A DNA stretch of 64,000 nucleotides from Archangium gephyra (GTDB lineage Bacteria > Myxococcota > Myxococcia > Myxococcales > Myxococcaceae). The notes under the pieces were generated by a model that saw only the letters and a program-made list of their open reading frames with translations, ran no database searches and was not told where the DNA came from. Below are positions 1-64,000 of this stretch, in pieces (position 1 is the stretch's first letter; each line of letters begins with the position of its first letter). Position numbers and translations under genes: made by a program. The stretch is from assembly GCF_001027285.1 (NCBI RefSeq), contig NZ_CP011509.1, forward strand, positions 8,270,501 through 8,334,500. Reading direction: 5' to 3'.

Positions 1-2888
1 GCGCTCGGCCGGCCCAGCTCGTGGCAGTGCGCGCCCAGCCCATTCCGCGTCAGCACCTCGCGCACGCGCTGGAGGTCCGCGGCCTTCACCTGCAGCACCG
101 CGCCCAGCTCCTCGTTGAAGAGCGCCGCCACCGCATCCGGGCCCAGAGCGGCCACGTCCACCTCGAAGCCGCAGTGCCCCGCGAAGGCCATCTCCACCAG
201 CGTGGTCAGCAGGCCACCGTCGGAGCGGTCATGGTAGGCCTGCACCAGGCCCGCCTCGTTGAGCAGCTGCATCGCGGTGAAGAAGCCCTTGAGCGTCTCG
301 GGGCTCTCCACGTCCGGGCAGCGCGGGCCCACCTGCGAGTACGCCTGCGCCAGCACCGAGCCACCCAGCCGCTGCTTTCCGCCCGCCAGGTCCACGAACA
401 CCAGCCGCGAGTCCGCGCCCGGCTCGCGCAGCTGCGGCGTGAGCGACTTGCGCACGTCCAGCACCGGCGCGAAGGCCGACACGATGAGCGACAACGGCGC
501 CGTCACCGCCTTGCGAGCCCCCTTCTCCTCCCACACCGTGCGCATGGACATGGAGTCCTTGCCCACCGGAATGGTGAGGCCCAGCGCCGGGCACAGCTCC
601 ATGCCCACCGTCTTCACCGCGGCGTAGAGGTTGGCGTCCTCTCCCGGGCTGCCGGCCGCCGCCATCCAGTTGGCCGACAGCTTCACGTCGCTCAGCCTGC
701 CAATCCGCGCCGAGGCGATGTTCGTCACGGCCTCGGCCACCGCCATGCGCGCCGAGGCGGCCGAGTCGATGAGCGCCACCGGCGTGCGCTCGCCCATGGA
801 CATGGCCTCGCCCGTGTAGCCCGCGTGCGCCGACAACGTCACCGCGCAGTCCGCCACCGGCACCTGCCACGGCCCCACCATCTGGTCCCGCGCCGTCAGG
901 CCCGACACCGTCCGGTCGCCAATCGTGATGAGGAAGCCCTTGTCCGCCACCGTCGGGTGCCCGAGCACCCGCCCCAGCATCTCCTTCACCGGTGCGTCCA
1001 GCTTCAGCTCGGCGTGCGTCAACGGCCGCGACTTCACGTCCCGGTGCATGCGCGGCGGCTTGCCGAACAGCACGTCCATCGGAATGTCGATGGGCGCGTT
1101 GCCGAACTGCCGGTCCGTCAGCTTCAGCTCCTGCGCCTCCGTGGCATCACCCAGCACCGCGAAGGGCGCCCGCTCGCGCTCGCACAGCGCCGCGAAGCGC
1201 TGCAGGTCCTCCGGCGCGATGGCCAGCACGTAGCGCTCCTGCGCCTCGTTGCACCAGATCTCCACCGGTGCCATGCCGGGCTCGGCGTTGGGCACCTCGC
1301 GCAGCTCGAAGCGTCCACCCAGGTTGTTGTCGTGGATGAGCTCCGGCACAGCGTTGGACAGGCCGCCCGCGCCCACGTCGTGGATCGAGCGGATGGGGTT
1401 GGCCTCGCCCTGCGCCCAGCAGCGGTCGATGACCTCCTGGCAGCGCCGCTCCATCTCCGGGTTGTCGCGCTGCACCGAGGCGAAATCCAGGTCCGCCGCG
1501 CTCGTGCCCTGCGTCATCGAGGACGCCGCGCCACCGCCCAGGCCGATCAGCATCGCCGGGCCACCCAGCACAACGATCTTGTCCCCCGGCTTCAGCGTGC
1601 CCTTCTGCACGTGCCCATCCCGGATGTTGCCCAGGCCACCGGCGATCATGATGGGCTTGTGGTAACCGCGCACCTCGACACCCTCGGGCGTGGACACCTG
1701 CTGCTCGAAGCTGCGGAAGTAGCCGCACAGGTTGGGCCGGCCGAACTCGTTGTTGAAGGCGGCGCCACCCAGCGGGCCCTCGATCATGATGTCGAGCGCG
1801 GAGACGATCCGCTCCGGCTTGCCGTAGGGCTGCTCCCAGGGCTGCTCGAAGCCGGGAATGCGCAGGTTGGACACGGAGAACCCGCTCAGGCCCGCCTTGG
1901 GCTTGGCGCCCCGGCCCGTGGCGCCCTCGTCGCGAATCTCTCCGCCCGCGCCCGTCGAGGCGCCCGGGTGCGGCGAGATGGCGGTGGGATGGTTGTGCGT
2001 CTCCACCTTCATCAGGATGTGCGTGGGCTCGCGGTGGAAGCGGTACTCGCCGGTGGCCACCTCCGGGAAGAGGCGATCCACCTCGAAGCCCTCCATCACC
2101 GCGGCGTTGTCCTTGTACGCCGACAACACGCCTTCCTTGTTCGCCGCGTAGGTGTTCTTGATGGACTGGAAGAGCGAGCGCTCCTGCTGCTTCCCATCAA
2201 TGGTCCACGAGGCGTTGAAGATCTTGTGCCGGCAGTGCTCGCTGTTGGCCTGCGCGAACATCATCAGCTCGACGTCGGTGGGGTTGCGCTGGAGCTCGGT
2301 GAAGCGCGCCACCAGGTAGTCGATCTCGTCCTCGGCCAGCGCCAGGCCCAGCTCGCGGTTGGCGGTGACGAGCGCGGCCCGGCCGCCTCCCACCACGTCC
2401 ACCGTGGTGAGCGGCCGGGGTGTGTGCCCGGCGAAGAGGATGGCGGCGTCCTCCTCGCGCTCCACCACCGCCTGCGTCATCCGGTCGTGCAGCACCGGCT
2501 GGACACGGGCGAGCTGCTCGGAGCCCAGGGCCTTGCCGGCCTGGTCAGCGACCCAGTAGGCGACACCCCGCTCGATGCGCCGCACGGAGCGCAGGCCGGT
2601 GTTCTGGAAGATGTCCGTGGCCTTCGAGGACCAGGGAGAGATGGTGCCAGGGCGTGGGATGACGAGCTGCAGGCTCCCGCGCCGCTCTCCGCGGGCCAGC
2701 CGGGGGCCGTACTCCAGCAGCCTGTCCATCAAGGTCCGCTCGGAGTCGGAGAGAGCGGCCGCGACGTCGACGAAGTGCACGAACTCCGCGTAGACGGAGG
2801 CCACGGCGGGCTCCAGCTCGCGGCAGCGAGCGAGCAGCTTGGCCAGGCGGAACTCGGAGAGGGCGGGGGCGCCACGCAGGGTGAACAT
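1..2888 (-). CDS. purL: Phosphoribosylformylglycinamidine synthase, large form (partial, 3' end outside window)
   Basis: Catalyses the ATP- and glutamine-dependent conversion of FGAR to FGAM in de novo purine synthesis. The frame is open from an ATG at 2888 to the window edge (962 complete codons). It starts [20 protein letters not shown]. The family signature [10 protein letters not shown] lies near residue 212, and [17 protein letters not shown] near residue 296. Downstream are glycine-rich AIRS-type segments such as [20 protein letters not shown] and [10 protein letters not shown]. The long N-terminal region identifies the single-chain form of about 1300 residues (gammaproteobacterial/eukaryotic type), so the missing part should hold the glutamine amidotransferase domain. 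An AGAGG-like ribosome site precedes the ATG. It is divergent from the lipoprotein gene at 3083. Confidence 0.95.
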
Positions 2889-3082
2889 GAAGTCGCCTCT
2901 TATCTCCACAGACCCCCTCCTGCATCTGAAAGAGATCGTCACGGGAGCCAGAAGCCCCCGCTCCCCTGCCCTCGTCCGAGTGGCCGGAGGGCCTTCCGCC
3001 GGGTCCGGATATGGTTGAATGCCGCCGCCGATTCGACATGGCCGGGCCCCTGGGTCCGGCGGGGGAGTCTCCGAGGAACAGC

Positions 3083-6000
3083 ATGGTGAGAACGAACACG
3101 ATCCTGGCGGCCTTGTGCGTCCTGGTGCTGGGTGGGGCCTGCACGTCCCCCACTCCCGAGGAACCGGCCCGGCAGGCGCCGAAGGCCACTCGCCGAGCCC
3201 TGGGAGAAGGTCCCGCAGCCCTCGTGGACGTGGGTGTGAAGGCCGAGCGCGCGCTGGTGCGCTACCCCGAGTTCCCCACGGCCGCGGGCACCACGCTCCT
3301 CTTCGCGGCCAATGAGGACAGCACTGGACCCGAGCTGTGGAGGCTCGATGCCAGGGGCCCCGCGCTGGTGGCCGACATCGTCCCGGGCATTACCGGCTCG
3401 GCGCCCTCCCAGCTCTTCCACTCGCGGGGGCTCACCTGGTTCACCGCCGCGGACGAGGCGCATGGCGTGGAGCTGTGGCGCACGGACGGCACCACGCCGG
3501 GGACGTTCCTGCTCAAGGACATCCTCCCCGGCTCGGGCAGTTCCCGGCCCACGGAGCTCGCCGAGCTCAACGGGTGGATCTTCTTCAGCGCCAATGACGG
3601 CACGTACGGCGCCGAGCCGTGGCGCACCGATGGCACCCCGGAAGGCACGCAGCTCGTCCGGGACATCTCGCTGGGCGCGGGCGGCAGCGAGCCCCAGTCG
3701 TTCACCGAGCTCGGCGGACGGCTCTACTTCCTGGTCAAGGATCCGGGGGGCGCCCGGCAGCTGTGGCGCACCGATGGCACCGCGGCGGGCACCGTCCGGG
3801 TCGGCACGGGCGTGACCGTCACGGCCCCCACGTCGGGGCGCGGGCTCGTCCGCTCCGGCCGGGCGCTCTACTTCGCGGGCAACGAGGGCACGGCGGGCGC
3901 CGAGCTTTGGAAGACGGACGGCACCGAGGCCGGCACCGTCCGCGTCAAGGACATCCTCCCGGGCGCGACGGGCTCCAGCCCCGTGCAGCTCACGGCCTTC
4001 GAGGGCGCGGTGTACTTCGTCGCCACGGACGGCGTGTCGGGACGTGAGCTGTGGAAGACGGATGGCACCGAGGCGGGCACGCAGCGCGTCCTGGAGCTCA
4101 TCTCCGGCAACAACTCCGTGGAGAAGCCCGACTCGCTCGTGGCCGCCAGCTCGCGCCTCTTCTTCATGCTGAGGGACTCGGGCAACACCCAGAGCGCCCT
4201 CTACGCGACGGACGGCACGGCGGCGGGCACCGCGAAGCTGGTGGACTTCAAGGCCGCGGGCGGCAAGGGCCCCCTGCTGATGACGGCCCAGGGGAGCACG
4301 CTCTACTTCACCGGGTACGAGCCGGGCGTGGGCCATGAGCTGTGGACGAGCGACGGCACGCCCGCGGGCTCGCGGCGCATCGGCACCAACGTCTTCTCCG
4401 GCGATCGCCTCGCGGATCCGGCCCCCGAGGCCTTCACCGTCCTGGGGGACACGGTGTACTTCGTGGCGACCGCGCCGGGCACGGGCTACTCCGACGAGAA
4501 CCCGCCGCTGCCCACGCTGTGGAAGTCGAAGGGCGATGTGGCCACCACCGTCCCCGTGGGAGGCGACCTGACGCCGACCCGGGGCTCGAACCCCGCGCCC
4601 TTCGCCGCCTGGGACGGAGCGCTGTACTTCACCACCTTCGAGCAGGAGGAGGCGGCCCGGCTGTGGCGGACGGATGGAACGGTGGCGGGCACCGTGCCCC
4701 TCGTGAACATCGTCCCCGAGGACGCTCCCGAGTTCACCGCGGAGTCGGGCCTGAGCGCCCTGACGCCCCTGAACGGGGCCCTCTACTTCGCGGCCATGCC
4801 CTCGCTCGCGGAGGGCTTCCAGCTCTGGAAGACCAATGGCACCGCCGCGGGCACGGCCCGGGTGACCAGCGCCGTCCGGCTCACCACCGCGGCCGGCACC
4901 CCCATGGAGCTCGTCGCCCACAACGGCTTCCTCTTCTTCGCCGGCCAGGACTCCGCGAACGGCATCGAGCTGTGGAAGAGCGACGGCACGGCGGCGGGCA
5001 CCACCCTGGTCAAGGACATCGCCCCGGGGAGCGGACCGTCCTCGCGCCCCTCGCGCTTCACGCCCATGGGTGACGCGCTCTACTTCATCGCCCGGAACGC
5101 GACCGGCGGCCGCGAGTTGTGGAAGACGACGGATGGCACCGCGGCCAATACCTCGCTGGCGGCGGACGTGCGCGACTTCCTGGACATGAGCGCCGTGATG
5201 AACATCGCCGGAGTGGTGGGCAGCACCCTCTACTTCGTGGCCAACGAGGCCAACACGGGCATCGAGCTGTGGAAGACGGACGGCACCCCGGCGAACACCT
5301 CGCTGGTGAAGGACATCGCCCCGGGCATCCTGGACGCCGGGCCCTCCGCCTTCGCGGTGATCGACGGCATCCTCTACTTCACCGCCAGCGACGGCTTCGG
5401 CCCCGAGCTGTGGCGCACCGATGGCACCGAGAGCGGCACCGTCATGGTCAAGGAGCTCTCGTCGACGGGCACGGGCTCCAATCCCGGCGCCCTCACGGTG
5501 CTCGGCAAGACGCTCTACTTCACCGCGGACGACGGCACCTCCGGCCGCGAGCTGTGGAAGCTCGACACCACCGCCTCCGAGCCCGTCCGCGTCAAGGACA
5601 TCTTCCCGGGCCCCGGCAGCGGCGTTCTCGCCGAGTCGTTCTTCGCGATCCCCACCGACGGTCTGATCCTCTTCGCCGCCAACGATGGCGTGAGCGGCAC
5701 CGAGCTGTGGCGCTCGGATGGCACCGAGGCGGGGACCTTCGTGCTGCACGACATCGCGCCCTGGCAGCTCGGCTCCCACCCCGCGGGTTTCACCCGCTTC
5801 GCGGACACCATCGCCTTCAGCGCGAACGACGGGCGGCGCGGGCGCGAGCCGTGGCTGATGCCCGTGTCGCTGCTCACCAACGGCAAGCCCCCCGACGTCA
5901 CCTGCCCGACCGTGCTTCCCATCGAGGCCCAGCAGTTCCTGGGCGCGCGGGTCGACTTCGAGGAGGCGACGGCCAGCGACGACACCGGCCTCCCTCCCGC

Positions 6001-7174
6001 CCTCTCCTACAGCCGTGTCCCGGGGAGCCTGTTCCCGCTCGGTGACACCGTGGTGCACGTCACCGCGCGCGACACCGCGGGGCTCGTGGCCACGTGCTCC
6101 TTCACCGTGACGGTGGTGGACACCACTCCTCCGGAGCCGGTCTGCCCCGCGGACGCCACGGTGGAGGCCACCACCTCGGGAGGAGCGATCATCACCTACG
6201 CCGCTCCGCAGGCCACCGACCTGGTCACCCGCACCCCTGTCCTCACCGTGAGCCAGGCGTCCGGCACCCTCTTCCCCCAGGGCAACACGACGGTGACGGT
6301 GACGGCCACCGACGCGCGGAAGAACAGCAAGCAGTGCACCTTCACCGTGCGCGTCCAGGACACGACGGCCGCGGTGGTGTCGTGCCCGGCGGACCAGATC
6401 GTCGAGGCCGAGAGCTCCACTGGCGCCCACGTCACCTGGCCGCTCGCCGAGGCCTCGGACGGAGAGATCTCCCGCCCGACCCTCACCTACAGCCACGTCA
6501 ACGGCGACCGCTTCCCGCTCGGCAACACGCCCGTCACCGCCACCGCGAAGGATGGGGCCAACAACACCTCGAGCTGCACCTTCCAGGTCACCGTCCGCGA
6601 CACCCAGGCGCCCTCGCTCCGCTGCCCGCCCACCCAGAGGACCGAGGCCCTGGGCCCCTCGGGTGCGCCCGTGGAGTTCACCGTGAACAACGTGGTGGAC
6701 ACCGTCTCCACCACCGTCGACCTCTCCTTCAACCACGCCTCCGGGGACACCTTCCCGGTCGGAGCGACGCCCGTCCAGGTCCAGGCCCGCGACGCCTCGG
6801 GCAACGTGGCCGAGTGCGTCTTCTCCGTCGAGGTGGTGGACACCCTGCCGCCGCTGCTCACCTGTCCGCAGGACGTGAACATCGCCAAGGGGCCGGTGGC
6901 GGTGCAGCTGCCCCAGCCCTCCAGCACGGACCGGGTGACGGCCTCTCCCGCCATCACCTTCTCCCCGGCCAGCGGCAGTGTGTTCAAGGTGGGTACCACC
7001 CCCGTGGAGGTGACGGCTCAGGACGGAGCGGGCAACTCGGCCCGGTGCACCTTCAACGTGCACATCGAGAAGTCCAGTGGTTGCTCCGCCGCTCCGGGTA
7101 GCATGGGCGCGGCCGGGTGGATGGGACTGGTGTCACTGCTGGCCCTCGCCACCCGCCGCCGGAGCACGCGATGA
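3083..7174 (+). CDS. Giant ELWxxDGT-repeat/HYR-domain surface lipoprotein with MYXO-CTERM tail
   Basis: A 1363-residue secreted protein of unknown function. The ATG at 3083 is chosen over upstream in-frame starts because GAGGA lies 5 bases before it and it begins a lipoprotein signal ([20 protein letters not shown], lipobox LGGA-C). Residues of about 50-930 hold roughly 17 repeats with the core ELW(K/R)TDGTxxGT at about 55-60 residue spacing, probably one or more beta-propellers. Five HYR (hyalin-type, immunoglobulin-like) domains follow at about 935-1320, each starting near a CP dipeptide. The end is [10 protein letters not shown], a hydrophobic stretch, then ATRRRSTR, matching the MYXO-CTERM pattern. 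Its stop overlaps the next start (ATGA). Surface adhesion or binding is a guess from architecture. Confidence 0.88.
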
Positions 7175-9372
7175 CGCACTTCCGTACCTGCAACCTCTGC
7201 GAGGCCATGTGCGGCCTGCGCATCGAGACCTCAGAGGGCCGTGTCACCTCCATCCGGGGGGACGACGCGGATCCGTTCAGCCAGGGCCACATCTGCCCCA
7301 AGGCCGTCGCGCTCCAGGATCTCCACGAGGATCCGGATCGGCTCCGGCAGCCCGTCCGGCGCACGGCCACCGGCTGGCAGCCCATCTCCTGGGAGGAGGC
7401 GCTCGACGAGACGGCGCGGCGGCTGCACGCCATCCAGCGCGAGCACGGCAAGGACGCGGTGGGCGTGTACGTGGGCAACCCCACCGTGCACGACCACGGC
7501 GCGATGATGTTCCTGCCGATGTTCCTCCGGGCGCTGCGCACGCGGAACAAGTTCTCCGCGTCCTCGGTGGATCAGCTCCCCCACCAGCTCGCCGCGTACC
7601 TGATGTTCGGGCACCAGTTCCTCATCCCCATCCCGGACATCGATCACACCCGCTACATGCTCATCCTCGGGGCCAACCCGCTCGCCTCCAACGGCAGCCT
7701 GATGAGCGCGCCGGGCGTGCGCCACCGGCTCAAGGCCATCCAGCAGCGTGGCGGCCGCGTGGTGGTGGTGGATCCCCGGAAGACGGAGACGGCCCACGTC
7801 GCGGACGAGCACGTCTTCATCCGCCCCGGCACCGACGCGCTCTTCCTCTTCGCGCTCCTGCACGTGCTGCTGGAGGAGGCGGGCTCCAAGATGGGGAAGC
7901 TCGCGGAGCTCGTGGACGGCCTGGCCACCGTGCGCGAGCTGGCGCGCGGCTTCACCCCCGAGCGCGCCGAGCCCCACACCGGTGTGCCCGCGGAGACCAC
8001 CCGGCGCATCGCCCGCGAGCTGTCCGCCTCGGAGGCCGCCGTCTGCTACGGCCGCGTGGGCGTCTCCACCCAGGCCTTCGGCGCGATGTGCCAGTGGCTC
8101 ATCAACGTCATCAACATCGTGACGGGCAACCTGGATCGCCCGGGCGGTGCCCTCTTCACGCGCCCCGCCTTCGACATCGTGGGAGGCCCCAAGGCGATGG
8201 CCATGAGCCGTGGCAGCTACGGCCGCTGGCGGAGCCGGGTGCGCGGGCTGCCCGAGTTCTCCGGTGAGCTGCCGGTGGCCGCGCTCGGCGAGGAGGTGCT
8301 CACCGAGGGTCCCGGGCGCATCCGCGCCATGGTCACCTCCGCGGGCAACCCCGTCATGTCCACCCCCAACGGGCGGCAGCTCGACACGGCCTTCGCGTCG
8401 CTCGACTTCATGGTGTGCATCGACCCGTACATCAACGAGACGACGCGGCACGCGCACCTCATCCTGCCGCCCAGCTCCAAGCTGGAGCGCAGCCACTACG
8501 ACCTGGCCTTCCACGCGCTGGCGGTGCGCAACACCGCGAAGTACTCCCCGCCCCTCTTCGAGCCGGGCCCGGACACGCGCCACGACTGGCAGCTCTTCCT
8601 GGAGCTCAAGCACCGGCTGGAGACACTGCGCGGAGAGCCCCGCGTGCGCGGCCAGCTCACCTACCGGACGCTCAAGGCACTCGGGCCGGATGGCCTGCTG
8701 GACCTGGGGCTGCGCGCGGGCCCGTACGGCATGAAGCTCCGCCCGTTCCGCAAGGGGCTGAGCCTGGCGAGCCTCAAGGCCCAGCCACACGGCGTGGACC
8801 TGGGGCCCCTGGCGCCGAGCCTCCCCCAGCGGCTGGCCACGCGTGACCGCCGCATCCAGCTCGCCCCCGAGCCGCTGGTGGCCGACCTCGAGCGGCTGCG
8901 CCAGGCCTTCCCCGAGGGCACGGGCGCCACCGGGGACGGCTCGCTGCTGCTCATCGGACGGCGCCACCTGCGGGACAACAACTCGTGGATGCACAACGTG
9001 CCGCAGCTCGTCAAAGGCAAGCCGAGATGTACGCTGATGGTGCACCCCGAGGATGCCGGGCGGCTGGGTCTACGGGAAGGGGAGCAAGCAGTGATAACCT
9101 CGCGCGTCGGCGAGGTGAGGGCACCGGTGAGCGTGACGGACGAGGTGATGCCGGGCGTGGTGAGCCTGCCGCACGGCTACGGACACGGGCGAGAGGGCGT
9201 GCGGCTCCGGGTGGCCGGGGAGCATGCGGGAGTGAGCATCAATGACCTGACCGACGACCAGGCGTTGGATGCCATCAGTGGCAACGCCGCGTTCAGTGGA
9301 GTCCAGGTCCGCGTCAAGCCGGTAGAATCAGCACGCACGAAAGAACCACAGCAACATTCCGCAACTGGATGA
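7171..9372 (+). CDS. Molybdopterin-dependent oxidoreductase (formate dehydrogenase/BisC-like family)
   Basis: A 733-residue enzyme of the prokaryotic molybdopterin oxidoreductase (DMSO reductase) superfamily; the substrate cannot be told. The N-terminus TCNLCEAMCGLRIETSEGRV with GHICPKA shows the Cys-x2-Cys-x3-Cys...Cys ligands of a [4Fe-4S] cluster. Typical segments follow: GANPLASNGS, VVVDPRKTETA, MWINEx-like region DPYINETTRHAHLILPP, and a C-terminal molydop-binding beta-barrel (MVHPEDAGRLGLREGEQAVI and GVVSLPHGYGHG). No Tat signal is seen, so it is probably cytoplasmic. The ATG at 7171 overlaps the previous stop by 4 bases, suggesting translational coupling. No partner subunit or cofactor-synthesis gene is adjacent. 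Confidence 0.9.
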   Translation: MTHFRTCNLCEAMCGLRIETSEGRVTSIRGDDADPFSQGHICPKAVALQDLHEDPDRLRQPVRRTATGWQPISWEEALDETARRLHAIQREHGKDAVGVYVGNPTVHDHGAMMFLPMFLRALRTRNKFSASSVDQLPHQLAAYLMFGHQFLIPIPDIDHTRYMLILGANPLASNGSLMSAPGVRHRLKAIQQRGGRVVVVDPRKTETAHVADEHVFIRPGTDALFLFALLHVLLEEAGSKMGKLAELVDGLATVRELARGFTPERAEPHTGVPAETTRRIARELSASEAAVCYGRVGVSTQAFGAMCQWLINVINIVTGNLDRPGGALFTRPAFDIVGGPKAMAMSRGSYGRWRSRVRGLPEFSGELPVAALGEEVLTEGPGRIRAMVTSAGNPVMSTPNGRQLDTAFASLDFMVCIDPYINETTRHAHLILPPSSKLERSHYDLAFHALAVRNTAKYSPPLFEPGPDTRHDWQLFLELKHRLETLRGEPRVRGQLTYRTLKALGPDGLLDLGLRAGPYGMKLRPFRKGLSLASLKAQPHGVDLGPLAPSLPQRLATRDRRIQLAPEPLVADLERLRQAFPEGTGATGDGSLLLIGRRHLRDNNSWMHNVPQLVKGKPRCTLMVHPEDAGRLGLREGEQAVITSRVGEVRAPVSVTDEVMPGVVSLPHGYGHGREGVRLRVAGEHAGVSINDLTDDQALDAISGNAAFSGVQVRVKPVESARTKEPQQHSATG

Positions 9373-9382
9373 CACAACACCG

Positions 9383-10111
9383 ATGATCACCCTCTATCAG
9401 ACCCCCATGGCCTGGGGCACCCCCAACCTGAGCCCCTTCTGCTTCAAGCTGGAGGCGTACTTCCGGATGGTGGGCCTGCCCTACCAGGTGAAGATGGCCG
9501 AGCTGCTGAAGGCGCCCAAGGGCAAGGTGCCCTACATCGAGATCGACGGGCAGCTCATGGGCGACTCCCAATTCATCATCGAGTACCTCAAGCGCAAGCA
9601 CGGGGACACGCTCGATGCGCAGCTGACGCCGGAGCAGATGGCGGTCGGCCACACCATCCGCCGCATGCTGGAGGAGTGCACCTACTGGTACATCGTCTAC
9701 ATGCGCTGGGTGGACGATGCGGGCTGGCGGGCCTACACGCCCATCGTCGAGACGATGGTGCCCACCGTCACCGGTGGCCCGGTGCCGCTGTCGGCGCTGC
9801 GCCAGAAGATGCTGGGAATCCTCCATGACCAGGGCACGGGCCGCCACAACATGGAGGAGGTCCAGGCGCTGGCCCGGCAGGACATCTCCGCGCTGGCGAC
9901 GCTGATGGGCAACAAGCCCTACCTGCTCGGCGACTCGCCCACGTCCTTCGACGCGGTGGTCTACTCGTTCCTGGTGAGCATCATCGCCAACCCGGTGGAC
10001 ACCGAGTTCAAGCAGCACACGCTGTCGCAGGAGAACCTGGTGCGCTACTGCGCCCGCTTCAAGTCGCGCTTCTTCGCGAACTGGAAGCCGCCCGAGACGC
10101 AGGCCGCCTGA
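9383..10111 (+). CDS. Glutathione S-transferase-like protein (failed-axon-connections/metaxin type)
   Basis: A 242-residue protein with a thioredoxin-like GST N-domain. It starts MITLYQTPMAWGTPNLSPFC, with the cis-proline region GKVPYIEIDG and DSQFIIEYLKRKHG, followed by an all-helical C-domain containing LGDSPTSFDAVVYSFL. The pattern fits the FAX/Tom37-metaxin-like GST group found in bacteria. The residue expected to activate glutathione is not obvious, so catalytic activity is uncertain. It starts 10 bases after the molybdopterin enzyme on the same strand and probably shares its transcript. Confidence 0.8.
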   Translation: MITLYQTPMAWGTPNLSPFCFKLEAYFRMVGLPYQVKMAELLKAPKGKVPYIEIDGQLMGDSQFIIEYLKRKHGDTLDAQLTPEQMAVGHTIRRMLEECTYWYIVYMRWVDDAGWRAYTPIVETMVPTVTGGPVPLSALRQKMLGILHDQGTGRHNMEEVQALARQDISALATLMGNKPYLLGDSPTSFDAVVYSFLVSIIANPVDTEFKQHTLSQENLVRYCARFKSRFFANWKPPETQAA

Positions 10112-10137
10112 GCCGCACTCCCGCGAGGCCTGACACG

Positions 10138-10872
10138 ATGAGCCCGGACCCATCCGATACCCTCAACGGTCAGGCCCCGGCCTCCGCGGAGGAGCTGTCC
10201 GCGGAGACCCGCGAGGTCGTCGCCTACTATGACGCCCTCGCGCCGACGTACGACGCGAACCGGTTCGGCAACTCGTACGGGGCCTACCTGGACGGGCTGG
10301 AGCGCCGGGCCCTGCGTGAGTGGCTCCAGGGCCCCCGGGTGCTCGACCTCGCCTGTGGGACGGGCCGCTTCCTGGACCTGGCGAGCGAGGGGTTGGACCT
10401 CAGCGAGAAGATGGTGGAGCGCGCCCGCGAGCGATGGCCGGGCAGACGCATCCACCATGCTCCGGCCTGGAACATCCCCGCCGCCGACGGCAGCTACGAC
10501 TCCGTCTTCGCCGTGCACCTCTTCATGCACCTGCACCTGGGAGACATCCGCCGGGTGATGGGGGAGTGCAGGCGGGTGCTGCGCCGGGGAGGAGTGCTGG
10601 TGTTCGACTTTCCCAATGCCCTGCGCCGCCGGCTCGTGGGCTACCAGGCCACCGGCTGGCACGCGGGCACGGAGCTGATGACGTGGGACCTGCGCATGCT
10701 GGGTGGAGGGCACTGGCGCCTCACCGGCTCGCGAGGACTCGCGCTGGCCCCCATCCACCGCCTGCCGCACGCGGCCCGCCCGGCCTTCATGGCCGCGGAG
10801 GTGCTGCTCGGGCGCACGCCGCTCAAGCACCTCGCTTCGTACCAACTGGTGAAGCTTGAGAAGGTGGACTGA
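10138..10872 (+). CDS. Class I SAM-dependent methyltransferase
   Basis: A 244-residue protein with a Rossmann-fold methyltransferase domain. Motif I is RVLDLACGTGRFLDLA near residue 65, followed by GLDLSEKMVERARERWPGR, motif IV-like SYDSVFAVHLFMHL, and post-motif RRVLRRGGVLVFDFPN. The N-terminal VAYYDALAPTYDANRFG is the usual substrate-entry region of the methyltransferase 11/25 families. The substrate is unknown. It lies 26 bases after the GST-like gene and its last codons overlap the VanW-domain gene. Confidence 0.88.
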   Translation: MSPDPSDTLNGQAPASAEELSAETREVVAYYDALAPTYDANRFGNSYGAYLDGLERRALREWLQGPRVLDLACGTGRFLDLASEGLDLSEKMVERARERWPGRRIHHAPAWNIPAADGSYDSVFAVHLFMHLHLGDIRRVMGECRRVLRRGGVLVFDFPNALRRRLVGYQATGWHAGTELMTWDLRMLGGGHWRLTGSRGLALAPIHRLPHAARPAFMAAEVLLGRTPLKHLASYQLVKLEKVD

Positions 10873-11620
10873 CCTCCTCCGCCCGCTCGTCCCGGTGCCC
10901 GTCCGGGTGCGGGTGGCCGCCGCCCGGCGTGCGCTGCGCGACGTGCGCTCGGGGGCGAGCAGGAGGATGGCCACCGGCTCGGAGCAGTCCCGGGCCGAGG
11001 CGCGGGAGTGGCCGGCGTACGTGAGCGTCACGCAGCCGCTCGGCCAGTCCGCGCACGTGGAGAGCAAGAAGCACAACCTCGCCCTGGCCATCCGCGAGCT
11101 GCGGGACGTGTGCGTGGGGCCGGAGGAGCTGTTCTCGTTCTGGAACCTGGTGGGGCAGCCCACGAAGCGCCGGGGCTTCGTGCCTGGCCGCAACCTCGTC
11201 CAGGGCCGGCTCGAGGTGAGCATCGGAGGGGGGCTGTGCCAGCTGTCGGGGCTGACGTACCTGCTGGCCCTGCGCGGTGGCCTGTGGGTGACGGAGCGGC
11301 ACGCCCACTCGGTGGACATCTACACGGAGCAGACCCGCTTCGCGCCCCTGGGCTCGGACGCCACGGTGGCCTACGGCTACAAGGATCTGCGCTTCCACAA
11401 CATCCTCCCCTTCCCCATCGCCCTGCGGTTCGAGCTGGGAGAGGACACGCTCACCGGCTCGGTGTGCGCGCCCCTGCCGCTGGAGCCCTGCGACGTCGAG
11501 TTCTCCATCGAGGAGGAACCGGACGGCCGCCAGGTGACGACGTGGCTGCGGCGCCCCGGTGACACGAAGCCGGACTGCCTCGGGGTGTCGCGGTACCGCA
11601 AACCGGCCCAGGCGGCGTAG
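10856..11620 (+). CDS. VanW-domain protein
   Basis: A 254-residue protein named after the vancomycin-resistance cluster protein VanW, a family without a settled biochemical role. The conserved core ELFSFWNLVGQPTKRRGFVPG, then GGGLCQLSGLTYLLAL and AHSVDIYTE, lies at about residues 80-165. The longest frame starts at a TTG at 10856, overlapping the methyltransferase by 17 bases; GTG codons near residues 13-19 are alternatives, so the start is uncertain. No signal peptide is visible. It is the last gene of the 3083-11620 string and faces the PL7 gene. Confidence 0.82.
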   Translation: MRRWTDLLRPLVPVPVRVRVAAARRALRDVRSGASRRMATGSEQSRAEAREWPAYVSVTQPLGQSAHVESKKHNLALAIRELRDVCVGPEELFSFWNLVGQPTKRRGFVPGRNLVQGRLEVSIGGGLCQLSGLTYLLALRGGLWVTERHAHSVDIYTEQTRFAPLGSDATVAYGYKDLRFHNILPFPIALRFELGEDTLTGSVCAPLPLEPCDVEFSIEEEPDGRQVTTWLRRPGDTKPDCLGVSRYRKPAQAA

Positions 11621-11636
11621 GCCCCGGAGGAAGGGA

Positions 11637-11664
11637 ACCCGGTGCGGAGAGCGCCACACCGGGT
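11637..11664. terminator. Inverted repeat between convergent genes
   Basis: ACCCGGTG (11637-11644) and CACCGGGT (11657-11664) are perfect 8-base inverted repeats in the 53-base gap between the ends of the VanW and PL7 genes. No clear T-run follows on either strand, so a bidirectional terminator role is only likely. Confidence 0.45.
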
Positions 11665-11673
11665 GCGCCGTGC

Positions 11674-13212
11674 TCAGGGATGGGTATGCGTCAGGCTGTG
11701 GAACGTGGCCTGCACATAATCAGTCGAGGTGCCGGTGTTGTTCTGATTATAGACGCCGGCTTTGAAATACATGCTCAGGTCGTTGTACGCGGACTCCAGG
11801 GTGAAGGTGGCGGTGACGGTCGCACGGCCTTGCGGCGTGACCTTGACCGTCATCGCTTGTCCAACGACCTTGATCTCATAGCTCCACGTCTCACCGAGCA
11901 GCACCCCGTTCGAGGGGTTCAGGTTGTTCGGGTCGCCAATGATGGGGAGGTAGGTGGTGCTGTTGGAGGGCGTGTCGTGGGCGAAGTAGATCGCACCGCG
12001 TGAGTCAGACGGACGCTTGTGGAAATACAACCGGATGGGCTCGCTGTCCGGACCATGGATCTGGCCCACGATCACCCGGCCAATCTTCGCGCTCTCTCCC
12101 GTGGTGGAGACCCGATCCACGGTGAGGGTGGCGCGGAGCGTCCCGTCAACGCCACCCGCGGCGGACCTGGCGGCCGACGAGGAAGTCGACATCACCCAGT
12201 TGTTGCCAGCGGCGCTCGCGCTTCCATCCGGAGCCAGCATCTCGCGCAGCTCCGTCCGGGAGTAGTTGGAGTTGGCGGTGGTGTCCGCGAGGTTCGGGCA
12301 GCGGAAGACCATGCCACCCGTCACCGGGTCCGTGTAGAACGTGTTCTCGAGCTCATACCCCTTGCTCAGCGTGGAAGCGCTGACCTCGCTGGCGTCCGGG
12401 AGCGTGATCTTCCAGTGCGTCAGATCGAAGTTGCCGCTCGGCGGCGCCGACGGATCGAGGCCTCCGGAACCAATCGTATACGTCCCCCCTCCGATCGGGC
12501 TGGGATTGAGCCCGCTCTGGTAGGCAATGGCCTTCAGGGTGGTCGTCGTGCTGAGCGTGAGTGGCCCGCTGTAGAGCGTACCGGTGGTGGAGGTGGGGGT
12601 GCTGCCATTGGTGGTGTAGCGGATGGAGGCGCCAGCCGTGGCGGAGCTGATGGAGACGGTTTGCGCACCGGTATAGGTGCCGGGAGCGGGGCTGAACGTG
12701 GGCGTGGCCACCTGACCGACCGAGCTGGTCTGCCCCCAGAGCTCGACCTCGGTGATGCTGTTCCAGCCGTTGCCGGAGCTGTTGCCGTGGCCCACGATCC
12801 GGATGTAGCGGGCACTGGTATCGGCGAAATCGTAGGTCTCGACGTTGGTCGTCGTGCCACTGCTGACAGCGCGGTTGATCAACGTCGTCCAGGGGCCGCT
12901 CGAGGAGCCCGCGGCGAGCACGTCGAAGGTCGTCGTGCGGGTATTGCCCTGGTACCAGGCGATCTTGATGAGCTGCACGTTCTGCGTGGTGCCGAGATCG
13001 AAGGTGATGAAGGCCCCATCGCCCTGCCCTGCCCAGCGGGTGGACAGATCGCCATCGACCGCATGGGCGGGCACGGCGTTGTTCGCCACGTCATAGGTGC
13101 TGGCCGTCACCGCCGAACCGGGGACGGTGAACTTCGTGGCCGACTGCGCGGAGGCTTCGGCTGTCACGAAGAGCGAGAGAACGAGGAGGGAAAACAAACG
13201 CTGGAGGTTCAT
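11674..13212 (-). CDS. Secreted polysaccharide lyase family 7 (alginate lyase-type) with F5/8C and chitobiase-type domains
   Basis: A 512-residue extracellular enzyme. The ATG at 13212 begins MNLQRLFSLLVLSLFVTAEA, a signal peptide ending near ASAQ. Residues of about 25-165 form a discoidin/F5-8C carbohydrate-binding domain (GDLSTRWAGQGDGAFITFDLG, SARYIRIVGHG). About 172-245 is a chitobiase/beta-hexosaminidase C-terminal-like module (TPTFSPAPGTYTGAQTVSIS). The rest is the PL7 catalytic domain with its three hallmark motifs: SRTELREML, VGQIHG and YFKAGVYNQN. These carry the Arg, Gln/His and Tyr residues used in beta-elimination of uronates. Likely substrates are alginate or another polyuronate. 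Convergent with the VanW gene. Confidence 0.92.
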   Translation of the reverse strand: MNLQRLFSLLVLSLFVTAEASAQSATKFTVPGSAVTASTYDVANNAVPAHAVDGDLSTRWAGQGDGAFITFDLGTTQNVQLIKIAWYQGNTRTTTFDVLAAGSSSGPWTTLINRAVSSGTTTNVETYDFADTSARYIRIVGHGNSSGNGWNSITEVELWGQTSSVGQVATPTFSPAPGTYTGAQTVSISSATAGASIRYTTNGSTPTSTTGTLYSGPLTLSTTTTLKAIAYQSGLNPSPIGGGTYTIGSGGLDPSAPPSGNFDLTHWKITLPDASEVSASTLSKGYELENTFYTDPVTGGMVFRCPNLADTTANSNYSRTELREMLAPDGSASAAGNNWVMSTSSSAARSAAGGVDGTLRATLTVDRVSTTGESAKIGRVIVGQIHGPDSEPIRLYFHKRPSDSRGAIYFAHDTPSNSTTYLPIIGDPNNLNPSNGVLLGETWSYEIKVVGQAMTVKVTPQGRATVTATFTLESAYNDLSMYFKAGVYNQNNTGTSTDYVQATFHSLTHTHP

Positions 13213-13410
13213 GGGGGGTCGAGCCCTCGGGCGAGGAACAACTGTCCGCGGGTCCCGTAGCACGACCCCCACATCCAGGAAAAGCGCTTATTCAATGAAA
13301 TCGATCAAAACAAGAAATACAGGTTGTCTGGTGGACACTCACCCGGCGAGGCGGCCCAGGATGCGCGTGGCATCACAAACGTCATCCAGGATTGGGAGTC
13401 ATTCGTACCG

Positions 13411-13463
13411 CAAAAGCAAACAAGCCCGACGACTCCATGGTTTCCCACGGAGCCGCCAGGCTT
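13411..13463 (-). terminator. Rho-independent terminator of the lanthipeptide precursor gene
   Basis: Arms at 13422-13436 and 13449-13463 form a 15-base-pair stem with a 12-base loop. Three pairs are G-U when transcribed on the minus strand but A-C mismatches on the plus strand, so the element is built for minus-strand RNA. A T-rich run (GTTTGCTTTTG, 13411-13421 in plus coordinates) follows the stem. It lies about 30 bases after the precursor stop. Confidence 0.75.
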
Positions 13464-13492
13464 GTGTCATGCCACTCCGGCTGCGCGAACGC

Positions 13493-13642
13493 TTACCCGC
13501 AGGCGTCGGTCGGACAGGAGTAGTCCGTGCACCGCGGGGAGGTCATGGGGGCCTTCAGCTGCGGTCCCTGCTCGGTGGTGATGTTGCGGAGGGTCTCCTT
13601 GTTCAAGCTCAGCTTCTTGGGCTGCTTCTTCTGCTCGTTCAT
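13493..13642 (-). CDS. Class I lanthipeptide precursor (LanA-like)
   Basis: A 49-residue peptide. The start at 13642 is set by GAGGAG about 8 bases upstream (an in-frame ATG 12 codons earlier has no such site). The leader-like half begins MNEQKKQPKKLSLNKETLRN; the KLSLNKETLR(N) stretch resembles the leader motif of class I lanthipeptides known from Bacteroidetes and myxobacteria. The second half ends APMTSPRCTDYSCPTDACG. It holds three Cys and several Ser/Thr, enough for up to three (methyl)lanthionine rings. The cleavage site is not evident. Divergent lanC and lanB lie 206 bases away, and a strong terminator follows. Only one precursor copy was found. Confidence 0.85.
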   Translation of the reverse strand: MNEQKKQPKKLSLNKETLRNITTEQGPQLKAPMTSPRCTDYSCPTDACG

Positions 13643-13848
13643 GGCCTGCTCCTCGACATCGCGTGGATGGGGACTCAACCGTCCTCGAGGGACGGCGTTT
13701 TCAAGCTAACAGTGTTCTAATGACTATGACAAGCTTTCTTTGCCTGTCATTGCGCGAGTCGCGGGGGCGCGCCACCCGAAGTAAATAATTGCCGTAGAGC
13801 CGTTACCGGGGACAGGAAGGTGAGAATGGGGCAAAATGGATAACCCGT
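13643..13848. promoter_or_regulatory. Divergent control region between precursor and lanC
   Basis: This 206-base gap separates lanA (-) from lanC (+). Around 13690-13795 it is markedly AT-richer than the surroundings, with ATGACA/TGTCAT inverted halves near 13725-13748 and TAAATAATT near 13780. Both transcripts should start here. No convincing -35/-10 pair can be fixed by eye. LanC lacks a good ribosome site directly before its ATG; the nearest purine-rich stretch (GGAAGGTGAG) is more than 20 bases upstream. Confidence 0.5.
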
Positions 13849-15120
13849 ATGCCCCAGCCCATGAGATGGAATCCCCTGCTCGAGGGAGAGGAGCGCGAGA
13901 CGGCCCTGCGTCTCGTCGCCGGTATCGCGGAGGAGCTCTCGCTGCCGGAGCGGCTCGCGACCCCCGACCCCTCCTTCGCCTCGGGACAGGCCGGCATGGC
14001 GCTGCTGTTCTCCTACCTCGCACGCGCGGGTGCGCGGTCCCACCACCTGGAGCGAATGGAGCACCTGCTCGACTCGGCCTCGGAAGCGGTGGCCACGCAG
14101 CCGCTGCCTCCTGACCTCTACCAGGGCTTCACCGGCATCGCCTGGACCGTCGAGCACCTGCGGGGCACGGCCGTCGAGGAGGAGGATCCGCTCACGGAGA
14201 TCGACGAGGCCCTCTCCGGGCTGCTGCGGACCCGTCCCTGGCAGTACCACTATGATCTCGTGAGTGGCCTGGTGGGGCTGGGCGTCTACGCGCTGGAGCG
14301 GCTCCCCCGTCCAGGAGCCCGGGACTGCCTGGAGCAGCTCGTCGCCCGGCTCGCGGAGCTCGCCCAACCCGCCGCAGGAGGCCTGCGCTGGTGGACACCC
14401 CCGGCCCTCGTTCCAGCGTCGATGCGCGGGCAGTTCCCCGAGGGGGCGTACAACCTCGGCGTGGCCCACGGCATGCCGGGAGTGCTCTGGGTGCTCGCGG
14501 GGGCCGCCGCCACGGGCATCTCGACTTCCCAGGCGCTCGAGCTGCTGCGCGGAGGCTGGAGCTGGTTGATGGCACAGCGCCAGCCGGCCGCCAGCGCCTC
14601 GCGTTTTCCCTCGTGGCTCAGCGCCCACCACCAGACCTGGCCCAACCGCCCGGCGTGGTGCTACGGCGATCCCGGCATGGCGCTCACCCTGCTGCAGGTG
14701 GCCCGGGCCGTGGAGGAACCTGGCTGGGAGCAGGAGGCGCTGGCGCTCTGCCGTGAGGTGGCGGAGCGCTCGACGGACAGCGCGCAGGTCCAGGACGCGG
14801 GCCTGTGTCATGGCGCCGCCGGGCTGGCCCACCTCCACCACCGGCTCTTCCACGCCACCGGCGAGGAGGTTTTCGCACGGGCCTCGCGCGCCTGGTTCCG
14901 CAACACCCTGTCCTTCCACCGCCCGGGAGAGGGGCTGGGGGGCTTCCTCTCCCATGAAGTGCGGCCCGACCTCACGCGGGAGTGGCGCGCCTCCCCGGCG
15001 CTCCTCACGGGCGCCACCGGTGTCGCGCTGGCGCTGCTGGCCGCGGCCTCGCCGGTGGAGCCCGCGTGGGATCGGATGTTCCTCATGTCCCTTCCGCCCT
15101 CGCCCTCCGCCACGCCATGA
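13849..15120 (+). CDS. lanC: Lanthionine synthetase C-like cyclase (LanC)
   Basis: A 423-residue zinc enzyme that adds Cys thiols to dehydroalanine/dehydrobutyrine to form lanthionine rings. It shows the LanC repeat architecture: GLVGLGVYALERL, AHGMPGVLWVLAG, RPAWCYGDPGMAL and GLCHGAAGLAHLHHR. The zinc ligands are Cys271, Cys320 and His321, all present, so it should be active. The length matches stand-alone LanC proteins. Its stop overlaps the lanB start (ATGA), so the two are co-translated. Confidence 0.93.
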   Translation: MPQPMRWNPLLEGEERETALRLVAGIAEELSLPERLATPDPSFASGQAGMALLFSYLARAGARSHHLERMEHLLDSASEAVATQPLPPDLYQGFTGIAWTVEHLRGTAVEEEDPLTEIDEALSGLLRTRPWQYHYDLVSGLVGLGVYALERLPRPGARDCLEQLVARLAELAQPAAGGLRWWTPPALVPASMRGQFPEGAYNLGVAHGMPGVLWVLAGAAATGISTSQALELLRGGWSWLMAQRQPAASASRFPSWLSAHHQTWPNRPAWCYGDPGMALTLLQVARAVEEPGWEQEALALCREVAERSTDSAQVQDAGLCHGAAGLAHLHHRLFHATGEEVFARASRAWFRNTLSFHRPGEGLGGFLSHEVRPDLTREWRASPALLTGATGVALALLAAASPVEPAWDRMFLMSLPPSPSATP

Positions 15121-18100
15121 CCGCGCCCAACGGCTTCGTTCCCTCGGGCTTCTTCGCCCTCCGCACGCCCCTGTTGCCCTTCGATGAGCTGCTCGCGTGG
15201 AGCGAGGGGCTCTCGGCCCGCGAGGTCTCGCGACAGGGAGACCCGGCCCGGCTGGAAGCGGCGCTGGCCGCGGATCGCGCCCTGCTGCGCCAGCGGCTCC
15301 AGGCCGCGCTCGCCCGCCCCGAGGTTCGCGAGGCCCTCTTCCTCGCCTCGCCGTCGCTCGAGGAGAGTCACGACAGCTGGAGGAAGGCGCCCGAGAGCGA
15401 GCGCGGACAGAAGGTGGAACGCGCTCTCGTGCGCTACTGGTCCCGCCTCGCCGGACGCGCCACCCCGTTTGGCCTCTTCGCGGGTTGCTCCGTGGGCCAC
15501 CTGGGCGCGGCCACCCGGCTCGTGCTGGCCGGGCGCGAGCGGTACCAGCGGCACGCGCGGCTGGACATGGATTACGTCTGCACGCTGGCGGAGCGGCTGG
15601 CCGCCCTCCCCGAGCTGCGCGAGGAGCTCCTCTACCGTCCCAACTCCAGCCTCTACCGGGCGGGGGGACGGCTGCGCTACGCCGAGTCCCGCCTCCAGGG
15701 CCGGACGCGCACGTACCACCTCGTGGCGGTGGAGCCCACGGACTATCTGGAGGCCACGCTGATGAGGGCCCGCTCCGGCGCGAGCGCGCGCACGCTGGCC
15801 CGGGCGCTGGCGGACGCGGACCCGGACGTGTCGCTGGAGGAGGCCGAGGCCTACGTTGGAGAGCTGATCTCCAGTCAGCTCCTCGTCCCGGAGCTGACGC
15901 CCGCGGTGACGGGCCCCGAGCCCATCCATGATCTGCTCGCGAAGCTGCGGCCCTTCAACGCGGCCGCCGGGTTCCACCAGCGGCTGGAGGAGGCGCGGCG
16001 GGTTCTCGAGGAGCTGAAGCAGCAGCCACCCGGAGTGGACCCCGAGCGCTACCGGGCGCTCGCGCGGGGGTTGGAGGCACTGCCCGCGCCGGTGGAGCTG
16101 TCGCGCATGTTCCAGGTGGACATGGTGAAGCCCGCCGCGGAGCTGAAGCTGGGCCCGGGGCCCGTGGAGGAGCTCACCCGCGCCGTCCGGCTGCTGCACC
16201 GCCTCCACCCGGCCCAGGAGCAACTCAACCTGCGCACCTTCCGGGAGGCCTTCCAGCAGCGGTACGGCGAGCGCGAGGTCCCCCTCGTCGAGGTGCTCGA
16301 CGAGGAGGCGGGAATCGGCTTCGAGCAGGAGAACGTGCCTGGCGCGGAGGCCTCGCCCCTGTTGGAGGGGCTCACGTTCCCCGCCTCGAGCGCGGAGGAG
16401 CGCGTGGCCTGGGGAGTCCGGCAGCAGTACCTGCAGCGCCGGCTGGTGGAGACGCTGCGCACGGGCGCGCGGGAGCTGGTGCTGGACGAGCAGGACCTGA
16501 AGGCCCTGGAGACGCGGGACGCACCGCCCCTGCCGGATGCCTTCGCGGTCATGGCGACCCTGCTGGCGCCCTCGGAGGAGGCGCTCGGCGCCGGGGACTT
16601 CCAGGTGCTCGTCGAAGCGGTGGTGGGGCCCTCGGGAGCGAAACTGCTGGGCCGCTTCTGCCATGCGGACCCGGAGCTCCACCGGCAGGTGGAGGCACAC
16701 CTGCGCGCCGAGGAGGCGCTCCGCCCGGAAGTGCTCCACGCGGAGCTCGTTCATCAGCCCGAGGGACGGGTGGGCAACATCCTGAGCCGGCCCGTGCTGC
16801 GCGGGCATGAGCTCGTCTTCCTGGGGCGCTCGGGCGCGGAGCCGGAGCGGCAGATTCCCATCACCGATCTGCGCGTCAGCATCCAGGGGCGCCGCATCGT
16901 CCTGCGCTCGGCGAGCCTGGGGCGGGAGGTGCTGCCGCGGCTGACGAACGCGCACAACTTCGTCCAGGCACACCTGCGGCTCTACCGCTTCCTGGCCACC
17001 CTCCAGCAACAGGGCTCGGCGTCGGGCATGAAGTGGAGGTGGGGCGCTCTGGAGACGAGCCCGTTCCTGCCTCGCGTCGTCGCCGGACGGCTCATCCTCC
17101 AGCTCGCCCGGTGGCGGGTGCCGGCGGCGTCGCTCGAGGCGCTCGGCGAGGTGCAAGGCGGCGCGCGCTTCCAGGCGGTGCAGCGGCTGCGCGACGCGCT
17201 GGGACTGCCGCGCTTCGTGGGGGTGACGGACTCGGACAACGTGCTGCCGGTGGACCTCGACAACGTGCTGAGCGTGGAGACCTTCGTCCACCTGGTGAAG
17301 GGGCGCGAATACGTGGAGCTCGTCGAGCTGCCCGCCGAGGCCCGCTGCGTGCAGGGCCCCGAGGGCCGCTTCGTCAACGAGGTGGTGGTGCCCTTCGTGC
17401 GCACGGAGCGCCCGGCGGCCCCCGTGCCCCTGGCGCGCTCCGCACCGCTGCCCCGCTCGTTCTCCCCCGGCTCCGAGTGGCTCTACGCGAAGCTCTACAC
17501 GGGCACGGCCACGGCCGACCGCGTCCTGCTCGAGGCGATGGCGCCGCTGATGAGGGAGGCGCTGGCCTCGGGCGCGGCGGACCACGGGTTCTTCATCCGC
17601 TACGGGGACCCGGACTGGCACGTGCGCCTGCGCCTGCATGGGTCCCCCGCCCGGCTGCGGGGGGAGGTGCTCGGTGGGCTGTATGAGACGTTGGCCCCCT
17701 TGCAGCACGAGGGGCTGGTGTGGCGCGTGCAGTTGGACACGTACGAGCGCGAAGTGGAGCGCTACGGAGGGCCCGAGGCCATGCCGCTGGCCGAGCGCCT
17801 CTTCCACGTGGACAGCGAGGCGGTGCTGGAGTTGCTGGAACTGCACTCCGGCGACGCGGACGCACGCTGGCGCATGAGCCTGCTCGGCGTGGATGCGTTG
17901 CTCGGGGACCTGGGAATGGACCTGAAGGCGAAGCGCCGGGTGATGGGCCGGCTGCGCGAGGGCTACGGCCGGGAGTTCCGCGTGGACGTGGCGTTCGAGC
18001 GGCAGCTCGGCGAGAAGTTCCGCAAGCACCGGCAGGAGCTGGAGGCCCTGCTCGTGTCCACCTCATGGGAAGGCCTGCTCGCACCGGCACGGGAGGTGCT

Positions 18101-18326
18101 GCGGAGACGTTCGGAGCGGTCTGCCCCGTGGGTGGGCGAGCTGCGGGCCCGGGAGGCGGAAGGAAGGCTGAACCAGGGCGTGGAGCAGCTCGCCGAAAGC
18201 TACGTGCACATGCACGTCAACCGCATGCTGCGCACGGCCGCGCGGGCCCAGGAGCTCGTCCTCTACGATCTGCTCCACCGGCTCTACGAGTCCCGGGCCG
18301 CACGCCAGCGCCGCGCTACGGTGTGA
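15117..18326 (+). CDS. lanB: Full-length class I lanthipeptide dehydratase (LanB)
   Basis: A 1069-residue enzyme that glutamylates Ser/Thr of the precursor using glutamyl-tRNA and then eliminates glutamate to give dehydroamino acids. It begins MTAPNGFVPSGFFALRTPLL and has the lantibiotic dehydratase N-domain hallmark RYWSRLAGRATPFGLFAGCS near residue 105. The C-terminal 280 residues form the elimination (thiopeptide-type/SpaB C) domain: SEWLYAKLYTGTATADRVLL, then GFFIRYGDPDWHVRLRLHG. Both halves are present in one chain, as in NisB-type LanB. No lanT transporter, LanP protease or immunity gene is recognisable next to it. Confidence 0.93.
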   Translation: MTAPNGFVPSGFFALRTPLLPFDELLAWSEGLSAREVSRQGDPARLEAALAADRALLRQRLQAALARPEVREALFLASPSLEESHDSWRKAPESERGQKVERALVRYWSRLAGRATPFGLFAGCSVGHLGAATRLVLAGRERYQRHARLDMDYVCTLAERLAALPELREELLYRPNSSLYRAGGRLRYAESRLQGRTRTYHLVAVEPTDYLEATLMRARSGASARTLARALADADPDVSLEEAEAYVGELISSQLLVPELTPAVTGPEPIHDLLAKLRPFNAAAGFHQRLEEARRVLEELKQQPPGVDPERYRALARGLEALPAPVELSRMFQVDMVKPAAELKLGPGPVEELTRAVRLLHRLHPAQEQLNLRTFREAFQQRYGEREVPLVEVLDEEAGIGFEQENVPGAEASPLLEGLTFPASSAEERVAWGVRQQYLQRRLVETLRTGARELVLDEQDLKALETRDAPPLPDAFAVMATLLAPSEEALGAGDFQVLVEAVVGPSGAKLLGRFCHADPELHRQVEAHLRAEEALRPEVLHAELVHQPEGRVGNILSRPVLRGHELVFLGRSGAEPERQIPITDLRVSIQGRRIVLRSASLGREVLPRLTNAHNFVQAHLRLYRFLATLQQQGSASGMKWRWGALETSPFLPRVVAGRLILQLARWRVPAASLEALGEVQGGARFQAVQRLRDALGLPRFVGVTDSDNVLPVDLDNVLSVETFVHLVKGREYVELVELPAEARCVQGPEGRFVNEVVVPFVRTERPAAPVPLARSAPLPRSFSPGSEWLYAKLYTGTATADRVLLEAMAPLMREALASGAADHGFFIRYGDPDWHVRLRLHGSPARLRGEVLGGLYETLAPLQHEGLVWRVQLDTYEREVERYGGPEAMPLAERLFHVDSEAVLELLELHSGDADARWRMSLLGVDALLGDLGMDLKAKRRVMGRLREGYGREFRVDVAFERQLGEKFRKHRQELEALLVSTSWEGLLAPAREVLRRRSERSAPWVGELRAREAEGRLNQGVEQLAESYVHMHVNRMLRTAARAQELVLYDLLHRLYESRAARQRRATV

Positions 18327-18362
18327 GCACAAAATCGCTCGGGCTGTTACAGTGCGACTGCT

Positions 18363-18839
18363 ATGTCCCGGCCACTGACGCGAGCAGAGGAGAAATCTCT
18401 CCGCATCGGCCAGGCACGGGGTCGCCTCTTCCTCTCGCTCCGAAATGCCTCCGTCGCCGAAAAGCTCCAGGCGTACAAACGACTGGAGCTTCAGCTCCTC
18501 AAGCAGGAAGCACGCACGGCGAGTGAGCAGTTGGAGTTGCGGAGACGAATCGCCGAGGACCTGCTCACCGCAGCGAGTGAGGGTCCTTGGCGATTGTTCT
18601 CCCCCTACCTGCGGAGGATGGAGCGACTTGGCTACTCCGGACTGGACCGCTGCCTTCTGGCCTGCGTTCTTGCCGCGACGGCCTCAAAAAGTTCTCCCGC
18701 CGGGAAGCGAAAGACAGCCGAACTCATCGCTGACATCGAGCGGCGGACTCGTGGACGGAAGTACCACCCAGAGCACAGAGAGGAGATCAACAGCGCGGTG
18801 GAACGAGCCCGCCGACTCGCCGGTCTCGACTCCAGGTAA
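18363..18839 (+). CDS. Hypothetical protein, helical and basic
   Basis: A 158-residue protein not recognised. It begins MSRPLTRAEEKSLRIGQARG and appears mostly alpha-helical, with Lys/Arg-rich segments (RKTAELIADIERRTRGRK). It has no signal peptide or membrane segment. It starts 36 bases after lanB on the same strand, so it could be co-transcribed, but its lower GC makes it look more like the start of the following island. A role in the lanthipeptide pathway cannot be claimed. Confidence 0.6.
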   Translation: MSRPLTRAEEKSLRIGQARGRLFLSLRNASVAEKLQAYKRLELQLLKQEARTASEQLELRRRIAEDLLTAASEGPWRLFSPYLRRMERLGYSGLDRCLLACVLAATASKSSPAGKRKTAELIADIERRTRGRKYHPEHREEINSAVERARRLAGLDSR

Positions 18840-18952
18840 CATAGGCTGCACACTATCTCTGAGCACCAACAGTGGCGGGGCTAGCTGCGCTCAAAGGTCC
18901 TTGACGCCTTCCCAGGCCACATCGTCCCAAACCATCTACGAACGGTGAGAAC

Positions 18953-19684
18953 GTGATTCATTCTATCGCTGTCACTATCATTCCGGGTAGACCAATATCT
19001 GACAAAAAATCACCTCCACCAACCGCTAAATACCAACTCGACACCATCACACTAGACAGGATTGGCTCCATGTGGGGCGAAAGGCACGTACTCCATCTTG
19101 GAGCTCACTTCGACATTTACAGCATGACAGCTCCAGCCAGCTGGGGACTCACCAGTTCCATAGGGACTCCACCGCCTGGATCTTTACCTGTAAACATGCA
19201 GATAGCCGATCATAAGCTACCTGGCAGTTCAATCTCAGGTAACTTTGGAGAAGTCCTGACTGTTTTCTGCTTGGAGTCCCTTTCACGCAGGCCGCTCCAG
19301 ATCGGCCATCTTCGAGCGAATGTCGCAAACAAATCTGCTCCAGACCTGATGATAGAAACTACCCCTTTGGCCCATCATTTCCAGAAGCTTGGGATACCGT
19401 ATCCTATACCCTCAATCATTCCAGCCGAATGCAAGAACTCCGAATTCACCAGCGCACTCCGACAAATCTGTAAATATTGGGTACAAGCAACCACAGGATC
19501 TTCCACTTTTGGATTCGGATTGATTTCAAACATCTCCTATCGATACCGAAGCGTCAAAACACCCCAAGTCACCTTCTACCTACTTGCCCCCGTAAGTACG
19601 TCTGCGCTGGCAACCCTGCTGGCCAGTCACCCTCCCGACGATTTACGCAGGGACGATTTCAAAGGGTGTCTCTATGGCTTCTAG
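18953..19684 (+). CDS. Unrecognised protein with PD-(D/E)XK nuclease-like pattern, low-GC island
   Basis: A 243-residue protein. The GTG start at 18953 has GGTGAG just upstream. No family is recognised, but the residue pattern E100 (GNFGEVLTVFCLE), P130-D131 (KSAPDLMIE) and E159-C160-K161 (IPAECKNSEF) fits the E...PD...ExK core of the PD-(D/E)XK phosphodiesterase superfamily, with a helix expected after the ExK strand. Base composition is far lower in GC than the neighbours, with many codons rare elsewhere in the window, suggesting horizontal transfer. It overlaps the next gene by 11 bases, indicating a two-gene unit. Nuclease activity is inferred. Confidence 0.65.
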   Translation: MIHSIAVTIIPGRPISDKKSPPPTAKYQLDTITLDRIGSMWGERHVLHLGAHFDIYSMTAPASWGLTSSIGTPPPGSLPVNMQIADHKLPGSSISGNFGEVLTVFCLESLSRRPLQIGHLRANVANKSAPDLMIETTPLAHHFQKLGIPYPIPSIIPAECKNSEFTSALRQICKYWVQATTGSSTFGFGLISNISYRYRSVKTPQVTFYLLAPVSTSALATLLASHPPDDLRRDDFKGCLYGF

Positions 19685-20324
19685 ACGTCGCAGTTCGCTC
19701 ATCAAATGGGAACCTGAGCAGCGGATTGAACAGGAAGCATTACGCCATTTCAAGAGAGGGCAGATATTTTCTTGGCTGGGTGACAGCAATGGCGCTCAAG
19801 CAGAATTTAAAAAAACTGAGGAAGCAATCCAGCGAATAAATGGGCCTGAGAGGGGAAGAGCTCTCGATCTGATTACTGAAGCAGCTACACGCGCCCCCAG
19901 GTCTCGACTCAGTGAAAAGGTCGCGCCTCGGCGACATACATCTAAAGAGCACAACGTGGCCATTGGTATTCAACACATCCTGCTACCAATGGGGCCAACG
20001 CATTTCGAACTACGCGCCCAAGTAACTTGGAACAGCAGAAGGCTACATAGGGCCATACATGGTATTCGCCTGAGTATACCATCTGACCAAGTCAACCTGA
20101 CTCACTTGGGCATTCAATGGATAGAAGTTCACGACGAATACACGGCAACAGTCATGCTCACCCCAGCAGACGGGGTCATTTTTGGACATATCCATGCTCA
20201 CAGATTCCTTGATGAGAATACAGCTATAACGGCCTTATCAGAGACATTGGCATTGATGGTGATTCAACGCCTGACAGACGGGATTCATGCAAATAAGAAT
20301 TCAAAGCGTTCGCACTCACCATAG
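19674..20324 (+). CDS. Unrecognised partner protein in low-GC island
   Basis: A 216-residue protein starting inside the end of the PD-(D/E)XK-like gene. It opens with a basic, helical region (MASRRRSSLIKWEPEQRIEQ; HFKRGQIFSWLGDSNGAQAE looks like one TPR-type helical hairpin). A region of likely beta strands follows, with several His residues (FGHIHAHRFLDENT). No known domain is recognised. It shares the low GC of its upstream partner. The overlap implies a joint function, perhaps a defence or mobile-element module, but nothing in the sequence proves it. Confidence 0.6.
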   Translation: MASRRRSSLIKWEPEQRIEQEALRHFKRGQIFSWLGDSNGAQAEFKKTEEAIQRINGPERGRALDLITEAATRAPRSRLSEKVAPRRHTSKEHNVAIGIQHILLPMGPTHFELRAQVTWNSRRLHRAIHGIRLSIPSDQVNLTHLGIQWIEVHDEYTATVMLTPADGVIFGHIHAHRFLDENTAITALSETLALMVIQRLTDGIHANKNSKRSHSP

Positions 20325-20465
20325 AGCAGTCGCCCAGAGAGGGGGCAGAGATTTCGAGAGACACAACCCGGCACGACGCGAGGCGGGAAGGAGAAAAGAG
20401 CACTCGTCCACGCCGAGTCTCGTTCTGACTTGAGTCCGCGTTTCGGGTCTTTGACAGCGTCTTGG

Positions 20466-21725
20466 TCAGCGGCGCAAGGTCGGGTCGACACGGTTGGCGA
20501 AGTCGTACAGCCGTGCCGCCTTGGAACGGTAGTCCGCGGACGGTACATTCGAGACCAGCGTACCGGCTTCGATCCGCTTCGCGCTCTGATCCAGGTCAAG
20601 GGCCGCCTGACGCGCACAGACGGCGAGGCCCAGCGAACGCGGCGTGTGTCCCAAGGCGTCCACCAGGACGAGCGCCGTGTCCACATGGCCAGCATTCAAG
20701 GCAGCCATGATTACCCCCTCGTCCACCGTGGCACCGCGCTTCAACAATTCACGCGCGAGCTCCGGGTCCACGGCATGCGCTCCGTGGCGCAAGGCACCCA
20801 CCGCTGGCGCGCCGCGATCGAGCAGCACCCGCGCGACCTTCAGTGCCCTCGCAGCGAGGGCATGCTCCAGTACGCCCGCGTTCCCGCGAAGCTTCTCGAA
20901 TAGATTACATCCGAGCGAGTCCAGCCTCGTGAGCAGCTCCACGTCATCCGTGCGTGCGGCGCGCTCAAGCGCGAGGCGGCGCAGCAAGGGGCGCTCCTCG
21001 ATCGAACCGTCCGCGACGGCGGCGCGCCAGTCGAGGATCGAGGCCCGGACGAGTTGCGCCAGCTTCTCGGAAGCGGTACGCCCCGCCGTCCCGAGTTCCG
21101 CCAGCTCGTCGAGCGCCTCCAGCATCTCCACTCCGGTCGCGTTCCCGTCGCTCTCGAACGGATCCTCTTCCAGGACGAGCATGCGGAAGAGTTCGCGCAC
21201 ATCGTTCGCCAGGCGCGTGACGGAGTCCTCGTTCAAGTGGAAGACCCATCCCGGAGGCAGGCCCTCCGACCAGACATGGACCGAGCCATGCTCACGCCCT
21301 GGCGTCACGATGGCGTAGAGCCGCTCCAGGTACTCGAAGCCTCCGAACGGAAGTGCCTTCAGGACGCCCGGCCACGCCTCGCCGCGCTCCTTCGCGGCAT
21401 CCCGTGCCAGCGATTCCTCATGCTCGATCCATCCCCACAGGTCCCTATAACCGCCGTTCTCGGGAAAGAAGAGTTCCCTGAACGAGAGGCTGGACTCGTG
21501 CTCTCCGAACCGCGCGCGCAGATCGTAGGAGAGGTGCCCGCCGAATGCCGTCCGCCATAGCGCGAGCAGAGCCTCGGGCAGAGGCCCGGCACAGTGCTTC
21601 GCGAGTTCGATCAGGACCTTGTCCTCGACAGGTGGCTGAGCGTCGAGGATGAGCCGATCCTCAAAGACCGCGATGCGAGCCTCGCGCATCGCGTCGCGTT
21701 CCGCATCCGAAAAGGAGGGGGTCAT
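20466..21725 (-). CDS. SMI1/KNR4-domain protein with ankyrin-like repeats
   Basis: A 419-residue cytoplasmic protein. The ATG at 21725 begins MTPSFSDAERDAMREARIAV. Residues of about 30-200 look like an SMI1/KNR4 (SUKH) domain: LPEALLALWRTAFGGHLSYD near residue 45, then GGFEYLERLYAIVTPGREHG and HLNEDSVTRLANDVRELFRM. Residues of about 255-400 contain degenerate ankyrin-type repeats (LLTRLDSLGCNLFEKLRGNAGVLEHALAARALK region; ELLKRGATVDEGVIMAALNA). SUKH proteins are frequently immunity proteins of bacterial toxin systems. It starts 4 bases after the stop of the secreted crystallin-domain gene, so the two form an operon. Confidence 0.75.
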   Translation of the reverse strand: MTPSFSDAERDAMREARIAVFEDRLILDAQPPVEDKVLIELAKHCAGPLPEALLALWRTAFGGHLSYDLRARFGEHESSLSFRELFFPENGGYRDLWGWIEHEESLARDAAKERGEAWPGVLKALPFGGFEYLERLYAIVTPGREHGSVHVWSEGLPPGWVFHLNEDSVTRLANDVRELFRMLVLEEDPFESDGNATGVEMLEALDELAELGTAGRTASEKLAQLVRASILDWRAAVADGSIEERPLLRRLALERAARTDDVELLTRLDSLGCNLFEKLRGNAGVLEHALAARALKVARVLLDRGAPAVGALRHGAHAVDPELARELLKRGATVDEGVIMAALNAGHVDTALVLVDALGHTPRSLGLAVCARQAALDLDQSAKRIEAGTLVSNVPSADYRSKAARLYDFANRVDPTLRR

Positions 21726-21729
21726 GCGC

Positions 21730-23175
21730 TCAGTACCCCAAGTACACGAATCGCATCGAGGACGTCTTGTCCCCAAAGCTCGCGTTGTTGAGGTTCACCG
21801 AGCCGCGGCCACTGAGTTCCCGGTAACCGCCTCCGAAATTGGCGTGCTCGTACAGCCGGGCCCGCCATCCGTAGGGCAGGCAGTAGCGCACGGCCGAGGT
21901 CTTGTCGTTGAAGCCCTCGATGTAGGAGAAGTTGGAGTAGCTCTCCTTACCGTAATCGGGGTAGTCGATCATCAGCCCGCGGTCGCTGAAGTCGGAGTCG
22001 TCGTACAGCTCGACGAAGGCCCGGTTGATGTCGCTGTCGCAGCCGGGATTGGGGAAGGTCGCGCGGAACTCCATCATCTTCACGGATGCACCAGGTCCAT
22101 CGTTGTCATGCTCGGTGCCGTAGACGATGAGCTGGCCCCACGGGTCCACGTAGACGCCGCCCGCCGCGTCGAGGTTGCACTGCCGGTTGGTGCCAGTGTC
22201 GTAACCGGGCGAGGGATAACCGCAGTACAGGTGCTTCTTCGCGACCTTGGTGATGACCGCCTGACCGTACTCCTCCGTCAGCCGGAACAGATCGATCCAG
22301 TCCTCGCCGTTGGCGGAGTTCAGGTGCGTTCCCGCCAGGAAGAGCGTGCCGTCACACTGGGTCACCAGATCGAGGTTCTGGTAGTTGCCGAACTCCGAGT
22401 CTCCGATGGCCGAGCGCAGCTCGCCCTCGTTCCAATTGTCCAGCGGCACGAAGCCCGCGTCCGCCGAGCGCAGGTCCCCACCCATCGAGCGGTAGAACTC
22501 GAGGTTGTTGGCATTGGCCCGCCCGATGATGAGCAGGAAGCGCCCGTCCGAGAGCTTCGCCAACGAGGCCGTGCCCACGGCCGACGTCTGTCCCCACTGG
22601 CTCACCGGCAGGCGGACGGGGCTCCAGGGCGTGGCCATGTCATAGAACACGACGCGTCCGTTCTCGCCCGACGGACTCGATTCCAGCGGCACGGCGAGCA
22701 GGTTGCCCGAGGCCTGCATGCCGCCCGCGTGGGTGTAGCTCATGTCCCAGAACCACGCGTCGGTGATGGCCCGATCCGAGCCGGACGGTGAGGTAGCGGG
22801 ATAGGAGACGTTGGGCTCGAGGCGGTTGGAGCGGAATCGGGCGCCTTCCGTGTTCCGGGAGCCCATTTCCACCACCGTGAAGGCCTTGGTCGTCCCCGAG
22901 TGCGAGACGGCGAGGTACCGGCCCCCGGCGCCAGGCAGACGCTGAATGCCCTGCCAGTGATTGAACAGCGTGACCGGATCTCCGATGGGATGGAAGCCGA
23001 GCACGTCCCCGTGATCGCGCAGTCCATTCACGGCGGCGGCCGCGTCGGGCACGCACCGGTTACAGTCGTCCGCGCCCCATCCACAGGCGGCTCCCGTCCA
23101 TTGGGCGAAGGCACTCCCTCCGCTCAGGCAGGTGGCCAGCAGGCCCAGGGCTCCAAGGCTCCGAATCCTCTTCAT
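21730..23175 (-). CDS. Secreted protein with C-terminal beta/gamma-crystallin domain
   Basis: About 481 residues. A signal peptide (MKRIRSLGALGLLATCLSGG, cleavage near AFAQ) is followed by a region of about 350 residues not assigned to a family but with beta-propeller-like strands. The C-terminal 85 residues form two Greek-key motifs of beta/gamma-crystallin type (VELYDDSDFSDRGLMIDYPD; ARLYEHANFGGGYRELSGRG; FGDKTSSMRF). These domains often bind calcium. GGAGG lies 7 bases before a GTG at 23181 and 13 before the ATG at 23175, so either may be the true start. The SMI1-ankyrin gene follows 4 bases after its stop. Confidence 0.78.
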   Translation of the reverse strand: MKRIRSLGALGLLATCLSGGSAFAQWTGAACGWGADDCNRCVPDAAAAVNGLRDHGDVLGFHPIGDPVTLFNHWQGIQRLPGAGGRYLAVSHSGTTKAFTVVEMGSRNTEGARFRSNRLEPNVSYPATSPSGSDRAITDAWFWDMSYTHAGGMQASGNLLAVPLESSPSGENGRVVFYDMATPWSPVRLPVSQWGQTSAVGTASLAKLSDGRFLLIIGRANANNLEFYRSMGGDLRSADAGFVPLDNWNEGELRSAIGDSEFGNYQNLDLVTQCDGTLFLAGTHLNSANGEDWIDLFRLTEEYGQAVITKVAKKHLYCGYPSPGYDTGTNRQCNLDAAGGVYVDPWGQLIVYGTEHDNDGPGASVKMMEFRATFPNPGCDSDINRAFVELYDDSDFSDRGLMIDYPDYGKESYSNFSYIEGFNDKTSAVRYCLPYGWRARLYEHANFGGGYRELSGRGSVNLNNASFGDKTSSMRFVYLGY

Positions 23176-23243
23176 GCTCACGGTCATTCCTCCGGGTGAG
23201 GGGGCAGTCTGCCAGAGGACGGGAGGGCTCTGTGCGGGCCTTC

Positions 23244-23546
23244 TCACTCGTCCACATCGACGTAACCCACCTCTCGCTGATGCCGCAGGGCGAGCACCAA
23301 CACGGTGTCCTCCGCTTTCAGGAAGCGGTAGAGCGCGATGTATCCCGTGCGACCCCGAGAGATGACCAGCTCGCGCAGCCCTTGCTCGGCGGGGCGTCCG
23401 ATCAGCGGATGCCTCCCTAGAACGGACATGGCCTCGCTGATCCGCGCGACTGTGACCTCCGTCAGCTCAGGCGAATGCTCGGCGACGAAGTCGACGATCC
23501 GCTCGAAGTCGGCCAACGCCCTGGAGGCATAGACTACTAGCGCCAT
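23244..23546 (-). CDS. Type II toxin, RelE/ParE family
   Basis: A 100-residue toxin. It starts MALVVYASRALADFERIVDF and contains the RelE/ParE hallmark segments HPLIGRPAEQGLRELVIS and a terminal strand EDTVLVLALRHQREVGY. Members inhibit gyrase (ParE) or cleave ribosome-bound mRNA (RelE); which applies here cannot be told. The gene lies directly after the antitoxin gene, in the usual antitoxin-toxin order. Its ATG would overlap the antitoxin stop by a few bases if the antitoxin frame were intact. Confidence 0.85.
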   Translation of the reverse strand: MALVVYASRALADFERIVDFVAEHSPELTEVTVARISEAMSVLGRHPLIGRPAEQGLRELVISRGRTGYIALYRFLKAEDTVLVLALRHQREVGYVDVDE

Positions 23547-23814
23547 GGCGTGGCCTTGAGGCGCCGGGTCCTGCCCCCCGGGCCCGAGCCGCCATGGCTT
23601 CGTGCACCTCGTCCGCGTTGAAGCCCTCGCCCGTCTCGAGCGCCTCTTTCTCCGCGGCCAGTGCCTCTTCGACGAAGCGGCGTCTGCGCTCCGCCTGGGC
23701 TACCTGCTGCTCGATGGCCTCGACCATGAAGGCGTGAGGACTCTTGCCCGCCCCTTTCGCCGCCGCCTCGACCCGGCTCTTGAGTTGAGGAGGCAGCTTG
23801 AGGGATGTCGCCAT
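23467..23814 (-). CDS. Ribbon-helix-helix antitoxin with probable frameshifted C-terminus
   Basis: A CopG/ParD-like antitoxin. The N-terminus MATSLKLPPQLKSRVEAAAK plus GKSPHAFMVEAIEQQVAQAE is a DNA-binding ribbon-helix-helix domain (about residues 1-48). The middle ALETGEGFNADEVHEAMAAR is the toxin-binding tail. As read, the frame continues 80 bases into the toxin gene, giving an atypical 115-residue protein. Adding one base in the six-G run at 23574-23579 would instead give ARARGGRTRRLKATPWR and a TAG at 23537, a typical end that overlaps the toxin ATG. So this is either a one-base deletion, a sequencing error, or programmed slippage. Confidence 0.75.
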   Translation of the reverse strand: MATSLKLPPQLKSRVEAAAKGAGKSPHAFMVEAIEQQVAQAERRRRFVEEALAAEKEALETGEGFNADEVHEAMAARARGAGPGASRPRHGASSLCLQGVGRLRADRRLRRRAFA

Positions 23815-23838
23815 GATCGTGGTGCCCCGGGGCAGGTA

Positions 23839-23858
23839 GGTACTACCACGTTAGTACC
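23839..23858. promoter_or_regulatory. Palindromic operator upstream of the toxin-antitoxin pair
   Basis: GGTACTA (23839-23845) and TAGTACC (23852-23858) form a perfect 7-base inverted repeat with a 6-base spacer, 24 bases before the antitoxin start. Ribbon-helix-helix antitoxins repress their own operon by binding such palindromes, so this is the likely autoregulatory site. Confidence 0.55.
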
Positions 23859-23887
23859 GGCGCCTCAGGCGGGCAAGGCAGCCGTGC

Positions 23888-25537
23888 CTAGCAGCCCGTC
23901 TCCACTGCGCCGATGTCCGGAGCCCCGCCGCAGAAGGGCAGCCCCACGTTGGCACCCCGATCCACGGCCACCGCGTCCGGTCCGAAGGCCGGCGGCGCCG
24001 CGCCCGCGTTGCCCGCGGTGGACGTGCTGTCCCCCGCCGCCTGCTGGAAGCCCACCAGGTCCACCGCCTTGCCGTTGGCCTGGAACTGCGCGCCCGCGGG
24101 GAACAGGTTGTGCCCCATCTTCAGGCCCGGCCGCTGGCTGCCCAGGCTCACCGCCACGCCCGACTCCGCGATGAGGTTGTTCTCCACCTGGAGGTTGCTC
24201 GTGGCGCCGCCCGTCCCATGGCCAAGGATGAGCGCCGTGTCCGCGCGCGTCACCGTATTGTTCACCAGCACCGTGCCCTCCGAGTTCTCCAGCCGGATGG
24301 CCGTCCCCTCGCCACCGCCCTGCTTCGTGATGTCGTGGAGGCGGTTGCGCCGCACCACCACGCCGCGCGGCACCGGACCCTCGTGGTTGCCTCCCACCGA
24401 GATGCCCTTGCCCGAGTCGTAGACCTCGTTGTCCTCGATGACCACGTCCCGCGCCGAGTAGTGCACCACCACCGCGTCCCCCTTCGCCGTGGAGCTCGGC
24501 TTGAAGCCGTGCATCTTGTTGTGGCGGATGGTGACGGTGTGGCACGTCTTGATGTCCACCGCGTTCTCGCGGTTGGCGTAGAAGTGGTTGTTCTCGATGA
24601 GCAGCCCATCCGCGGGCGGCAGCGAGCTGAAGCCCTCGGGCCCCAGGCACTGCACCGAGTCACCCGAGTTGTCGTGGATGTCGTTGTTGCGCACCGTGAT
24701 GTCGCGCGACGTCGGCTGCACCACCACGCCGTGTGAGTCCTGGTTGCCCGAGCTCTTCACGAAGCCGTGGATATGGTTGTTCTCGATGACCGCGCCCGTC
24801 GCGCTGTCATACGTGGTGACGGCGGCCCCATGCGTGCCGTGGTGCAGCTCCGAGTTGGCCAGCGTCGAGCCCTTCACGTTCCCCTGGAAGGTCACCGCGT
24901 AGAAGGGCTGCCGCTGCACGTCCAGCTCGAAGCCATCGACGATCCAGTACGGCCGCCGCACCTGCACGAGCGCCCCGGAGCCGGAGCCCGGGACGATGCG
25001 CGGCTTGCCCTCGCCCTGAAGGGTGATGGGCGCGCCCTCGGAGCCGGCCTTGGCGTTGTCGCCGATGACGACACGCTCGGCGTAGGTGCCCGCGAGCACG
25101 CGGACGACCTCGCCCGGCCCGGCCACGGAGATGGCCTTGGCGATGGAGCGGAACGGCTGGGCCGCGCTCCCGTCACCCGAGTCGCTCCCGGAGGCGCTCA
25201 CCACCCACTCCCGGGTGAAGCGCGGCGTGGCGGGCAGCGCCTGGGGCTCGGCGAGGGCGGGCTGCGGCGAGGGCTCGGCGATGGGCGAGTGCCCCTCGTG
25301 CGAGGGCATGTCCGCCACGGGCGTGTTCGCCACGGGCTGCGCGCCAATGGGCGCGGGCTCGCCCGGCCGGGTCGTGGCCGAGGGCGCGTTGAGGCGAGGG
25401 GCGTTGTCCGGCATGCCGGGCTGCCCGTCGGAATCGAGTCCCCCACTCCCGCCACAGGCCCACAGGCCCAGGCCCAGCGAGCAAGCGGCCAGGAGGGCCG
25501 CTGGAGTCTTCCTCATCTTGCTTGCTTGGATTTTCAT
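23888..25537 (-). CDS. Right-handed parallel beta-helix lipoprotein
   Basis: A 549-residue exported protein. The N-terminus has a lipoprotein signal (AALLAACSLGLGLWACGGSG; lipobox LWA-C), then a Pro/Ala/Glu-rich linker to about residue 105. EWVVSASGSDSGDGSAAQPF with RSIAKAISVAGPGEVVRVLA is the DUF1565/pectate-lyase-like N-terminal cap. It is followed by many beta-helix coils with asparagine ladders (VIENNHIHGF, ITVRNNDIHDN, LLIENNHFYANREN, VVIEDNEVYDSG, LQVENNLIAESG). Such folds occur in polysaccharide lyases and epimerases. No catalytic residues can be assigned. It lies downstream of, but is not close-coupled to, the SpoIID gene facing away. Confidence 0.85.
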   Translation of the reverse strand: MKIQASKMRKTPAALLAACSLGLGLWACGGSGGLDSDGQPGMPDNAPRLNAPSATTRPGEPAPIGAQPVANTPVADMPSHEGHSPIAEPSPQPALAEPQALPATPRFTREWVVSASGSDSGDGSAAQPFRSIAKAISVAGPGEVVRVLAGTYAERVVIGDNAKAGSEGAPITLQGEGKPRIVPGSGSGALVQVRRPYWIVDGFELDVQRQPFYAVTFQGNVKGSTLANSELHHGTHGAAVTTYDSATGAVIENNHIHGFVKSSGNQDSHGVVVQPTSRDITVRNNDIHDNSGDSVQCLGPEGFSSLPPADGLLIENNHFYANRENAVDIKTCHTVTIRHNKMHGFKPSSTAKGDAVVVHYSARDVVIEDNEVYDSGKGISVGGNHEGPVPRGVVVRRNRLHDITKQGGGEGTAIRLENSEGTVLVNNTVTRADTALILGHGTGGATSNLQVENNLIAESGVAVSLGSQRPGLKMGHNLFPAGAQFQANGKAVDLVGFQQAAGDSTSTAGNAGAAPPAFGPDAVAVDRGANVGLPFCGGAPDIGAVETGC

Positions 25538-25651
25538 GAGCAGGGGGAACCCCTATACCCGGCCCCGGTATTCGCCCCCCTCCTTCTCGCCTGCCTGGAC
25601 TCCAACCAGGAGGTGGCGGCCCGCGCCGTCCACAGGTAGCGTCGGGGGGCT

Positions 25652-27394
25652 TTGCTCAAAGCCGTTCTCCCACTCCTCGCGCTGCTCCTCGTCACCTGCG
25701 CCGCTCCGCGCCAGCCCGCGTCCGCGCCGGCTCCGGAGGTCCTGCGCTCCGAGTCCTCCTCCCGCGCGCGCCGCGCCGCGCCAGCGCCCCCGGCCAAGGC
25801 CTCCGTTCCCGTCCTGGAGGCGCCGCCTCCCGGGGAGCTGCCCGGGCCGGACAGCCTCAAGCGGCTGGACTTCCGGGGCGGTGAGCCGCAGGTCCCCATC
25901 GGGTTGATGCAGGGCCGCCGCGAGGTGCGCTTCTCCCCCAAGGGACGCATGCGGCTGCGCTTCGGCGGGGAAGCGGAGCGGATGCTGGAGGCCCCGGCGG
26001 GCTCGGCGTGGACGGTGCGCGTCACCGACGGCACGCCCGCGGAGCTGTCCGTGCGCGTCCAGCTCGAGGAGCTTCCCTTCGCCGACAAGGAGGGCCTCGC
26101 CGAGGTACAGGCCCGGTGGCAGGCCCGGGGCGTGGCGGTGCGCGCGCACGTGCTCGGCGTGCTCTACGGCATCGCCGGAAAGGTCATCGACAACCGGCGC
26201 TACCTGCTGCTGCTGGAGGAGGAGCTCACCCCCAAGCAGGCCACGGATCGCCAGGCGGAGCTGCTGCGCCAGTTCGGCGTGCGCACCACCCTCTTCGAGG
26301 AGGTCCGCGCCCCCGCGCGCGCCATCCTCGAGATGCGGGACGAGGCGGGCAACGTGGTGGGGCTCGCGCAGGACAGCCTCTACGCGGAGACGCTGGACGG
26401 CGCCGGCTTCGACGTGCGGCAGGTGGAGCACGACGTCGGCTACGACAACCACGGCTTCGAGGACCGGAGCTTCCGCGGCACGCTGCAGCTCTCCGTGGAT
26501 CGCCACGGGACGTTGGCGGTGGTGAACGTGGTGAAGCTGGAGGAGCTGCTCAAGGGGCTGGTGCCCTCGGAGATCTACGCCCGCGCGCACCCGGAGGCCC
26601 TCAAGGCGCAGGCGGTGACGGCGCGCGGCGAGGTGCTGGCGAAGGTGGGCATCAAGCACCTGGCGGATCCCTACCTCCTGTGCTCCGAGCAGCACTGCGC
26701 GGTGTACCGGGGCCGTACGGGCGAGGCGGCGAGCACCAGCGCGGCGGTGGAGGCCACGCGAGGCCAGGGGCTCTTCTCCTCGGACGGCAAGCTGGTGGAT
26801 TCGGTGTACAGCGCCATGTGCGGAGGCCACACGGAGGACAACGACGTCGTCTGGGGAGGTCCGCCCAACCCGAGCCTGCGCGGCCGGCCGGATCTGATCG
26901 GCCCGGCGGAGGGACTGCCCACGCCCGCGACGCTGGCGGAGTACCTCCAGGCGGAGCTGCCCGCGGCATGCCGCCTCTCCACCTTCGCGCGGGCGGGCAA
27001 GTACCGCTGGGAGAAGCGCTTCACGGTGGAGCAGGTGAACGCGCTCACCACGCACCTCGAGGTGGGACCGGTGCACGCGTTGAGCCTGGGCGAGCGCGGA
27101 GTGTCCGGCCGGGCCCGCACCCTCACCGTGGCGGGCGAGAAGGGCGTCACCCAGGTGCGGGGCGAGCTGAACATCCGCCGGCTCTTCGGGATGTTGAACA
27201 GCGCCATGGCCCTGGTGGAGGAGGAGCGGGATGGGGAGGGCCACCTCACCGGTTGGCGCTTCCGCGGCGGCGGCTGGGGCCACGGGGTGGGCATGTGCCA
27301 GACGGGCGCCATCGGACGGGCGGAGGCCGGGCACCGCTACCAGGACATCCTTCGTTTCTACTTCAACGGTGCCGAGGTCGCCCCCATCTACTAA
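25652..27394 (+). CDS. SpoIID/LytB-domain lipoprotein
   Basis: A 580-residue protein with a TTG start at 25652 and a lipoprotein signal (MLKAVLPLLALLLVTCAAPR; lipobox LVT-C). The SpoIID domain spans about residues 265-570. It includes VVKLEELLKGLVPSEIYARA, HPEALKAQAVTARGEVLAKV, DSVYSAMCGGHTEDNDVVWG and the C-terminal GGWGHGVGMCQTGAIGRAEA. SpoIID cleaves peptidoglycan glycan strands denuded of peptide in Bacillus sporulation; homologues in Gram-negatives act on the cell wall. Two Cys near the centre (LLCSEQHCAVYRGRTG) are typical of proteobacterial members. It may take part in envelope remodelling. Confidence 0.88.
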   Translation: MLKAVLPLLALLLVTCAAPRQPASAPAPEVLRSESSSRARRAAPAPPAKASVPVLEAPPPGELPGPDSLKRLDFRGGEPQVPIGLMQGRREVRFSPKGRMRLRFGGEAERMLEAPAGSAWTVRVTDGTPAELSVRVQLEELPFADKEGLAEVQARWQARGVAVRAHVLGVLYGIAGKVIDNRRYLLLLEEELTPKQATDRQAELLRQFGVRTTLFEEVRAPARAILEMRDEAGNVVGLAQDSLYAETLDGAGFDVRQVEHDVGYDNHGFEDRSFRGTLQLSVDRHGTLAVVNVVKLEELLKGLVPSEIYARAHPEALKAQAVTARGEVLAKVGIKHLADPYLLCSEQHCAVYRGRTGEAASTSAAVEATRGQGLFSSDGKLVDSVYSAMCGGHTEDNDVVWGGPPNPSLRGRPDLIGPAEGLPTPATLAEYLQAELPAACRLSTFARAGKYRWEKRFTVEQVNALTTHLEVGPVHALSLGERGVSGRARTLTVAGEKGVTQVRGELNIRRLFGMLNSAMALVEEERDGEGHLTGWRFRGGGWGHGVGMCQTGAIGRAEAGHRYQDILRFYFNGAEVAPIY

Positions 27395-27493
27395 AGGAGT
27401 GCGTACACTCCTCGGAGAGCAGTCCAACCCAGGTTGTCAGCCCGAAAACGTCTCGGGAGTACGGGACGCGCTCGGGGGTTATCATCACCACGC

Positions 27494-28744
27494 GTGTCGA
27501 CGGGTCCTTCGGTTCCAGAGCAGACGTCCAGGCGGAGGCGCAGGCGGGAACACCCCGCTCGCTACCTCATTGCCCTCGTGCTGGCGCTGCTGGCGCACGG
27601 TGCCTTCGTCGGCCTGTTGGCGCTGATGGCCCACCTCCAGCTCAACCTGCCGCCCGAGCCCAAGCCCCCCAAGCCGGCGAGCGCCGTCGTCATGCGCCCC
27701 CTGAGTTCCCAGGAGTGGGCGAGGAACCGTGGCCCGCAGGCGCCCAACAACCGGGTTCCCCCGCTCAGCCGTCAGCCTGACGAGAAGAAGCCGGAGAAGA
27801 AGCCCGAGGAGATGCCCAAGGGCCAGGTGGTGGACGTGGCCCCGGGCAACCAGCAGGAAGCGCCGGACGCCAGGTACCTCGCCGAGCACAACAACAAGGT
27901 GGAGAAGGAGACGCGCGCCAAGGAGCAGACGCCCTTCTACCGCAACGCCATGCCGCGGACGACGGCGCGCGAGTCCCGCCAGGGCTCGGGCGCCAGCGAC
28001 GAGAAGGCGCCTCAGATCGCCGGCAACAACGGCCTGGGCGCCGACGAGCGGCCCATGAAGGAGGGCGGCAAGAAGTCCGCCTTCGAGCTGCCCGACGCCA
28101 AGAAGAAGCAGGAGATCGCCCTCAAGCAGGATCCCACCGCGTCCGGCCCGGGCATGGAGGTGAACAACCGCGACGAGAGCGACGAGCTCGCCGGCAACTC
28201 CAAGCGGCTGCGCATCCAGGAGGGCTCCGGCGAGGGCGAGGAAGGCTCCCATGGCCGCCTGGGCTCTCCGGGGCTGGCCCGGCTGATGCCCTCGCAGGCG
28301 GTGATGGATCAGATCATCGGAGGGGCCCCCAATGATCACCTCCAGGACGCCGACGAGGGAGACGGCACCTACCTCAATACCCGCGAGTGGAAGTACGCCA
28401 GCTTCTTCAACCGGGTGAAGCAGAGCGTGGGCACGCAGTGGGATCCCAACTCGGCGCTGATGCGGCGCGATCCGACGGGGCAGACCTACAGCGGCAAGGA
28501 TCGCTACACCCTCGTCAACGTCACCCTGGACGAGAACGGACGGGTGGCCAACATCACCATCGAGAAGAGCTGCGGGCTGGACTTCCTGGATCTGGCGGCC
28601 GTGGAGTCCTTCAAGAAGGCCCAGCCCTTCCCCAATCCGCCGCCGGGCCTGCTGGAGGATGACTCCAAGGTGCGCTTCAAGTTCGGCTTCTTCATGGAGA
28701 TGGGCGGCGGGCCCCGGATGCGGCTCTTCCGTCAGCCCAACTGA
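27494..28744 (+). CDS. TonB-family energy-transducer-like protein
   Basis: About 416 residues from a GTG at 27494; a TTG 20 codons upstream is an alternative. One N-terminal membrane helix follows an Arg-rich stretch (ARYLIALVLALLAHGAFVGL). A Pro/Lys-rich periplasmic region comes next (EPKPPKPASA, PDEKKPEKKPEEMPKGQVVD), then a long polar region. The C-terminal TonB-like domain has RYTLVNVTLDENGRVANITI and FLDLAAVESFKKAQPFPNPP. It could couple inner-membrane proton force to an outer-membrane receptor or envelope machine. No ExbB/ExbD genes are adjacent. Confidence 0.82.
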   Translation: MSTGPSVPEQTSRRRRRREHPARYLIALVLALLAHGAFVGLLALMAHLQLNLPPEPKPPKPASAVVMRPLSSQEWARNRGPQAPNNRVPPLSRQPDEKKPEKKPEEMPKGQVVDVAPGNQQEAPDARYLAEHNNKVEKETRAKEQTPFYRNAMPRTTARESRQGSGASDEKAPQIAGNNGLGADERPMKEGGKKSAFELPDAKKKQEIALKQDPTASGPGMEVNNRDESDELAGNSKRLRIQEGSGEGEEGSHGRLGSPGLARLMPSQAVMDQIIGGAPNDHLQDADEGDGTYLNTREWKYASFFNRVKQSVGTQWDPNSALMRRDPTGQTYSGKDRYTLVNVTLDENGRVANITIEKSCGLDFLDLAAVESFKKAQPFPNPPPGLLEDDSKVRFKFGFFMEMGGGPRMRLFRQPN

Positions 28745-28792
28745 TGACACGGCCGCCAGGGAGGCTCGCGTACGGGCCTCGTTGGCACTAGG

Positions 28793-29710
28793 GTGCGCCG
28801 CGTGGATGCCTCCTCGCAGATCGAGCGCAACCGGAAGGTGCGCACCGTGCTCGCCATCATCCTCCTGGCCAACTGGGCCGTGGCGGTGGCGAAGATTGTC
28901 TTCGGGTGGATGAGCAACTCGGCCGCGGTGACCGCGGACGGCGTGCACTCCTTCATCGACGGAGGCTCCAACGTGCTCGGCCTGGTGGCCATGTCCGTGG
29001 CCTCCCGTCCCGCGGACGACGACCACCCCTACGGCCACGGCAAGTTCGAGGCGCTGGCCTCGCTGGGCATCGGGATGATGATCGGCATCGCCATGCTGGA
29101 GCTGGGGCGCATGGCGCTCGACTCGCTGCTGCACGACCGCCACCCCGTGGTGACGCCGATGATGGCGGTGGTGATGGTGGGCACGTTGCTGGTCAACCTG
29201 GCTGTCACCACCATCGAGCGCAGGCAGGGCGAGAAGCTGCAGAGCCCGCTGCTGCTGGCGGACGCGCGGCACACCCTGTCGGACGTGGGCGTGACGCTGG
29301 CGGTGCTGGGCTCCATGGGGCTGGTGTGGCTGGGCTTCCCCAAGGCGGACGGCATCGTCACGCTGGGCGTGCTGGTGGTGGTCGCCCGGGTGGCGTGGGG
29401 CATCGTCAAGCAGGCGGTGGGCATCCTCTCGGACACGGCGCGGTTGGATCCCCAGAAGGTGATGAACCTCACCCTCCAGGTGCCAGGCGTGCGCTCGTGC
29501 CGCGACGTGCGCAGCCGGGGAATGGAGGGGACGGTGTACGTGGACCTGAAGATCGAGGTGGATCCCCAGCTCACCACCGCCCAGGCCCACGAGCTGGCCG
29601 ACGCCGTGGAGGCCCGGCTGCAGGCGGAGTTCCCCGAGGTGGTGGACGTGGTGGTGCACGTGGAGCCGGCGCTGCTCCCCTCCTCCCGGGCCCAGCTCTC
29701 CACCCGGTGA
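28793..29710 (+). CDS. Cation diffusion facilitator family metal transporter
   Basis: A 305-residue inner-membrane protein that exports divalent metals (Zn, Fe, Co or Mn) in exchange for protons. It has six predicted membrane helices. The metal site residues are in NSAAVTADGVHSFIDGGSNV (helix 2) and ADARHTLSDVGVTLAVLG (helix 5), and the conserved loop is HPYGHGKFEALASLGIG. The cytoplasmic dimerisation domain ends with VVDVVVHVEPA. The start is a GTG at 28793 or a second GTG three codons on. Metal specificity cannot be read from sequence. Confidence 0.92.
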   Translation: MRRVDASSQIERNRKVRTVLAIILLANWAVAVAKIVFGWMSNSAAVTADGVHSFIDGGSNVLGLVAMSVASRPADDDHPYGHGKFEALASLGIGMMIGIAMLELGRMALDSLLHDRHPVVTPMMAVVMVGTLLVNLAVTTIERRQGEKLQSPLLLADARHTLSDVGVTLAVLGSMGLVWLGFPKADGIVTLGVLVVVARVAWGIVKQAVGILSDTARLDPQKVMNLTLQVPGVRSCRDVRSRGMEGTVYVDLKIEVDPQLTTAQAHELADAVEARLQAEFPEVVDVVVHVEPALLPSSRAQLSTR

Positions 29711-29797
29711 GCCCTGGGGGCCCCGCCTGCCCGCCCGCCGCGCCCCTTGCATGCCTCGGGGCTCGTCACAAAGCGCCCTCGCGGACCCTATCGAGGC

Positions 29798-29992
29798 ATG
29801 AACAACGGCATGAACCTCGAACTCGCCATCTACGTCACGACCCTCGCGCTCATCGGTGTGAGCTACCTGCTCTCCGGCAAGCGGGAGCTCCGGAACGCCG
29901 CGGCCCAGCAGCGTCAGCACGATGCCGAGCTCGAGACACTCGTTCGCCCCGTGTTGCTCTTCACCATGAAGGCGTCCGTGGCGCACTGCTGA
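29798..29992 (+). CDS. Possible small single-pass membrane protein
   Basis: A 64-codon frame from ATG 29798 (or ATG 29810). It has one hydrophobic helix (LELAIYVTTLALIGVSYLLS) followed by a charged, Gln-rich helix and a second weakly hydrophobic stretch (LVRPVLLFTMKASVAHC). A GAGG lies upstream of both ATGs. It was not recognised as any family. It sits alone between the CDF gene and the P450 gene. Confidence 0.4.
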   Translation: MNNGMNLELAIYVTTLALIGVSYLLSGKRELRNAAAQQRQHDAELETLVRPVLLFTMKASVAHC

Positions 29993-30010
29993 GTCCTCGG
30001 GCTCGGGGGG

Positions 30011-30040
30011 CCAGGCTTTCCCACGTGCTGGGAATCCTGG
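30011..30040. terminator. Hairpin-forming inverted repeat
   Basis: CCAGG/CCTGG and TTCCCA/TGGGAA arms surround a 5-base loop, with small bulges, just after the small membrane ORF. There is no T-run, so a terminator role is tentative. Confidence 0.3.
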
Positions 30041-30115
30041 AAACGAGTGGCGGCAGTGCCATGAGCACACTCCGCACGATAGGCTTTCGGCCGCTCCCCC
30101 CTACCCGAGAGCCCC

Positions 30116-31354
30116 ATGCAGACAACCTCGACGCGAGAGTTCGGCCCCGACTTCGTCCTCAACCTGGACGATCCCACTTTCGTCACCAACCCCTACCCCA
30201 CCTACAAGTGGCTGCGTGAGCAGGCCCCCGTCTACCACTGGCGCCCGCGCGGGGACGCCATCGTCTTCACCCGGCACAAGGACGTCCGGGCGCTGCTCCT
30301 GGATCGCCGCTTCAGCAACGACTATCGCGTCTGGGAATTCGCCCAGAACACCTCGGCCTGGCCTCCCGAGCACGCCGAGTACAAGAAGATGATGGACAAC
30401 GGGCTCTTCGGCCTGGCCGACGCCGATCACACCCGGGTGCGCAGGCTCGTCAGTGGCGCCTTCACCCCCCGGGCCGCCGAGCGCATGCGCGGGGAGATCC
30501 AGAAGGCCGTCGACGACATCATCGCCGAGAACGTGAAGGGTGACCGGGCCAACCTCACGTCCGTCACCGAGCCGCTTCCCATGCGCGTCATCAGCGACAT
30601 GCTGAAGATTCCGGACGACAAGCGCGCCGAGTTCCGCGCCTTCGGGCTGGCGGTGATCCGCGCCTCCATCACCTTCAACAAGCCCGAGGAGCTCTTCGCG
30701 CTCATCGCCCCGATGCCGCGGTGGCTCCAGATGATCCGCGAGCTCATCGCCGACCGCCGCCAGCACCTGCTCGAGGACGATCTGCTCAGCACCCTCATCA
30801 CCGCACAGGACAGCGGGAGCAAGCTCACCGAGGATGAGATGATCTCCCTCATCCAGGCGCTCATCACCGCCGGCTCCGACACCACGGTGCACGCGGCCAA
30901 CTGGGCCCTCCACAGCCTGCTGCGGCATCCGGATCAGCTCGCCCTGCTGCGCGCGGATCCCTCGCTGATCCGCAATACCATCGAGGAGTCCCTGCGCTAC
31001 GATCTCTTCGGCAAGGGAGGCATCCCCAAGTTCGCCAAGGAGGAGCTGGAGTTCGCCGGCCAGAAGGTCCGCAAGGGCCAGATGGTCATCCCCTTCGTCA
31101 CGGCGGCGCTCCACGATCCCGAGGTCTTCCCGGAGCCGGAGCGCTTCGACATCCGCCGCGACGTGAGCCAGACCATCGCCTTCGGCGCGGGCCAGCACTT
31201 CTGCCTCGGCGCGGCGCTCGCCCGCCAGGAGCTGGACCTCGTCGTGGGCACGCTGGTGCAGCGCTTCCCGAAGATGAAGCTGCTGGGTGAGCCGGAGTTC
31301 CAGCCGCACCCCATCATGCGCGCCATGTCCAAGCTCGAGGTCTCGCTGGGCTGA
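30116..31354 (+). CDS. Cytochrome P450
   Basis: A 412-residue soluble bacterial (class I-type) P450. The I-helix oxygen-activation motif is ALITAGSDTTVHAANWALHS, the K-helix ExxR is in TIEESLRYD, and the heme-binding loop is AFGAGQHFCLGAALARQEL with Cys363 as the iron ligand. The N-terminus (FVTNPYPTYKWLREQAPVYH) is also typical. It catalyses monooxygenation of an unknown substrate using electrons from ferredoxin and its reductase; neither gene is adjacent. No biosynthetic cluster surrounds it. Confidence 0.95.
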   Translation: MQTTSTREFGPDFVLNLDDPTFVTNPYPTYKWLREQAPVYHWRPRGDAIVFTRHKDVRALLLDRRFSNDYRVWEFAQNTSAWPPEHAEYKKMMDNGLFGLADADHTRVRRLVSGAFTPRAAERMRGEIQKAVDDIIAENVKGDRANLTSVTEPLPMRVISDMLKIPDDKRAEFRAFGLAVIRASITFNKPEELFALIAPMPRWLQMIRELIADRRQHLLEDDLLSTLITAQDSGSKLTEDEMISLIQALITAGSDTTVHAANWALHSLLRHPDQLALLRADPSLIRNTIEESLRYDLFGKGGIPKFAKEELEFAGQKVRKGQMVIPFVTAALHDPEVFPEPERFDIRRDVSQTIAFGAGQHFCLGAALARQELDLVVGTLVQRFPKMKLLGEPEFQPHPIMRAMSKLEVSLG

Positions 31355-31414
31355 CGCGCTGGGAGCCACCGGGGGCACGGCTTCGTTTGCACGGCCCACG
31401 GTGCTCCAGCTACC

Positions 31415-33688
31415 GTGCTGGGGAGTCTCTCCTTGTCCTCCCGGGCCCCCTCCCTTCCACTCCGCTGGCATCTCGTCCGGCTCGCGGTCGGCACGCTCCT
31501 GCCCGCCGTCGTCTTCGCCGCGATCGTGGTCTTTCAGCTGGCACGCCTGGAGCGCCAGGACGCCGAGCGGCGGGTGGTCCGTTCGGCGCGTGCGCTCGCC
31601 GCGGCCTTCGAGCGGGAAATGTCGGGCTCCATCCGGACACTCCAGGCGCTGGCCGAGTCCGACCATCTGGATCACGGCGACTTGGAAGCCTTCTACGCGC
31701 AGTGCGAGCGGGTGCGCCGCACGCAGCCGGCGTGGAAGCAGGTGCTGTTGATCTCCACGGACGGGCGGTTGCTGCTCAACACGTCCTATGCGTGGGGAAC
31801 CCCGCTCCCTCCCGTTGCGGAGCAGGGGAGCTTCGCGCGCGTCCTCGAGACGCACCAGCCCATCGTCGGAGACATCGCCGTGGGCCGGGGCGCGCGGCGG
31901 GCACTCGCCTTTCCCGTCCGGGTGCCGGTGATGCGCGGCGGAGCGCTGCGCTACGTGCTGACGGCAGTCATCACACCGGAGTCCCTCACGGACATCGTGG
32001 CCAGCCCCTCGGCGGAAAGCGAGGAGTGGACGCGCACGCTGGTGGACCAGCAAGGGAAGGTGGCGGCCCGCACCCGGGACCCCGTGCGCTTCGTGGGCCA
32101 GCCGGCGACCCCTTCCTTCCAGCGGAACACCCGCGCCTCCCTCGAGGGTGTGTACTCCGACGTGTCGATGGATGGGGAGCCCGTCTACGTGGCGTTCAGC
32201 CGCTCCCAGCCGTCGGATTGGACCGCGGCGGTCGTCAGTCCCCGGCGGCTCCTCGACGCGCCCGTGGCGGATTCGATGCTCGCCATGGGAGGACTCGGGC
32301 TCGTCCTGCTGTTGGCGAGCACGGGCGGCGCCTGGTTCATCTCCCGGCGCCTCGAGCGCTCCATCACCCAGGCCTCGGAGGCCGCCGCCGCCCTCGCTCA
32401 GGGAAACCCTCCCCACCTGGAGCCGTCCGGCGTGCGGGAGCTCGAGCAGCTGGGCGAGGCGCTGGAGCGCTCCGGGCAGCTGCTGCGGGAGCGGGAGCGG
32501 GAGCGGGACGCCAACCTCGCCGCCGCCGAGACGGCACGCGCCGCGGCTGTGGAGGCCACCCGGGCCAAGGACGTGTTCCTCGCCATGCTCGGGCACGAGC
32601 TGCGCAACCCGCTCGCGCCGATCGTCACCTCCATGGAGGTGCTCCGCAGACGGGGCCTCGCCCAGACACCCGAGCACGAGGTCATCGCCCGCCAGCTCCG
32701 GCACGTCGTGCGCCTCGTGGATGATCTGCTCGACATGGCCCGGCTCGCTCGCGGACAGCTGTCCCTGCACCGCGAGCCGCTCGAGCTCTCCTCGGTGAGC
32801 TCCCGGGCCGTGGAGGCGGCGACCCCCCTCATCGAGCGGCGGCGGCATGTACTCGAAACGGACGTGCCCTCCTCCGGCCTGCCGGTACTGGGGGATGCGG
32901 ATCGGCTGACGCAGGTGATCGCCAACCTGCTCACGAACGCGGCGAAGTACACGCCTCCTGGCGGACACATCCGGCTCCGGGCCGGAGCGCTCGACGGTGG
33001 CATCGGGCTCGTCGTCGAGGACGATGGCCAGGGGTTGGCGCGGGAGCTCATTCCCCGGCTCTTCGAGCCCTTCATCCAAGGGCCCCGCACGCTGGATCGG
33101 AGCGAGGGAGGACTGGGCATCGGCCTGGCACTCGTGCGCAGCCTCGTCGAGGAGCACGGAGGCCGCGTCGAGGCCCACAGCGACGGGCCGGGCCAGGGCA
33201 GCCGCTTCACGGTCTGGCTGCCGAGGCACGCCCAGGCCGAGGCACCACGGCCCCAGGAGCCGCGGCGGGAGCCCGTGCCCTTGGAGGCCGCGACGGCGCG
33301 CGAGAACCGTATCCGCGTGCTCGTGGTGGACGACAACGTGGACGCCGCCGAGGCGCTGGCCGAGCTGCTGGACATGAGCGGGTACGAAGTGGCCGTGGCA
33401 CATGACTGTCCCCAGGCACTGGAGCGGGCCGACGCGTTCCGCCCGGAGGTGGCGCTCCTCGACATCGGCCTGCCCCTGGTGGATGGCTATGGAGTCGCCG
33501 AGCGCCTTCGCGAGCGGCTGGGAGGGGCGAGCCCCGTCTTCGCCGCGCTCACGGGCTTCAGCCAGGACGGGGATCGCTCACGCAGCCAGGCGGCGGGCTT
33601 CCGCCACCACTTCGTGAAGCCCATCGACATCGACGAGCTGATCGCCTTCCTCGAGTCCCTGCGCTCAGCGCGAAGTGGGGCCGCGTAG
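31415..33688 (+). CDS. Hybrid sensor histidine kinase/response regulator
   Basis: 757 residues from a GTG at 31415; a TTG at 31433 has GGGGAG at better spacing and may be the real start. Two membrane helices (RLAVGTLLPAVVFAAIVVFQ and AMGGLGLVLLLASTGGAWF) enclose a periplasmic dCache-like sensor. Then come a HAMP-like segment and coiled coil (RERERERDANLAAAETARAA), the HisKA box AMLGHELRNPLAPIVTSMEV, and HATPase motifs NLLTNAAKYTPPGG, DDGQGL and GGLGIGLALVRSLVEEHGG. The C-terminal receiver domain has VVDDNVDAAEALAELLDMSG, phosphoacceptor LLDIGLPLVDGYGV and the Lys in FVKPIDIDEL. The stimulus is unknown. Confidence 0.93.
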   Translation: MLGSLSLSSRAPSLPLRWHLVRLAVGTLLPAVVFAAIVVFQLARLERQDAERRVVRSARALAAAFEREMSGSIRTLQALAESDHLDHGDLEAFYAQCERVRRTQPAWKQVLLISTDGRLLLNTSYAWGTPLPPVAEQGSFARVLETHQPIVGDIAVGRGARRALAFPVRVPVMRGGALRYVLTAVITPESLTDIVASPSAESEEWTRTLVDQQGKVAARTRDPVRFVGQPATPSFQRNTRASLEGVYSDVSMDGEPVYVAFSRSQPSDWTAAVVSPRRLLDAPVADSMLAMGGLGLVLLLASTGGAWFISRRLERSITQASEAAAALAQGNPPHLEPSGVRELEQLGEALERSGQLLRERERERDANLAAAETARAAAVEATRAKDVFLAMLGHELRNPLAPIVTSMEVLRRRGLAQTPEHEVIARQLRHVVRLVDDLLDMARLARGQLSLHREPLELSSVSSRAVEAATPLIERRRHVLETDVPSSGLPVLGDADRLTQVIANLLTNAAKYTPPGGHIRLRAGALDGGIGLVVEDDGQGLARELIPRLFEPFIQGPRTLDRSEGGLGIGLALVRSLVEEHGGRVEAHSDGPGQGSRFTVWLPRHAQAEAPRPQEPRREPVPLEAATARENRIRVLVVDDNVDAAEALAELLDMSGYEVAVAHDCPQALERADAFRPEVALLDIGLPLVDGYGVAERLRERLGGASPVFAALTGFSQDGDRSRSQAAGFRHHFVKPIDIDELIAFLESLRSARSGAA

Positions 33689-33721
33689 GCGTAGACTGAG
33701 GCCACATCCTACGGAGAGACC

Positions 33722-34762
33722 ATGTCAGGAGACAGCGAAGCCCCGGGCTGGAACGCCATCGACGAGGCGCTGCGCCCGTTGTACGGGAGCACGGAGCCCA
33801 AGCACTACGCGGCGGTCATCCCCTACTCCCTCGGCGGCAATGAGCCCCTGAATGGGATCAGCGCCTACAAGAACAGCGCGCCACGGCCACACTGGCACTT
33901 CGTCACGTTCGGTCTCAGCGAGCTGTTCGCCAAGGAGACGGAGAACCCGGCCATCAGCGGCTACGGCTTCGAGCTGACGTTCCGGCTGGAGTGCGCGCCG
34001 GACGAGGAGGAGCCGCCCGCCTGGGCGATGAACTTCCTCCAGAACCTGGCCCGCTATGTCTTCAAGACGGGCAATGTCTTCGATGCCGGCCACCACATGG
34101 GCCTGAATGGTCCCATCGTGTTGGGCTCCGACACGCTCATCCAGGCCATCCTCTTCGCACGGGATCCGAAGCTTCCGTCCATCGACACCCCGAACGGCTC
34201 GCTCCAGTTCCTCCAGGTGGTGGGCATCACGCTCGACGAGTTGGACGCGGTGAAGGACTGGGACTCCGAGAAGTTCCTCGGGATGATGGCGGACTTCCAG
34301 CCCCTGCTCCTCACCGGCCTCGAGCGCCGCTCGCTGCTGGAGGACGCCCGGTTCGCCGAGGCGGTACGCGCCGGTGCCGAGCGGGACGGCTCGTCGATGT
34401 GGGGGCTGTTCCCGAGCCAGCTCAAGTGGGAGCGGCGGGGAGAGAAGCTGGAGCTGACGGTGGGAGCCCTGATCGTGGACCAGCTCGGGCGGATGCTGCG
34501 CGGGCGCACGCTGCATGGCCGCCCCTTCATGCTGCGAAGTCCGGAGCTCGCGGTGGAGGTGCGCCCCGGCGAGGCGGTGAGATGGGCGACGGAGGAGCAT
34601 CTCGTGGTGAGCCTCACCCCGGCCGCCGCACGGGAACTGCGCGCCGGGCTCGTCGCGAAGCGGGGCCGCTACACCTTCAAGGGCCTGCCCGGCTTCACGC
34701 TGGTGGTGCAGCCCACCGAGATCAAGGACCAGGCGGGCCAGGTGCTGCGCGTGGTCGGCTGA
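33722..34762 (+). CDS. Suppressor of fused (SUFU) domain protein
   Basis: A 346-residue cytoplasmic protein starting after a good GGAGAG ribosome site. The SUFU fold is shown by HYAAVIPYSLGGNEPLNGIS, PRPHWHFVTFGLSELFAKET and GYGFELTFRLECAPDEEEPP in the first third, then HHMGLNGPIVLGSDTLIQAI. Bacterial SUFU proteins are widespread and often serve as immunity proteins in toxin systems, but no toxin gene is next to this one. It lies 33 bases after the hybrid kinase gene. Confidence 0.88.
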   Translation: MSGDSEAPGWNAIDEALRPLYGSTEPKHYAAVIPYSLGGNEPLNGISAYKNSAPRPHWHFVTFGLSELFAKETENPAISGYGFELTFRLECAPDEEEPPAWAMNFLQNLARYVFKTGNVFDAGHHMGLNGPIVLGSDTLIQAILFARDPKLPSIDTPNGSLQFLQVVGITLDELDAVKDWDSEKFLGMMADFQPLLLTGLERRSLLEDARFAEAVRAGAERDGSSMWGLFPSQLKWERRGEKLELTVGALIVDQLGRMLRGRTLHGRPFMLRSPELAVEVRPGEAVRWATEEHLVVSLTPAAARELRAGLVAKRGRYTFKGLPGFTLVVQPTEIKDQAGQVLRVVG

Positions 34763-34803
34763 ACGGGTGGCACCGGCGGTCCGTCGTTTTCAACACAGGA
34801 GTG

Positions 34804-34839
34804 GGCCCGCCCGGCGGGCCTGTTATCGACTACTCGATA
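34804..34839. promoter_or_regulatory. Palindromes upstream of the molybdenum dehydrogenase operon
   Basis: GGCCCGCC/GGCGGGCC (34804-34820) can form a compact hairpin after the SUFU gene. TATCGA (34824-34829) and TCGATA (34834-34839) form a perfect 6-base inverted repeat with a 4-base spacer about 85 bases before the first operon gene. The second looks like a regulator-binding site. Confidence 0.4.
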
Positions 34840-34843
34840 GCAA

Positions 34844-34920
34844 GAACACCTTGGAGCGGCTGCCGCGTGCGCGCCGACGGAGATTGACGCCCCTCTGAGC
34901 GTCTCTCCACGAAGGTGTTC
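34844..34920 (+). promoter_or_regulatory. Leader inverted repeat that can mask the ribosome binding site
   Basis: GAACACCTT (34844-34852) is perfectly complementary to AAGGTGTTC (34912-34920). The second arm contains AGGTG, the only plausible Shine-Dalgarno sequence for the ATG at 34923. Pairing in the mRNA would hide the ribosome site, with a 59-base intervening segment that could host another fold. Regulation is inferred. Confidence 0.4.
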
Positions 34921-34922
34921 AC

Positions 34923-35459
34923 ATGAGTCATTCAGCCAGGAACCCAGCCTCCGGAGCACCCCCCGCGGGCCCCCCCTCGACCCAGCGGATCACCCTCCAG
35001 ATCAACGGCGTGCGGAAGCAGCTGGAGCTCGCGCCCTGGACGACCCTGCTCGATCTGCTGCGGGAGTCCCTCGGCCTGACCGGCACGAAGAAGGGCTGTG
35101 ACCACGGCCAATGCGGGGCCTGTACCGTCCTCGTCAATGGCAAGCGCATCAATTCCTGTCTGACCCTGGCCGTCATGAAGGATGGAGCGGAGGTGACGAC
35201 CGTCGAGGGGCTCGCCACGGGCCAGACGCTCCACCCGCTCCAGGAGGCCTTCATCGAGCACGACGCCTTCCAGTGCGGCTACTGCACTCCCGGACAGCTC
35301 TGCTCCGCCGTGGGGCTGCTCAACGAGGGCAAGGCGAAGACGGTGGAAGACATCCGCGAGCTGATGAGCGGCAATCTCTGCCGGTGTGGCGCCTACCCCA
35401 ACATCCTCGCGGCCATCGACAAGGTGCGGCGGGAGCGGGAAGGGAGCGCCGGACAATGA
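34923..35459 (+). CDS. Molybdenum hydroxylase [2Fe-2S] subunit (PaoA/XdhC-small-subunit type)
   Basis: A 178-residue electron-transfer subunit of an aldehyde oxidoreductase/xanthine dehydrogenase family enzyme. The plant-type [2Fe-2S] site is [20 protein letters not shown]...NSC and the second cluster site is [12 protein letters not shown]...GNLCRCGAY, giving all eight Cys ligands. The N-terminus (first 25 residues, Ala/Pro/Ser-rich) is extended but lacks the twin-arginine signal that exports E. coli PaoA. Its stop overlaps the FAD subunit start (ATGA), the first of two such overlaps in this operon. Confidence 0.93.
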
Positions 35460-36451
35460 ACCCCTTTTCCTTCGAGCGGGCCGAGACCATCGCGGGCGCG
35501 GTCAACGCCATCGCGAAGAACGACAGGGCCCGGTTCATCGCGGGCGGCACCAACCTTCTCGATTTGATGAAGGAGAATGTCTCGCGGCCCGCCCAGCTGA
35601 TCGACATCACACGGCTGCCTTTGGGGAGGATCGAGGAGACCGGGGACGGTGGCTTGCGGATCGGTGCGCTCGTCACGAACGCGGACACCGCCTACGACGA
35701 GCGGGTCCAGCAGCGCTATCCCTTGCTGTCGAAGGCAATCCTCGCGGGCGCATCGGCCCAGCTGCGCAACATGGCGACGACGGGCGGCAACCTGCTCCAG
35801 CGCACGCGCTGCTATTACTTCTACGACACGGCCACGCCCTGCAACAAACGAGAGCCCGGCTCGGGTTGCGGCGCGCTCGAGGGCTTCAATCGCATCCATG
35901 CCATCCTGGGCACCAGTGACAAGTGCATCGCCACCCATCCGTCGGACATGTGCGTGGCGCTCGCGGCGCTCGGCGCGACCGTCCGCGTGACCGGGCCGGA
36001 CGGCGAGCGCACCCTTCCCTTCTCCGGCTTCCACCGCCTGCCCGGAGAGACCCCTGAGCTCGATACGAACCTGCGGCCCGAGGAGCTCATCACCGCGGTG
36101 GACCTGCCCGCGAAGGGCTTCGCCACGCATCACGCCTACCTGAAGATCCGGGATCGCCAGTCGTATGCCTTCGCGCTCGTGTCGGTGGCCGCCGCGCTCG
36201 ACCTGGACGGTGGCCACATCCGGGAGGCCCGGCTCGCGCTCGGCGGCGTGGCCCACAAGCCGTGGCGCGATACGGAAGCCGAGGCGATGTTGAGCGGCAA
36301 GCCCGCCACCGTGGAGAACTTCCGCTCCGTCGCGGAGGCGCTCGTCCGGGACGCGAAGGGCTTCGGGCACAACACCTTCAAGATCGAGCTGGCGAAGCGG
36401 GCCGTGGTGCGGGCCCTGGCGCAGGCCACCGGGATGGAGCAGCCGTCATGA
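35456..36451 (+). CDS. Molybdenum hydroxylase FAD-binding subunit with extra Fe-S site (PaoB type)
   Basis: A 331-residue subunit. FAD is bound by [18 protein letters not shown] and [13 protein letters not shown]. The segment [20 protein letters not shown], followed by SGC and [11 protein letters not shown], carries the additional Cys residues that bind a [4Fe-4S] cluster in PaoB and 4-hydroxybenzoyl-CoA-reductase-like enzymes. A CO-dehydrogenase flavoprotein C-terminal domain ends the chain. It overlaps its neighbours by 4 bases on both sides. Confidence 0.93.
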
Positions 36452-38682
36452 CGAAGACCTCGACCCTGCTTGGAAAACCCCTCAGCCGCGTCGACGGCCG
36501 CCTCAAGGTGACGGGCGAGGCGAAATACGCCGCGGAGTTCAACGTCTCCGGCCTCACCCACGGCTGCGTCGTGTCGAGTGCGATCGCCAGGGGGAGGATC
36601 AAGAAGCTCGACACGAGTGCCGCCCTCGCGGTCCCGGGTGTGCTGCACGTCTTCACGCACGAGAACCGGCCTCGAGCCGCCTGGTTCGACCGCAACTACC
36701 AGGACGAGGACGCTCCCTCGGGCTCGCCGTTCCGGCCGCTCCATGATGACGAGCTCGTCTACAGCGGACAGCCCATCGCGCTGGTCGTCGCGGAAACGCT
36801 CGAGGTGGCGCGCTACGCCGCGTCGCTCGTCCAGGTGGAGTACAAAACCCATTCACACGAGACGGACCTGCGGGCCCGGCGCGGGAAGGCCTATGCGCCG
36901 AGAGAGGGCAAGGGAGGCTTCGAACCGCCGCCGAAACCCAGGGGCCATGCGGACAAGGCGCTCGCCCACGCCGCGGCGCGGATCGACGCGGAGTATTCCT
37001 CGCCCGTCGAGCACCACAATCCGATGGAGATGCACGCGACGACGGTCGTCTACGAGGACGACGGCACGCTGAGCGTCTACGACAAGACCCAGGGCGTGAT
37101 GAACACCCAGAAGTACGTCTCGAAGGTCTTCCACCTCTCGCCGGACGAGGTGCGCGTGCGCTCGCCCTTCGTGGGAGGAGCCTTCGGCTCGGGCTTGCGG
37201 CCGCAGTATCAACTCTTCCTGGCGGTGATGGCGGCGCGCGAGCTGAAACGCTCGGTGCGCGTGGCGCTGACCCGCCAGCAGATGTTCACGTTCGGCCACC
37301 GCCCCACGACGTTGCAGCGGGTGGCGCTCGGTGTCTCGGCGGAGGGCAAGCTCGAGGCCGTCATCCATGAGACCGTCTCGGAGACCTCGCGCTTCGAGGA
37401 CTACATCGAGGTCATCGTCAACTGGTCCGGCCTGCTCTACCAGTGCGACAACGTCCGGCTCGACTACAAGGTAGCGCAGCTCGATACCTATACACCCATC
37501 GACATGCGCGCGCCCGGAGCGGCCGTGGGCGTCTACGCGCTCGAGTGCGCGATGGATGAACTGGCCTACGCGGCGGGCATCGACCCGCTCGAACTGCGGC
37601 TGAAGAACTACGCTGAGCGGGATCAGAACGAGGACAAACCGTTCTCGAGCAAGGAGCTGCGGGCCTGCTACCAGCAAGGTGCCGAGCGCTTCGGATGGGC
37701 CCGGCGCACGCCCGCCCCGCGTTCGATGCGCGAGGGCAAGCAGCTCATCGGTTGGGGGATGGCCACCGGCGTCTGGGAAGCCATGCAGCAGGAGGCCAGC
37801 GCGAAGGCCGTCCTGAGCATCGACGGCAAGCTCATCGTCAGCAGCGCCACCGCCGACATCGGGACCGGGACCTATACGGTCATGACCCAGATCGCCGCGG
37901 AGACGCTCGGCCTGCCGGTCGAGGATGTGACCTTCAAGCTGGGGGATTCCTCACTGCCCATGTCACCCCTCCAGGGTGGCTCGTGGACGGTGTCGTCGGT
38001 GGGCTCGGCGGTGAAGGAGGCCTGCGAGAAGGTGCGCGAACGGGTGTTCGAGCTCGCCCGGAAGGTGAAGCACTCGCCCCTCGCGAAGGCCCGCCTGGAT
38101 GAAGTGTCATTCGATGGAGGCCACATCCGCTCCAAGGAGGACCCCTCCCGGGCGGTGTCCATCACCGAGGCCATGCGGCACGGAGAGGTCCTCCACATCG
38201 AAGAGCAGACGGTGTCCCTGCCCGACAAACACAAACAGTCGGCTTATACGCTGTGCACGCACTCGGCGGTGTTCGCGGAGGTCAGGGTCGACGAGGACTT
38301 CGGCACCGTGAAGGTCACGCGCGTGGTCAGCGCCATCGCGGGCGGCCGGGTCCTGAACCCGAAGACGGCGCGAAGCCAGATCCTCGGTGGAATCGTCTGG
38401 GGGATCGGCATGGCACTGGAAGAGGAGTCGGTCCTGGATCAGAAGCTCGGCCGCTTCATGAACCACAACCTGGCCGAGTACCACGTGCCCGTGAACGCCG
38501 ACGTGCAGGACATCGACGTGATCTTCGTCGACGAGGAGGACACCATCGTCAATCCGCTCGGCGCCAAGGGGCTGGGGGAGATTGGCATCGTGGGCGTGGC
38601 GGCCGCGATCGCCAACGCCATCTTCCACGCGACGGGAAAACGCGTCCGGAACCTGCCGATCACTCCCGACAAGCTGCTCTAA
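36448..38682 (+). CDS. Molybdenum hydroxylase molybdopterin-binding catalytic subunit (PaoC type)
   Basis: A 744-residue catalytic subunit that oxidises aldehydes or N-heterocycles by water-derived hydroxylation at molybdenum. The N-domain starts [20 protein letters not shown]. Cofactor-site segments are [40 protein letters not shown] and [20 protein letters not shown]. The catalytic Glu lies in [20 protein letters not shown] near the end. The subunit size and separate three-gene order match PaoABC/YagTSR. No PaoD/XdhC-type maturation chaperone follows in the window. Confidence 0.94.
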
Positions 38683-38745
38683 GTCCCTTCAAATCTGTCC
38701 GCGAAGGTGTTCCCCTGAGAAAACGCGCTGACACCGCGCCCATTT

Positions 38746-38883
38746 CCCCTCGCCCTCCGGGAGAGGGACGGGGTGAGGGTGCCACGCCTCCCGGGTTGAA
38801 CCCCCTGTCCACAACTGGGGGTCCACGGGTTGAAGAACGGGCCCAGGCACCCTCACCCCGACCCTCTCCCGAGGGGAGAGGGG
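38746..38883. repeat. Long REP-like inverted repeat element
   Basis: The 316-base gap between the dehydrogenase operon and the DUF885 gene has no gene. It holds two 38-base inverted arms (38746-38783 and 38846-38883) that differ at about four positions and contain the common GGGAGAGGG...GGGGTGAGGGTGCC/complement motif. Between them is a smaller CCCCC/GGGGG hairpin (about 38801-38821). This is a dispersed extragenic palindromic-type element, and it may also end transcription of the operon. Confidence 0.75.
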
Positions 38884-38998
38884 ATATCCGGTCACAGTCC
38901 TGAAAGGGCTCAAGGGGCTTGCCGCTCCTCGACTCCCGGGTTGTCGCGGGGACGTGGGTGGGCGAGGCTCCCGACCCTACCGGAGGTGTTGATTGTAC

Positions 38999-40750
38999 AT
39001 GCCGTCCACCCGCGCGCTCGTCGCCGCGCTGCTCGTCCTGCTGTCCGCTTGTGCCACCTCGCGCCCCGCCTCCCAGGCGGACGCCCCCGCGCTGTCTCCC
39101 GCCCAGCAGGCCCTGCGCCGCATCGTCGATGCGCACTTCGAGGAGCAGTTCCGCCGCTTCCCCCAGACCGCCACCAGCAAGGGCCTGCACACCTACGATG
39201 ACCAGCTGGCCGGCTTCACCCCCGGCGAGCAGCTGGCCTGGGCCGCGGTCCTGAAGCAGGAGCTCGCCACCCTGCCCCAGCAGGTGGACCGCACCCGGCT
39301 GCCCCTGCTCGACCAGGCCGACTACGACATCTTCGAGTCCAACCTGAAGGCCCGCATCCTGGAGATCGAGGAGGTGCGCGGCTGGGAGCGCAACCCCAAC
39401 ACCTACCTGGGCATCGCCTCCAGCTCCGTCTACGCGCTCATCAACCGGGACTTCGCGCCGCTCGAGCAGCGGATGCGCTCGGCCGTGGCGCGCATGTCGC
39501 GGCTGCCCGAGGTGTTCGCCGCGGGCAAGGCGGCACTGAAGAACCCGCCCCGGCTGTGGACGGAGATCGCCCTGCAGCAGGCGGCGGGCACGCGCTCGCT
39601 CCTCGCCAGCACCCTGCCCCAGGCCTTCGCGCCGGTGAAGGACGCGGCCCTCCAGGAGTCCTTCGCGCGGGAGCAGGCGAAGGCGCTGGCGGCACTGGAG
39701 GACTACGTGCGCTTCCTGCGCGAGGACCTGCTGCCGCGCTCCAACGGGGACTTCGCCATCGGTGAGTCCATCTACCGCCGGAAGCTCACCTACGAGGAGG
39801 GCGTCACCGAGGACATCGACAGCCTGCTGGCCTGGGGCCGCGCGGAGCTGAAGCGCACCCAGGACGAGTTCCGCGAGGTGGCGCGCCGGCTGGATGCCAC
39901 GAAGGCGCCCATGGACGTGTACCGGGAGCTGGGCAAGGAGCACCCCACTCCGGCGGAGCTGGTGCCCACCACGCGGGCGACGCTGGAGACGATCCGCCAG
40001 TTCCTGGTGGACCAGCACATCATCACCATCCCGAGCGAGGTGCGGGCGCAGGTGGCCGAGACGCCGAGCTTCAACCGGGCGCTCTCCTTCGCGAGCATGA
40101 ACACGCCGGGCCCCTTCGAGACGACCGCCACCGAGGCCTACTACTACGTCACGCCGCCGGACCCGTCCTGGAGCGCCGAGCAGACGGAGCAGCACATGAG
40201 CTTCTACAACCGCCATGCGTTGGAGCTCGTCACCATCCACGAGGCCTACCCGGGCCACTACGTGCAGTTCTTGTGGACGAACAAGAAGGTGGACTCGAAG
40301 GTGCGGCGGCTGATGGGCAGTGGCTCCTTCAGCGAGGGCTGGGGCCTGTACACCGAGCAGATGATGCTGGAGGCGGGCTACGGCGGCACGGGGGTGACGG
40401 CGGACAAGCTGAAGCTGAACCAGCTGGCGCTCTACCTGCAGCGGCTGGCGCGCTACATGGTGGGCCTGTCGCTGCACACGCGCGGCATGACGTACGAGCA
40501 GGCGGTGCGCTTCTTCGAGGAGGAGGCGTACATGACGCGCATCAACGCCGAGCGCGAGGCACGCCGGGGCACGAGCGATCCCACCTACCTGGTGTACGCG
40601 CTGGGCAAGAAGATGATCCTGGAGCTGCGCGAGGAGGCGAAGGCGCGCTGGGGCAAGGACTTCACCCTGCGGCGCTTCCATGACGCCGTGGTCTCCTACG
40701 GCTATCCGCCCGTGCCCGTGGTGCGCCGGCTGATGTTCGGCGAGAACTGA
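38999..40750 (+). CDS. DUF885 family zinc-peptidase-like lipoprotein
   Basis: 583 residues from ATG 38999; a TTG two codons earlier is better spaced from GGAGGTG. A lipoprotein signal (MPSTRALVAALLVLLSACAT; lipobox LSA-C) anchors it to the envelope. The DUF885 domain fills the rest, with the metal-site motif VTIHEAYPGHYVQFLWTNKK (HExxPGH) and the likely third ligand region GSFSEGWGLYTEQMMLEAGY. Family members resemble M32/M3-type metallopeptidases; substrates are mostly unknown. It is convergent with the next gene, only 12 bases away. Confidence 0.88.
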   Translation: MPSTRALVAALLVLLSACATSRPASQADAPALSPAQQALRRIVDAHFEEQFRRFPQTATSKGLHTYDDQLAGFTPGEQLAWAAVLKQELATLPQQVDRTRLPLLDQADYDIFESNLKARILEIEEVRGWERNPNTYLGIASSSVYALINRDFAPLEQRMRSAVARMSRLPEVFAAGKAALKNPPRLWTEIALQQAAGTRSLLASTLPQAFAPVKDAALQESFAREQAKALAALEDYVRFLREDLLPRSNGDFAIGESIYRRKLTYEEGVTEDIDSLLAWGRAELKRTQDEFREVARRLDATKAPMDVYRELGKEHPTPAELVPTTRATLETIRQFLVDQHIITIPSEVRAQVAETPSFNRALSFASMNTPGPFETTATEAYYYVTPPDPSWSAEQTEQHMSFYNRHALELVTIHEAYPGHYVQFLWTNKKVDSKVRRLMGSGSFSEGWGLYTEQMMLEAGYGGTGVTADKLKLNQLALYLQRLARYMVGLSLHTRGMTYEQAVRFFEEEAYMTRINAEREARRGTSDPTYLVYALGKKMILELREEAKARWGKDFTLRRFHDAVVSYGYPPVPVVRRLMFGEN

Positions 40751-40762
40751 GCGCCGGACGGC

Positions 40763-42529
40763 TCATGGCTGGCGGCGGCGGCGCACGGCCACCGCGGCCA
40801 GCAGCAGGGCCCCGGTCCAGAGACCCGCGCCCGGGGCGCTCCCGCACCCGCAGCCCACCGCCAGCACCAGGGGTGGGATGACGTCCGGCGGCACGTCTGG
40901 CAGCACCACGCCTCCGTCACTGCCCTCCACGGGAGCCACGGCCGTGATGCGCACGGGCACGGAGGAGTCGCTGTGCACGCCGAGACTCTCCGTGGAGGCG
41001 CGCAGCTCGTGGGGCCCCGGCGGGAGGGCCTCGGGGAGCACGTACGAGAAGCGGCCGTCGGCTCCCGTGTCGAGCGTCGACAGGAGCACCCCATCCAGGA
41101 AGAGCAGCACCCGCGGGTCTCCCGCACGAGCCTGGCCCTCGATGCGGAGCCCCGGTCCCTCCTGGGTTGCCCCCTCCACCGGCTGCGTCAGCACGGGCGA
41201 GGCGGGCTGACCGAAGGGCATGGAGAGCACCTGCGCGGAGCCGAACGCCGAGCCCCCGTCCACGCTGTCCGGTCCGGCCCCATGCGTGCCGCCGTCCGTC
41301 GCCATCCGCCCCGGCGCTCCGGCGAGCACCGAGCGGGAGCACGCGATGACCTCTCCCTGGAGGAACACCACACCGCCTGCCCCTCCCCCCCCCGGTGCGA
41401 GCGGAAAGACGAACTCGGTGTTGTCTCCGCCCGCGCCGCCCCGCGACTCCACCGCACCACACTCCAGCTCCTGCACCGTGCGGATGGAGATGGCCCCACC
41501 CGCCCCGCCACCGCCCGCGCCGTCGTCCCCAGGCGTCGGTGGCGGAGTCTCACCCGCGGCGCTGAAGCGCCCCACCCCTCGCACCTCCGTGGCACGCAGG
41601 AGCATCAACCCGCCTCCGGCCCCGCCGCTCGAGCCCTCATCGTTGTTGCCCTCCCCCGCTCCACCGCCACCGCCAAAGACGAGGTACTCGTAGGGGAGGT
41701 ACGCCACCGGGGCCCCGCCCATTCCACCCACGTCCCGCTCTTCGTCGGCGGGCGCCGAGCGTCCACCCTGGCCTCCGAGCCCCGCGTGTCCGCCGCCACC
41801 TCCGCCCGAGTTGTGGCAGATGCCACCGCCCGCTCCGTTGGCCAGGTTGCCGCGGCCCGCCGCCGAGCCGAAACGGCCTGCCACCAGGCCCTCGCCCTTG
41901 TAGGCGCCCCCTCCGTCCACCGGCTCATCCAGGCTCGTGCAGTAGTTGAGGTCCCGGTGGGAGAGGAAGGCACCGCCCCGGAAGCCCGCGCCGTCCACGG
42001 AGATGAGCCCATCGTTGCGCAGGCGTCCGGTGACCATCACCGCGAGGATGCCGCCCACGCTCCCATCCCAGGGCGCGGCGCGCAGCGAGGCTCCCGAGCG
42101 CACCTCCAGCTCGGTGTACTCGGGCACCCGTACCACCTGCGACAGGTTGCCCGTACGGGCATACAGCAGGGGCGCGGTGAGGCGAAGCACGCCCGGTGAC
42201 ACCGAGGCCACCCGCGCGTACTCGATGCGGCCCACCGGGCCCCCGGCGAGGGAGACGGGCCTCTGGTTTCCAGAGTCCAGCGCGGCGAGGCCCGTGGACT
42301 GGTGGACGAGCACCAGGTCTCCCGCGGCGAAGCCCGTGGAGTCCGAGACCGACAGCTCACTCGCGCCCGCGGCGGCATTGGCGGTGAGGCGCGCGTAGCG
42401 GTTGACGATGCGGCTCCCGGAGTCCAAGCGCAGGGAGCCGTCCTTCCCCATTCCCAGACCAAAGGTGTCCGGCTCGGCCCGGACGGCACCAGCCGCGAAA
42501 AGCACGAAAAAAAGGAAGAAACCGCGCAT
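40763..42529 (-). CDS. Glycine-rich secreted protein with MYXO-CTERM anchor
   Basis: 588 residues: a signal peptide (MRGFFLFFVLFAAGAVRAEP), a beta-rich N-domain, then a Gly-rich region (about residues 195-410) with segments such as GGGGGGHAGLGGQGGRSAPA and GGGGGAGEGNNDEGSSGGAG. An Ig-like/Bap-type module follows (RVLLFLDGVLLSTLDTGADG...SYVLPEALPPGPHELRASTE). The tail VGCGCGSAPGAG, a hydrophobic helix and AVRRRRQP is a MYXO-CTERM signal. The layout resembles myxobacterial proteins annotated as AgmC-like (adventurous gliding), but that link is only by overall look. Confidence 0.82.
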   Translation of the reverse strand: MRGFFLFFVLFAAGAVRAEPDTFGLGMGKDGSLRLDSGSRIVNRYARLTANAAAGASELSVSDSTGFAAGDLVLVHQSTGLAALDSGNQRPVSLAGGPVGRIEYARVASVSPGVLRLTAPLLYARTGNLSQVVRVPEYTELEVRSGASLRAAPWDGSVGGILAVMVTGRLRNDGLISVDGAGFRGGAFLSHRDLNYCTSLDEPVDGGGAYKGEGLVAGRFGSAAGRGNLANGAGGGICHNSGGGGGGHAGLGGQGGRSAPADEERDVGGMGGAPVAYLPYEYLVFGGGGGAGEGNNDEGSSGGAGGGLMLLRATEVRGVGRFSAAGETPPPTPGDDGAGGGGAGGAISIRTVQELECGAVESRGGAGGDNTEFVFPLAPGGGGAGGVVFLQGEVIACSRSVLAGAPGRMATDGGTHGAGPDSVDGGSAFGSAQVLSMPFGQPASPVLTQPVEGATQEGPGLRIEGQARAGDPRVLLFLDGVLLSTLDTGADGRFSYVLPEALPPGPHELRASTESLGVHSDSSVPVRITAVAPVEGSDGGVVLPDVPPDVIPPLVLAVGCGCGSAPGAGLWTGALLLAAVAVRRRRQP

Positions 42530-42588
42530 GGCGCGATGCTACCCGAAACTCCCCGCGCCACGGCAGGAGGCCCCTCCCGGAGCCCCCC

Positions 42589-43179
42589 TCACATCCCGAG
42601 CTGACGCATCAGCCGAGGGGGGACCGGGTAGACGGGCTCGCGAGGGAGCAGCCGAGTGGCCTGCTCGGCCCGCCCGGCATCGAGGAGCTTGCGGATCTTC
42701 CTCACCCGCTCGGTGAGCTCCTCGATGGACAGGATCCATTCCTCGACGTAGCGGCCGATGACCATCCGCCCGAGCCCCACCTGGATGCTGTCATGGGAGA
42801 GCGACTGTCCTCGCAGCGAACGCTCTGGATCCCATTGAATGTGGACCAGAGCGCGCTGGAAGTCCCGGTCCCACTGCTGGGGAGTGCCATGGGCTCCTGG
42901 CTCGAAGCCCGTCAGCACCCCGAGCTCCAGCGCGGCCTCCCACCCTTCCCGCCGGAGGCGCACGGCGAGGATCCGCTCCTGTCCGGACTTGAGCCCCCAA
43001 TTGCTGCGCTCCATCAGCCACAGGAAGCTGGGCTTTATCCACGTCATCCGGTTCAGCGAGAACGGAGGACCGAACCGTTGCCGCTCGAGGGCCACATCCG
43101 CGATGGCGTCCGGATAGGCCTGGTAGACGACGATGGAGGTCCGATCATGATCGGCGCGGATCTCTCGGCGGGGGCTCAC
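42589..43179 (-). CDS. DUF4291 domain protein
   Basis: A 196-residue cytoplasmic protein of a widely conserved family without known function. It has the characteristic segments [20 protein letters not shown], the strongly conserved [20 protein letters not shown], and [20 protein letters not shown]. The length is normal. It lies alone on the minus strand, downstream of the terminator of the large FG-GAP lipoprotein gene. Confidence 0.9.
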
Positions 43180-43201
43180 CCGGACAGGTTAGCCACAAAG
43201 C

Positions 43202-43238
43202 GAGGGGCCCGGAACCGGCCACCGGTCCCGGGCCCCTC
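43202..43238 (-). terminator. Terminator of the FG-GAP lipoprotein gene
   Basis: Arms 43202-43216 and 43224-43238 form a 15-base-pair GC-rich stem with a 7-base loop. The one imperfect pair is G-U in minus-strand RNA. A short T-containing run (GCTTTGT) follows on the minus strand. It sits 22 bases after the stop of the 43261-46674 gene. Confidence 0.6.
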
Positions 43239-43260
43239 GTCACTTCACCCGATTACTGAC

Positions 43261-46200
43261 TCACTTGCAGAGCGGGCTGCCCTCGGTGGTGCCCTCGGGG
43301 CATCCCTCGCCAACGCAGTACTTCACGCCGCTGTCCACCACCGTGCGGCCGGACTGATCGTGCGGCACGACCACGCGGCAGGAAGCCTGGGTGGAGAGGC
43401 CGGCGTCGTTCGTGATGGCGTAGTGGATGGTGTAGACGCGGCCATCCCCCGTGCCCTCGCGCTCCGAGCGGATCTGCACGAACGACTTGCCCACGATGAT
43501 GGACATGTCCTCGCAGGTGCGGCCGTCACCGTTGCCATTGGCATCCTCCACCTCGTCCGAGGTGACGCGGAGCACATGGCCATACGTGTCCAGCGGCAGG
43601 GTGTTGCCGCAGGAGTCCGTCGCGGGCTGGGCGCAGTCGGACAGCGACAGGGTCACGTACTTGTGGTTGGGGGGCCACATCTGCACGCCCTTGTCCGCTC
43701 CCGCCACGGGCGCGCCGTCATTGCAGTAACCGCAGACGTCGTCGCCACCACCACCGCCGTTGTCGTCGTCATCGTCGTCGTGGCCGCCACCGCCACCGCC
43801 GCCGTTGCCGTGACCGCCGCCACAGCCATCACCCTTGAAGTGGGTACCGAACTGACGAGCGGTGAGGTCATTGCGGCCATGGTGCTTCTTCCCACAGCCA
43901 TCGCCATCGTGGTGACCACCACCACCGCCATTGCCGTGGCCATCGTCGTCGTCATCACCGTCGTCGTCATCGCCGTCGTCGCCCTCGTCATCATCGCTGC
44001 CGCCCGTGCTGCCGACGACCACCGAGAAGCCGCACGTGGACACGTTCCCGAAGACGTCCTGGGTGGAGCAGGTGACGGCCGTCTCGCCCACCGGGAAGGT
44101 GGAGCCCGAGGGATGCGAGCAGTTGACGGCCACCTCGCCGCAGTTGTCCGTGGCCGAGGTCGAGTAGTTGACCCGGGTGCCACCCGGGGCGCAGGCCCTG
44201 ATGACGATCGGAGCGGTGGGGCAGCTGATCACCGGCGGCGTGGTATCGCCGGTCACCTTCACGCTGAAGCCGCAGGAGGCGGTGTTGCCAGCGTCATCCT
44301 TGGCGGAGCAGGTGACGGCCGTCTCGCCCACCGGGAAGGTGGAGCCCGAGGCATACGAGCACGACAGGGTGGCCGGACCGCAGGTATCGGTGGCCGAGGC
44401 CGCGAAGGTGGCCGGGGCACCAGCGGGCGAGCACGTCTCGAGCACCTGCGAGGCCGGGCAGCTGACGGTCGGCTTCGTGGTGTCCACCACGGTGACATTG
44501 CCCACGCACTGGTCGCTCGCCGCGCCGTCCGAGGCCGTCAGCGTGACGGGGTGCGTGCCCAGGGGCAGCGAGGTGTAGGGCACCTCGGTGATGGACAGCG
44601 GCGACGGCCCGTTGTCCGGGTCATAGCTGCCGTTGTTCACGCTCGCGCTGCCCGTGCAGTACACGTCGGCGTTGACCGTGACGTCGCGGCACAGCGCCAC
44701 CGGCGGCTTGTTCGTCGGAGTGGTCACCGTGCACGTCAGGTTGCCCGTGGCGGAGGAGCCGTTGTTGTCCTCGCGGCACTCGGAGAGGGTGCCCTTGCCC
44801 GTGCCGTCATCATCCACCACGGCCCACACCTCGGTGGTGCCGAAGGTGGTGGAGGCCACCACGACGGTCGCGATGGCGGAGCCACCCACCGGCAGCGCAT
44901 CCGTCACCGTGGCCACGCCCAGCAGCGTGCCGCCGGACGCGGGGTTGCCCTTGTAGAAGGCCACCTTCACACCCGCCGCCACGGCCGCCTCACCCTGGTT
45001 GCGCACCCGCGCCCCCAGCACCAGCGAGCCGTAGCCATCGCACGACGTCGTCACATCCGACGCCAGCAGGTCCGCGGCCGCGAAGGGGCTCGGCCCGTCA
45101 CCGAAGTAGTTGGCCACGTTGGAGCGGAAGTTGTTGAGCTTGGGGTTGAGCCAGTTGGCCGCCTGCAGCGACGGAATCGTTCCGTCGTTGTTCACGTTCG
45201 TGATGGCGTACGCGTGCTGGTTCCAGATCTTGCGCGTCCCCGCCCACCCTTCCTTCTTGTCGTGCCACACCCGCACGCCGTTGAAGCCCGGCGCTCCGTG
45301 GTTGTTCTCCACCGTCACGATCTCCGCCGCTCCGTCCCCGTCCACGTCCGCCACAATCGGGAACTCGTGCGTGGTGCCGGAGCTGTGCGCCGTCTCCCAG
45401 CGCAGCGCTCCCGTCACTCCGTCGAAAATGCGCAGCTTCAGCTCGTCCGCGTAGATGACCTCCAGCCGCCCGTCATCCTCGAAGTCGAACGTCGTCGACG
45501 TCGTCTTTCCCGAGCTGTACTCCTGGATGGGGAACGTCCACTTCACCGTCCCGTCCGCCCCATACACCGTGTAGTTCCAGTCTCCCGCCAGGCCTATCTC
45601 CAGCTGCCCGTCCCCATCGAAGTCTCCGAGGTTGGGCGCTCCACCGTGGCCCGCCTTGTCGTGCAGCGGCAGGTCCGTGCCCGTCAGGTGCACCTCGCGC
45701 GTCCACAGCAGTGCGCAGTTGTCGTCCAGCAGGCTCACCTGGCCGTGCGTCGCCTCCAGGCCCTTGCCCACCACGACGATCTCCCCGGCCGCGTCCCCGT
45801 CGAAGTTGCCCACGGCCGCGAAGCCGTGCGGAATGTCCGTGTTGGCGCACTTGAGCGAGCCGTCGTGCCGGTAGACGGAGCGGCCGTTGACCACCTCCTG
45901 CTTGCCGTCCTGGTCGAGGTCCACCGCGAAGGACACCGGGCCGGTGAACAGCGCTCCACCCATACCGTCCGAGCCCACCCACTTCAGCGCGCCCGTGTTG
46001 GTGTAGACGCGGTTGCCGTCGAGGATCTCCACGGCGCCATCGCCATCCAGGTCCGCCAGCGAGAGACCGCCCCACTCGTTGTAATCGTTGGCGGCCGGCT
46101 CCGTGCGGAACTTGAAGGTACCGTCGTTCTCGAAGCAGATGATGCCGCGTCCGCTCTCGGGGATGCCGCAGATCTCCACGGCGCCATCGCCGTCGATGTC

Positions 46201-46674
46201 ACCGGCGGCGAGGCTCGCGGCCGGCTTCACGCGGTAGGCCGAGTCCTCCACGGTCCACAGCTCCGCCCCGGTGCTGCCGCTGACAGCGCGGAGCACGCCG
46301 TCGGCATTGCCGTCCTGACCGTTCTTGTAGGCCTCGTTGTAGAAGTCACCGTCGAAGGTGCTGAAGACGATGTCCGGAGTACCATCCCGGTTCACGTCCA
46401 CCACCACCGGCTGCATCATCACCTGCTTGTGCGCGGGGAGGACCGGGCTACCCGTCCAGGCCCACTGCAACTCCGGCTCGAAGTTGGCCGTGAACGGCGG
46501 CTTCACCTCGCACCGCTCCGCCAGCTTCCCTGACTCGCGAGCCTTGGACTGCTCCTTCGACGCCGACGTGCTGCAAGCTCCCCCCGTAGCCAGCACCACC
46601 AGCGCGACGAAGAGCCGCTCACGCCCCAGGTTCCGCCACTCCGAGGGAACCAGCGTGTTGCGTTTGAGTTTCAT
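43261..46674 (-). CDS. Large FG-GAP/CARDB/HYR lipoprotein with Asp/Gly/His-rich insert (paralogue A)
   Basis: 1137 residues from ATG 46674, preceded by GGAGGAGAGAG. The signal FVALVVLATGGACSTSASKE has a lipobox (TGGA-C). About residues 40-560 are FG-GAP/VCBS calcium-binding propeller repeats (DVNRDGTPDIVFSTFDGDFY, DIDGDGAVEICGIPESGRG, DLDGDGAVEILDGNRVYTN, DFDGDGQLEIGLAGDWN). A CARDB domain follows (VLGARVRNQGEAAVAAGVKV), then a PKD-like module and HYR repeats. A low-complexity insert encoded at about 43730-43990 is made of Asp, Gly and His (DDDEGDDGDDDDGDDDDDGH). It is followed by a Cys-containing C-terminal domain also present in its paralogue at 46999. Surface-exposed calcium-binding adhesin is a guess. 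Confidence 0.88.
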   Translation of the reverse strand: MKLKRNTLVPSEWRNLGRERLFVALVVLATGGACSTSASKEQSKARESGKLAERCEVKPPFTANFEPELQWAWTGSPVLPAHKQVMMQPVVVDVNRDGTPDIVFSTFDGDFYNEAYKNGQDGNADGVLRAVSGSTGAELWTVEDSAYRVKPAASLAAGDIDGDGAVEICGIPESGRGIICFENDGTFKFRTEPAANDYNEWGGLSLADLDGDGAVEILDGNRVYTNTGALKWVGSDGMGGALFTGPVSFAVDLDQDGKQEVVNGRSVYRHDGSLKCANTDIPHGFAAVGNFDGDAAGEIVVVGKGLEATHGQVSLLDDNCALLWTREVHLTGTDLPLHDKAGHGGAPNLGDFDGDGQLEIGLAGDWNYTVYGADGTVKWTFPIQEYSSGKTTSTTFDFEDDGRLEVIYADELKLRIFDGVTGALRWETAHSSGTTHEFPIVADVDGDGAAEIVTVENNHGAPGFNGVRVWHDKKEGWAGTRKIWNQHAYAITNVNNDGTIPSLQAANWLNPKLNNFRSNVANYFGDGPSPFAAADLLASDVTTSCDGYGSLVLGARVRNQGEAAVAAGVKVAFYKGNPASGGTLLGVATVTDALPVGGSAIATVVVASTTFGTTEVWAVVDDDGTGKGTLSECREDNNGSSATGNLTCTVTTPTNKPPVALCRDVTVNADVYCTGSASVNNGSYDPDNGPSPLSITEVPYTSLPLGTHPVTLTASDGAASDQCVGNVTVVDTTKPTVSCPASQVLETCSPAGAPATFAASATDTCGPATLSCSYASGSTFPVGETAVTCSAKDDAGNTASCGFSVKVTGDTTPPVISCPTAPIVIRACAPGGTRVNYSTSATDNCGEVAVNCSHPSGSTFPVGETAVTCSTQDVFGNVSTCGFSVVVGSTGGSDDDEGDDGDDDDGDDDDDGHGNGGGGGHHDGDGCGKKHHGRNDLTARQFGTHFKGDGCGGGHGNGGGGGGGHDDDDDDNGGGGGDDVCGYCNDGAPVAGADKGVQMWPPNHKYVTLSLSDCAQPATDSCGNTLPLDTYGHVLRVTSDEVEDANGNGDGRTCEDMSIIVGKSFVQIRSEREGTGDGRVYTIHYAITNDAGLSTQASCRVVVPHDQSGRTVVDSGVKYCVGEGCPEGTTEGSPLCK

Positions 46675-46932
46675 TCGGACTCTCTCCTCCGCTTTCGGGC
46701 ATGACCCGGTTTCAATACCAACCAGACAAGCCCAACCAATGTACCGGTTGCTCTTGATTCTCGGTAAGCAGAAAAGGCTGTGAAGGCAGATGTGTGCCAT
46801 CTGATTGCCAACATCAAATGATGGCAATGACAGACTTGTTCCACCGGGGTGTAGAGGCTGAGCCGTGCTGGCACCGCAGGTGCGAGAAGCCCGCAGAGAG
46901 AACGACGTGACCCGACGCCGTCCAAATGCGAA
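46675..46932. promoter_or_regulatory. Upstream region of paralogue A
   Basis: About 260 bases without a gene between the terminator of paralogue B and the start of paralogue A. It is AT-richer than the coding DNA (for example around 46735-46850) and should hold the paralogue A promoter. No specific promoter motif could be fixed. Confidence 0.4.
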
Positions 46933-46963
46933 GGGCCCGGGACCGATTACCGGTCCCGAGCCC
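46933..46963 (-). terminator. Terminator of paralogue B
   Basis: GGGCCCGGGACC (46933-46944) and GGTCCCGAGCCC (46952-46963) form a 12-base-pair stem with a 7-base loop, the single imperfect pair being a wobble. It lies 35 bases after the stop of the 46999 gene. It closely resembles the terminator at 43202-43238, so the duplication that made the two genes included the terminator. Confidence 0.6.
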
Positions 46964-46998
46964 CACGCGACTTCACCCGAACTTCACCCGATGACGGA

Positions 46999-49900
46999 CT
47001 ACTTGCAGAGCGCGCTGCCCTCGGTGGTCCCGGCCGGGCAGCCCTCGCCGACGCAGAACTTCACACCGCTGTCCACCGCGCCGCGGCCGGACTGGTCGTG
47101 CGGCACGTAGACGCGGCAGCTGCTCTGGGTGGAGACGCCGGCGTCGTTCGTGACGACGTAATGCAGGGTGTAGACGCGGCCATCACCCGTGCCCTCGCGC
47201 TCGGAGCGGAGCTTCACGGACGTGGGGCTCAGGATGACCATGTCATCGCAGGTCCGGCCGTCACCGTTGCCGTTGTCGTCCTCCACCTCGTCCGAGCTGA
47301 CGCGGAGGATGCGGCCGTACTTCTCCAGGGGGAGGGGCTTGCCGCAGGCATCCGTCGCGGGCGCCGCGCACTCGGAGAGGAGCAGGGGCGCGTACTCGTA
47401 CTTGTGGTTGGGAGACCAGAGCTCCGCACCCAGCTCCGCGCCCGGAGTCGGCGGAGTGGAGGAACTGCCGCCGCTCACCTGGACGGAGAAGCCGCACGAG
47501 GCCGTGTTGCCGAACGCATCCGTGGCCGAGCAGCTCACCGGGGTGGTGCCCACCGGGAACTCGGAGCCGGAGGCGTGCGAGCAGGTGACAGCCACCTCGC
47601 CGCAGTTGTCCGTGGCCGAGACCGAGAAGCTGGCCGTGGAGCCACCCGTGCTGCACGTGTTCACGACCACCGGGGCGGTGGGGCAGCTGATCACCGGCGG
47701 CGTGGTGTCACCGGTCACCTTCACGCTGAAGCCGCAGGAGGCCGTGTTGCCAGCGTCATCCTTGGCGGAGCAGGTAACGGCCGTCTCGCCCACCGGGAAG
47801 GTGGAGCCCGAGGCATACGAGCACGACAGGGTGGCCGGACCGCAGGTATCCGTGGCCGAGGCCGCGAAGGTGGCCGGGGCACCAGCGGGCGAGCACGTCT
47901 CGAGCACCTGCGAGGCCGGGCAGCTGACGGTGGGCTTCGAGTTGTCCACCACGGTGACATGGCCCACGCACTGGTCGCTCGCCTCACCATCCGAGGCCGT
48001 CAGCGTGACGGGGTGCGTGCCCAGGGGCAGCGAGGTGTAGGGCACCTCGGTGATGGACAGCGGCGACGGCCCGTTGTCCGGGTCATAGCTGCCGTTGTTC
48101 ACGCTCGCGCTGCCCGTGCAGTATACGTCGGCATTGACCGTGACATCGCGGCACAGCGCCACCGGCGGCTTGTTGGCCGGAGTCGTCGTGCACGTCAGGT
48201 TGCCCGTGGCGGAAGAGCCGTTGTTGTCCTCGCGGCACTCGGAAGTGGTGCCCTTGCCCGTGCCGTCATCGTCCACCACGGCCCACACCTCGGTGGTGCC
48301 GAAGGTGGTGGAGGCCACCACGACGGTCGCGATGGCGGAGCCACCCACCGGCAGCGCATCCGTCACCGTGGCCACGCCCAGCAGCGTGCCACCGGACGCG
48401 GGGTTGCCCTTGTAGAAGGCCACCTTCACGCCCGCCGCCACGGCCGCCTCACCCTGGTTTCGCACCCGCGCCCCCAGCACCAGCGAGCCGTAGCCGTCGC
48501 ACGACGTCGTCACGTCGGAGGCGATGAGATCCGGAGCCACGAAGGGGCTGGGGCCCTCACCGAAGTAGTTGGCCACGTTGGAGCGGAAGTTGTTGAGCTT
48601 GGGGTTGAGCCAGTTGGTCGCGGGCTGCGACGGAATCGTTCCGTCGTTGTTCACGTTCGTGATGCTGTACGCGTGCTGGTTCCAGATCTTGCGCGTCCCC
48701 GCCCACCCTTCCTTCTTGTCGTGCCACACACGCACGCCATTGAAACCCGGCGCTCCGTGGTTGTTCTCCACCGTCACGATCTCCGCCGCTCCGTCCCCGT
48801 CCACGTCCGCCACAATGGGGAACTCGTGCGTGGTGCCGGAGCTGTGCGCCGTCTCCCAGCGCAGCACTCCCGTCACCCCGTCGAAGATGCGCAGCTTCAG
48901 CTCGTCCGCGTAGATGACCTCCAGCCGCCCGTCATCCTCGAAGTCGAACGTCGTCGACGTCGTCTTTCCCGAGCTGTACTCCTGGATGGGGAACGTCCAC
49001 TTCACCGTCCCGTCCGCCCCATACACCGTGTAGTTCCAGTCTCCCGCCAGGCCTATCTCCAGCTGCCCGTCCCCATCGAAGTCTCCGAGGTTGGGCGCTC
49101 CGCCGTGGCCCGCCTTGTCATGCAGCGGCAGGTCCGTGCCCGTCAGGTGCACCTCGCGCGTCCACAGCAGCGCGCAGTTGTCGTCCAGCAGGCTCACCTG
49201 GCCGTGCGTCGCCTCCAGGCCCTTGCCCACCACGACAATCTCCCCGGCCGCGTCCCCGTCGAAGTTGCCCACGGCGGCGAAGCCGTGCGGAATCTCCGTG
49301 TTGGCGCACTTGAGCGAGCCGTCGTGCCGGTAGACGGAGCGGCCATTGACCACCTCCTGCTTGCCGTCCTGGTCGAGGTCCACCGCGAAGGACACCGGGC
49401 CGGTGAACAGCGCTCCACCCATGCCGTCCGAGCCCACCCACTTCAGGGCGCCCGTGTTGGTGTAGACGCGGTTGCCGTCGAGGATCTCCACGGCACCATC
49501 GCCATCCAGGTCCGCCAGCGAGGGGCCGCCCCACTCGTTGTAGTCATTGGCGTCGGGGGACGAGCGGAACTTGAAGGTGCCGTCGTTCTCGAAGCAGATG
49601 ATGCCGCGGCCACTCTCGGGGATGCCGCAGATCTCCACGGCGCCGTCGCCGTCGATGTCACCGGCGGCGAGGCTCGCGGCCGGCTTCACGCGATGGGCCG
49701 GGTTCTCGACCGTCCACAGCTCCGCCCCGGTGCTGCCGCTGACAGCGCGGAGCACGCCGTTGGAGTTGCCGTCGTAACCGTTCTGGTAGGAGGTGTTGTA
49801 GAAGTCGCCGTCGAAGGTGCTGAAGACGATGTCCGGAGTGCCGTCCCGGTTCACGTCCACCACCACCGGCTGCATCATCACCTGCTTGTGCGTGGGGAGG

Positions 49901-50133
49901 ACCGGGCTGCCCGTCCAGGCCCACTGCAACTCCGGCTCGAAGTTGGCCGTGAACGGCGGCTTCACCTCACACCGCTCCGCCAGGTTCCCCGAGCCGCGAG
50001 CGGCGGGCTGCTGCTGCGAGTCCGTGGTGTTGCACGCGCTCCCCGTGGCCAGCGTCACCAACGCCACGAAGAACCGCCCACGACCCTGCCCCCTCCACCG
50101 CGCGAAACCCTGCGTGCCGCGCTTGAGCTTCAT
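46999..50133 (-). CDS. Large FG-GAP/CARDB/HYR lipoprotein (paralogue B)
   Basis: 1044 residues from ATG 50133; lipoprotein signal FVALVTLATGSACNTTDSQQ (lipobox TGSA-C). Domain order is the same as in paralogue A: FG-GAP propeller, CARDB, PKD-like and HYR repeats. It lacks the Asp/Gly/His-rich insert and has a different last HYR domain (PVVVNTCSTGGSTASFSVSA). From SGKLAERCEVKPP-like sequence through the HYR start, the two proteins and their DNA are almost identical, showing a recent tandem duplication or gene conversion. The C-terminal domain, ending VGEGCPAGTTEGSALCK, is similar but more diverged. Confidence 0.88.
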   Translation of the reverse strand: MKLKRGTQGFARWRGQGRGRFFVALVTLATGSACNTTDSQQQPAARGSGNLAERCEVKPPFTANFEPELQWAWTGSPVLPTHKQVMMQPVVVDVNRDGTPDIVFSTFDGDFYNTSYQNGYDGNSNGVLRAVSGSTGAELWTVENPAHRVKPAASLAAGDIDGDGAVEICGIPESGRGIICFENDGTFKFRSSPDANDYNEWGGPSLADLDGDGAVEILDGNRVYTNTGALKWVGSDGMGGALFTGPVSFAVDLDQDGKQEVVNGRSVYRHDGSLKCANTEIPHGFAAVGNFDGDAAGEIVVVGKGLEATHGQVSLLDDNCALLWTREVHLTGTDLPLHDKAGHGGAPNLGDFDGDGQLEIGLAGDWNYTVYGADGTVKWTFPIQEYSSGKTTSTTFDFEDDGRLEVIYADELKLRIFDGVTGVLRWETAHSSGTTHEFPIVADVDGDGAAEIVTVENNHGAPGFNGVRVWHDKKEGWAGTRKIWNQHAYSITNVNNDGTIPSQPATNWLNPKLNNFRSNVANYFGEGPSPFVAPDLIASDVTTSCDGYGSLVLGARVRNQGEAAVAAGVKVAFYKGNPASGGTLLGVATVTDALPVGGSAIATVVVASTTFGTTEVWAVVDDDGTGKGTTSECREDNNGSSATGNLTCTTTPANKPPVALCRDVTVNADVYCTGSASVNNGSYDPDNGPSPLSITEVPYTSLPLGTHPVTLTASDGEASDQCVGHVTVVDNSKPTVSCPASQVLETCSPAGAPATFAASATDTCGPATLSCSYASGSTFPVGETAVTCSAKDDAGNTASCGFSVKVTGDTTPPVISCPTAPVVVNTCSTGGSTASFSVSATDNCGEVAVTCSHASGSEFPVGTTPVSCSATDAFGNTASCGFSVQVSGGSSSTPPTPGAELGAELWSPNHKYEYAPLLLSECAAPATDACGKPLPLEKYGRILRVSSDEVEDDNGNGDGRTCDDMVILSPTSVKLRSEREGTGDGRVYTLHYVVTNDAGVSTQSSCRVYVPHDQSGRGAVDSGVKFCVGEGCPAGTTEGSALCK

Positions 50134-50411
50134 GTCTGTCTCTCTCCTTCTGCGTCCGGGACCGGCCTGGTTCACAGCGCCATCAAGACGACTTGCACCG
50201 TGCGATGGCGGCTGGATCTCCAGGCTGGATCCCGAAAGAACCGTGAACACCGACACACGCGGAATATCACGTTATGGGCATTCATGTCCGTCAGAATTGT
50301 CCAACGAGAATGGAGAAACATGCTCTGGAGGAGCGCTTCGTCTGACAGCGGCGCAGAAAGGCAGACATTCATCGAGACAACAATTCTCAAACGCCAAGAA
50401 GACGAGACTCA

Positions 50412-50455
50412 CCGGAAAACAAAAAGCCCCAGGTTCCGGAGAACCTGAGGCCTTT
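50412..50455 (-). terminator. Rho-independent terminator of the glycine cleavage operon
   Basis: On the minus strand, AAAGGCCTCAGGTTC, a TCCG loop and GAACCTGGGGCTTTTT form a 15-base-pair stem (one wobble) running into a T-run. It starts about 30 bases after the gcvP stop. The roughly 280 bases between it and the paralogue B start (50134-50411) hold no gene and probably contain that gene's promoter. Confidence 0.85.
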
Positions 50456-50484
50456 GTCTGGGTGAAGCCTGGGGAGTCGAAGAG

Positions 50485-53382
50485 CTACGCCGCCTTGGAC
50501 GGCTCCGGGGACATGTAGTCCTCGATCGGCGGGCACGAGCACACCAGCTTGCGATCGCCCAGCACGTTGTTCAGCCGTCCCACCGACGGCCAGAACTTGT
50601 GCTCGGCCACCCACGGCGCCGGGAAGGCCGCCTGCTCACGCGAGTAGGGCCGGTTCCACTCCGGCGCCGTCATCACCCGCGCCGTGTGCGGCGCGTTCTT
50701 CAGGACGTTGTTCTCCTTGGGCGCCTTGCCCTCCTCGATCTCGCGGATCTCCCCACGGATGGCGATCAGCGCGTCGCACAGGCGATCCAGCTCCGCCTTG
50801 GACTCGCTCTCCGTCGGCTCGATCATCAGCGTGCCGGCCACCGGGAAGGACACCGTCGGCGCGTGGAAGCCGTAGTCCATCAACCGCTTGGCCACGTCCT
50901 CCACCTCGACACCCGCCGTCTTCTTCAGGTGCCGCAGGTCCACGATGCACTCGTGCGCCACCCGGCCCCGCTTGCCGCGGTACAGCACCGGGTAGTGCTC
51001 CTGCAGCCGCTCCGCCATGTAGTTGGCGTTGAGGATGGCCAGCTTCGTCGCCTTCGTCAGGCCCTCGGCGCCCATCATCGCGATGTACATCCACGAGATG
51101 ACGAGGATGCTCGCGCTGCCCCACGGCGCCGCGGACACCGCCCCGATGCCGTCGCTGCCACCGGTGGAGATGACCGAGTGCCGCGGCAGGAACTTCACCA
51201 GGTGGCTCGCCACGCAGATGGGACCCATGCCCGGGCCGCCACCGCCGTGCGGGATGCAGAACGTCTTGTGCAGGTTGATGTGGCACACGTCCGCGCCGAT
51301 GTTCGACGGCGACGTCAGCCCCACCTGGGCGTTCAGGTTGGCGCCGTCCATGTACACCTGCCCGCCGCGCTCGTGCACGATGGCGCAGATGTCCTTGATC
51401 TCCTCCTCGAACACGCCGTGCGTGGACGGGTAGGTGACCATCAGGGCGGCCAGCTTCTCCTTGTGCTCATCCGCCTTGGCGCGCAGGTCGCCCAGGTCGA
51501 TGTTGCCGCTCTCGTCGCACTTGACGACGACCACCTGGTAGCCCGCCATCACCGCGGTGGCCGGGTTGGTGCCGTGCGCGGAGGACGGAATCAGGCACAC
51601 GTTGCGGTGCCCCTGGCCCCGGTTCTGGTGGTACGCGCGGATGACCAGCAGGCCCGCGTACTCGCCCTGGCTGCCCGCGTTGGGCTGCAGCGACACGCCC
51701 GCGAAGCCGGTGATGCTCGCCAGCATCTGCTCCAGCTGATCGAACAGCACCTTGTAGCCCGCCGCCTGCGAGCTCGGCGCGAAGGGGTGCATCTTGCCGA
51801 ACTGCGGCCACGTCACCGGAATCATCTCCGCGGTGGCGTTGAGCTTCATCGTGCACGAGCCGAGCGGAATCATCGAGTGCGTGAGCGACAGGTCACGCGA
51901 CTCGAGGCGGCGGATGTACCGCAGCATCTCCGTCTCGGAGTGGTAGCTGTTGAAGACCTGGTGCGTGAGGTACGGGCTGGTGCGGCGCAGGCCCTCGGGG
52001 AGGGTGCTCTGCACGTCCTTGCCCAGCTCCTCGAGCGTGAAGCCCAGCGGCTTGCCGCCGGCGAACACGGAGAGGATGGCCTCCACGTCGGACGGACGGG
52101 TGGCCTCGTCGAGGCTCAGCCCGATGGCCCGCTCGTCGATGCGGCGGAAGTTCATCCCCTTGGCCTCGGCGGCCGAGAGGATGCCGCGGATGTGCGGGGG
52201 CGCCGTCTCCACCCGGAGGGTGTCGAAGACGTTCTCGTAGTTGGCGCCGTAGCCCAGCTTGCGCAGGCCGCGCGCCAGCAGCACCGTCAGGCCGTGCACG
52301 CGCTCGGCGATGGCCTTCAGGCCGCGGGGCCCGTGGTACACCGCGTACATGCTGGCCATGATGGCCAGCAGCACCTGCGCGGTGCAGATGTTGCTCGTGG
52401 CCTTCTCGCGGCGGATGTGCTGCTCGCGCGTCTGCAGCGCCATGCGCAGGGCGCGGCGGCCCTGGGCGTCCTCGGACACGCCGATGATGCGGCCCGGCAT
52501 GACGCGCGTGTAGGCGTTCTTCGTGGCGAAGAAGGCCGCGTGCGGACCGCCGTACCCCATGGGCACGCCGAAGCGCTGGGCGCTGCCCACCGCCACGTCC
52601 GCGCCGAACTCGCCCGGCGGCGTCAGCATCGTCAGCGCCAGCAGATCCGTGGCCACGATGAAGAGGCCGTTGGCCGCGTGCACCTTCTCACCGAAGGCAC
52701 GGTAGTCGTGCACCACGCCGTCCGTGGCCGGGTACTGCACCAGCGCGCCGAAGTACTTCTTGGCGCCCAGGTCCACCGTGCGGTGGTCACCCACCACCAC
52801 CTCGACGCCCAGCGGCTGGGCGCGGGTGCGCACCACGTCGATCGTCTGCGGGTGGCAGGCCTCGGAGACGAAGAAGACGCCGCCGCTCTCGTCACCCTTG
52901 ATGTGCATCGCCAGGGCCATGGCCTCGGCGGCCGCGGTGCCCTCGTCGAGCAGCGAGGCGTTGGCCACCTCCAGGCCGGTGAGGTCCATCACCATCGTCT
53001 GGAAGTTGAGCAGCGCCTCCAGGCGGCCCTGGGCGATCTCCGCCTGGTAGGGCGTGTACTGGGTGTACCAGCCCGGGTTCTGCAGGATGTTGCGGAGGAT
53101 GACGTGCGGGGTCTGGGTGTCGTAGTAGCCCATCCCGATGAAGGAGCGCAGCAGCTGGTTCTTCGCCGCGATGGCCTCCAGCACCGCGAGCGCGTCGTGC
53201 TCCGAGTGGGCCACCGCCATCTTCAGCGGCTCCTTCGAGCGGATGGCAGCGGGGACCGTCTGATCGATGAGCTCGTCCAGCGAGCCCACGCCCAGGGTCT
53301 TCAGCATCCCGTGCAGTTCCTTCTCATCCGGGCCGATGTGCCGGTCAGAGAACGATTCCTGGTATTTCCAGTTCAAGGACAT
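50485..53382 (-). CDS. gcvP: Glycine dehydrogenase (decarboxylating), P protein
   Basis: 965 residues, the usual length for the fused P protein. It decarboxylates glycine and passes the methylamine to lipoyl GcvH. The N-terminus is [20 protein letters not shown]. The PLP lysine lies in [20 protein letters not shown], preceded by [20 protein letters not shown]. The glycine-rich loop and [20 protein letters not shown] are also typical. Last gene of the gcvT-gcvH-gcvP operon, 83 bases after gcvH and followed by a strong terminator. Confidence 0.97.
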
Positions 53383-53465
53383 AGTTCGAGCACTCGCAGT
53401 GCGGGTGTGACGAAAAGACCCAGGTAACACCCAGGCCTCTCGCGTTCATTCAGACCCGGGGGACT

Positions 53466-53855
53466 TCAGGAATTCTTGAGCAGGTCCCCGTACGCGGAGG
53501 CGTCCATGAGGCTGGCCAGCTCCTTGGTGTCCGAGGGCTCGAGCTCGATGATCCACCCCGCTCCGTAGGGGTCCGAGTTGATGGTCTGGGGGTCGTTGGA
53601 GAGGGCGTCGTTCACCTTCACCACCTTGCCGGAGAGCGGGGAGTAGAGCTCCGACACGGCCTTGGTGGACTCGATGACGCCGAACTGCTTGCCGGAGGTG
53701 ACGGTGGCGCCCACCTTGGGCAGCTCCACGAACACCACGTCACCGAGCGCCTCCACCGCGTGCTGGGTGACACCCACCACCACACGGTTGCCCTCGCTGC
53801 GGGCCCACTCGTGCTCCTTCGTGTACTTCAGGTTCTGCGGAATGTTGCCGGCCAT
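53466..53855 (-). CDS. gcvH: Glycine cleavage system H protein
   Basis: A 129-residue lipoyl carrier that shuttles the aminomethyl group between P, T and L proteins. The lipoyl lysine is in GVIESTKAVSELYSPLSGKV. The N-terminus MAGNIPQNLKYTKEHEWARS and the end YGAGWIIELEPSDTKELASL are characteristic. It starts 43 bases after gcvT in the same operon. Confidence 0.97.
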   Translation of the reverse strand: MAGNIPQNLKYTKEHEWARSEGNRVVVGVTQHAVEALGDVVFVELPKVGATVTSGKQFGVIESTKAVSELYSPLSGKVVKVNDALSNDPQTINSDPYGAGWIIELEPSDTKELASLMDASAYGDLLKNS

Positions 53856-53898
53856 GTCCGTGCTCCTCGGGTAGGGCTGCTCAGGGCTGGAGACTGCG

Positions 53899-54984
53899 TC
53901 AGGACTTCTTCAAGAAGGGGGTCTTCACCACGACGGCGGACACCGGACGGCCACGGATCTCCACGTCGAAGGTCGAGCCCTCGGCCGCCAGCTCGGTGGG
54001 CACGTAGCCGATGCCGATGGGCTTCTTCACCGAGGGGCCCATGGTGCCGCTGGTCACCTCGCCCACCCGCTGCCCGTCCTTGAGGATGGGGTAGCCGTGG
54101 CGGGGGATGCCGGAGCCGGTCAGCTCGAAGCCCACCAGCTTGCGCTTCACGCCCTCGGCCTTCTGCTTCGCCAGCACGTCGCGGCCGATGAAGCCGCCCG
54201 CCTTGTCCAGCTTGCAGATCCACCCCAGCCCGGCCTCCAGGGCCGTGTGGTGGTCGTCGATGTCGTTGCCGTAGAGCGCGTACTTCATCTCCGTGCGCAG
54301 GCTGTCGCGGGCGCCGAGGCCGCAGGGCTTCACGCCGTCCTGCTGGCCCTCCTCGAGGAGCGCCTCCCACAGCTTCTCCGCGTCGCCGGGCGCGCAGTAC
54401 AGCTCGAAGCCATCCTCGCCGGTGTAGCCCGTGCGCGAGATGATGCACTGCACGCCGGCCACCGGGCCCTCGGTGAAGCGGTAGGTGCTCACCTTGGAGA
54501 GGTCCGCCGGGGTCATCCGCTGCACCAGGCCCACGGCCTTGGGGCCCTGCACGGCGATCTGCGCGTAGTCGTCGCTGCGGTCCACCGGCTTCACGCCCTG
54601 GGCGTGCGCCTTCATCCAGGCGAAGTCCTTGTCCTTGTTGGACGCGTTGACGACGATGAGGATCCGCTCGGCCGAGAAGCGGTAGGCCACCACGTCATCC
54701 ACGAAGCCACCCTGCTCATTGAGCAGCCCGGCGTAGACGGCCTGGCCGTCCGCGCACTTGGAGAGATCGTTGGTGATGAGCTTGTTGGCCGTCTCGAGCG
54801 CACCCGGGCCGGAGAACTCGATCTCCCCCATGTGCGAGACGTCGAAGAGACCGACGGCATTGCGAACGGCCTCGTGCTCGGCGATGACGGAGGTGTATTG
54901 CACCGGCATGTCCCAACCGACGAAATCCACCATCCTGCCGCCCAGCCTGCGATGGGCCTCGTTGAGGGGCGTACGCCGGGACAT
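53899..54984 (-). CDS. gcvT: Glycine cleavage system T protein (aminomethyltransferase)
   Basis: 361 residues; transfers the methylene group to tetrahydrofolate and releases ammonia. It begins MSRRTPLNEAHRRLGGRMVD, with the family motifs GWDMPVQYTSVIAEHEAVRN, GLFDVSHMGEIEFSGPGALE, and SRTGYTGEDGFELYCAPGDA plus GLGARDSLRTEMKYALYGND. AGGAGAG precedes the ATG. First gene of the operon, divergent from metF. No gene for the L protein (dihydrolipoamide dehydrogenase) is in the window. Confidence 0.97.
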   Translation of the reverse strand: MSRRTPLNEAHRRLGGRMVDFVGWDMPVQYTSVIAEHEAVRNAVGLFDVSHMGEIEFSGPGALETANKLITNDLSKCADGQAVYAGLLNEQGGFVDDVVAYRFSAERILIVVNASNKDKDFAWMKAHAQGVKPVDRSDDYAQIAVQGPKAVGLVQRMTPADLSKVSTYRFTEGPVAGVQCIISRTGYTGEDGFELYCAPGDAEKLWEALLEEGQQDGVKPCGLGARDSLRTEMKYALYGNDIDDHHTALEAGLGWICKLDKAGGFIGRDVLAKQKAEGVKRKLVGFELTGSGIPRHGYPILKDGQRVGEVTSGTMGPSVKKPIGIGYVPTELAAEGSTFDVEIRGRPVSAVVVKTPFLKKS

Positions 54985-55015
54985 GTTCTTCTCTCCTGAG
55001 GGGGGTGAAAAAACG

Positions 55016-55049
55016 GCGCGGACTATAACCGCGCACCTCCCTCAATCAA
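55016..55049 (-). promoter_or_regulatory. Candidate gcvTHP promoter with dyad over the -10 box
   Basis: On the minus strand, TTGATT (-35, plus coordinates 55044-55049), a 16-base spacer and TATAGT (-10, 55022-55027) lie about 40 bases before gcvT. The -10 box sits in the centre of a perfect dyad, GCGCGG/CCGCGC (55016-55021 and 55029-55034). Six Ts follow the dyad in the minus direction, so the same sequence could instead act as an attenuator hairpin. MetF must also be transcribed from this 108-base gap. Confidence 0.45.
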
Positions 55050-55092
55050 GGCTCTCGGGTACCCCCCTGAAACGTTCTAGACTGCTCGCGTC

Positions 55093-55965
55093 ATGAAGAT
55101 TCGTAATCGTTTGAATCCGTCCAACCCCTGTTTCTCCTTCGAGTTCTTCCCGCCCAAGACGGACGAGGGCACGGCCAACCTGCTGAAGACGCTGGAGGAC
55201 CTGGCGCCCCTGGAGCCGGGCTTCGTGTCCGTCACCTACGGCGCGGGCGGGAGCACCCGGGACAGGACACTGGAGCTCGTCACCCGCATCAAGCGCGAGA
55301 CGGGCATCGAGGCCATGGCCCACATCACCTGCGTGGGCCACACGCCCGGCGAGCTGCGCGACGTGCTGCAGCGGCTCGAGGAGGCGAAGCTGGAGAACGT
55401 GCTGGTGCTCCGGGGAGATCCGCCCCGGGGGCAGACGGCCTTCGAGCCCGTGCCCGGGGGTTTCCGTCATGCCTCCGAGTTGGTGCGCTTCATCCGGGAG
55501 GAGGATTTCAACTTCTGCCTGGGCGGGGCGTGCTATCCGGAGGGCCACGTGGAGACGGCCTCGCGCGACGACGACCTGCGTCATCTCAAGGAAAAGGTGG
55601 ACGCGGGCCTGGACTTCGTCATCACCCAGCTCTTCTTCGACAACGCCTTCTACTTCGACTTCGTGGAGCGGGCGCGCCGCATGGGCATCAACGTCCCCAT
55701 CGTCCCGGGCATCATGCCCATCACCAACTACGAGCAGGTGCATCGCTTCACCCGCATGTGCGGGGCCACGGTGCCCATGCGCCTGGGGCTCCAGCTCGAG
55801 CGCGTGAAGGATCAGCCCGAGGCGCTGGTGCAGCTGGGGGTGGCGCACGCCACGGTGCAGTGCATGGAGCTGCTGTCGCGCGGCGTGCCGGGCATCCACT
55901 TCTACACGCTCAACAAGTCACCGGCGACGCGGATGATCGTGAGCGCCCTGAGGGCCCGCACATGA
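55093..55965 (+). CDS. metF: Methylenetetrahydrofolate reductase
   Basis: 290 residues; reduces 5,10-methylene-THF to 5-methyl-THF for methionine synthesis, using FAD. Motifs: CFSFEFFPPKTDEGTANLLK, FVSVTYGAGGSTRDRTLELV, VLVLRGDPPRG, FNFCLGGACYPEGH and DFVITQLFFDNAFYFDFVER. The end HFYTLNKSPATRMIVSALR is typical of the bacterial form. It is divergent from gcvT, which makes the methylene-THF it consumes. Its stop overlaps the next gene (ATGA). Confidence 0.96.
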   Translation: MKIRNRLNPSNPCFSFEFFPPKTDEGTANLLKTLEDLAPLEPGFVSVTYGAGGSTRDRTLELVTRIKRETGIEAMAHITCVGHTPGELRDVLQRLEEAKLENVLVLRGDPPRGQTAFEPVPGGFRHASELVRFIREEDFNFCLGGACYPEGHVETASRDDDLRHLKEKVDAGLDFVITQLFFDNAFYFDFVERARRMGINVPIVPGIMPITNYEQVHRFTRMCGATVPMRLGLQLERVKDQPEALVQLGVAHATVQCMELLSRGVPGIHFYTLNKSPATRMIVSALRART

Positions 55966-56375
55966 GTGGACCGGGATTGAACGTCCCGCGGAGCGATCCG
56001 CGGTGGCCGGCGCTGCGGCGGCTGCGCCCACCGGCCTTCATGGTGATGAACGTGGGCTTCATCACCATCGCCTATGCCCTGGTGATGGTGGCCGTGATGA
56101 AGGGGCTCCTGCCCGTCCCGGAGGATTTCGCCACCGCCCTCCGGGGGCAGACCGAGTGGGAGGCCCCGCTCAAGGTGGCCGGGGCCATCCTGGCCGGATC
56201 GCTGAGCATCGTGGGGGCGTGGAGCGCCTTCAGCCTGCAGAGGTGGGGCCTGGTGGTGGTGGGTGCGGTCGCCGCCATCACCCCTGTCACGCCCGTCTGC
56301 TTCCTGGGCTTCCCCTTCGCCCTGTGGGCCCTGTGGGTCCTGAGCATGCCCGAGGTGCGCCAGCACTTCACCTGA
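55962..56375 (+). CDS. Small integral membrane protein, unknown function
   Basis: A 137-residue protein translated from an ATG overlapping the metF stop. It has about three to four membrane helices (FMVMNVGFITIAYALVMVAV, AGAILAGSLSIVGAWSAFSL, GLVVVGAVAAITPVTPVCFL and LWALWVLSMPE). The pattern is like small membrane proteins often encoded in myxobacteria, but no family is recognised. Coupling to metF suggests shared expression only. Confidence 0.75.
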   Translation: MSGPGLNVPRSDPRWPALRRLRPPAFMVMNVGFITIAYALVMVAVMKGLLPVPEDFATALRGQTEWEAPLKVAGAILAGSLSIVGAWSAFSLQRWGLVVVGAVAAITPVTPVCFLGFPFALWALWVLSMPEVRQHFT

Positions 56376-56478
56376 AGTCCACGAGAGTTCCTGGCAATCC
56401 CCTCACAGCGGGCTTTCACTCCCGGGCTGACGGCCCTATTCTGCGCGCGCAGCCGCACAGCCCACCGGGAGTCGTTCC

Positions 56479-57366
56479 TTGCAGCACCACTACGCGGACA
56501 TCAATGGAGTCACCCTGCACTACGTGACGCACGGTGCGGGAGAGCCAATCCTCTTCATCCATGGGTTCCCTGAGTACTGGGGCGCCTGGAAGAAGCAGCT
56601 CAACGAGCTGGGCAAGGACCACTTCGTGGTCGCCCTGGATCTGCGTGGCTACAACCTCAGCTCCAAGCCCAAGGAGGTCGAGGCCTACCACATCAAGCAC
56701 CTGGTCGAGGACATCCGCGGCCTCATCCAGCACCTCGGGCTGAAGAAGATGACCATCGTCTGTCAGGACTGGGGCGCGCTGCTGGGCTGGAGCTTCCTGC
56801 TGCGTCACCCGGAGCTGGTGCACCGGTTCGTCACGCTCAACATCACGCACCCCGCCCTGTTCGACCGCGAGCTGCGCGAGAACCCCCGCCAGCAGCTGGC
56901 GGCCCAGTACATGCTCGTCTTCCGCTCGCCGCAGGCCGAGCCGCAGATCATGGGCGACGACTTCGCCTGGCCCAAGCAGGCCGTCTTCAATGACGCCCGG
57001 GCCCACGGCGCCATCCTGTCCGAGGAGGACACCTCCGAGTGGATCGCCGCCTGGAGGCAGCCGGGCACCATCACCTGCATGCTCAACTACTACCGGGCGG
57101 CGAAGATGGGTCCGCCGGACGGCGAGGGCCACCCGGGCGGCAGCAACCTCCTGGAGGGGCTCAAGCCGGAGCAGTACGTGGTGCAGACGCCCGTGCTCCT
57201 CATCCACGGCGAGCAGGACACCTACCTGCTGCCGGACGGCCAGCGTGGCCTGAAGGAGCTCGTGCCCAACCTGACCATCCACCGCATCCCGGATGGGACG
57301 CACTGGATCGCCCTGGAGAAGCCGCGCGAGGTCAGCCAGCTGGTGCGAGACTTCGTGCGCTCGTGA
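56479..57366 (+). CDS. Alpha/beta hydrolase, epoxide hydrolase-like
   Basis: 295 residues from a TTG at 56479 (GGGAG upstream). Signature motifs of the epoxide hydrolase/haloalkane dehalogenase branch are present: oxyanion loop FIHGFPEYWGAW (HGxP), nucleophile Asp in IVCQDWGALLGWSFLLRHPE, acid region LIHGEQDTYLLP and base His in PDGTHWIALEKP. An Asp rather than Ser nucleophile argues against an ester hydrolase. There is no signal peptide. The substrate is unknown. Confidence 0.88.
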   Translation: MQHHYADINGVTLHYVTHGAGEPILFIHGFPEYWGAWKKQLNELGKDHFVVALDLRGYNLSSKPKEVEAYHIKHLVEDIRGLIQHLGLKKMTIVCQDWGALLGWSFLLRHPELVHRFVTLNITHPALFDRELRENPRQQLAAQYMLVFRSPQAEPQIMGDDFAWPKQAVFNDARAHGAILSEEDTSEWIAAWRQPGTITCMLNYYRAAKMGPPDGEGHPGGSNLLEGLKPEQYVVQTPVLLIHGEQDTYLLPDGQRGLKELVPNLTIHRIPDGTHWIALEKPREVSQLVRDFVRS

Positions 57367-57396
57367 TAGTGCCGCCCCGATGAGGAGCACCCGGTT

Positions 57397-57774
57397 GTGT
57401 TGACGAGGGAGGACCGCCGCGATCTCGGCTGGCTCGGCCTGTGGGTGGCCGTGTACGGCCTGGCGTTCGCGCCGGTGCTCCACGCCGTCTATGGACATGG
57501 GGGAGGGGTCCACGTCTCCGCCCCCGCCCCGCACGACGAGCGCCAACCGCACTCGCACGGCCCCACGGGCAAGCACGGGGAGCAGCCCCACAAGCCCGCC
57601 GGTCACACGCACGGGACCGGAAGTGTCGAGCACCTCCAGGCGGTGGCGCTGCCCTCGCTCGCCCTGCCCCCGCTCCGGGTGTTCTGGGTCGACGTCGGCG
57701 CCCGGCTCCTGGGACAGGAGCGCGCCCAGCCGGGTGAGCCACTCCGCCCGACCGCGATGCCTCAGGCCCCGTAG
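57397..57774 (+). CDS. Histidine-rich small protein upstream of a TonB-dependent receptor
   Basis: 125 residues from a GTG at 57397. One N-terminal hydrophobic helix (WLGLWVAVYGLAFAPVLHAV) is followed by a His-rich stretch (YGHGGGVHVSAPAPHDERQP, HSHGPTGKHGEQPHKPAGHT, HGTG) and a hydrophobic C-terminal half. No family is recognised. The many His residues suggest metal binding in the periplasm. It lies 67 bases before the receptor gene on the same strand, so metal uptake or sensing is a reasonable inference. Confidence 0.65.
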   Translation: MLTREDRRDLGWLGLWVAVYGLAFAPVLHAVYGHGGGVHVSAPAPHDERQPHSHGPTGKHGEQPHKPAGHTHGTGSVEHLQAVALPSLALPPLRVFWVDVGARLLGQERAQPGEPLRPTAMPQAP

Positions 57775-57841
57775 GGGACACCGACGTTCCACGCCGGTCC
57801 GTCTCCTTCGTCCCCCCTGCTCGCATCGAGGTCGTTCCCCC

Positions 57842-60061
57842 ATGCTGTCTTCTCGCGCGGCCCCTCTGGCCGCGATCGCCGCATTTGTGTCCGCTGTTCC
57901 CGCTTCCGCCCAGCAGCCGGCTCCCTCCGACGCTCCCGTGCTCGCGGCTCCGGCCGAGCCCGCCCCACCGGAAGCGCCTTTGCTTCCCCAGCCTCCGAGT
58001 CCCCCAACTGTCGAGCCCGCGCAGAAGGAGTTCACGCTCCGGCCACCGGAGGAGTTCTCGCGCATGCGGACGACGGTGACGGCGCGGCGGCCCTTCACGG
58101 CGGCCTCGTCCACCACGGTGCGGGACCGGGACTTCCTGCTGCGCCCCCACCCGCGCCCGGCGGACATCCTCCAGGTGGTGCCCGGCTTCTACGTCGTGCA
58201 GCACGCGGGCGGCGGCAAGGCCAACCAGTACTTCCTGCGCGGCTTCGACGCGGACCACGGCACGGATGTGGCCCTCTCCGTGGACGGCATCCCCGTCAAC
58301 ATGGTGAGCCACGGGCACGGTCAGGGCTACGCGGACCTCAACTGGGTCATCCCCGAGCTCATCGAGCGCGTGGAGGTGCGCAAGGGCCCCTCCTTCGCGC
58401 AGGACGGGGACTTCGCCACCGCGGGCGCGGTGAACCTGGTGACCCGCCGTGACTTCGAGTCGAGCCAGCTCACCCTGGGCGGTGGCTCGTTCAACACCTG
58501 GCGCGGGCTGTTCATCGCCGCCCCGGACGTGGAGGGCTGGAGCCCCGTGGTGGCCGGACAGGTGTACGGCACCCACGGCCCCTTCCTCAATCCCGAGAAG
58601 CTGCAGCGCTACAGCCTCTTCAGCCAGGTGACGCGCCACGTCTCCCCCACCTCCACGGTGGCGCTGTCGCTCACCTCCTACGCAAGCGGCTGGAACGCGA
58701 GCGGACAGATTCCCCTGCGCGAGGTGAACGCCGGCAGGCTGGACCGCTTCGCCACGCTGAACGGCGCCGAGGGCGGCAACTCGCAGCGGCACAGCGCCCA
58801 GGCCACCTGGCGCACCCTCACCCATGACGGCGAGGTGAACGTCATGGCGTACGCCGTGCAGTACCGGCTCAACCTCTACTCCGACTTCACCTTCTTCAGC
58901 CGCGACCCGGTGAACGGGGACATGATCGAACAGAACGACCGGCGCACGATGCTCGGCTTCCACGCCGCATACCGCTTCCGGCGCCAGTGGGGCGGCATCG
59001 GCTTCGACACCACGCTGGGCACGCAGGTGCGCAGCGACACCATCGACAACGGGCTGAGCTACGACAAGGACCGCGAGCGGCTGGAGCGCGTGGTGGACGC
59101 CAGCATCCGCGAGGGCAGCCTCGGGCTGTATGCCCAGGAGGACATCACCTTCACGCCCTGGTTGCGCGCGGTGCTCGGCCTGCGCGCGGACTCCTTCGGC
59201 TTCGACGTGGAGGACCACCGCGAGGACCTGGCCACGCCCGGCACGAAGTCCTCGGGAGTCGAACAGGCCGCCCGCGTCTCACCCAAGGCGAGCCTCGTCC
59301 TCTCCCCGCTCCCCGGCACCGACGTGTACGTCAACTATGGCCATGGCTTTCACTCCAACGACGCGCGGGGCGTGGTGCGCCAGCCGGAGCCGGTGACGCC
59401 GCTGACGCTCGCGCGGGGGTACGAGCTCGGCGCGCGCACGCGGCTCTTCGAGCGGCTGGACCTGGCGGGCTCGGTGTTCCGGCTCGATCTGGACAGCGAG
59501 CTCGTCTGGGTGGGCGACGAGGGCACCACCGAGGCCCGCGGCGCCACCCGGCGCGAGGGCGTGGAGGCCGAGGCCCGGCTCAGGGTGCTCCCGTGGCTCT
59601 TCGCGGACGCGGATCTCACCCTCTCGCGCGCCACCTACGTGCAGAACGCCGGCAACGGGGACGCGGTGGCGCTCGCCCCCACGCTCATCTTCTCCGGAGG
59701 CGTGTCCGCGCGGCACCCGGGCGGCCTCTACGGACGGCTCGGCGTGCTGCACCTGGGCGATCGCCCGGCCACCGAGGACCGCTTCCTCACCGCCGAGGGC
59801 TTCACCCGCGTGGACGCGACGCTGGGCTACCGGGGCTCCTTCTACGAGGTGAACCTGAGCGTGCAGAACCTGCTCGATACGGCCTGGCGCGAGGCCCAGT
59901 TCGCCAACGTCTCGCGGCTGCCCTCCGAGACGGGCCCGGAGAGCTGCCCCGCGGGCACCCGGCCCTCGGGCGACGCGGATGCCTTCCAGGGGTGCGAGGA
60001 TCTCCACTTCACCCCCGGCGCGCCCTTCAACGCCCAGGCGAGCGTGAGCTTCTTCTTCTGA
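57842..60061 (+). CDS. TonB-dependent outer-membrane receptor
   Basis: 739 residues from ATG 57842, with a signal peptide (MLSSRAAPLAAIAAFVSAVP, cleavage near ASAQ) and a Pro-rich linker. The plug domain has PADILQVVPGFYVVQHAGGG, NQYFLRGFDADHGTDVALSV, DGIPVNMVSHGHGQGYADLN and ERVEVRKGPSFAQDGDFATA. The 22-strand barrel ends with the aromatic terminus QASVSFFF. Two Cys near the end (PESCPAG, FQGCED) may form a disulfide. The substrate is not shown; the neighbouring His-rich protein hints at a metal or metal complex. Confidence 0.93.
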   Translation: MLSSRAAPLAAIAAFVSAVPASAQQPAPSDAPVLAAPAEPAPPEAPLLPQPPSPPTVEPAQKEFTLRPPEEFSRMRTTVTARRPFTAASSTTVRDRDFLLRPHPRPADILQVVPGFYVVQHAGGGKANQYFLRGFDADHGTDVALSVDGIPVNMVSHGHGQGYADLNWVIPELIERVEVRKGPSFAQDGDFATAGAVNLVTRRDFESSQLTLGGGSFNTWRGLFIAAPDVEGWSPVVAGQVYGTHGPFLNPEKLQRYSLFSQVTRHVSPTSTVALSLTSYASGWNASGQIPLREVNAGRLDRFATLNGAEGGNSQRHSAQATWRTLTHDGEVNVMAYAVQYRLNLYSDFTFFSRDPVNGDMIEQNDRRTMLGFHAAYRFRRQWGGIGFDTTLGTQVRSDTIDNGLSYDKDRERLERVVDASIREGSLGLYAQEDITFTPWLRAVLGLRADSFGFDVEDHREDLATPGTKSSGVEQAARVSPKASLVLSPLPGTDVYVNYGHGFHSNDARGVVRQPEPVTPLTLARGYELGARTRLFERLDLAGSVFRLDLDSELVWVGDEGTTEARGATRREGVEAEARLRVLPWLFADADLTLSRATYVQNAGNGDAVALAPTLIFSGGVSARHPGGLYGRLGVLHLGDRPATEDRFLTAEGFTRVDATLGYRGSFYEVNLSVQNLLDTAWREAQFANVSRLPSETGPESCPAGTRPSGDADAFQGCEDLHFTPGAPFNAQASVSFFF

Positions 60062-60077
60062 GCACGGAGGTCCGGCG

Positions 60078-61088
60078 CTAGTACCGGACCTTCTTCTTCT
60101 TCGGCGCGGGTGCGGGCGCGGGTGGGGCCACGAGCATGGACTCGTCGCGCCCCAGGCGGGCCTGCAGCCAGTTCACGAGATTCGCGGCCCGGTCCTGGTC
60201 ACCCTTCCATTCGGTCACGAGCTCGGCGCGGGAGCCTCCGCGGAGACGGAGCATGCAACGGTAGTACTCGGAGAAGCCTCCCTTGCCGTTCCGGGTCTCC
60301 TTGTCGAGGATCACCTCCTGGATGGCACTCCACTCCAGATCGCGCCGTTTGGTGCGCTCGTGCATCGGCGGCAGGGAGAGGCGCTGGGCCTGCTCGTCGA
60401 GGATCAGATCGTAGTCCCCCGTGTCGAGCCGCGTCTGCCACCACATGGCGATCCCCACGCCCGCGGCCACCGCGAAGGCCCATGCCAGCGCAACGGCGGT
60501 CAGGGGTGCATCCAACCCCATCACCACCCCCACGATGATGGCGAGCGCGATGGACGCCGCGAGCGCGCCCCAGAAGCCCACGAGCAGGGGGGTCCTATCC
60601 GTCAGACGGACATGGATGCCGCCATTGCGCTGGAAGGCCCGGACGCCCAGCCTGGACTTCCGCGTGGAGTCCAACATCAGGAACAGGCCGCCGATGATGG
60701 CGAGATTGACGGGCGTGAAGCCCAGCAGCAGGAGGAGCGTACGGCCCTGCACCCCCGGCACCAGGACGGACTCCCAGGGCGAGCCCCGCCGGTAATACAC
60801 CCGGACGGGAGAGCCCGAGCGGAACTCCGGCCCCGACCACGCCTTGTAGTCGTCCTCGTTCTTCACGGTGTACCGGTAGTTGTTCCCCTGGAACGTCTGC
60901 CCACCGATTTCATAGGCGTAACTCAGCGTCTCCATCCCCTGGTTGGTGATGGTCCCCATGACGCTGGGGTAGGTCATCGAGTACAGCTCCCGCGAGAGGC
61001 CGTGGAGCAGGCTCAGCTCGAACGACGCGAAGCCGAAGACGAAGGGCCCCAGCATCAGGGTGAGGCAGCCCAGGTTGACGAGACGCAT
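60078..61088 (-). CDS. DUF3592 membrane protein
   Basis: 336 residues with about four membrane helices. The first pair brackets a DUF3592 domain (SYAYEIGGQTFQGNNYRYTV; SGSPVRVYYRRGSPWESVLV). Two more helices follow (LLVGFWGALAASIALAIIVG; VALAWAFAVAAGVGIAMWW), then a cytoplasmic C-terminal domain and a Pro/Ala/Lys tail (APAPAPKKKKVRY). Function unknown. It is convergent with the receptor gene, 16 bases away. Confidence 0.82.
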   Translation of the reverse strand: MRLVNLGCLTLMLGPFVFGFASFELSLLHGLSRELYSMTYPSVMGTITNQGMETLSYAYEIGGQTFQGNNYRYTVKNEDDYKAWSGPEFRSGSPVRVYYRRGSPWESVLVPGVQGRTLLLLLGFTPVNLAIIGGLFLMLDSTRKSRLGVRAFQRNGGIHVRLTDRTPLLVGFWGALAASIALAIIVGVVMGLDAPLTAVALAWAFAVAAGVGIAMWWQTRLDTGDYDLILDEQAQRLSLPPMHERTKRRDLEWSAIQEVILDKETRNGKGGFSEYYRCMLRLRGGSRAELVTEWKGDQDRAANLVNWLQARLGRDESMLVAPPAPAPAPKKKKVRY

Positions 61089-61196
61089 GGTCCCATCCTA
61101 GCGCGCCGCCCGAGCGAAGCCTCTTTGCTACCCCGGCGGACGGGCGAGCAGCTGTTCCACCATCGGCCGCACCAGGTCCTGGCCGCGCAGCGCGGA

Positions 61197-62042
61197 TTAC
61201 CGCGAGGCCTTCGCCGCCTCGAGCGTGTTGCGCATCAACATGGCGATGGTCATGGGCCCCACGCCACCCGGCACCGGCGTGATGAACGAGGCCCGCTCCT
61301 TCGCCTTGTCGAACTCCACGTCGCCCTTGAGCTTCCCGTCCGGCATGCGGTTCATGCCGACGTCGATCACCACCGCCCCGGGTTTGATCCACTCGCCCTG
61401 GATCAGCTCCGGCACGCCCGCCGCGGCCACCAGGATGTCCGCGTTGGCCACCTCGGCCGGCAGGTTGCTCTTGCGGTGGCACACCGTCACCGTGGCGTCG
61501 GCCGCCAGCAGCATCAGCGCCATCGGCTTGCCCACGATGTTGCTGCGTCCCACCACCACCGCCCGCTTGCCGGACGGGTCACACCCTATCTCCCGCAGCA
61601 GCCGCATGATGCCGAACGGCGTGCACGGCCGCGGCGCCGGCTTGCCCGCCGACAACAGGCCCGCGTTCATCGGGTGGAAGCCGTCCACGTCCTTCTCCGG
61701 CCTCACCGCCGAGATGATCCGCTCCGCGTCGATGTGCTTGGGCAGCGGCAGTTGCACCAGGACGCCGTGCACCGCGGGATCCTTGTTCAGCTTGTCCACC
61801 AGCGACAGCAGCTCGTCCTGGGTGATCTTGTCATCCGGGTGCAGCTCCCAGGAGTTGAAGCCCACCTCCTCCGCCGCCTTCTTCTTGCCGTTGACGTAGA
61901 TCTTCGAGGCGGGATCCTCTCCCACCCGGACCACCGTCAGACCCGGCACCAGGCCACGCTCGGCCTTGAGCTTCTCCACCTCCGCCTTCACCTCGGCCCT
62001 CACCCGCGCCGCCACTGCTTTTCCGTCGATCAACTGGGCCAT
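61197..62042 (-). CDS. folD: Methylenetetrahydrofolate dehydrogenase/cyclohydrolase
   Basis: 281 residues; bifunctional enzyme interconverting 5,10-methylene-, methenyl- and 10-formyl-THF with NADP. Start at ATG 62042 ([20 protein letters not shown]). Catalytic Lys lies in [30 protein letters not shown] is conserved, and the NADP loop is [20 protein letters not shown], with the end [20 protein letters not shown]. It supplies 10-formyl-THF for the purine route that also uses PurL. Divergent from the TerB-DnaJ gene. Confidence 0.96.
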
Positions 62043-62094
62043 AGCGCGGCGGACTCTATGCGAAACTCCCTCCTGGCAAGGGAGTGATGCGACC

Positions 62095-62883
62095 GTGGCA
62101 CCTGGAAAAGTTCTCGGAGCGATGCTTGGACTGGCCCTCGGTCTGTTGATCGGAGGGCCCCTGGCCATCGTCCTGCTCGTCGTCGCCGGGCTGGTGGTGG
62201 GCCACCAGGTCGATGAGCTGAACCTCCTGCCCTCCGGCAAGGTGGAGCCGGAGAAGAACGGCAAGCCCGTCGAGACCCGCTCGCCCCAGGAGCTCGCCGC
62301 GCAGGATCACTTCGCCCGCCACCTGTGCGCCCTCTTCATCGAGGTGGCCCGCGCCGATGGGGACGTGGTGCGCGACGAGGTACGCATGGTGCGCGAGTAC
62401 TTCGAGCAACGGCTCAAGTATGGCCCCGAGGCGCTCGGGCTCGTCCGCCGCTACCTCAAGGAGCACCTCGCCCGCCCTCCATCCCTCGAGCACGCCGCCG
62501 CCGCGTGCCGGGACGAGCTCCCCGCCTCCGAGCGCATGCTGCTGTTGGACGCCCTCTATGGCCTCGCGCTCGTGGATGGCCACCTCCAGCGCGCCGAGCA
62601 GGACACGCTGCGCCGGGTGTCCCAGGGGCTCGGGCTGTCCGAGGAGGAGTTCCGCTCCGTCACCGCGCGCCACTTCGGCGATGGGCAGGTGCACTACGCC
62701 CGGCTCGGCCTCACCCCCGAGGCCAGCGACGCGGACGTGAAGCGCGCCTTCCGCCAGCTCGCCGCCACCCACCATCCGGACAGGGTCGCCAACCTGGGCA
62801 AGGGCGCCGTCGAGCAGGCGTCCCGGCGCTTCCAGGAGATCCGCGAGTCCTACGAGGAGATCCTCCGGCTGCGCGGGAAGTGA
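62095..62883 (+). CDS. TerB/DnaJ-domain membrane protein (DjlA-like)
   Basis: 262 residues from a GTG at 62095 with GGGAG upstream. One N-terminal membrane segment ([20 protein letters not shown]) precedes a TerB-like helical domain (about residues 60-180: [40 protein letters not shown]). The C-terminal J domain (about 200-260) has [20 protein letters not shown] and the HPD triad in [12 protein letters not shown]. The order matches DjlA, a membrane-bound DnaK co-chaperone. Confidence 0.88.
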
Positions 62884-62914
62884 GCCGCACGAGCTCCATG
62901 GCCCCCTTCCACGC

Positions 62915-64000
62915 TCAGGCCTGTTTCCGCTGCCCGGTCATGTCGAAGAAGGAGGCCACCACCATGTAGGGTGCGGGCTCTCCATCGCGCAGCAGCGGCT
63001 GGGCATTGACGAGCAGCCAGGCCCGGGAGCCATCGGGCCGGTAGATGCCCATGGTCACGTTCCGCACCGGCCTGCCCGTGCGCAGCGCCACCATCGCCGG
63101 GTGCTCCTGGCCGGGGAAGTCCGAGCCATCCTCGCGGATGGCCCGCCACCGGGGATCCATCGAGGTGCGGCCCGTCAGCTGATCCAGGGACAGGCCGAGG
63201 ATGTGCTCGGCGCTCGCGTTGGCGGTGATGATGTTGCCCTCGCTGTCCTGCACGACGATGCCCTCCCAGAGCGCGGCGAGGATGGTGCGGCACAGGGAAT
63301 CGCCCTCCATGAGCGCCAGGGCCTCGGCGGCCGCGGCCTTCTGCTGTCCGGGCCACGAGGGGGTCTGGCTCCGGCACTCCACCCCCTCCTCCGTCTCCAC
63401 CCGGCGAGGCAGCTCCACCGTGAAGGTCGCGCCCTTGCCCGGCTCGCTCTTCACGCCGATGTGGCCGCCGAACCGGACCACGAGCTGCTGGCTGATCCAC
63501 AGCCCGAGCCCCAGGCCGCCATAGTGGCGCTCGGAGACGGCCCGCTCGAAACGCCCGAAGATGCGGGCCTGGTCCTCGGGGGTGATGCCGATGCCTTCGT
63601 CCCGCACGCTCACGCACACCCTGTCCTCCGGCAGGGCCGAGGCGCGGATCTCAATGGGCCGCCCCTTGCCGTATTTCGCCGCGTTGGACAGCAGGTTGGT
63701 CAGCACCTGATCCAACCGCGAGCGATCCCAGCTCCCGGTGAGGGGGGACTCCAGCGCCAGCGACACGCGACAGCCCGCACGCTCCAGCTCGGGCCGCATG
63801 CGCCCCACCACCTCCTCCACCAGGGCGGGAAGCTCCATCTCCTGGCACACCAGGGCCAGGCGCCCGGAGGTGAGCCGTCCCACGTCCAGGAGATCATTGA
63901 CCAGCCGGCCCAACCGCTCGCCCTGCCGCTGGCAGTTGGTGAGCCACTTCTCCAGGCGCTCCCGCTGGCCCAGGGCCTCGGCCTGCCGGGAGAGGTTCTG
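62915..64000 (-). CDS. Sensor histidine kinase with C-terminal PAS domain (partial, 5' end outside window)
   Basis: 361 residues are visible; the frame is open to the right edge, so the N-terminus and the phospho-accepting His are missing. What remains starts in the second dimerisation helix (GERLGRLVNDLLDVGRLTSG). The HATPase domain has NLLSNAAKYGKGRP, RDEGIGITPEDQARIFGRFE and GGLGLGLWISQQLVVRFGGH. After the kinase core comes a full PAS domain (TILAALWEGIVVQDSEGNII, GRTSMDPRWRAIREDGSDFP). PAS placed after the ATPase is the reverse of the usual order. Confidence 0.9.
   Translation of the reverse strand, partial: QNLSRQAEALGQRERLEKWLTNCQRQGERLGRLVNDLLDVGRLTSGRLALVCQEMELPALVEEVVGRMRPELERAGCRVSLALESPLTGSWDRSRLDQVLTNLLSNAAKYGKGRPIEIRASALPEDRVCVSVRDEGIGITPEDQARIFGRFERAVSERHYGGLGLGLWISQQLVVRFGGHIGVKSEPGKGATFTVELPRRVETEEGVECRSQTPSWPGQQKAAAAEALALMEGDSLCRTILAALWEGIVVQDSEGNIITANASAEHILGLSLDQLTGRTSMDPRWRAIREDGSDFPGQEHPAMVALRTGRPVRNVTMGIYRPDGSRAWLLVNAQPLLRDGEPAPYMVVASFFDMTGQRKQA

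Follow-up and report, generated by a model that had tools for sequence, protein, structure and literature searches.

A low-GC pair of orphan genes with PD-(D/E)XK-like residues in an accessory segment of the Archangium gephyra genome

Two overlapping genes of unusually low GC content in the myxobacterium Archangium gephyra raise the question of whether they form a nuclease-based system of genetic conflict, or whether they are orphan sequences of foreign composition in which a nuclease-like motif occurs by coincidence. The window analyzed here is a stretch of 64,000 nucleotides from a genome available as a single contig of 12,489,432 bp, in which an earlier sequence-only reading had proposed a two-gene module as a candidate undescribed system. 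Both genes are encoded on the plus strand: ORF1 (18953-19684) begins with GTG and specifies an orphan protein of 243 aa, and ORF2 (19674-20324) begins with ATG and specifies an orphan protein of 216 aa, with 11 bases common to the 3' end of the former and the 5' end of the latter. The coordinates and the overlap given in that reading are exact, and its statement that the pair has clearly lower GC is borne out (~49% vs 69% around it). The GC fraction is 0.496 in ORF1 and 0.487 in ORF2, and that of the combined stretch, 0.492, can be set against same-size windows elsewhere in the 64 kb, for which the mean is 0.691 (sd 0.025) and the minimum 0.621.

ORF1 and ORF2 are probably genuine genes, because open reading frames of such length and pairing are rare in simulated DNA. 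In 2000 first-order Markov sequences with the composition of the region, the longest open reading frame had a median length of 109 aa; 8 sequences reached 243 aa, and none contained two frames of the size of ORF1 and ORF2. A plausible ribosome site, AAAGGG, is located ~8 bases 5' of the ORF2 start codon. The GC content of ORF1 by codon position is nearly flat (0.51/0.48/0.50), and codon periodicity therefore lends this gene no support. Both products are basic, with pI values of 9.1 and 10.2 for ORF1 and ORF2, respectively; that the two might be paralogues of each other was rejected on comparison.

The low-GC stretch that was first noticed belongs to a longer accessory segment (18315-21727; 3,413 bp), which the closest relative (G004, ~90% identity) does not have. 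When 12.5 kb was compared with the genus, positions 17692-18314 and 21728 onward of the window were found to abut in that relative, with 3 extra bases between them. A lanthipeptide dehydratase gene and the gene after it converge at this site, and the segment sits exactly between their ends: its left edge precedes the dehydratase stop by a few codons, and its right edge is 2 bases past the stop of the convergent neighbour. The dehydratase gene of the relative does not have the stop codon used here, and its frame continues to RRSAQYPR vs RRATV in the window. The segment may have been gained here or lost in the relative; neither terminal inverted repeats nor a target-site duplication were found at its ends, and no match was obtained in Rfam.

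Searches for relatives of the two proteins were consistently negative. Neither ORF1 nor ORF2 has a match in Pfam, NCBIfam, PHROGs or PADLOC, in agreement with the initial remark that neither was recognised, and no credible relative was found in the family genomes, in ~195 Myxococcota genomes, or in plasmids, phages and viral contigs, the phage matches of ORF1 lying at E ~0.8 only. ORF1 likewise has no match among PDB sequences, and the only PDB sequence match of ORF2 is an antibody heavy chain (E 0.047). An apparent relative from the scan of genome contigs (L004) proved to be MraY, with which an octapeptide, HHFQKLGI, is shared by chance; similarly, weak matches in three genomes (G067, G089 and G162) are located in unrelated high-GC frames or in other genes. 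A low-stringency search with the core (E up to 1) produced matches in 68 genomes, and the catalytic residues were kept in 0 of the 29 examined. The contig scan requires exact short peptides and detects close relatives only, and the sensitive searches were confined to Myxococcota; distant relatives outside the phylum are therefore possible. The proposed foreign origin and tight coupling of the pair are thus supported, through the extreme composition, the absence of the segment from the closest relative, and the lack of relatives in the phylum.

Of the proposal that ORF1 contains a PD-(D/E)XK nuclease core, the part concerning the residues stands: E100, P130-D131 and E159-x-K161 are present at exactly the positions given and in suitable spacing. 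They follow the order FGE(100)...APD(131)LMIE...IIPAE(159)CK(161)NS...ALRQICKYW, which resembles the core of this superfamily and includes the catalytic D and E/D-x-K in order (D131, E159 and K161). Read directly from the protein sequence, the context of the motif is as would be anticipated in such a fold, with E-x-K preceded by a hydrophobic strand and followed by a helix-like ALRQICKYW. A strict rule, in which PD is followed by E-x-K with a hydrophobic strand, is matched by 0.56-0.66% of ORF1 shuffles and, among the 37 other window genes, by 2. A loose rule of D followed by [DE]-x-K is matched by 9% of shuffles; an extended rule, which is biased because it was written after inspecting ORF1, is matched by one of the two genes that satisfy the strict rule.

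Enzymes of this superfamily have a restriction-endonuclease-like fold with an alpha-beta-beta-beta-alpha-beta core, for which ORF1 is a candidate. The AlphaFold model of ORF1, built with no alignment, has a mean pLDDT of 35 and is unusable, and the helix expected after E-x-K is absent from it; in Foldseek, this low-confidence model reached a best E of 0.14, with no restriction-type nuclease among the matches listed. The corresponding model of ORF2, also built with no alignment, has a mean pLDDT of 47, and only its N-terminal three-helix bundle (residues 14-73), with values near 80, is of usable confidence; fold searches with the low-confidence models of both proteins yielded noise only. Moreover, no curated superfamily profile in Pfam, NCBIfam or PADLOC matches ORF1; many true PD-(D/E)XK members are also without a profile match, so that a missing match is weak evidence. 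ORF1 therefore shares with the superfamily the canonical order and plausible spacing of E, PD and E-x-K, but differs from it in having no sequence-profile match, no confident fold, and no homologue in which conservation could be seen. Judged by its residues, ORF1 is a plausible candidate PD-(D/E)XK nuclease, for which the balance is about even.

Three further features occupy the remainder of the segment. Upstream of the pair, a gene on the plus strand (18363-18839) encodes a basic protein of 158 aa from a multi-copy myxobacterial family that 34 of the 92 searched genomes contain, in as many as 9 copies per genome. Several close relatives of this protein directly follow a gene for a small cysteine-rich secreted or lipoprotein-like product, one of them with an Rhs-like start, and the family and the cysteine-rich gene look like a toxin-partner pair; beside the gene at 18363-18839, the cysteine-rich gene is missing. 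Tested members of the family and of its secreted partner have no Pfam match above the cut-off. The family comprises proteins of about 150-180 aa, further examples being located in L012 (1037-1941), L018 (1043-1956) and L073 (3563-4608), and the small secreted partner has the pattern GPGPG..CASTLDCACKNG..C.YY..C.

Downstream of ORF2, two repeats of ~67 and ~60 bp (20334-20468) represent the ends of a transposon family of the IS200/Y1 type. Both repeats are dispersed in all six of the genus genomes (6/6), and the stretch is, by comparison of these copies, a transposon relic with collapsed ends, because at other loci the same repeats flank a gene for a Y1/IS200-like transposase (of two Pfam matches, one slightly exceeds the cut-off and one falls slightly short of it). 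In some copies, the ends hold tandem repeats of a terminal GGTGTCAAAGAA-type sequence (L085, L086, L087 and L089 were compared). As in the IS200/Y1 (RAYT-like) transposons of the genus, both element ends are present, here between ORF2 and ORF4, whereas the transposase has been lost; the ends lie side by side and do not bracket ORF1-ORF2, and the pair is therefore not the cargo of that element. The last gene, ORF4 (20466-21725, minus strand), encodes 419 aa with a match to SUKH-1 (SMI1/KNR4) below the Pfam cut-off; no counterpart was found in 95 further genomes from the family.

The surroundings of the segment do not support a defence-island context: ordinary genes flank it, and its four genes fit no PADLOC model. 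On the left, the lantibiotic dehydratase gene (14982-18326, plus strand; Lant_dehydr_N and _C) and a LanC-like gene together make up a probable lanthipeptide cluster (13849-18326), accompanied by alginate lyase, VanW-like, methyltransferase, GST and molybdopterin genes. On the right, a 505-aa gene (21730-23247, minus strand), which has no Pfam family above the cut-off and is present in relatives, is the immediate neighbour; a ParE-type toxin gene is also found on this side, followed by genes for SpoIID, TonB and cation-efflux proteins. The ParE-type toxin has a putative antitoxin upstream, the two frames overlapping (23244-23814, minus strand). The only PADLOC matches in the flanks (mads_2 and a type IIG enzyme) concern one plain methyltransferase-domain protein, and a defence island was rejected. 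Compared with the PADLOC catalogue (2023), ORF1-ORF2 resembles its entries in being a small operon with foreign composition and a possible nuclease, but no model fits the pair and its flanks carry no defence genes.

The explanation favored here, albeit tentatively and with less than even confidence, is that ORF1-ORF2 represents a horizontally acquired two-gene conflict operon, composed of a candidate nuclease and its partner, in a strain-specific segment. ORF1 would be a small metal-dependent PD-(D/E)XK nuclease whose catalytic residues would be D131, E159 and K161, and its partner would be ORF2, the N-terminal helical bundle of which may bind ORF1 or a trigger; together, the two could take part in intracellular genetic conflict, either by cutting invading DNA or as a toxin held in check. 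The low GC content, the length of the frames, their overlap with the accompanying ribosome site, the lack of the segment in the closest relative and the ORF1 residues are consistent with such an operon, as is the resemblance of the neighbours in the segment to immunity and toxin-associated genes. This explanation is opposed by the lack of any family, PDB entry or relative in support of the nuclease, by the poor ORF1 model, by the two other window genes with the strict pattern, by flanks devoid of defence genes, and by the missing codon periodicity of ORF1. Alternatively, ORF1 and ORF2 may be ORFans of this strain or foreign genes in decay, with no nuclease function and a coincidental PD...ExK motif, a reading that is doubtful in itself and nearly as likely as the conflict operon. 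It accounts for the failure to find relatives in any set searched, for the recurrence of the strict pattern, for the flat codon-position GC of ORF1 and for the transposon relic adjoining ORF2; however, two long, coupled and intact frames are unlikely by chance, as the simulations indicate, and the ORF1 motif has a fitting sequence context.

It is less probable, and on the whole unlikely, that the pair is a cassette of toxin and immunity (or accessory) genes for contact-dependent kin killing, with the segment serving as a store of such genes. In myxobacteria, cassettes of this kind mark strain identity, and kin discrimination in Myxococcus xanthus is governed by nuclease toxins with immunity proteins (PMC12077131). 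The frequent position of relatives of the 158-aa protein directly after cysteine-rich secreted genes (some lipobox-like, one Rhs-like) favors this assignment, as does the weak SUKH match of ORF4; SitI1 of M. xanthus belongs to the SUKH family (PMC5562445). The opposite-strand ORF4 and the upstream 158-aa family, of putative function, are the immunity-gene candidates near the pair. An 11-bp overlap is likewise found between sitB1 and sitA1 (PMC5562445), a shared feature that is weak evidence. The locus resembles the SitBAI cassettes of Myxococcus (PMC5562445) in being strain-specific and multi-gene, in its 11-bp overlap and, if the sub-threshold match of ORF4 is genuine, in a SUKH-family protein, but its gene order is different and ORF1 and ORF2 have no known toxin domain. 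SitA carries a type II signal sequence with a lipobox (PMC5562445), whereas no signal peptide or lipobox is evident by eye in ORF1, which starts MIHSIAVTIIPGRP, or ORF2, which starts MASRRRSSLIKW, and neither has a Pfam match to a delivery domain. In addition, both proteins are basic, in contrast to the acidic immunity proteins described in Myxococcus (PMC12077131), and the SUKH score of ORF4 falls under the Pfam cut-off.

That the pair constitutes an undescribed conflict system, with a candidate PD-(D/E)XK enzyme of high divergence that is regulated or targeted by a helical-bundle protein, in the single genome from which it is known, appears rather improbable. As the evidence stands, ORF1 and ORF2 are a pair of orphan genes of the usual strain-specific kind, and the segment that contains them is a marked site where accessory genes vary between near relatives. 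Should ORF1 and ORF2 prove to be a nuclease system, they would represent a divergent two-gene module for genetic conflict without a catalogued relative, and the segment would show where such genes gather in a myxobacterium.

Follow-up and report, generated by a model that had tools for sequence, protein, structure and literature searches.

Two neighbouring genes in the genome of Archangium gephyra encode large modular proteins whose middle parts are nearly identical and whose ends have diverged, which raises the question of how old the pair is and by what process its core has stayed alike. From the sequence alone, the pair had been read as a recent duplication with ongoing gene conversion in the core and diversification of the ends in the manner of surface antigens. 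We analyzed the window that carries the pair, a stretch of 64,000 nucleotides in a genome (G000) assembled as one contig of 12,489,432 bases, and searched six Archangium genomes, G000 included, for its counterparts.

Organization of the tandem locus

Both genes lie on the minus strand, as do all the parts of the locus described below. The upstream copy, gene B (46999..50133), encodes 1044 amino acids and the downstream copy, gene A (43261..46674), 1137. B is composed, in this order, of a lipoprotein-like signal, a propeller head, an Ig-like/CARDB-like region, two HYR domains (HYR1 and HYR2) and a C-terminal domain, and A follows the same order with a His/Gly/Asp-rich linker (43702..44013, 104 amino acids here) added before its C-terminal domain. 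The head occupies codons 56–520 in both, at 48574..49968 in B, where structure search, profile and predicted fold define it as Bap1-type, and at 45115..46509 in A, where the same assignment follows from the codon alignment and a row in the head profile alignment. A domain search confirmed FG-GAP repeats and two HYR domains. The CARDB domain named in the sequence-only reading received no Pfam call, its sole support being a match to the solved structure 2kut (E 3e-6), and we refer to this segment, to which Pfam gave no name, as CARDB-like. The C-terminal domain of B (47002..47436) carries PNHK...DEVED...GDGR motifs, and that of A (43264..43701) is of an A type that is orthologous across species. 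A Pfam search with this domain gave no match and NCBIfam named no C-terminal domain in the whole proteins, which makes it a candidate unnamed domain. Weaker matches to it were seen elsewhere in Archangium genomes, and a contig from Bacteroidetes (L050) holds a stretch that resembles it.

The signal ends of A and B differ, as had been noted, and both reach a cysteine after small residues, an arrangement that by eye fits a lipobox; Cys34 is invariant across 12 sequences. Judged from these residues, A and B are probable lipid-anchored lipoproteins, and a surface location is likely. GC-rich hairpin-like repeats follow A (43197..43252) and B (46925..46980) and are 82% alike over 56 bases, but a terminator scan called neither hairpin. 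The 5' region of B (50134..50484) adjoins a gcvP-like gene, and that of A (46675..46998) includes the hairpin after B and is conserved among A copies. A glycine-cleavage cluster, in which gcvP was named by eye, stands just upstream of B, and A is followed by a DUF4291 gene and an AgmC-like gene (40763-42529) that belongs to the adventurous gliding motility family NF047640 of NCBIfam (E 1e-116).

Divergence along the two genes

Codon alignment of A and B confirmed a near-identical core between diverged ends. In blocks of 40 codons, nucleotide identity was 73% over codons 1–40, 90–93% over codons 41–200 and 95–100% over codons 201–801, with a single dip to 87.5% at codons 521–560, and it fell to 66–84% from there to the end of the genes. 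Of the fourfold-degenerate sites, 36 of 429 differed in codons 56–806, compared with 31 of 119 across the three segments at the ends (Fisher p 1.8e-6), an excess of synonymous differences at the ends that rules out uniform divergence. The longest identical run in G000 measured 215 nt, against a mean of 62 in shuffled alignments, and none of 2000 shuffles produced one as long. The identity blocks, the fourfold contrast and this run all show that divergence along the pair is not uniform, and together they delimit a homogenized stretch of codons 56–806 in B (47716..49968) and 56–807 in A (44254..46509). The adjoining HYR2 domains (47473..47715 in B and 44011..44253 in A, assigned by Pfam, fourfold sites and tree) are not homogenized. 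Comparable runs were found wherever the pair occurs: the four genomes gave 215, 117, 495 and 772 nt, compared with shuffle means of 49–62, with no site shuffle among 2000 reaching the observed length in any of them and codon-shuffle p-values of at most 0.0005.

Age of the duplication and conversion of the core

The tandem pair is present in four of the six Archangium genomes (G000, G001, G004 and G005), in the order B then A and within the same gene neighbourhood in each. Because G000 is a single contig and the pair recurs in three further assemblies, an assembly artefact is unlikely. At the locus, G002 carries a lone gene with a B-type tail and lacks A. G003 was left out of the test: in this draft the contig breaks off within the B head, and no tail of either type appeared above 39% identity. 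The gcvP-like gene is within a few hundred bases of B except in G004, where some 12 kb lie between them (L103, L052). The 5' region of the single G002 gene (L054, approximately 7766-8200) matches that of G005B near gcvP and that of G005A nearer the start codon, a mixture that may be a trace of loss or recombination.

In the head tree (codons 56–520, 1338 nt, 14 sequences), A and B of the same genome paired in all four genomes with bootstrap values of 99–100, and forcing an A clade and a B clade cost 971 log-likelihood units and was rejected by the AU test. Paralogues within one genome were accordingly closer to each other than to their orthologues in the core trees of all four genomes. The same was seen at fourfold sites of these codons, where 19 of 237 differed between A and B of G000, compared with 56 of 222 between the B copies of G000 and G001 (p 6e-7). 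The C-terminal tree (429 nt, without G005A, which has no such domain) gave the opposite arrangement: the A-type domains of G000, G001 and G004 formed a clade with bootstrap values of 100 and 94, and forced within-genome pairing cost 112 log-likelihood units and was rejected. B copies fell into no supported clade in this tree, and the constraint to two clades was borderline (p-AU 0.055). The segments between and around these parts were mixed. CARDB-like and HYR1 segments showed genome-wise pairing in part, with G005B placed beside G002B in the CARDB-like tree and strict pairing rejected there (p-AU 0.006), and the N-terminal and HYR2 trees rejected both simple constraints. Only its position, linker and 5' region place G005A in the A type, and its HYR2 did not group with A.

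Since A copies group across species in the C-terminus and pair with B within genomes in the core, the core must have been converted repeatedly. In their unconverted C-terminal parts, the copies of G000, G001 and G004 show that the duplication predates the split of these species. The gene conversion proposed for the core is strongly supported by core trees, fourfold sites and identical tracts, and the recent duplication proposed with it is contradicted by the cross-species grouping of A-type C-termini, the likeness of A 5' regions and the shared neighbourhood. The duplication is old and its core has been repeatedly converted; core identity alone would have mislabelled an old pair as a recent one.

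The 5' regions tell a similar story in part. Between G000 and G001, the A regions share 83% of their bases over 337 nt, and within G000 the regions of A and B do not match each other at E 1e-4. In G004 and G005, the A and B 5' regions share 71–72% over 173–240 nt, and the separation of A and B promoters is therefore incomplete in some lineages.

The diverged ends and the linker of A

Pairwise dN/dS estimates were obtained for ten pairs, the C-terminal value of G005A and G005B being omitted because the columns are not homologous. In the end segments they ranged from 0.42 to 0.78 between A and B and from 0.24 to 0.75 between orthologues, apart from one HYR2 value of 0.99, and a single 40-codon block of the G000 pair had dN above dS (0.19 against 0.15). 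None of the ten pairs showed the excess of amino-acid change in the variable part that antigenic variation would produce. With dN/dS below 1 and hypervariability confined to the A linker, the antigen-like diversification suggested for the ends is not supported, and the divergence of the ends appears to be that of old paralogues, left untouched by conversion or maintained by selection.

The A linker measures 104, 199, 191 and 241 residues in the four genomes and is dominated by Gly, Asp and His. It is present in all four A copies and absent from the remaining rows among 30 open reading frame rows with the head motif, two of which represent the same gene; some fetched homologues failed the head motif. 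From its composition (Gly, Asp and His, with Cys), it looks able to act as a putative metal binder. G005A terminates in the linker, and no C-terminal-domain motif appeared in the three frames read downstream. Enclosed in the linker of G000A and G001A is a brief conserved segment without repeats, around FGTHFKGDGCGGG.

The head resembles the propeller of Bap1

A phmmer search of B against all solved structures retrieved Bap1 of Vibrio cholerae (6mlt, E 7e-48), matched in the head over two stretches, 63–325 and 358–518, and no other structure matched the head at E 0.01. A profile built from seven heads gave Bap1 at E 1.6e-65, followed at a distance by cartilage acidic protein 1 (E 3e-9) and then by rhamnogalacturonan lyases and integrins, and a Nannocystis homologue searched independently matched Bap1 alone (E 6e-22). 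The head was also folded on its own, from seven sequences, giving a predicted model with a mean pLDDT of 71 and a pTM of 0.79; a full-length model of B was poor (mean pLDDT 42) and was set aside. Foldseek ranked Bap1 first for the head model (E 3e-25), with a superposition that was loose overall (rmsd 12.8), and VIA-align placed the model on Bap1 with a Z of 38.5 and an rmsd of 2.6 over 418 residues at 31% identity, the next row being a designed propeller (Z 31.6). By sequence match and predicted fold, the head is a Bap1-type propeller. It lacks the large insertion that the Bap1 propeller contains: 32 residues lie between the matched parts in the B head and 177 in Bap1, leaving approximately 145 missing, which we take to be the prism. 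Because this insertion is absent, the B head is not an orthologue of Bap1 in architecture. Propellers bind many kinds of ligand; by analogy with Bap1, the head may grip the cell's own exopolysaccharide matrix.

Dispersed copies and exchange of heads

At a cut-off of 1e-80, B had a match in 47 of 96 genomes from the family, spread over 8 of its 26 genera, and some of the copies lie away from the tandem locus. One dispersed paralogue in Archangium, p3, has kept its neighbours in all five relatives examined. The terminal domain of p3 is of the p3 type throughout, G005 and G002 included, and forcing these two to group with their tandem copies cost 111 log-likelihood units; the p3 heads of the same two genomes sit with their own tandem copies, and forcing the p3 heads together cost 100 units. 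Between head and terminal domain, the CARDB-like and PKD-like parts reject neither history. A second paralogue, p4, shared its head with the tandem copies of G005 and G002 in codons 201–350 only (p-AU 6e-4), the remaining thirds giving p-AU values of 0.21 and 0.6 and the whole head 0.23. Its neighbours are matched in G002, G003 and G004, partly matched in G005 and unmatched in G001. We claim head exchange for p3 and not for p4, because support for the latter is limited to one third of the head. In G000, p4 (L057, 2734-5514) combines a Bap1-type head with what appears by eye to be a Kelch-like second propeller.

A copy from another genus, G042b, also shows disagreement between its parts. Placing its head with p3-type heads cost 210 units (p-AU 1e-4), and in the tail analysis 11 p3-type tails grouped with a support of 79; either its head was converted or its tail was captured. 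Control analyses placed four groups of dispersed copies from G031–G033 by orthology in the head and did not reject a constraint joining the seven core p3-type heads. Head exchange between distant loci occurs, only sometimes.

Proposed explanation and alternatives

The explanation that we favour, and hold to be rather probable, is that A and B are old tandem lipoproteins with heads that are converted and grip the matrix and with tails that serve different partners. A and B are old tandem duplicates of a modular protein, probably a surface lipoprotein, their heads overwritten by each other repeatedly, and independently in several Archangium lineages, through homologous gene conversion, which for a long shared head needs no special mechanism. 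The heads thus evolve as a single sequence, and separate histories are kept by the C-terminal domains and, in G000 and G001 at least, by the 5' regions. In the lineage of G005 and G002, conversion has also joined the tandem locus with a paralogue at a distant chromosomal site. The head would bind the cell's own exopolysaccharide matrix, as the Bap1 and RbmC propeller does in Vibrio, and the tails may fit each protein to its own second partner or to use at a different time: HYR domains and a C-terminal domain in B, likewise with the His/Gly/Asp-rich linker in A, and a short HYR-like or Kelch-like end in dispersed copies.

Several other explanations were weighed against this one. Separate tandem duplications in each species, instead of an old pair with conversion, would fit the head trees taken by themselves, and passages of Wang and Chen (PMC6053082) give them as an alternative for tandem genes. 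The A-type C-termini, however, group across species (100 and 94) and reject within-genome pairing by 112 log units; the likeness of the A 5' regions in G000 and G001 (83% over 337 nt), the linker shared by all A copies and the constant gene order argue the same way. Independent duplication, largely refuted for G000, G001 and G004 by a case that does not extend to G005, is in our view very unlikely. Strong codon constraint could likewise lower synonymous divergence without conversion, and the core is indeed the part best conserved between species at the protein level, but in the same codons the orthologues of G000 and G001 have 56 fourfold differences in 222 sites where the paralogues have 19 in 237, which refutes this account and leaves it a negligible probability. 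Antigen-like variation, in which variable ends would evade phage, predators or kin-recognition partners, would suit the likely surface location, the range of the A linker from 104 to 241 residues and the loss of the C-terminal domain from G005A. Against it stand end dN/dS values below 1, A C-termini that are 90% identical between G000 and G001, conversion of the constant rather than the variable part, and the lack of silent cassettes among the homologue matches found in Archangium genomes, and we give it only a slight chance.

A more serious competitor, to which we assign close to an even chance, holds that the heads are alike merely from recombination, with tracts that start anywhere and stop at the edges of homology, namely the diverged promoters on one side and the A linker on the other, and with no selection needed. 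A study of duplicate tuf genes in Salmonella describes conversion that can start at any point and runs until the gene bounds (PMC5485169). A and B are no less than 94% identical in the head middle (codons 241–300 and 361–450) of every genome with the pair, the outer edges of homogenization shift from one genome to another, and the HYR2 that escapes homogenization adjoins the linker, all of which fit recombination of this kind. It accounts less well for the sharp step in G000 at codon 806/807, where identity drops from 96% to 78% between adjacent 30-codon windows, and for the p3 copies of G005 and G002, which switch history within the CARDB-like/PKD-like part, where no linker is present. Under our preferred explanation, in which selection may keep the heads alike, the concerted head and the separately evolving tails would mark, respectively, the part that has to match something shared, probably the matrix, and the parts that do different jobs. 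A bolder version, tentative and rather unlikely, is that the head is a self-matrix receptor cassette of several loci, which ectopic conversion would match to the exopolysaccharide of the lineage; each locus would then keep its promoter and tail, and the whole set could shift ligand specificity with the polysaccharide.

Relation to known systems

The literature search, which was limited to open-licence PMC papers, returned no title on these proteins, and the nearest comparison is with the biofilm matrix adhesins of Vibrio cholerae. As passages of PMC10102183 describe, Bap1 and RbmC have propellers that are approximately 70% identical and bind Vibrio polysaccharide (VPS) directly, and they share this propeller while their other domains differ. 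A and B resemble them in having a homologous propeller head and in being two paralogues with a common head and different other domains, the arrangement likened there to a 'double-sided tape'. They differ in being probable lipoproteins (by the lipobox seen by eye), whereas the Vibrio proteins are secreted in soluble form, in missing some 145 Bap1 residues between the matched parts, and in their HYR and other tails, tandem genes and head conversion. If the head does bind the cell's own matrix, the modular plan known from the Vibrio biofilm adhesins would be at work in myxobacteria too, carried there by probable lipoproteins.

Concerted evolution by gene conversion is reported for 26 prokaryotic genes in passages of PMC6053082, and those genes, like tuf (PMC5485169), share with A and B the closer relationship of paralogues than of orthologues in several lineages. 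In A and B, by contrast, the head domain alone is concerted and the tails keep their old orthology, and the genes tabulated in the part of PMC6053082 drawn on here are metabolic and complex-forming, whereas A and B are lipoprotein adhesins on our reading. The same source mentions short-term concerted evolution of outer-membrane protein genes, a further case of surface protein genes that undergo gene conversion; A and B differ from these in having no diversity of the immune-evasion kind and in that their constant part is converted.

Two further features of the surroundings were observed. The AgmC-like gene close downstream of the pair is present in G001 too, and the window also holds a large HYR protein (3011-7174) of 1387 amino acids with five HYR stretches.
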